Assembly: GCF_000003605.2 (NCBI RefSeq)
Contig: NW_003156736.1
Location: forward strand, 249,036-274,760
DNA: 25,725 bases
From: Saccoglossus kowalevskii
Lineage: Eukaryota > Hemichordata > Enteropneusta > Harrimaniidae
Reading direction: 5' to 3'
The notes beneath the pieces were generated by a model. That model did no database searches. It saw only the letters and a program-made list of their open reading frames with translations, and had not been told where the DNA came from. Positions 1 to 25,725 of the stretch are shown in pieces; position 1 is the first letter of the stretch, and the number at the start of each line of letters is the position of its first letter. A program made the position numbers and the translations under genes.

Positions 1-56
1 GGTCCATGATGTATCTGGTACTGTTGGATCAATATCAGTAGCCATACAGTCATTAG
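1..56 (+). CDS. VPS13B: VPS13B probable 3' end of the exon before exon A
   Basis: Frame 2-55 reads VHDVSGTVGSISVAIQSL and then leaves one base, G at 56, before a GTAAG donor at 57. The next exon (486) needs exactly one incoming base, so the phase fits; the joined codon is GAG. The alternating polar/hydrophobic pattern suits a VPS13 beta-strand. The segment is the first unit of a 79 bp tandem array, so it could instead be an intronic copy of an exon end. Going past this donor in frame meets TGA at 65. I did not recognise a specific human counterpart. Confidence 0.5.
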
Positions 57-420
57 GTAAGACGTGAGTTGAATATTCTGATCCATGCTGTGTCCGGTAC
101 TGTTGGATCAATATCAGTAGCCATACAGTCATAAGGTAAGTTGTGTGTTGAATACTCTGGTCCATGCTGTGTCTGGTACTGTTGGATCAATATCAGTAGC
201 CATACAGTCATTAGGTAAGTTGTGTGTTGAATACTCTGATCCATGCTGTGTCTGGTACTGTTGGATCAATATCAGTAGCCATACAGTCATTAGGTAAGTT
301 GTGTGTTGAATACTCTGGTCCATGATGTATCTGGTACTGTTGGATCAATATCAGTAGCCATACAGTCATTAGGTAAGACGCGAGTTGAATATTCTGGTCC
401 ATGCTATGTCCGGTACTGTT
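1..420 (+). repeat. 79 bp tandem array carrying repeated splice donors
   Basis: Five full units and a partial sixth have an exact 79-base period; each contains AGGTAAG, giving donor-like GTs at 57, 136, 215, 294 and 373. Units differ by a few substitutions (for example TTAGG versus TAAGG at the second donor). The sixth unit diverges after 420, before its donor would appear. The unit length is not a multiple of three and units have no convincing acceptor, so the downstream copies are probably intronic. Confidence 0.9.
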
Positions 421-3400
421 ATATTGTTCATAGAATTATTTCATTTGTCATGCCTCATATCCTCTCTATTGTATCTGTTTTATAGAGGACGGTCGTGACA
501 GTACCACACCGTTATTCTATGGACCCATAGACAACACTGGAGTACATACGGTAGACTTCTACAGATCACCATTATCTGTTCCTGCCGCAGATTCAAACTT
601 ACCGGACTATGATAACGATATTTTCACTTTCACCGTCCAGATACCGAAGGATAAAGATGCTGGCGATGGTAAGTATAAGCTCAACGTTCTCTTGACCTTA
701 TTTGTTGAGTGCCAATATTGGTTTTTAAAATACTGTTAATCAGGCAAAAGCGACACAGCAACTTTCAAGATATTGATATCGCTGTAAATAGCATTCATAT
801 TATCAAATATGATTAGTTTTTCATGCAGATGTTTGATTCAAACAAAAATTAATAATTCGAAAATCGAAATTAGCATCAGACATGTTTATAGCTACTGTAG
901 CGTTGAAATAATTTCACAAGGATATTGGTATGGCAGTAAACTTTCTTGTACTTCACAACAAATATAACCGAAAAGACACAGTAACACAGTTCTGTCATCG
1001 TCTGCATACGTTGTCCACACGAGATCTGTTTTTGAGTGCTGAACCACAATCTGTAATCATGTCAGTTCTACAATTAGTAAGATCTCGTAATCAAGACGAA
1101 CCCCATGTGATCAAATTATCAAAGAATTAACATTTCTGTCATCGAAAATGTGTTGACATAAACAAGTGACAATATATTTGTGTGAGTCATTCTGCATTCT
1201 GATAAAAAGCTGTCGTATGTAGTCTTGAAGATCTGGTTGCTTTTAATTCCGGTCTTGAAAGATTGACACTTTCCCTGGACTCTAAATCGTATATTCAGTG
1301 TACAGCGTTTCATGCTTGCTTTTAACTGAGTGTGAAATTTCACAGCTTGTGGTCTATGTTTACTGAGCATCCATGGTACGTCTGTCTGTGTCGATCCAAT
1401 CTTGTATTCGTGGCTGACGTATCAACCGAGCGAGAAGATCATCCCGTTGTTGACCAAGCAAGATAGTATCATAACGTTGACTACCATGTCAACACACGGA
1501 TCTAAATCGCAGGAACAAATACACAACACATCATCACAAGGTCAGTTTAATGGAATATATTGCTTCATTTTATGCAGAATTTGTTAGTGTGATTCTGATT
1601 GTTTTTAATTTACAAACTTAAGTTATTTTGAATCTTTGGTCCTTTCTTATTTGTGTCTAATTGGTTGAGAGTACCACCTAAGTCTCCTATAATTGGTTGA
1701 AAGTACCACCTAAGTCTCCTATTATTGGTTGATAGTACCACCTAAGTTTTCTACTATTGGTTGAAAGTACCACCTAAGTTTTCTACTATTGGTTGAAAGT
1801 ACCACCTAAGTCTCCTATTGTTGGTTGATTGTACCACCTTTGTCTCCTTCTATTGGTTAAAAGTTCCAGCTAAGTCTTCTATAATTGGTTGAAAGTCCCA
1901 CCTTAGTCTCTTATTATTGATTGAAAGTACCACCTAAGACTCTTATTATTGGTTGAAAGTACTACCTATGAAGTCTCTTATTATTGGTTGAAAGTACCGC
2001 CTAAGTCACCTTGTTTTAAAATTCTCCAAAGTCTTCTGTTTGGGTAAAAAAACAACCTCCTAGGCCCTTTGCAATTGTTTGTGAAAACCCCTTAGGTACC
2101 TCAATATTTACATCTTGTGTACTTGCCATGCAGATTCCACTCATTCAAGCAGCTTAAGACTATCAAAGCAATCTGAGAGTCAATCACCATCACAGCCAAC
2201 ACCGTCTCCAACGGAAACCACTCAAGATGCTCTAAAAACTAAGAAAAATAAAGATGGTATGCCTAATATCGTGGAAATCTGGACCATTATAAAACAGTTA
2301 CAAGTCCAGGTATGTGCTTCCTTCACAAAAAAAGGCCAGTCACCTTATTCAGATATTTTTAAAATTCATGTTATTTGTAAAAGTGACCTTTGCACTGCAG
2401 TTTCTAGGACAGAGAAATTTTATCCATAAAAGCACAATCAAATTATATTGTGAAAAAAATAATGATTTAAATTTATTTTGTATTAAGCTGACAGGGTCTG
2501 TCAAAAAATCAAATCCAAAATAACCTTATTAACCCATCATGGTCTTTTCTTTTCTTGAACTCTGAAGGTTGAAATGAATTCGTGTAGCATCTATTTGCCA
2601 TCCAGTCATATGCAGCTCAACACTATGTTGTACAAACACAATATTCCCCAAGCTTTTCATGCCGCTGTGCTTTCGTCGGAATCTCTTTACCCACCGTCTG
2701 CAGTTATCTGTCTTCCTTCTGTGAAAGTGATCAGTGCCGGGCACAAACATATCTCACCGTTACAAGAAATTCCGCTGGATCAATTGGACGTTCCTATCGA
2801 GACAGGTAAGGTTATTTCGGTCATAATTTGCCAGAATTTGAATATATGAGTAGGTCCTATCATGTCACCATAGAAACAAGGTCAGAGTTCAGTTTGTAGT
2901 GGTTCAGAGCATTCTCCTTCCCAAAGTTCCTTGCGGCTAGAACACCGAAAGTATCTCCGCCACCACAAATTTCCGCCTTGTGGTGAAACGCTACAAAACT
3001 TTTACTATGTGTATTCTTGGCGTGTTTTCATTATTATATGGCTTTCGTGTTGATTTATTTCTACAGGTAAACAAGTTTTAAAATATTTTATCGGTAGCTG
3101 ATAATGATTGTTTCGTAAACGCTCTGTAAAGGGTGAAATAGTTATAATTGACAAAAAAAATAATTTTATCATGGAACAATGGTTACTAGGGTGTTACTCG
3201 GTCAATGTAGCTGCCCGTCCTGTCGATTGCCAGGCGACGTAATATAAAGCAAACAAAAGCATTTCGTGGTATTGAAACTAAACGGTCCTTCTGCCACACT
3301 GTTTGTGCTACAGAAGGTAAAAATGAGCTTCTCACTTTGAAAACAAACGGAATCTATAGACAATGCATATGCTTTCGTCGAGTTCGAAAATTGAACACCT

Positions 3401-6400
3401 GCATGGCAATGTTTTGGTCGGTGTCTTTGAAAGTAGTATCACTGTGATGCATCGACCAATCAACAACGAGCATAAGATCGCATGGTGGCAGAGATATATT
3501 CGCAGAAATAGAACTCTGCCCTGGGAGATTAGGTTCAGAGATCAAATTTTTAAAATATTACTGTTCAGGCCTTTGGCTATCCCGTCTAGATTGTGCTGGA
3601 GAACTAGTATCAATATTGGGTCAGAAGTCAAATTGTGATTGGGTCCGAGGTCAAATTGTGATTGGGTCCGAGGTCAAATTGTTATTGGGTCAGAGGTCAA
3701 ATTGTGATTGGGTCAAAGGTCAAATTGTGACAGCACACAGATTGAAAGAAATACTTTTAATTTAGTGAAACAATCGACATTGATATACTGATATGAACTT
3801 TTGGTCAAAGTTGACACCAGTAGTTTTGATAGTATTGAAACAATTGCTGATTTTCCGTTATATTACATGAAAGACGCATACCAACGCTAGCCACAAAAAT
3901 TTAATGATTTGATTTTGAAATTGAAATCCTTTTTTTTTTAAAGCTCACTGTTGAAACATACATCATCAAAATTGATCATCATCAAATGTGTATGCCACAT
4001 TATTAACCATGTAAATGCGGATCATTTGTCCAATCCTTTGCAATGTTTTGACGCTTCTACGACACTACCTTTGTTTCTTCTGTTTTATGTCTGATTTCAC
4101 GCACAATGTGGGACCTCGCAGTGACCAGAAAATGGTCTATTCAACTTAATTTCATGTCAAAATCATTTTATTTTCTTCTTTTCAGGTGGGGATAAATTAC
4201 CATGGTCAATAAGTTTTACAAATTTCAGCTGTTACACAATACTGGATTCCCAGAGGGTGTATTACATGGTAAAACCAATGGGAGTGACTTCTACTTTAGC
4301 TGTTAGCACAGTTGATGGTACCCCCTCTGGGATCAAATCAACATTAGGTCTATGTTTACACGCTGATATGCAAGCTGTAATGCTGAATTGTTCCCATGAG
4401 CAGGTAACTATTGGACGGATCGAATGAAATACAAATTCGCAATTTGTAAATATTTCATTTTTGATGTTTACAAAATGAGGTATTTTACTGTGTGTAACCA
4501 AAATATTAGAGTCTACAGGGACAGGCAACATTGACAAAAATCAAAGGAAATAAAAATATTGTTTCATGCAACGTCGCTTTATGTGTTATACTGTAAAATG
4601 ACTAATTTTCACTGGGTTTAAATTTCACTGATTTACCATTTCAGGCATAATTCAGTGGGTTTTAAATTCACGGTTTCATCATTTAGATAATGTGTTCTAT
4701 GCTAAATTTTTCATATTCACTCGGTTTTAATTTAGCACATTTTCCAGTCAAGCAAAATTGAAACCCAGTGAGTAATTAATCCACATTAAGCAAAATTAAA
4801 ACCCAGTGTGTAATTAATCCACATTAAGCAAAATTAAAACCCAGTGAGTAATTAATCCACATTAAGCAAAATTAAAACCCAGTGAGTAATTAATCCACAT
4901 TAAGCAAAATTAAAACCCAGTGAGTAATTAATCCACATTAAGCAAAATTAAAATTGGTGAGTAATTAATCAACAACATAACAATTTTTTTCAGTAGTTTA
5001 TGTAACCTGAATTTGAAAATATCAAATAGATTAGATGACAGACTAGTTTAGATTTAAATTTTCATATACTGTTGCTAAGATAATTAGGAGCCATTTTGTA
5101 ATCCATTTTTGAAAAGTGTTTCAGATTTTTTTGAAAACCTACTACCCCTGGTACATGTAGTTTATATAAACTGATTATTTTTGTTTTGAAATTTGTTCAT
5201 AAAAAAAACCCATAAAAATCATATTTTGTGATGTTAGAATTATACCTGCTGTAATATGTATGACATAACTTAGAATATTTGAATGTAGTCGTGCACGTCA
5301 ACTTTCAAAAATCACGTTTCAATCATAGAAAAACCACAATTACCTGTCCCTGTGTTCTCTCGTGTCTTTGTTTTAACTCGATTCAGTATACTTTGTGATT
5401 GCTATTCGCCAATTAAAGTTTATTTTAACATTGCAATACATTCTAGGTTAATTTGATATATACGTTAGTAATGACAGCTGTATCCACTGCAAAAAATGTG
5501 TTGACTAAGAAGACGTCCATTCCGTCGCCCCCGTCAAGTATGCAGCCAAGTCCGGGAGTGATAGTTACATCTGGTAAGCAACCAATCAAAACGGTCCAAA
5601 GTACAACTTCTTCCAGCGCTGTCGAGATTGATGCTCCGATTGAGCCAGCATCGGCTGACGAGACTGGGACGTCAACAGGGTTGTCCTGGGAAGAGGATGG
5701 ATGTAAGACCAGTGGGAGGAAGAGTGCAAGGATCTCCCTATGGATGCAATGGACTGTGCCAAAACTCACTGTTAATCTTTATGGAGAAGATTCTAAAATT
5801 GAAAATAGAGGTAAGGAATTGTATTTCAAATTCTATTTAGTTAACAAACAATTACAAATGCTGTGCCTAGTGATACATACTTCTCGTGAATGTCTAACAG
5901 TAATGTAATGTCCAGATAACTTATGGGAGATCGTGGATGAGATCCGCAGGTGCTTGTGGTCAACCGGGTCTGATTATTACCAGGATAATGCATTGACTGA
6001 CGGACAGATGTTTGCACAGCCCTGTCATGTAGATCAAACATATATATGGTTCGTGGCTATGTACAATTAGCTGGGAGAGACATTTTTGTTAGTATTTGTT
6101 CAGATGCATCAAGCATTTTGAATCAAGCGTTTCTGTCATTCTGAATCTGGATTTTAGTCATGCATGGATAGATATTATTCATACTTGGAACTTCATAGAA
6201 CCGTGATTTTGTTTATAAATCAGATTCAATTTGGAAATTTTGTTTTAAAGAATGATGTTCAGGAGATGTATCTCTGATATGCCACAACTATTGCATTCAA
6301 ACTTTTGGGGGAAGGGAGGTTACTAATAACGCAAGTTTCTCAATGTGTCCAAATTTGCTAGTACGACATTGTATAAACGATTGTCTGAAAATGATTGATA

Positions 6401-9400
6401 GGAAAGCTGTTCACAGCATCAATTTTATTCTACATGTGAAATGTATTGATGTCATACATTCATTTCAAGTTATGATTCAAAATGGCTGATCGATTCAGTT
6501 TTGTCTACGATTGCATGATGGGGAATGTGTCAATGACTTTTTTTCATCATGTTTTTTTTTTAAAGAAATCAAGATAATATCTGAGTTGGAAGATTTGAGT
6601 GCGTCCATAGATATCCAAGACGTGTACAGTAAAGTCAAGTGTAAAATTGGAACTCTGAATGTGAATCACTATAACAAAAGGTATCATAATCTTACTTGAT
6701 TTCACCAGTGATTTGTCTTTAACTAACCATTTCACCACCATTTGTAAATGTTGTAATTTTTCGTAAAGTACAAATGTAGTCCTGTGTAACTTCTAATCTA
6801 ATATTTCCATGGAACTAAAGACTAAAGATTGAATGCCAAACACAACTTTTGTTCCCTTTTTTTTTTTTTTTACTTTCGCAGTAATGATGTTTGGAAACCT
6901 GGCGCCTTCAACGGGGTGTTATTCTCGTGTACTGAGAAAATTAACCGTAACACTGGAGTAATGAAGCAACAAACTGAGATGGATTCACCCTCACCATTCA
7001 AGAGTCCGTTTTCTACTGCACCACTAAAGTCGCAAGATAATGCCGGCTTTCTGTCAGTCACTTTCACAAGTGCTCTGTCAAAGTCTGTCAGACAGAAGAT
7101 GTTTGGACTAAAGGGTGAAAAAGGCGCGTCTAAATTCACCAATTACATCAATGAAATTTGTCTGAACATTCAGCCATATGATATTGTATTATGGTGCCCT
7201 ACAATTGTTACAGCACTGGGCATTTTTGTTGTAAACAAAGATGGCAGTCATTCTGTTAAAGGTCAAAAGGTCACAATGGGTCAGAGGTTGAGATCCACAG
7301 ATCACATGTCTGAAATCACTGTCAGCACAAACGAATCTGGTTCGAGGAAGCGATTAAGAACTCGAAAGAGGAAGGAAACTTCTGATTTATTTCCGTTTTC
7401 AACAAGGAATCTTCCCTTGTTGTATGTGAATATGAGTGAATTTAGATTGTTTGTGCCGTCTGGGTCTAAAAAATCGGAAGATTCGTCAAAGAAATGTGAT
7501 TTGGATACCGTGCTGATGCAGGTCAGTTCTGTGAGCCTTGTACCACATGCAGATAACCCACTCTCAAGACTTGTATTAAAGAAAGACATTTACAGGCATG
7601 CAATGCATGCTGGGATCTTACAGCAGCCAGGGTCTGAGGTAGAGGATCGGCAGTATCAATTGGATATCAGTGGGATGAGCCTGTGTGTTGTATCATGGGA
7701 AGAGCTTGTGGGCAGTGAACAAGGTAACAGTATGATGTCGCTGGGTACTGAAGAATTAACCATGGGTCAAAATCCTGCACTTGAATGGAACACTGCATTA
7801 GCAAGGTACAATAATTTGCTCCAGTTAATTTGAAAATTTTCTTTGGAGAGATAAAATTTGGAAAACATTTAAGCTGATCCTTTATTTTCGCTTCAAAAAA
7901 TCTATTTTTTTGCAATTTCCAGATGCATCTTTTTTCAGAATTTCCTGAAATACCAAAGTCAACTATTGTAACATTTTTCAAATTTATGCAAAATAAAAAA
8001 CCTTGATCAAAATATTTCATTTTAAACTAAATGTTTCAAAGAAATTAAAGAAAAATACTGGGACATAAAAATGTACAAAATGATAAATCTTTTTTTTTTG
8101 CAGGAAAAATCAAATTGTACAATTAAAGTTCATTTCTTGTTCTGCAGGAAAAGTCCTCAGGGCATCCGACTGAATCCTGTTGTGTTGGGATTTGATGTGA
8201 GGATTGTAGCAGCACCTGCTGTAATGTGTGATAAACAGACACCAGAGGGCGGTATGCCAGAGGTAAGAAGCCCGTTACGAATATTAACTGTAGGGGGCAG
8301 TATCTAAATTATCAGAACAAATAATGAATTTATAATAATCACATAAGACGTTGCATTGTAATTAAACATGGTCTCACAATAATGTCAACAGAAGTTTAAG
8401 TAAAATGTCATTCAACTATCTTGAAATTTTAGCCACTTTTGACAGGAATTTTTGTTAAATTGTTCCCTGTGGCTATCTGTTTAAAAGTTCTAAAAATTAA
8501 CTTGTGGTTACCAAACTAGTTTTTGAACTATGACCCTCCCTTATGTATTTTAACTATTTTCCTATTCAAAATGACTGCTAAAATTAGTGCTTAAATTATT
8601 GTTCACATGGAAATGAGTTTTTGTACTTAGCCACATCTATCCTCAAAGTTACTCAAAAACCTTTTTTTTAGACTGTCACTGTTTGCGGACATTCATTGGA
8701 AATCAATATGACTACAGACATGGAAGTTTACCTCAGCACGGAACAAGTCCATCTTGCTGAATGCATCGTCAATACGAACATTATGACGATATTGAAATCT
8801 GCAGAAAAACAAACGATTGGTCAAGGTGAGATTGAAAGTAATAAAGTTAGTAATGCCTATGAAGATGGCAAAGCTTCACAAATTGATGACAGTGGAATCG
8901 GCAGCGAAAGTTCAACGGTGTTCCGGATACCGTCAAGTTCTACCAGGAAAGGTAAACGTCAAATGGCACCACAAATGGCAACGTTACATGAACGGAGTGG
9001 GAGATCGGTGTCGTTTACCCCGTTTGATGTGTTATTAACGGCCGGGAAGCTGTCAGTACTGTTGTATTCCATGGAGGAAGTTTCACAGAGTGGCGAAAAC
9101 CAAGAGAATTCATCTGGGAAAATGAAATTCCAGCAAAAGAGTAGTCCGAACAGTAAAAGCACCAGAGGGTGTGAGCTGAAAGCACCCGTGAAGGATAACA
9201 AAAAGTTACCAAGAAAGCTATCTGGTCATGTCGAGAAGACAAGACGCGGGAGTGCTCATATGGATTCGCCATCTTCGGGAAGAGTCGTAAAGCCTTTCCT
9301 GTACACTGTATTCTCACAGCCGCATACAATTTTTTCGATTGAACAAAGGCAGCAACGAGTTGAGCTCTCGTGCTATGATTTCACTGTTCGAGGAGTTGCT

Positions 9401-12400
9401 GCAAATTACCAGAACACAGGTACTGTGATTTATTTTGAAACCATACATCTCATTAGTTCCTGTTCAGCCATAATCTGAAAATATGGTCTCTTGGATTACC
9501 CCTGGACCAATCATGTTCAAACTTGTGTACATGCTTTTCTTCAATGTTCAATTCAAGATAGCCAAGATAAAATGGATGTCATTTTAAATAAAAAAATTCC
9601 TCAAAATCAAGTATTTCTGACCTGGACCTTGTTTTATCTGGACATATTTCGTTCAATCATTAATCGTAATGTGACCTTGATGTTTGAACCTTGAATTCCC
9701 TAATAGTGGCTATTTCGTTTAAACTTTATATGATGCAAGATCAATGGCAGTCATTTCAGTGTGAAAAATGCAGAAAAATCAAGCATTTCTGCCACAAATC
9801 GTGAATTGTGAATGAATAGAATTAATTCGAACTTGGTGCAAAAACCATGGGACTTTAAAACCCAGTTATTTTGTTTTCCATATCAGATTCAAAATGACTC
9901 ATAAATTATTTTTCAGATACTGGTAAAATTTTACCGGATCCATCAGATTATGGTGTGCAATGGTTGGAAACTTGCCAAGGTGAACCAGATCCTAAAACTG
10001 GTATACTGCCCTCACTGTATACACTCACTGTCAATGATTTCATGTTTAAACCAGGTAACTATCATTCTATGCTGAAACTTCCTCAATCTTTCAAAACAAA
10101 CGTAACTCGTAGTGTTTCAGTGTGAAACTGGTTTTCTCTTGAGTTCCATGTCCTTGGCATTGTAAAAATGATTTCAATTTGCTTATTTGGGGGAAAACTT
10201 ACTCTACCGTGTCACCCAGATTGGTGGCTTTACACTATTTGATCATTATGGTGAAACAAACACAATTCATATTCAATCCACACTTTGCAATGACATTGTA
10301 TAACCACCCTGCAATATGCCCTGCCAGTAAATGGGTGAAAAAAAGGTGTTTTGGGTTTGTTTGTTTTATCCATCATCACCTGTCAATAAATATACTACCG
10401 GTAGTCTTGTTTTGAGGGGGATTTTGACAAACAACTATGCAATAAAACACAGTTGTGTAATCGAACACCATTGTATCTGTTTGATGTAACCAAAGCTCTT
10501 CATCTTGAAGAGGAATTCGCCAACTTTTTGAAAATGTTGACTTGATTATGTACTTTGTACCGGATGTGTGGCAAATTTCAGATTAAACCAGCTTTATTAA
10601 AAACTCAGAGATCTAACACTATTCTATTAAAATTCTGTTCAAATGATGACATTTTTTTTGTTTTCTATTTTACCTGAAGCAAATGTCAAATTGAACATTG
10701 CTCGGCCGCTAAAGTTAAATCTAAGCATCACTAAAGTGGACGAAGTAATGGAATTTCTAGGAAAGTTGTCTCCCAAGACGACGGATAATACAATGATGCT
10801 AAAGAAAGATCTGGCATCACCAGATGTTTCACAGCAAGAAACTGAGAAACACGAAACTGCGCCACCAGAGTATGTACCAGGAAATGCAGGGGATGTCAAA
10901 AATGTTAAGACTGGTGCTGGTCGCCGTGACAATGTCTTCCCGATTATCATCCCGATGCCGAGTGCTGACCAGAATTCCACAACTTCACTGTCTGTTGGCT
11001 CCTATAGAAAGAAGAATCTAAGTCGGGCACAAGATGATTCTGTCACTATGGTGGAAATGATACTGGCACAGTTGGATACAGTATTGTTCCAGGCGTGCGA
11101 ATTTGTGGTTGTCGTGGCAACAGTTCCTCATCCAAACTTTCCACATGCTGTGTTTTCTCTGGGGAATATGTCAGGCGAAATGAGTGTGAAGTCAAAGTCA
11201 AATGGTAATTATTGGCATTCATAATTTTAAGCTTTTTACTTCAAAGGTCAACTTCCGTCATCTTTCACAGGATCTATTGGAAATTATGTACATTTGCTCT
11301 AAATTTAACTATTATTATAGAAAATGTTGCAGGAAAAATGCTGTTCAAGGGGTTAACAGTTTCACTAACAGACTTTCTCGCCCAAATTTGTCTGCATTTT
11401 TTCCCTTATGTTCTTCATTATTTCTGGAAATGAACCCTAATTTTGGAGCCAACAGACAAAATTTGAGTTGATTTTCAATTTCTACTGAAAAAAGTTTGCT
11501 ATTTTTGCTCAGTGTTCGGAAGGAAACTGCAGACTATAAACTTTTTGTTAGTTTGTGGTGCAACGGTTAAAAAATCTTTACTCGATTATGAAATGTGTGA
11601 TTACCTGAAACCTTGATAATAAAATCCATCATTTAATATGGTCATATTTTCTAGGTTTGATTGAAAAAGTAAATGCAATGATAAATCTGAATGAAATTGC
11701 TCTGAAAACCTCCCTCCAACATAAAAGCCGTCCACTGATTGGTCCAGTCAACACCACCATGTTACTTGATGCTGATTGGTGTATGCACAGTGGGTCTGAT
11801 GAAAAGTTAAACTTACCAAAGATTGCATTCAATGTTGAATGTGGGCTTATTCAGCTGCAAATAGGACTGGCACAATTCAACTGTATTGAGATGATGATGA
11901 AGCATGTTACAGAGTACTTAGAAAAAAGTCGAAAAATCACCGGGGTAGGGAGAATTTATGTGTTCTTTTTTAAATTACAACAATAAAGTTCAGCCATACT
12001 GTGCATTTTCTCGCACATTAGATGATTGTCCTTGGGATATATTTCTGTATTATGCAAATGTATTGACCCCCTAACTTATCATTAATTGTTTGAAAATTTT
12101 GCTGTGCACTTACTGCCACTTAATTGTTTATATAAATATTATATAGAGTATGTAAATTAGTGTTATTTAATTTTGTCGAGCTAAATAGCATAATTTTCTG
12201 ATATCTACAGGTCTTGATTAAATTTTGGAAAAAAATATGGGTGTGGCCCAATAGGTGATTTTCCATTCAACTGCGAGATCTTGCGAGATGCATGAAAGAC
12301 ACGCGTCGAACGATTTGATTTTGAACTTGAATTTCTTTATTTCGTAGCTCACATTGACCGGCCGATATTCGACAACGGAATATTGCTTACAAATACCCTC

Positions 12401-15400
12401 ACTTAATCAAAATTATTAAGCATGGAAATGCCCCCCCCCCCCCAAAAAAAAAAAAAATTTCGCGTTTGTCGAATCCCAAGCGATGTTTGACGCCACTACG
12501 ACGCTATGACCTTTGTTTGTCCTGTTTTCACGTTCAATTTCATGCATAATGCGTGATTCTTGCAGTGAACGGAAAATGGTTTATTATTTTTGACCCCACC
12601 CATGTCCAGACCACCGTTTTTAGTGATTATCGATACATACCCACTTCTGTACACCAAGACGCATTTGCAGTGTATAGCTGTTCTCTGCGAGAGCCAAAAA
12701 TATTTTTTCTGAAAGCACAGTTTTAAAATAAAAGATCAAAATAATAATGTTTCCTTTAATTGTAATACATTCAATGACTTTTGTATGTTGTAGGTAAAAG
12801 AAAGCAAAACAAATAAGGAAAAAGTTGTTGATGAAGATTCAGATAGTTTAGCTGAGAAAAATTCCATCAATAATGACATTGTTTCATCTACTGATGATTT
12901 GAGAGTTGGTACATTCCAGTATATCACTGATAAAGGTAGGTTAGCTGTCACAGTAGTTATACTCACTCCCCCCAGTTTACCATTATCGTATTATCTACTG
13001 ATGATTTGAGAGTTGGTACATTCCAGTATATCACTGATAAAGGTAAGTTAGCTGTCACAGTAGTTGTACTCACCCCACCCCCCCTCCCCAGTTTACCATT
13101 ATCGTATTATCTACTGATGATTTGAGAGTTGGTACATTCCAGTATATCACTGATAAAGGTAAGTTAGCTGTCACAGTAGTTGTACTCACCCCCCCCCCTC
13201 CCTCCCCAGTTTACCATTATCATATTATCTACTGATGATTTGAGAGTTGGTACATTCCAGTATATCACTGATAAAGGTAAGTTAGCTGTCACAGTAGTTG
13301 TACTCACCCCCCCCCCCCCTCCCTTCCCAGTTTACCATTATCGTATTATCTACTGATGATTTGAGAGTTGGTACATTCCAGTATATCACTGATAAAGGTG
13401 AGTTAGCTGTCACAGTAGTTATACTCACCCCCCCCCCTCCCCAGTTTACCATTATCGTATTATCTACTGATGATTTGAGAGTTGGTACATTCCAGTATAT
13501 CACTGATAAAAATAAGTTAGCTGTCACAGTAGTTGTACTCACTCCCACTGATATTAAATTTTAATTTGTATAACTTAAATTGTTTTTATTTTATAGATGG
13601 TATGAATATTCAACCCAAGCCAAATGAGATTGTCTTCTGTAGTTATAGTCCAGATAGTCTTGGCACAATGACGTGGTGTTACAAGGAACCAAGAGTGTTG
13701 ACGTATGTAGCAGTAACGCCAGTGCCGTTTACAACTAGTGTCGGTTCTGATCTTAGTAATTCAAGCCATGTAGACAAACAGGTAAAGCATAAACACAACC
13801 AGTCCTGTAGTTTTATATTAAAAACATTTACATTAAAAAACTGCAATCCATCCGGGCATTTTCACCGCTTGGCAACCCTGGCGGTGAAAACAAAGGCCAA
13901 AAACTCTCAGAAAACGGTACTTTGGGATGATTGTTGAGACTCCTCTGAACAGTGTAACAAGATTAGCCCTACGTGTGTAACACATATAAATTTGGTTGTT
14001 CAGAATTACTTCAAAGTTGAGTTTGTGTTGTTTTCTTGAATTTTCACCGGCTCGACCTGCGTTCCACAGCATTGCACACAGAGCCCATAGAAATACATGT
14101 ACAGTGGTGCGCGTCTTAGCAACGTGGAAAGTTTTGTGACGTAGCTCCGCCCCCGAGGATAAAGGAGTTTTGAGTTTTCTGGTTGCTTCAAAACTGAGCA
14201 TGTTCATGATGGAAAGGTGAGGGGGGGGGGGTATTTTATATCTAGTCATTTCTTGAACCTGTTTGAAAAAAACATGTAGAGACAAAAGTACATAAAGCTA
14301 CCAAGATGTTATAAATATATTTTGTCCAACTTCATTGTGTGTGTGTGTGACTGAAAAACATGTTTTCCATATTTTTTTGAATATGCTATAAACTTTCAAA
14401 GGTGACTTGAATGCTTTTATAGAGTCTTGCAGTGAATTCCAGTTTGTTATTCTGCCCCCAATGTTATTTGTATTGAATACTGTAGAATACTTTATTTTCG
14501 CTTGGAATTTATTTTCGCTGTTTTCGCTGAAGGGATGATTCCGTGAAAATAAAATCCAGCGAATATACTTTTTTCATATATATTTTACATTAAACTCATC
14601 AAAAATCAGTGAAAATAAATTCTACACAAAACGCCTAAAAAGCTATTTCAGCGAAAATTAATTCCAGCGAAAATAAAGTATTCCACAGTATATTTGCATA
14701 TAATTTCCCTTATATGTGGTAAATTACATCACCATACATTGAACATGTTTCATGTTTTTGACTTCGCACTAAGGAAGGAGAACAATGAACAATACTTTTT
14801 CACTTGGAATTTATTTTGGCTAAAAGAATTATTCAGTAAAAATACCCTTTTTCCTATATTTTACATTCAACTCATCAAAAATCAGTGAAAATAAACTTCG
14901 TACAAAACAGCTAAAAAAAATTTTTTAGTGAAAATTTGTATCACCTAAAATAAGTATTTTACAGTAACCATTTTTTTTCACAAACTCAGACACATTTGCT
15001 TTCGTGTTTTCAAGAATTATATGTTTGTTTTGCGTTACTGTGATCATCTTGCGCTTGTATAATTTCACATATACCATAACATCAGTTACGTACCCTTGTC
15101 TTAAAAATCCTTGGTTATATCGTTGTCTTTTCCGCTCCTAGATACCATGCACCATGGAATACTGGGACAATTTGAAGAAGTCATTTGTGGTTTATAAACA
15201 GTTGTTTGTCGCAGAGGATCAATCGTATCAAGTAAAGCTACCAGATATCAAAGATGCCACCACAGCCAATGAAAATATAGCAGCAGAGATGTGGAGAGTT
15301 GTGTTGCATTCTGGGAATTACCAAGAAGACGATTTGTAATTATTTCTGTTATGTTAATATGAATTAGGGGTGGGTTGGGGAAGGGGGTCACACCTGAGTT

Positions 15401-18400
15401 GCCATGCTGGTTATTGGTCTGTATAGTTGACACTCAAGCAATTGACCCAGCAAATGGAATTGATTAATTAAAATTTAACGCATTGCCAGTGTACGCCCCA
15501 TTGATTTTGGTATGTTTATGGAATCTTTATGAACCAAATAATGACTATTGCATTGTGTAAATACATCACTTTTATGCATTTGATTCGTGATTTACAATAT
15601 GTGCATTCAGGTTTTTTTGCCATCCAAGAAAGGTTGTATTGGCCGATGCCACTGGTCCTCCTTTGCTGTGAATAGTTGTTCAAAATTGCAGTCAACACCA
15701 AAGTTTGGCTGGATTTTGTTAACCGTTTGTGATTGTCCTGGAGAGTATAATGGTATTAGCTAAAAGGAATGTAATGAAAAAATAACTACCCTAATATGGG
15801 CATGTTTACCTTCCTAACGACAAATGATCCCATGTGCTCAGCCACAAACACTCGTATTCAGGCAATTATATATATATATATATATACTACTTGTCCAGTT
15901 GTCTTGATAACATTTCTTTTCTTTTTTTGGTTTCCAGAATTGATGATGACACATCATCCGTGCATGCCTTCACCGATGAGCCCCCGATTTCTCCCATGGC
16001 TTTGGCTGCGTCAATGCGAGTGGATTCGTGCTTTGCTGCGAAATTTGTCCCCGCATTCTCTGCATCTTTGAACTTCACTATCATACAGATAAAATGCAGC
16101 AACCATATCAAGTACGCTGGCACTGGTGAGTCAAATGGATCTTGTAATATTTCATGTGAACAATTCATTTATAAGATGATGTATAAGTGATATGGTATGC
16201 GATGAAGGTCACACAAGAATATAAAAAAAATTATTCCGGCAAGTTGCAAGATGATCACAATGTAATGTAACACATTATTATTTAGAAAAGAAAAACTAAT
16301 TTGATATTTAAAAAAAAATACTATTTTATTGATGAAACTTTTTATATATACCTAATCATTTGGCAAATTTTTGTAATTTATTGACCTCCAAAATTATGAC
16401 CTCACCAGAAATTGCTCACTCATTTTTACTACAAATATTTGTTTAGAGACATGACTTTCTATAATTATTCTATTTCTGCAACTTTTATATTTGTTGAATT
16501 TTTACTAAAAAAAATTTATCGTTTTGTATTCTAAAAACTCGACTGCTCAAAAGAAATTATTTAAAATGGTTGAAATTTTAAAGTTTTTGCGGTTTCTGGT
16601 CTACACACTTTTCAGAATTTTAGAAAAACATAAATTTAATGAAAATTCAGAATAAAAATCCACAAGCATACCTTGATTTTTTTTGGCCTAATTAATATCT
16701 TTTTCAATTTACTCTACCGCTATAGCATCGCCAGTTAAACTAGACCCATATGAATTTGATGGGACTGCCCCAGTAGATCAAGAATTTATGGTGGTTACTC
16801 TCGAAGGACCATCGGCGTTAGTCAACTGCTGGAGAGGAGACAATACAAGAACCCACATCCAGGTAGGTGCAGTGCATTGTGGGGGGGGGGGGGTATGCAA
16901 ATGTGACTATCCAGGTGGATCCAATGAATTATGGGAGAAATTTATGCAATTATTCCATCTGTATACTTTTCTTTCAACACTATGGTTGTGTTTTTTGTTT
17001 TTTCACAAAAAAATTGGTATTTTAAAAAATTCACCTTTTTTGAACAAAATTTGTTACGATTGTGAAAGTGTTTAGAAGGGAAAAATACAAAAATTAAAAC
17101 ATTTTTGTATGAATTTTTTGGTAGGACGATGAATTGAATTATTTCAATTTTTTTTGTTGTCTTCCAGATATCCAGCTCTTTGCAGTGTGACCTACTGGAG
17201 TACAGAAATCTGACGATGCAGTCTGTTATTGAGACCTTTGATATGATTGGCAGTTTATATATTAAACCCAATGCCATTGGATTGCAGTTGTCAGTGGAGC
17301 CTGTGTTCGTTAAAATTGCCCAAAGTGCAGTGCATACATTGAACTTGGCAGTGCAGACATTACTACAGGTAGAGATTGTACAAATATGTTAAATTTTTGC
17401 CCCCAGCAATTTTCAATTCTTATAATATTGATAAATTCGTGAAGGCCAAAGATTACAAAAATTCCTCTGATATGGTCACTGCTTAGAAATTTCCAAATTT
17501 TCTCGTATTTGCAGAGCAAAATTACATTTTACAAGCACTTTAGAGATGGACCAATAACAACCAGGTGTTTTTCAAGATTAATCATGGGTATATAGTTGTA
17601 GACTCTAAAAATTCAACCACCTAATTAGTCCCCGTTCGGACGGGGACTTATAATTCGGTCTCCGTGCGTCTGTCCGGAGTCATATCTCAGAATCCCTTGG
17701 ACTGATTCCGTTCATTCTTTGCATGTGCCTAGTACTTTATGTGGAACATATGCACATGCAGTAGTTTAGCGATTTGATTCAAAATGGCCGACTGGCAGCC
17801 ATCTTGTTTTTTGAAAATGTACAGGATTGTACTGTTTTTAGTTCTCTCAAAACTAATTATTTAAAACTGGTTAAAGTTATTGCAGTACATTACTACACTT
17901 TTTGAAATTGACCATCCCTCAGCACATCTCCCTTTAAATACCAAATATAAATAGAAAGTAGACTCTGTTTTAATTTTTCACACTAAAATGGTATTTGAAA
18001 ACAACATATTCAAAATATTAACAATCTATTTTTCAGAATAACAAACCCGAGAAAGAACAGCTTCTCTACAATTATTACGTGATATGCAATGACACACAGG
18101 AGACGCTACGCTTTGGTCAGGTGTCTACAGATGAATCTATTATACTGGAAAGCAGAAAAATGCATGCATACAGCTGGAGAACTCATAAATCTGCACAGGT
18201 AATTCACCCTCCATATGCTGCCCTCCATCCCTGAAATTTATGGTGGTATAGTCTAAATTACCCATCATGCTCTTGTGAACAATCATGATACACAGAACCT
18301 TTTTAGTTCCCGTTCGGACGAGGTACGAAAAGGGGACTTATAATTTGGTTTCCGTGCGTCCGTCCGGAGTCATATCTCAGAATCCCTTAGATCAATTAGT

Positions 18401-21400
18401 GATTCGATTCAAAATGGCCATCTGGCAGCCATCTTGTTTTTTGAAAATGTTGTATTTTGGACATGCTTTGTCAGTTTTCATTCAAATTTAGTACATAGAT
18501 CATACATGTTAGGATACATGTCCCAGGCTGTTCGTCAGTTCCTGAGTCTGTCTGTCCGTTCATCCGTGTGTCCGCCCGTCCCTGCGTCAGTCTGTCCAGA
18601 GTCATATTTGATACATGTCCATTTATTTCGCAATTGGATCCAAGATGGTCGACTGGCAGGCATCTTTTTGTTTTGTTTTCTTATGCGGTATCTTGGACGT
18701 GCTCTGTCAGTTTTCATTCAAATTTGGCACATACATGTACTTTATACATGTTAGGATGCATGTCCATGACAATTTGTTTCAAAATCTGGTCAAGGATGGC
18801 CGATTGACAGCCATCTGACTTTTTGGCCTTACTACTATATTTCCACAATTTATGTACCATTTTCATTCCTATTTGGCTCATACATATCAGTGTGTTTCAT
18901 AATCAAATCAAAAATGGCCGAATAACGGCTGTTTTTATTTTTGGCCATATTACTACTACACGGAACACGTGTTTTGATGTAAATAAACAATCTGTTGTAT
19001 ACGCCACTTGGAACTCAAGTTTCTAGGACACACTCGCGACAACCCCTCCGCTTTAATATGACGAGCACAAAGAGAACTTTCAAAAATTTAACAGGGACTG
19101 TGTCATTTTCAATGACTTGTTTAAGTTGTGCTTTAACAGACTGCAACTGCTTTCTATTTTGTTTACATATTGCGTCAGAGTAAAGCTTTATGAGAGTGAT
19201 CCACATCGGTAATTTGTCAGACATGCTTAGGGACGATGAACAAACTGGACACACACCCACCACCCCATCCCCTGCATGCGTTTCTTTTTCATGGGGTTTA
19301 GTGTCTAGATTACTGGTACATATCTCGACCTTTTTTTGTGAAATCATTTCTGATGTGGTATGGTATATGTCACAATATTCACATTAAATGTCATATTTGT
19401 TAAAGCGAGGGAGTCGTCACCTACGCATGCATCAGATGACCGTAGCGTGTCATTGTTTACAAACAAGCATCTACCCATTGCATTTTAGCCTGTGTTCCTA
19501 TCGTCGCTTGGGACTCAATTCCCGTGTGTACGCAGGTAACGACCCTCCCGCTTAAAAACAACACTTGTGGAAACCGTAGTATTTATCACCACGGTATGTA
19601 AATTTTAGACGCTTAACAACAAACTCAATTGATCTAAGTTCATAATAACGCTTACTGAGGGTTATAATTCTGACAATCATCAATAACCATGCGCGTCCGA
19701 CGTCGTGTGAAATTCGCTCAATTTAGTATATAAATCCTGACTGTAGTTACAAAATATTAATATAGTTTTTAGCTCTGCTGTCATCAAAAGATGACAGAGC
19801 TGTTCATTTATTCATCCCTGTCTGTCTTCCATACAGCGTTCGTCAACAACTCTATTTTAAATTTATCCTTCAAAACTGCCAGAGTAATAACTTGGTGAAC
19901 CGTTGTCAAATTTGTTCATTTATGATGATATCTTCAATTCTCTGTTTTTTAGAGAATATATTTGATAAAAAAATTATATTTTCGATGAATGTTGAATACC
20001 TCATTGTACAGTACATTATCAACTTTGTTTTGAGTAAGACACTCTACAGAGACAGCAGAGCTAGTTCAATCGCTAGGTCCTATTTATGAGGCACCTTTGA
20101 TTTATTGATAATACTAGGACATATTGGCGCTCAGCTCTACGAACAAATGATATCGGTTGATAACGTCATAGAATTATATCCGTACCACTCAATAAGGGAA
20201 TAACTCTAAACACATCTTTCTTCATTTTCAGCAACTACATGTGTGTATAGAAGGATGGGGTAACTGGCGATGGGTGGAGCCATTCAATATCGACGACACT
20301 GCAACTACGATCCGTACTATACAACACAAGGGCAAAGCAGCTACGTTGTTTGTCAAAGTCAAGCAACTATCGCCACTTCAGAAGCAGGTGAGTGCCTGTC
20401 CTCCTATGGAAAACCTCACATTCATCGCATAGCCCGTGTTTAAATTCTTTGTATGGTATACTTCCCACAGTGTCCATGTCGAAAATAAAATAGTGTGAAA
20501 TAAGAATTGAATCCAATAAATGACAGCTGACATGATTGTAAATCAGTGAGGATTTCCACGGAAACCACCTGTTTGATTGTGGTACCTTGCTTCATGGAGA
20601 ACAATTGATTATGAGTATATATTTTCCTGGTTGCTAACTTACTCTGACACATTGCCAACCATGATGAATCAAAATATCTAGAGTGATAGAGTGGAATCGT
20701 TTGAAACAGAAATTGGTCATAGAAACCTCAAAAACAAAGTTTCAATTTTTCATGTTCATGTTTTTTGAGGTTTCCAATGACTGCTTTTCGTTTCTAGCAG
20801 TTCTACTCTACGAGAATTGTTTTTTTTTATAGTTTAACTATATTCAAACTACTAGAATTGTTACTATCCGTAACTCAGCCATAAAGTTTAATGCCAGGAC
20901 ATTGAATTTTTGAAAAATGAATGGCTTGTATAACATTGTTGATAGCATGGCATAATAGTCAGCATGTTCTACTCTGTTCTAAATATTAGTACAATCTGCC
21001 CTTTCTTCCAAACACACAGTATTAGGTTTAGGAGACTGGTTTGCACATACATTTGCAATAAGCACCACAAAAATGTCAAAAGAGACTTGTTGTCTAGTAC
21101 AAAAATATATTTTTCTTAAAAAAAAAGAAATATTGATATCATTTCTTAATGTTTGTAGGTTATTATCAGCGGAAGACAGTGGTTCTCGAGTCGCTTGACC
21201 AAAGACTTGGAAGTTCAGCTGATCAGAGTTTCTAACGTAGGGTCCCGAACTATGCAAAGTAAACACACTCTACATCTACCGGCCAAAACATCTATCCCAT
21301 CATGCATTATTGAAGACGAGGCGGTTACAGGAGTCAGAGTGAGGCTGTCTGATGTGAGCTGTGATTGGTCAGAACAGTTTGCTATCAGTGGTGAAATGAG

Positions 21401-24400
21401 TAAAACATGCACATTGATTAAGGTAACAAAGTTGTTTTAATTTATTGAATTTTTGTATTAATGTGTTTATTCAAGTGCTGAAAATGATAAGTAAAATCCC
21501 AGAAAATGTTAGTATCAGTCTGTCCAGGTTTCTGTCCGTTCATGCTGTCAATTCAACTTCTGTGCAGCAGACAACAGGCATTGTCTAAAGGCCTTTTTAT
21601 ATGAGTCAATTTTTGAGGCAAGGCACCATCAATGCATAATGCAATGCAGTCACAATAAAGGTACACAAGGCAACTAACTGTGGTTAAATCAGTTGCCTCA
21701 AAAATAAAATCAAGATGGCAGTTTTTTCAGACGACGATATCTGACCCAACTCAGACGAGCTAATTGCTTTGTGTGAACTAGACTTTACATTCAGATTTAT
21801 CAGGCTTTTCATTTGTATGTCTATTATTGCTATCATTGTATGCACTGTGCAGCAGACCAAAGTAATATTAGGTAATGGTCAAAAAGTTCGTTCGTACAAA
21901 TTTTTGGGTCATCACTTGACAACCATCTCCAGTCTCATTTTGTCCAGGGCCAAGTCATGATAGAACAGTTTATTTTCTTGATATTCTTATTTAATATTTT
22001 CTTTCAATCAGATTCCTTGTACTGGTAAAAAACATATCTACATCTGGTGTAGACTATTTACAGACAATCAACAGAGGCTGGTAAGTCAAATTTATTTTTC
22101 ACCATTTTGCTTTCCCCTTCATTTTCATTTCTCTCAGTTCTCCCTTCCTCCTTTTTCTCTGCTCTTAAGTTTCCTTCCTTTTCCACAAACTCTTCCCTCC
22201 TTCCTCCTAATGAGGTTTGTCTGTATGTCCATCATCCTTTCTCTATGCTGTAACTAATGAAAAATCCGAAATTTTAAAAGCACTACAATTTCCTGATACT
22301 TTCGTATAGTGTAAAATACTTTATTTTAGCTGGAATGAATTTAGTGCCATATCTCTGCTTTCTGTGACTGATTATATTCAAATTTTAAATATTTATTATA
22401 CATCATGTCATAGATATACAGATATACTGGTTTGACGATCCTATTATAAATGGCCAAATGGTGGCCATTTTTGTACTTAAAAAATCATCAAAATCAAGCA
22501 TTTCTTGGCTGTTTACAGATGGATATTGTTCAAACTTGGACATTATAGGACCTGAATGCACATCCTTTTGTTTTTCAGATAAGATTCAAAATGTCCGACT
22601 GGCGGCCATTTTGTTTTAATGAATGTGGTTCTAGTGTCATATCTCTGACTTGCTGTGACTAATTATATTCAAATTTTAAATATTCATTATACATCATGTC
22701 ATACTCTTAAAAATGGTCGAATGGTGGCCATTTTTGTGCTAAAAAATCATCAAATATCAAGCATTTCTGTCATTTATGGATAGATTTTGTTCAAACTTGG
22801 TACAAACATTAAACATTACGGGTTCCTGATGAACGTTATTTTATTTTTTAGATCGAATTCAGAATGGCTGACTAGTGGCCATTTTGTTTTAATGAATGGG
22901 CTTCTAGAGCCATATCTCTGACATACTTTGATTGACCATGTTCAAATTTTATATATTCATTATACATGTATTTAAAATGGCTGATTTTGTTTTAATTAAT
23001 GCTGTTCCAGAGCAATATCTCTCGATACTCGTTTGACAATCAGATACAAATGTCAATCATTTAAATGTTAAACAATCATCATAATCATATTTCTGACATG
23101 TTTATATTCCAGCTATATTACTATAAACAAAACCATATATCTTAAATTTGATAACTAACAGGGACTGTGCCCATACATGGCTTGTTTTCACTGAATCATT
23201 CCTTCAGCGAAAATAGCAAAAACAAATTCCAAGCGAAAGTAAAGTATTTCACAGTAATTGAAATAGAGCATATAGGTACTCTTTCCTGTAACAATTTTAG
23301 GGGGTAATTCTCTATTTTTCGTCGTCATCATTGTCAACTTTGTTGCCTGGCTCTTCCCGGTAATATAAAATATTTTTGTCAAATTTTGCATTCTGTCCGA
23401 ATTTGAGAAAAAAAATATAGAAAAGACAAGCTGCAAATTTGAATATTTGCAAGTACTGTAAAATACTTTATTTTCACTCAGAATTTTATTTTCGATATTT
23501 TCGCTGTGCAGCAATGAAAATAAAATTTAGGGAATATACTATTTTTTCTATATTTGACATTCAACTCGCCAAAAATCAGTGAAAATAAATTCCTTACAAA
23601 ACACAAGTCTTTTCAGTGAGAATTGATTCCAGCTAAGTATTTCACAGTATACCAAGTTAAATACATTGTTACATTTTTGTTACAGGTTCTCTTCAGCCCG
23701 TTATTTGTTGTTCGTAGTCACCTGCCGAGACCGGTAGTAATGAACATAGAGACGAGTAAAACCAAGTCAATACGCCATTACAACATTTCAGATCAGGGAC
23801 AGAATATATCCTTATATGATCTGGAACCAGATATCTGGCATTATGTTACATTTCAACTCAGGTCAGTGTTACCATGGAAACATGCATTGCGATTGCCTTC
23901 TATTGTTCATTGTATATGTCGTCTGTATTTATTTCAGTAATGACCACTGTTTGTGTTTCATGTTGACAGGGCAAATGTGTGAAATACTGCCCTTTTTACT
24001 GACACAGTTTACATATTTTTTCTTTTTTGTCACATTATTCTGTATTTTTCAATAATTTATTTATTAATTTTGAAGCAAAGGGATATAATTTCTCATGAAT
24101 TACAAGTTTTGAACAAAAAATATGGAAAAATTTAAATTTGATTTTAGTGGGAGGTGAAAAAAGTTGATTTTTTTTTTTTTGCTTTTGTTTTTTTATACTT
24201 GATACGATGCTGTTTCAGACAATTTTTTTTTGGGAAAAATATGTCCAAGCACCTTTGAGTTTTCTTGTTCAATACAAGACATACAAAATAGTTGGGTAGC
24301 TATTTTTTAATATTCACCAGCGTAATTGTACATATTCAATAATGATCAAATCATACAGAAATGAAAACACGCTATGTTTTCTCCCACATATAGTGCAAAA

Positions 24401-25162
24401 TCAGCATTATCACACCCACCAGTTTCAATATCAACTCAACAAATCAATGAGATTCATCGAGAACCGCCTTCTGATATAGATATTGAATCGCTGTGTTACA
24501 ACTGGGAACAGAATCTGTCTGAGTATTGGCCTTACAATACGTTGGACTACGATGAAAGGTGAGTCTCACATTTTCTAATTAAACTACTTTGTTTGTGTTG
24601 AATTTTAGCAAGAGGATTCAGTATTCACGTCTGGCTAAATTCACAAAAAGTTTGGTCTTTGCGAAATTAAAAGAAATTTATTTCATGAAATGTAATGAAT
24701 CGTATTTGCAAGTTTTAATGGAACTAAGTTTTTATCACCATTGCCAAAAATCAAATCATATGAATCACCATTATTTAAATTTTTAATAATATCCACCTGC
24801 ATAAATTATAATGAGGTATATATACAGATCACATTTATTAATGTTGCTACATTTCATGAATCATTAACTAAACAAATTTTTATTTTTGATTTTATTGCAG
24901 TTTTATCACATTTGATCGAGATATTATACATGAAATAAAATCTCCGTTTGGTGTTGAAGGTGAATCATCGATGCAGCTTTCAAACATCGACCTCAAGGTC
25001 AACCTCTCTCAGTGTTGGTGCATGTTGAATACTTTGCTCATTGATGTAAAACCATGGTGTCTTATGGTCAATGAAACACAGCTCGAATTAAAGGTCTTGG
25101 AAGAGGATGAGATCCCTCTAGTGGTGAAACCAGGAAATGTTGTGACGCCACAAAATTTTCAG
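1..25162 (+). CDS. VPS13B: VPS13B orthologue, central part of gene (26 complete exons plus one partial)
   Basis: This entry is the span of a partial gene; its exons are listed separately. VPS13B is a rod-like bridge protein with a hydrophobic groove that moves phospholipids between membranes; in mammals it acts at the Golgi and is mutated in Cohen syndrome. Joining exons A to Z gives one open frame of about 2177 codons that follows the human protein in order (from memory), with near-identical blocks such as SELEDLSASIDIQDVYSKVK in exon G, NDTQETLRFGQV in exon T and EGWGNWRWVEPF in exon U. Exons A to R form the middle of the groove and S to Z enter the VAB adaptor-binding region. The N-terminal chorein domain and the C-terminal part are outside the window. 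A VPS13A/C/D paralogue is unlikely because the matching blocks are VPS13B-specific. The span also includes introns. Confidence 0.95.
486..668 (+). CDS. VPS13B: VPS13B exon A
   Basis: The acceptor is TTTTATAG and the donor is GTAAG. The exon takes one base from the previous exon and ends with one base, G. The product is an acidic, polar loop segment ending in FTFTVQIPKDKDAGD, just upstream of the strongly conserved exon B. Similarity to the human protein is weaker here than in later exons; placement rests on phase, splice sites and the junction with exon B. Confidence 0.82.
669..1345 (+). other. Intron A/B, no gene seen
   Basis: This AT-rich intron holds only short chance ORFs (for example around 930-1130 +). 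I see no repeat family or RNA gene in it. Confidence 0.7.
1346..1540 (+). CDS. VPS13B: VPS13B exon B
   Basis: The exon is preceded by TTTCACAG and followed by GTCAG. It encodes CLLSIHGTSVCVDPILYSWL followed by TYQPSEK, which parallels human LLLSVHGLSV...LLYTWLIYQP. This is a groove strand pair followed by a polar linker (residues HGSKSQEQIHNTSSQ). It begins with two bases completing a codon from exon A and ends with one base. Confidence 0.92.
1661..2014 (+). repeat. 32 bp minisatellite, about 11 units
   Basis: Units begin TTGGTTGAAAGTACCACCTA. Starts are at 1661, 1693, 1725, 1757, 1789, 1821, 1853, 1885, 1917, 1949 and 1984, so the period is 32 except for one 35-base step near the end caused by a 3-base insertion. 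The array occupies most of the intron between exons B and C. Confidence 0.92.
2134..2309 (+). CDS. VPS13B: VPS13B exon C (Ser/Gln/Pro-rich linker)
   Basis: The acceptor is CATGCAG and the donor GTATGT. The first 40 or so codons are low-complexity (Ser, Gln, Pro, Thr, then Lys), typical of the disordered loop that splits the VPS13B groove. The end, MPNIVEIWTIIKQLQVQ, matches the helix-strand transition that in human reads EFIGIVWNAVKRLTLQLE. It ends in phase 0 on CAG. Confidence 0.9.
2568..2805 (+). CDS. VPS13B: VPS13B exon D
   Basis: Encodes VEMNSCSIYLPS, then a variable loop, then VKVISAGHKHISPLQEIPL, almost the same as human IKIISAGHKYMEPLQEIPF. It starts in phase 0 after CTGAAG, an acceptor with a short pyrimidine tract, and ends with one base (G) before GTAAGG. 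Confidence 0.95.
3615..3729 (+). repeat. 23 bp tandem repeat, 5 units
   Basis: Units read ATTGGGTCCGAGGTCAAATT plus GTG, starting at 3615, 3638, 3661, 3684 and 3707, with one to three substitutions between neighbours. Confidence 0.88.
3848..4140 (+). repeat. Dispersed intronic repeat, copy 1
   Basis: This stretch is similar along its length to 12256-12584. Shared blocks, in order, are TGATTTTCC, CATGAAAGAC, GATTTGATTTTGAA, AGCTCAC, TGACGC..CTACGAC, CCTTTGTTT, CA.AATG.G, GCAGTGA and AAAATGGT.TA. No terminal repeats or coding capacity are evident. Confidence 0.78.
4186..4403 (+). CDS. VPS13B: VPS13B exon E
   Basis: Encodes GDKLPWSISFTNFSCYTIL, then YYMVKPMGVTSTLAV, then LGLCLHADMQAVMLNCSHEQ. 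Human has PWTISLHHFSIYTLL, then CLVEPMGCTSTLAV, then VCLHVDLESLEIKCSSP. The acceptor follows a strong TTTTCTTCTTTTCAG tract; the donor is GTAACT; it ends in phase 0. Confidence 0.96.
4589..4996 (+). mobile_element. MITE-like element with internal 38 bp satellite
   Basis: From 4589 (TACTGTAAAATGACTAATTT) to about 4760 it is nearly identical to the element at 25496-25706, including the block from CACTGGGTTTAAATTTC to GTGTTCTATGCTAAATTTT. The 3' terminal part is expanded into a 38 bp array before a degraded end (TTTTTTTCAGTA). It has no coding capacity, so it would depend on a transposase supplied elsewhere. Confidence 0.75.
4748..4965 (+). repeat. 38 bp tandem array, about 6 units
   Basis: Units contain AAGCAAAATTAAAACCCAGT followed by GAGTAATTAATCCACATT. 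The AAGC block recurs at exactly 38-base steps (G at 4752, 4790, 4828, 4866, 4904 and 4942). The related element at 25496 has this segment once only. Confidence 0.93.
5447..5810 (+). CDS. VPS13B: VPS13B exon F
   Basis: Begins VNLIYTLVMTAVSTAKNVLT, matching the human helix LFYELTDIMNKVWSKI. About 70 codons of Ser/Thr/Pro-rich acidic linker follow, then SARISLWMQWTVPKLTVNLY, the conserved re-entry strand (human GRVSLWMQWVLPKITIKLF). The acceptor is ATTCTAG in phase 0; the donor is GTAAGG after one base. Confidence 0.95.
5811..6565 (+). other. Intron F/G with a worn copy of the AAAATGGC repeat family
   Basis: The stretch at about 6150-6280 (TGGATAGATATTATTCATAC ... ATTTTGTTTTAA ... TGTATCTCTGAT) resembles the array at 22343-23060. 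AAAATGGCTGATCGATTCAG at about 6479 is another fragment. No gene is seen. Confidence 0.5.
6566..6680 (+). CDS. VPS13B: VPS13B exon G
   Basis: Encodes SELEDLSASIDIQDVYSKVK, differing from human SELEDLSASVDVQDVYTKVK at three conservative positions, the strongest match in this part of the gene. It begins with two bases after TTTTTTTTAAAG and ends with two bases (AG) before GTATCA. Confidence 0.96.
6882..7805 (+). CDS. VPS13B: VPS13B exon H (largest exon)
   Basis: This 924-base exon encodes, in order, GVLFSCTEKINR, FLSVTFTSALSKSVRQKMFG, IQPYDIVLWCPTIVTALGIF, a basic Ser/Lys/Arg-rich loop, NLPLLYVNMSEFRLFVPSG, HADNPLSRLVLKKDIYRHA, PGSEVEDRQYQLDISG and QNPALEWN. All of these follow human VPS13B in order. 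The first codon is split AG|T across the junction with exon G, and it ends with AG before GTACAA. The acceptor tract is a long T run then TTTCGCAG. Confidence 0.97.
7806..8147 (+). other. Intron H/I with twin acceptors
   Basis: No gene is present. Two near-identical acceptors lie at its 3' end: TTTTTTTTTGCAG|GAAAAA (AG at 8102-8103) and TTGTTCTGCAG|GAAAAG (AG at 8146-8147). Only the second keeps the frame. Confidence 0.75.
8148..8262 (+). CDS. VPS13B: VPS13B exon I
   Basis: Encodes LNPVVLGFDVRIVAAPAVM, parallel to human LTPVLTDFSVRITGAPAVI. The start at 8148 was chosen over 8104 because it joins the AG of exon H in frame and avoids a frame change of 44 bases. It ends in phase 0 (GAG) before GTAAGA. 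Confidence 0.93.
8263..8671 (+). other. Intron I/J, nothing seen
   Basis: AT-rich; no repeats, RNA genes or ORFs with recognisable features. Confidence 0.7.
8672..9419 (+). CDS. VPS13B: VPS13B exon J
   Basis: Encodes CGHSLEINMTTDMEVYLSTE (human CGHSLEVNITTNLDFFLSVA), a loop with DDSGIGSESS (human DSGIGSDS), VSFTPFDVLLTAGKLSVLLY, a long Ser/Lys-rich basic loop, then LYTVFSQPHTIFSIEQRQQR and VELSCYDFTVRGVAANY. The DSGIGS motif resembles a beta-TrCP phosphodegron (DSGxxS); that is a motif match only. It ends with one base before GTACTG. Confidence 0.96.
9420..9916 (+). other. Intron J/K with fragments of the dispersed AAAATGGC family
   Basis: Stretches at about 9580-9670 (AAAATCAAGTATTTCTGACC, GGACATATTTCGTTCAA) and about 9775-9795 resemble parts of the 22343-23060 array (AAAATCAAGCATTTCT, GGATATTGTTCAAACTTGG). 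The fragment CAGATTCAAAATGACTC (about 9884-9900) lies just before the exon K acceptor. Confidence 0.5.
9917..10054 (+). CDS. VPS13B: VPS13B exon K
   Basis: Encodes KILPDPSDYGVQWLETCQGE, PDPKTGILPSLYTLTVNDFM and FKPG, matching human KTLPEALDYCTVWLQTVPGE followed by SGIPPSFITLQIKDFLNGP. The acceptor is ATTTTTCAG and the donor GTAACT. It carries no start codon, so it is easy to overlook as an isolated ORF. Confidence 0.94.
10055..10679 (+). other. Intron K/L, nothing seen
   Basis: AT-rich with no recognisable gene; the ORF at 10179-10415 + looks like chance. Confidence 0.65.
10680..11204 (+). CDS. VPS13B: VPS13B exon L
   Basis: Encodes ARPLKLNLSITKVDEVMEFL (human SKPLKANLSFTKLDQINLFL), about 100 codons of variable loop, then DTVLFQACEFVVVVATVPHP and FSLGNMSGEMSVKSKSNG (human LASLSNLNGSLSVKATQK). 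The acceptor TACCTGAAG has a moderate pyrimidine tract. It ends with one base before GTAATT. Confidence 0.95.
11205..11654 (+). other. Intron L/M, nothing seen
   Basis: AT-rich; overlapping short ORFs around 11202-11471 lack recognisable features. Confidence 0.65.
11655..11944 (+). CDS. VPS13B: VPS13B exon M
   Basis: Encodes NLNEIALKTSLQHKSRPLIG (human SINDFLLKTSLKERSRILIG), ADWCMHSGSDEKLNLPKIAF (human AKWCKHSGNPG...SIPKISI), CGLIQLQIGLAQFNCIEMMM and KHVTEYLEKSRKITG. The donor is GTAGGG. It ends in phase 0, which permits splicing either to exon N or to copies in the array downstream. Confidence 0.95.
11945..12793 (+). other. Intron M/N with dispersed repeat copy
   Basis: Holds the second copy of the dispersed element (12256-12584) with an internal C13A14 homopolymer block (12431-12457). 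No gene is seen. Confidence 0.7.
12256..12584 (+). repeat. Dispersed intronic repeat, copy 2
   Basis: Related along its length to 3848-4140, in the same orientation. It differs by a C13A14 block inserted after CATGGAAATG and by small indels. The best-conserved part is TGACGCCACTACGACGCTAT through GCAGTGAACGGAAAATGGTT. Confidence 0.78.
12794..12935 (+). CDS. VPS13B: VPS13B exon N
   Basis: Begins in phase 0 after GTTGTAG with a Lys/Asp/Ser-rich linker, then SSTDDLRVGTFQYITDK (human QSSDDLRTGLFQYVQD). It ends with one base, G, before GTAGGT. Its last 50 or so bases and donor are the founder of the tandem array that follows; the 5' part, from 12794 to about 12880, is not duplicated. Confidence 0.93.
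12976..13042 (+). CDS. VPS13B: Candidate alternative micro-exon N2
   Basis: These 67 bases lie between CCCCCCAG and GTAAGT. Read from phase 0, as exon M supplies, it gives FTIIVLSTDDLRVGTFQYIT, then DK, and leaves one base, exactly as exon N does before exon O. It could therefore substitute for exon N, replacing the linker with FTIIVL. Added after exon N it shifts frame and reads TGA within nine codons. Use is inferred only. Confidence 0.35.
13092..13158 (+). CDS. VPS13B: Candidate alternative micro-exon N3
   Basis: The same 67-base arrangement as N2: CCCCTCCCCAG acceptor with a longer C-rich tract, open phase-0 frame, GTAAGT donor. The encoded peptide is the same as N2. Splicing use is unproven. 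Confidence 0.35.
13210..13276 (+). CDS. VPS13B: Candidate alternative micro-exon N4
   Basis: Same arrangement, 67 bases, GTAAGT donor. One base change (ATCGTA to ATCATA) alters the peptide to FTIIILSTDD, so it would differ from N2 and N3 by one residue. Splicing use is unproven. Confidence 0.33.
13331..13397 (+). CDS. VPS13B: Candidate alternative micro-exon N5
   Basis: Same arrangement, 67 bases, CCCTTCCCAG acceptor and a GTGAGT donor in place of GTAAGT. Open in phase 0. Splicing use is unproven. Confidence 0.33.
13445..13511 (+). pseudogene. Sixth micro-exon copy with lost donor
   Basis: It has the CCCCAG acceptor and 67 bases of exon-like sequence, but the junction AAAG|GTAAG has become AAAA|ATAAG, so the GT is gone. 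It cannot act as a normal internal exon. Confidence 0.7.
13597..13781 (+). CDS. VPS13B: VPS13B exon O
   Basis: Encodes NEIVFCSYSPDSLGTMTWCY and KEPRVLTYVAVTPVPFTTSV, matching human YEVLFYNETEDCPGMMLWRY and PEPRVLTLVRITPVPFNTTE. It needs one incoming base, as supplied by exon N or any array copy. The acceptor is ATTTTATAG, the donor GTAAAG, and it ends in phase 0. Confidence 0.96.
14478..14690 (+). mobile_element. MITE-like element, TACTGTA type, full length
   Basis: Left end TACTGTAGAATACTTTATTT followed by TCGCTTGGAAT; the right end, read on the minus strand, is TACTGTGGAATACTTTATTT followed by TCGCTGGAAT. The terminal inverted repeats therefore span about 30 bases, with further internal inverted copies of TTTCGCTG. 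Both ends are TA, consistent with a TA target site. 213 bases, non-coding. Confidence 0.85.
14790..14966 (+). mobile_element. MITE-like element, TACTGTA type, degraded
   Basis: Matches 14478-14690 through the middle (TTTACATTCAACTCATCAAA, AATCAGTGAAAATAAA) and at the right end (AAGTATTTTACAGTA). The left end is eroded (AATACTTTTTCACTTGG). Confidence 0.7.
15142..15335 (+). CDS. VPS13B: VPS13B exon P
   Basis: Encodes IPCTMEYWDNLKKSFVVYKQ, VKLPDIKDATTANENIAAEM and WRVVLHSGNYQEDD, parallel to human VPCSLEYWDELQKVFVAFRE, LQLPDINL and SDLWRIVLNSS. The acceptor is CCGCTCCTAG. The donor GTAATT follows two bases, TT, which join A of exon Q to give Leu. Confidence 0.95.
15336..15937 (+). other. Intron P/Q with G-rich tract near its donor
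   Basis: A four-run G tract lies 31 bases after the donor (15367-15387). A short TATATA microsatellite lies at about 15869-15887. No gene is seen. Confidence 0.65.
15367..15387 (+). other. G-quadruplex-type motif in intron P/Q
   Basis: Four G runs (4, 3, 4 and 5 long) with loops of 1, 2 and 2 bases lie on the transcribed-RNA strand, starting 31 bases after the exon P donor. Folding would be expected from this pattern; any effect on splicing is a guess. Confidence 0.6.
15938..16125 (+). CDS. VPS13B: VPS13B exon Q
   Basis: Encodes DDDTSSVHAFTDEPPISPMA and LAASMRVDSCFAAKFVPAFS, matching human STCDPLVTPTALAACTRVDS followed by CFTPWFVPSLCVSFQF. The acceptor is TTTGGTTTCCAG and the donor GTGAGT after one base. 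Confidence 0.96.
16126..16725 (+). other. Intron Q/R, nothing seen
   Basis: Very AT-rich with A and T runs; no repeat family, ORF or RNA gene noticed. Confidence 0.7.
16726..16862 (+). CDS. VPS13B: VPS13B exon R
   Basis: Encodes ASPVKLDPYEFDGTAPVDQE, FMVVTLEGPSALVNCWRGDN and TRTHIQ, in the place of human SELEYMIVSFREPHMYLRQW. The acceptor is CCGCTATAG; the donor GTAGGT is followed closely by a G12 run. It ends in phase 0. Confidence 0.92.
17168..17368 (+). CDS. VPS13B: VPS13B exon S
   Basis: Encodes CDLLEYRNLTMQSVIETFDM (human CKLLECRNVTMQSVVKPFSI), then EPVFVKIAQSAVHTLNLAVQ (human DSVFVNLGQHVVHSLNTAIQ). It is phase 0 at both ends, with a CTTCCAG acceptor and GTAGAG donor. It marks the end of the groove segment before the VAB region. 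Confidence 0.96.
17369..18036 (+). other. Intron S/T with GTCCCCGT hairpin repeat
   Basis: A repeat from about 17625 to 17820 opens with a perfect hairpin GTCCCCGT-TCGG-ACGGGGAC (17628-17647) and runs on to AAAATGGCCGACTGGCAGCC. A partial copy is in the next intron at 18305-18447. Confidence 0.75.
17628..17820 (+). repeat. Dispersed repeat of the CCCGTTCGGAC / AAAATGGCCGACTGGC family
   Basis: Shares CCCGTTCGGACG, GGGGACTTATAAT, CCGTGCGTC, GTCCGGAGTCATATCTCAGA and GGCAGCCATCTTGTTTTTTG with 18305-18447. The second copy lacks about 60 internal bases. It has no coding capacity. Confidence 0.8.
18037..18198 (+). CDS. VPS13B: VPS13B exon T (start of VAB region)
   Basis: Encodes YVICNDTQETLRFGQVSTDE and KMHAYSWRTHKS, nearly the same as human FVICNDTQETLRFGQVDTDE and HQYSWRSHKS. 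The Asn of NDT fits the invariant Asn that marks repeats of the VPS13 adaptor-binding domain (family knowledge). Phase 0 at both ends, TTTTTCAG acceptor, GTAATT donor. Confidence 0.97.
18305..18960 (+). repeat. Cluster of AAAATGGCC-type repeat copies
   Basis: Four successive variants occur: AAAATGGCCATCTGGCAGCC (about 18412), AAGATGGTCGACTGGCAGGC (about 18643), GGATGGCCGATTGACAGCC (about 18795) and AAAATGGCCGAATAACGGC (about 18911). Between them come GTCAGTTTTCATTCAAATTT (twice) and ATACATGTTAGGATACATGT-like stretches, so units of about 150-230 bases repeat imperfectly in tandem. Confidence 0.72.
19010..19560 (+). repeat. Related GC-richer segments in direct and inverted order
   Basis: CGCGACAACCCCTCCGCTTT (about 19035-19054) and TACGCAGGTAACGACCCTCC (about 19529-19548) resemble the reverse complement of AAAGCGAGGGAGTCGTCACC at about 19403-19422. 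This looks like an element of about 410 bases with inverted ends plus a third end nearby. Boundaries are uncertain. Confidence 0.5.
19771..20062 (+). mobile_element. Possible small inverted-repeat element
   Basis: Perfect 12-base inverted ends, AGCTCTGCTGTC (19771-19782) and GACAGCAGAGCT (20051-20062), bound 292 bases. The left end also folds on itself through TCATC-AAAA-GATGACAGAGCT. No ORF of note. A transposon origin is an inference from the ends. Confidence 0.5.
20232..20387 (+). CDS. VPS13B: VPS13B exon U
   Basis: Encodes LHVCIEGWGNWRWVEPFNID and TIRTIQHKGKAATLFVKVKQ, matching human LHICIEGWGNWRWSEPFSVD and FIRTIQYRGRTASLIIKVQQ. The GWGNWRW block is a hallmark of the SHR-BD/VAB region. 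Phase 0 both ends; CATTTTCAG acceptor; GTGAGT donor. Confidence 0.97.
20388..21158 (+). other. Intron U/V with a long fold-back
   Basis: Contains the fold-back at 20687-20810 (listed separately); otherwise AT-rich with no gene. Confidence 0.7.
20687..20810. repeat. Fold-back (long imperfect hairpin)
   Basis: The left arm runs TAGAGTGGAATCGTTTGAAA ... GAAACCTCAAAAACA; the right arm, read on the minus strand, is TAGAGTAGAACTGCTAGAAA ... GAAACCTCAAAAAACA. Arms of about 50 bases enclose a short A/T-rich loop. Confidence 0.8.
21159..21422 (+). CDS. VPS13B: VPS13B exon V
   Basis: Encodes VIISGRQWFSSRLTKDLEVQ (human IIICGRQIICSYLSQSIELK), then LPAKTSIPSCIIEDEAVTGV, VRLSDVSCDWSEQF and SGEMSKTCTLIK. 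It lies in the VAB region. Phase 0 both ends; TTTGTAG acceptor; GTAACA donor. Confidence 0.94.
21423..22011 (+). other. Intron V/W with 13-base inverted repeat
   Basis: A perfect 13-base inverted pair ATTTTTGAGGCAA (21609-21621) and TTGCCTCAAAAAT (21693-21705) forms a hairpin-capable unit of 97 bases. Downstream, about 21716-21810, is a short coding-like stretch (DELIALCELDFTF) interrupted by a stop; I do not assign it. Confidence 0.6.
22012..22080 (+). CDS. VPS13B: VPS13B exon W (23 codons)
   Basis: A small exon of 69 bases encoding IPCTGKKHIYIWCRLFTDNQ and QRL, matching human VPSSNSSIIYVWCTVLTLEP ... QQRM. Phase 0 at both ends; CTTTCAATCAG acceptor; GTAAGT donor. It is not visible as a standalone ORF and was found by the family match. 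Confidence 0.95.
22308..23257 (+). mobile_element. Possible composite element with TACTGTA-type ends
   Basis: The left end TGTAAAATACTTTATTTTAG (22310 on) pairs with the right end, whose reverse complement begins TACTGTGAAATACTTTACTT (from 23257). Between them lie tandem 280 bp repeats. It may be a MITE that gained internal repeats, or two separate half-elements. Confidence 0.45.
22343..23060 (+). repeat. Imperfect tandem repeat, unit about 280 bp
   Basis: AGTGCCATATCTCTG-like starts occur at 22343, 22633, 22906 and (shortened) 23009. Each unit includes ATTCATTATACATCATGTCA, AAATGGCCAAATGGTGGCCA, CATCAAAATCAAGCATTTCT and GGCGGCCATTTTGTTTTAAT-like blocks. Confidence 0.85.
23454..23649 (+). 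mobile_element. MITE-like element, TACTGTA type, full length
   Basis: Left end TACTGTAAAATACTTTATTT; right end ...CTAAGTATTTCACAGTA. The internal TTGACATTCAACTCGCCAAA and AATCAGTGAAAATAAATTCC blocks match 14478-14690. 196 bases. Confidence 0.85.
23686..23861 (+). CDS. VPS13B: VPS13B exon X
   Basis: Encodes VLFSPLFVVRSHLPRPVVMN (human IVFSPLFIMRSHLPDPIIIH), then NISLYDLEPDIWHYVTFQLR (human KPLQNIEPDLVHHLTFQAR). The acceptor is TTTTTGTTACAG. It ends with two bases (AG) before GTCAGT. Confidence 0.97.
23862..24393 (+). other. Intron X/Y, nothing seen
   Basis: T-rich runs; no recognisable repeat family or gene. Confidence 0.7.
24394..24558 (+). CDS. VPS13B: VPS13B exon Y
   Basis: Encodes PPVSISTQQINEIHREPPSD, then LSEYWPYNTLDYDER, matching human VPISTSLIKQIATKV and LQPIWPYNKKDSDR. 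The first codon is split AG|T and it ends with AG before GTGAGT. Acceptor ACATATAG. Confidence 0.95.
24559..24900 (+). other. Intron Y/Z, nothing seen
   Basis: AT-rich; only short chance ORFs. Confidence 0.7.
24901..25162 (+). CDS. VPS13B: VPS13B exon Z (last complete exon in window)
   Basis: Encodes LLIDVKPWCLMVNETQLELK (human LLIELLPWALLINESKWDLW), then VVKPGNVVTPQNFQ (human LQVPAGKIIIPPNFQ). The Asn of NET fits another VAB-repeat invariant Asn (inference). Acceptor TTTTATTGCAG; donor GTAATT; phase 0. The gene continues beyond the window. Confidence 0.96.
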
Positions 25163-25284
25163 GTAATTCTTTTCATCAGATTCCTGTTTCTTATTGCAAA
25201 TGTTCAAGATTTTTTTCAGATGTGAGTCACAGAGATCCAGCGCTATTTATTAGAGACCAAAACTGTGTTGTGGGAAAAATATAT

Positions 25285-25478
25285 TACTGTAAAATACTTT
25301 ATTTTAGCTGGAATAAGTTTTCACTGAAAAGACTTTTTGGATGATTTGTATGGAGTTTATTTTACTGATTCTTGATGAATTGAATGTAAAATATAAGAAA
25401 AAATGTATATTCGCTGGATTATATTTTCACTGAATTATCTACTCAGTGAAAATAGCGAAAATAAAGTGTTTTACAGTA
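25285..25478 (+). mobile_element. MITE-like element, TACTGTA type, full length
   Basis: Left end TACTGTAAAATACTTTATTT; the right end read on the minus strand is TACTGTAAAACACTTTATTT followed by TCGCTATTTTCACTGA. 194 bases, non-coding. Confidence 0.85.
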
Positions 25479-25495
25479 TTGAGTAGGTTATCTTG

Positions 25496-25706
25496 TACTG
25501 TAAAATTACTAATTTTCACTGGGTTTAAATTTCGCTGATTTACCATTTCAGGCATATTCAGTGGGTTTTAAATTCACGGTTTTATCATTTAGATAATGTG
25601 TTCTATGCTAAATTTTACATATTCACTGGGTTTTAATTTAGCGCATTTTCCAGTCAGCGAAAGAAGCAAAATTAAAACCCAGTGAATAATTAATCTATTT
25701 ACAGTA
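25496..25706 (+). mobile_element. MITE-like element, CACTGGG subtype, intact copy
   Basis: Left end TACTGTAAAATTACTAATTT then TCACTGGGTTTAAAT; the right end read on the minus strand is TACTGTAAATAGATTAATTA then TTCACTGGGTTTTAA. It is the single-unit counterpart of the expanded element at 4589-4996 and differs from it at only a few positions in their shared part. Confidence 0.85.
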
Positions 25707-25725
25707 ACTATTTTTGACTCCCATG

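Follow-up and report, generated by a model that had tools for sequence, protein, structure and literature searches.

The window analysed here, a stretch of 25,725 nucleotides from Saccoglossus kowalevskii (contig NW_003156736.1, positions 249,036 to 274,760), encodes on its plus strand a gene of the VPS13 family. Membership was judged by VPS13 domains in the encoded protein, and a Pfam match to VPS13_VAB (E-value 6e-6; 25.5 bits against a curated cut-off of 22.6) was found on one of three joined stretches of the gene model. The other two joined stretches showed no VPS13 match in Pfam, and the one containing the exons M, N and O described below had no Pfam match at all when joined. Among ten single pieces of the model, two matched VPS13 domains, both below the Pfam cut-off; exon M alone gave a weak VPS13_M match (E-value 0.0042; 15.7 bits against a cut-off of 50). 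A single weak PDB match (E-value 0.28) was titled putative vacuolar protein sorting-associated protein, and the window had no match in Rfam. By general resemblance, the gene may be VPS13B, which is a guess. The gene model is a simple one of our own with 28 exon candidates. Three of them, located in repeat arrays (1-63, 129-293 and 3590-3718), were left out of the acceptor statistics, giving 25 model acceptors, and others may be wrong too. In the model, exon N is preceded by about 1,428 codons, and some 312 more separate it from the exon at 18121. Exon M (11655-11944) ends in phase 0, exon N (12794-12935) is 142 nt long with the donor GTAGGT, and exon O (13597-13781) takes one base from the preceding exon.

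Downstream of exon N, its final 49 bases (12887-12935) are repeated five more times at a period of about 118 bp, along with the donor and some 31 bases of intron. TRF reported a single array (12970-13546; period 118, 4.9 copies, 94% matches, score 1032); including the tail of N, the whole tandem array extends over 12887-13546 on the plus strand and consists of six blocks. The sequence-only reading had described four 67-base copies, each preceded by a C-rich tract with AG and followed by a GT donor, and all four are present: c1 (12976-13042), c2 (13092-13158) and c3 (13210-13276) with the donor GTAAGT, and c4 (13331-13397) with GTGAGT. Copy c1 begins 40 nt past the donor of N. Four is the number of copies with a GT donor, but the array has a fifth, c5 (13445-13511), which kept its acceptor and lost its donor, with AT for GT and a G to A change in the last exonic base, so that its exon/intron joint reads AAAA/AT where the other copies read AAAG/GT. 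Each joint between blocks is composed of a C-rich tract of varying length, an AG and the 18 bases TTTACCATTATCGTATTA, with one change, G to A, in c3. These 18 bases are absent from exon N. Their comparison with N stayed at the chance level, both in matches (8 of 18, as many as at 12% of random positions, for which the mean is 5.3) and in gapped score (2.0; random mean 2.65). The 21-base sequence that opens each copy, CAG followed by the 18 bases, is found five times in the window at up to three mismatches, against 0.00 expected in 100 shuffles. Downstream of it, the six blocks do not differ over the first 48 bases of the exonic core. A 39-base exact pattern from the exon tail had no match in the viral_contigs and genome_contigs collections, where an animal gene is not expected.

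The reading frame permits one unit at a time. Since M ends at 11944 in phase 0 and O, from 13597, takes one preceding base, any single copy fits between them in frame, as had been proposed. When all 32 ordered subsets of N and c1-c4 were placed between M and O, only the five that consist of a single exon were open and 27 contained a stop. M-copy-O was open for all four copies, and M-N-copy-O ran into TGA TGA in all four cases, which bears out the predicted TGA for a copy placed after N. Long forms were stopped as well, both those joining the acceptor of N to the donor of a copy (four of four) and those running from the acceptor of a copy to a later donor (six of six). A single alternative thus keeps the frame, and joint inclusion or skipping breaks it, a feature of mutually exclusive clusters. 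Substitution of N by a copy would replace 47 codons by 22 and shorten the protein by 25 residues. The anticipated exchange of a charged linker for FTIIVL applies to c1, c2 and c4; c3 encodes FTIIIL. As c1-c4 encode one peptide save for this V to I change, choosing among the copies would alter next to nothing and offers no repertoire. The phase compatibility of four copies is also less demanding than their number suggests. The copies inherit the frame and donor phase of N, so that only the phase of the new acceptor and the 18 bases had to fit. When intronic AGs of the window were combined with lengths, 19.8% of the 42,688 combinations fitted in phase and left the frame open, and 505 of 736 18-base stretches following an intronic AG were open. 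Because the copies descend from one unit, their phase fit counts as a single coincidence with a chance of about 0.2, or one in five.

Splice sites were scored in two ways. With a generic matrix, in which C and T have equal weight, the donors of c1-c4 scored 7.7-8.1 bits against 6.0 for N, whose GTAGGT was the weakest of the five, and the acceptors scored 2.95-8.60 against 2.18. In percentiles of all AGs, the copy acceptors lay between the 96th and the 99.8th and N at 94.2; for donors, the copies lay at 99.5-99.8 and N at 98.8. In the second scoring, the acceptor composition was trained on the 25 model acceptors (58% T, 16% C). The acceptors of c1-c4 then fell to percentiles 85-95, above 4 to 12 of the 25 model acceptors, and that of N stood at percentile 93, above 9 of 25. 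Copy c4 had the top donor score and, with the gene-trained composition, the top acceptor score among the copies; in the generic matrix its acceptor was tied with that of c3. The copy acceptors are therefore middling against the T-rich acceptors of this gene, and the difference between the two scorings means that their strength hinges on whether this species can use tracts made of C alone.

The spacing of the units is tight. The gaps from each donor to the next acceptor are 40, 49, 51, 54 and 47 nt, and the shortest model intron outside arrays measures 201 nt; a 65-nt model intron inside the array at 1-420 was taken as spurious. A CTCAC branch point candidate, counted on the sequence at 30 nt past the donor, lies about 11 nt from the AG of c1 and 18-25 nt from those of the other copies. 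Judged by these distances, neighbouring units would be expected to exclude each other. This does not extend to N and c2-c4: introns from N to c2, c3 and c4 would span 156, 274 and 395 nt, so that spacing would be no bar to joint, stop-bearing splicing.

Neither selection on the copies nor a docking site was supported. Two of 67 exonic columns were variable against 4 of 31 intronic ones, so the exonic part is not significantly less variable (Fisher's exact test: p = 0.08), and leaving out c5 gave 1 of 67 against 3 of 31 (p = 0.09); selection was therefore rejected as evidence. Docking-site pairing was examined for the intron of c1 against five regions, with 200 shuffles each. Pairing with the intron after O exceeded all 200 shuffles, and the stretch involved contains a run of 11 G at 14221. 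For the M-N intron, 4% of shuffles paired as well, and for the three remaining regions 10.5%, 30% and 43.5% did. The pairing with the intron after O was not taken as a docking site, as runs of at least eight C or G are common here: six occur in 25.7 kb (12431, 13189, 13307, 13428, 14221 and 16881) against 0.065 expected from mononucleotide shuffles. The run at 16881 lies at the end of a model exon.

A second array of related kind is present in the same gene. At 1-420, TRF found 5.3 copies of a 79-bp unit that repeats an exon tail with a GTAAG donor. When joined to the exon at 486, its first donor left the frame open and all four later donors led to a stop, and by eye no plausible acceptor was seen ahead of its copies. 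This array shows that a donor-bearing array can exist in this gene without the logic of an exon cluster. Variants common to its copies 1 and 5, likewise noted by eye, suggest a duplication of higher order. The idea that arrays are concentrated at donors was rejected: two of nine arrays in the window contain a model donor, against a mean of 2.4 under random placement (P = 0.78), so that no special cause is needed for arrays at donors. The locus is repeat-rich, with further tandem arrays at 1660-2011 (32 bp), 3615-3730 (23 bp), 4750-4974 (38 bp) and 22444-22967 (273 bp), three within model introns and that at 3615-3730 overlapping a doubtful model exon. In the intron after O, two stretches (14480-14700 and 14800-14960) look alike by eye in opposite orientation and share the motifs aatttatttt and gtgaaaataaa or gcgaaaataaa, perhaps representing a short mobile element.

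We consider it likely that the array is a young minisatellite lying across the 3' end of exon N, the copies being pseudo-exons and N remaining the normal exon. Minisatellites consist of units between some tens of bases and about a hundred in length, repeated head to tail, and the array, with a TRF period of 118 and 4.9 copies, belongs to this class. Its regularity, its near-identical units and the loss of the donor in one of five copies argue for this reading. The anatomy of the duplicated unit can be read directly; the order of events that we infer is the following. An initial tandem duplication would have joined the last 49 bases of N, the donor and 30-40 intronic bases to a second copy, and a short filler at this joint would have happened to supply the C's, the AG and 18 open bases. 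The unit would then have expanded to five copies while the C-tracts changed length. The intron of N, now 661 nt, was probably about 85 nt long before the array (13512-13596), given that the former donor of c5 lies 85 nt before O and that TACTCACTCCC is common to the start of the intron of N and the end of that of c5. After TACTCACTCCC the sequences diverge, as if units had been added there. The array may have been tolerated because the complete exon N and its donor come first. The copies would mostly be skipped and occasionally be spliced after N, leading to a stop codon and decay, or in place of N, giving the protein 25 residues shorter. Intron position 4 is A in all five other blocks and G in N, which suggests that the donor of N changed from GTAAGT to GTAGGT and may thereby have become weaker.

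Some observations count against a silent minisatellite. The donors of the copies, and their acceptors in the generic matrix, outscore those of N, so that actual use of the copies would come as no surprise. Across the blocks, the exonic core is invariant over its first 48 bases and the intronic part varies, though not significantly. In addition, no source of the 18-base filler was found on either strand of the post-array intron end, the M-N intron or exons M, N and O; nine of ten local alignments scored lower than their shuffles did on average, and 0.6 of the shuffles scored at least as high as the tenth.

If the copies were used after N at a real rate, the array would act as a source of poison exons, with the stops lowering gene output through decay. 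The long introns from N to c2-c4, the stops in every joint inclusion and every long form from the acceptor of N to a copy donor, and the strong copy donors are consistent with such use, but no more than 40-54 nt separate neighbouring units, among them N and c1, and the C-rich acceptors exceed at most 12 of the 25 model acceptors. We regard this as unlikely; an exclusive cluster is no more likely. An error of assembly, in copy number or in the array itself, has very little probability: runs of 10-13 C between near-identical units are hard to assemble, but the units differ in C-tract make-up and single bases, and a like array is found in the same gene.

The sequence-only reading had favoured a nascent switch-type exon cluster and named poison exons as the alternative. 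What holds of it is that only single-unit forms are open, and the tight spacing of neighbours agrees with it; partial copying, near-identical peptides and a phase fit arising from one event speak against it, and a regulated cluster is possible but unlikely. In its simplest form, N and a copy would be a nascent mutually exclusive pair enforced by frame and spacing, exchanging 31 residues, mostly a charged linker, for six. The five open subsets, the weakest donor being that of N, and the CTCAC candidate 30 nt past the donor agree with this; in human clusters, donor-to-branch distances under 50 bp and frame incompatibility are counted as mechanisms in the available text of one study (PMC5740500). 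Human VPS13B, moreover, exchanges exon 28 for 28b, giving transcripts for 4022 or 3997 residues according to the accessible part of PMC9188546, a difference of 25 residues as well. By a rough estimate of position from the codon counts of the model, however, N would sit too far downstream to correspond to human exon 28, and the shared 25 residues are probably a coincidence. Considering also that the copies are interchangeable, that N is copied only in part, that the pairing of the intron of c1 gave no specific evidence of a docking site and that the phase fits by chance at about 0.2, such a pair appears improbable. More improbable still would be a switch exon at birth, in which repeat expansion provided, in one step, several frame-locked and nearly identical substitutes for an exon of a large gene for a lipid-transfer protein, frame and tight spacing enforce exclusion from the outset, and each of the C-tracts can pair with the one run of 11 G downstream of O so that the acceptors compete. 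In that case, copy number would tune the ratio of the long to the 25-residue-shorter protein.

Several known systems resemble the locus in part. In clusters of mutually exclusive exons derived from tandem exon duplication, as far as the available texts describe them (PMC9013439, PMC6071210, PMC5740500), exon sequence and splice sites recur in the following intron and the frame stays open with a single copy only, as is the case here. In the present case, known from its sequence, only the last third of the exon is copied, the acceptor side is new and the copies are near-identical. Homology over the exon and similar length, the usual features of such clusters, are not seen, with 49 of 142 bases copied and lengths of 67 against 142 nt. 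Such homology is usual and not absolute, as some annotated human mutually exclusive cases also lack it in the part of PMC5740500 available. A known route of intron gain, in which a tandem duplication crosses an intron-exon boundary (PMC4974935, available in part), is alike in that an exon boundary is spanned and splice signals are passed on. There, the copied part was the end of an intron with the start of an exon, and a new intron was detected; here it is the end of an exon with its donor, the acceptor is new and any splicing of the copies is hypothetical. The C-rich tract directly before AG recalls cassette exons with C-rich polypyrimidine tracts enhanced by poly-C-binding proteins, which the accessible text of PMC4797308 reports for mammals; here it is a likeness of sequence, in a window where runs of at least eight C or G are common. 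The literature search found nothing on a C-rich tract with a cryptic exon or on a minisatellite with a splice donor at an exon-intron boundary, and, by title, nothing on point on intronic minisatellites and splicing. Intronic minisatellites in general show a regular array and variation in tract length, and the array fits them with its unit of about 118 bp and variable C-tracts; it differs in carrying an exon tail with its donor inside the unit.

If the copies are spliced, mutually exclusive exons may begin from repeat expansion instead of clean exon duplication, with copy number as a testable dial. If they are not, the locus calls for caution, as phase-compatible copies with splice sites would arise easily when a minisatellite crosses the end of an exon, and similarity-based predictors of exon clusters may call such pseudo-exon arrays. 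The presence of a second donor-bearing array (1-420) in the same gene makes a genome-wide survey worthwhile.
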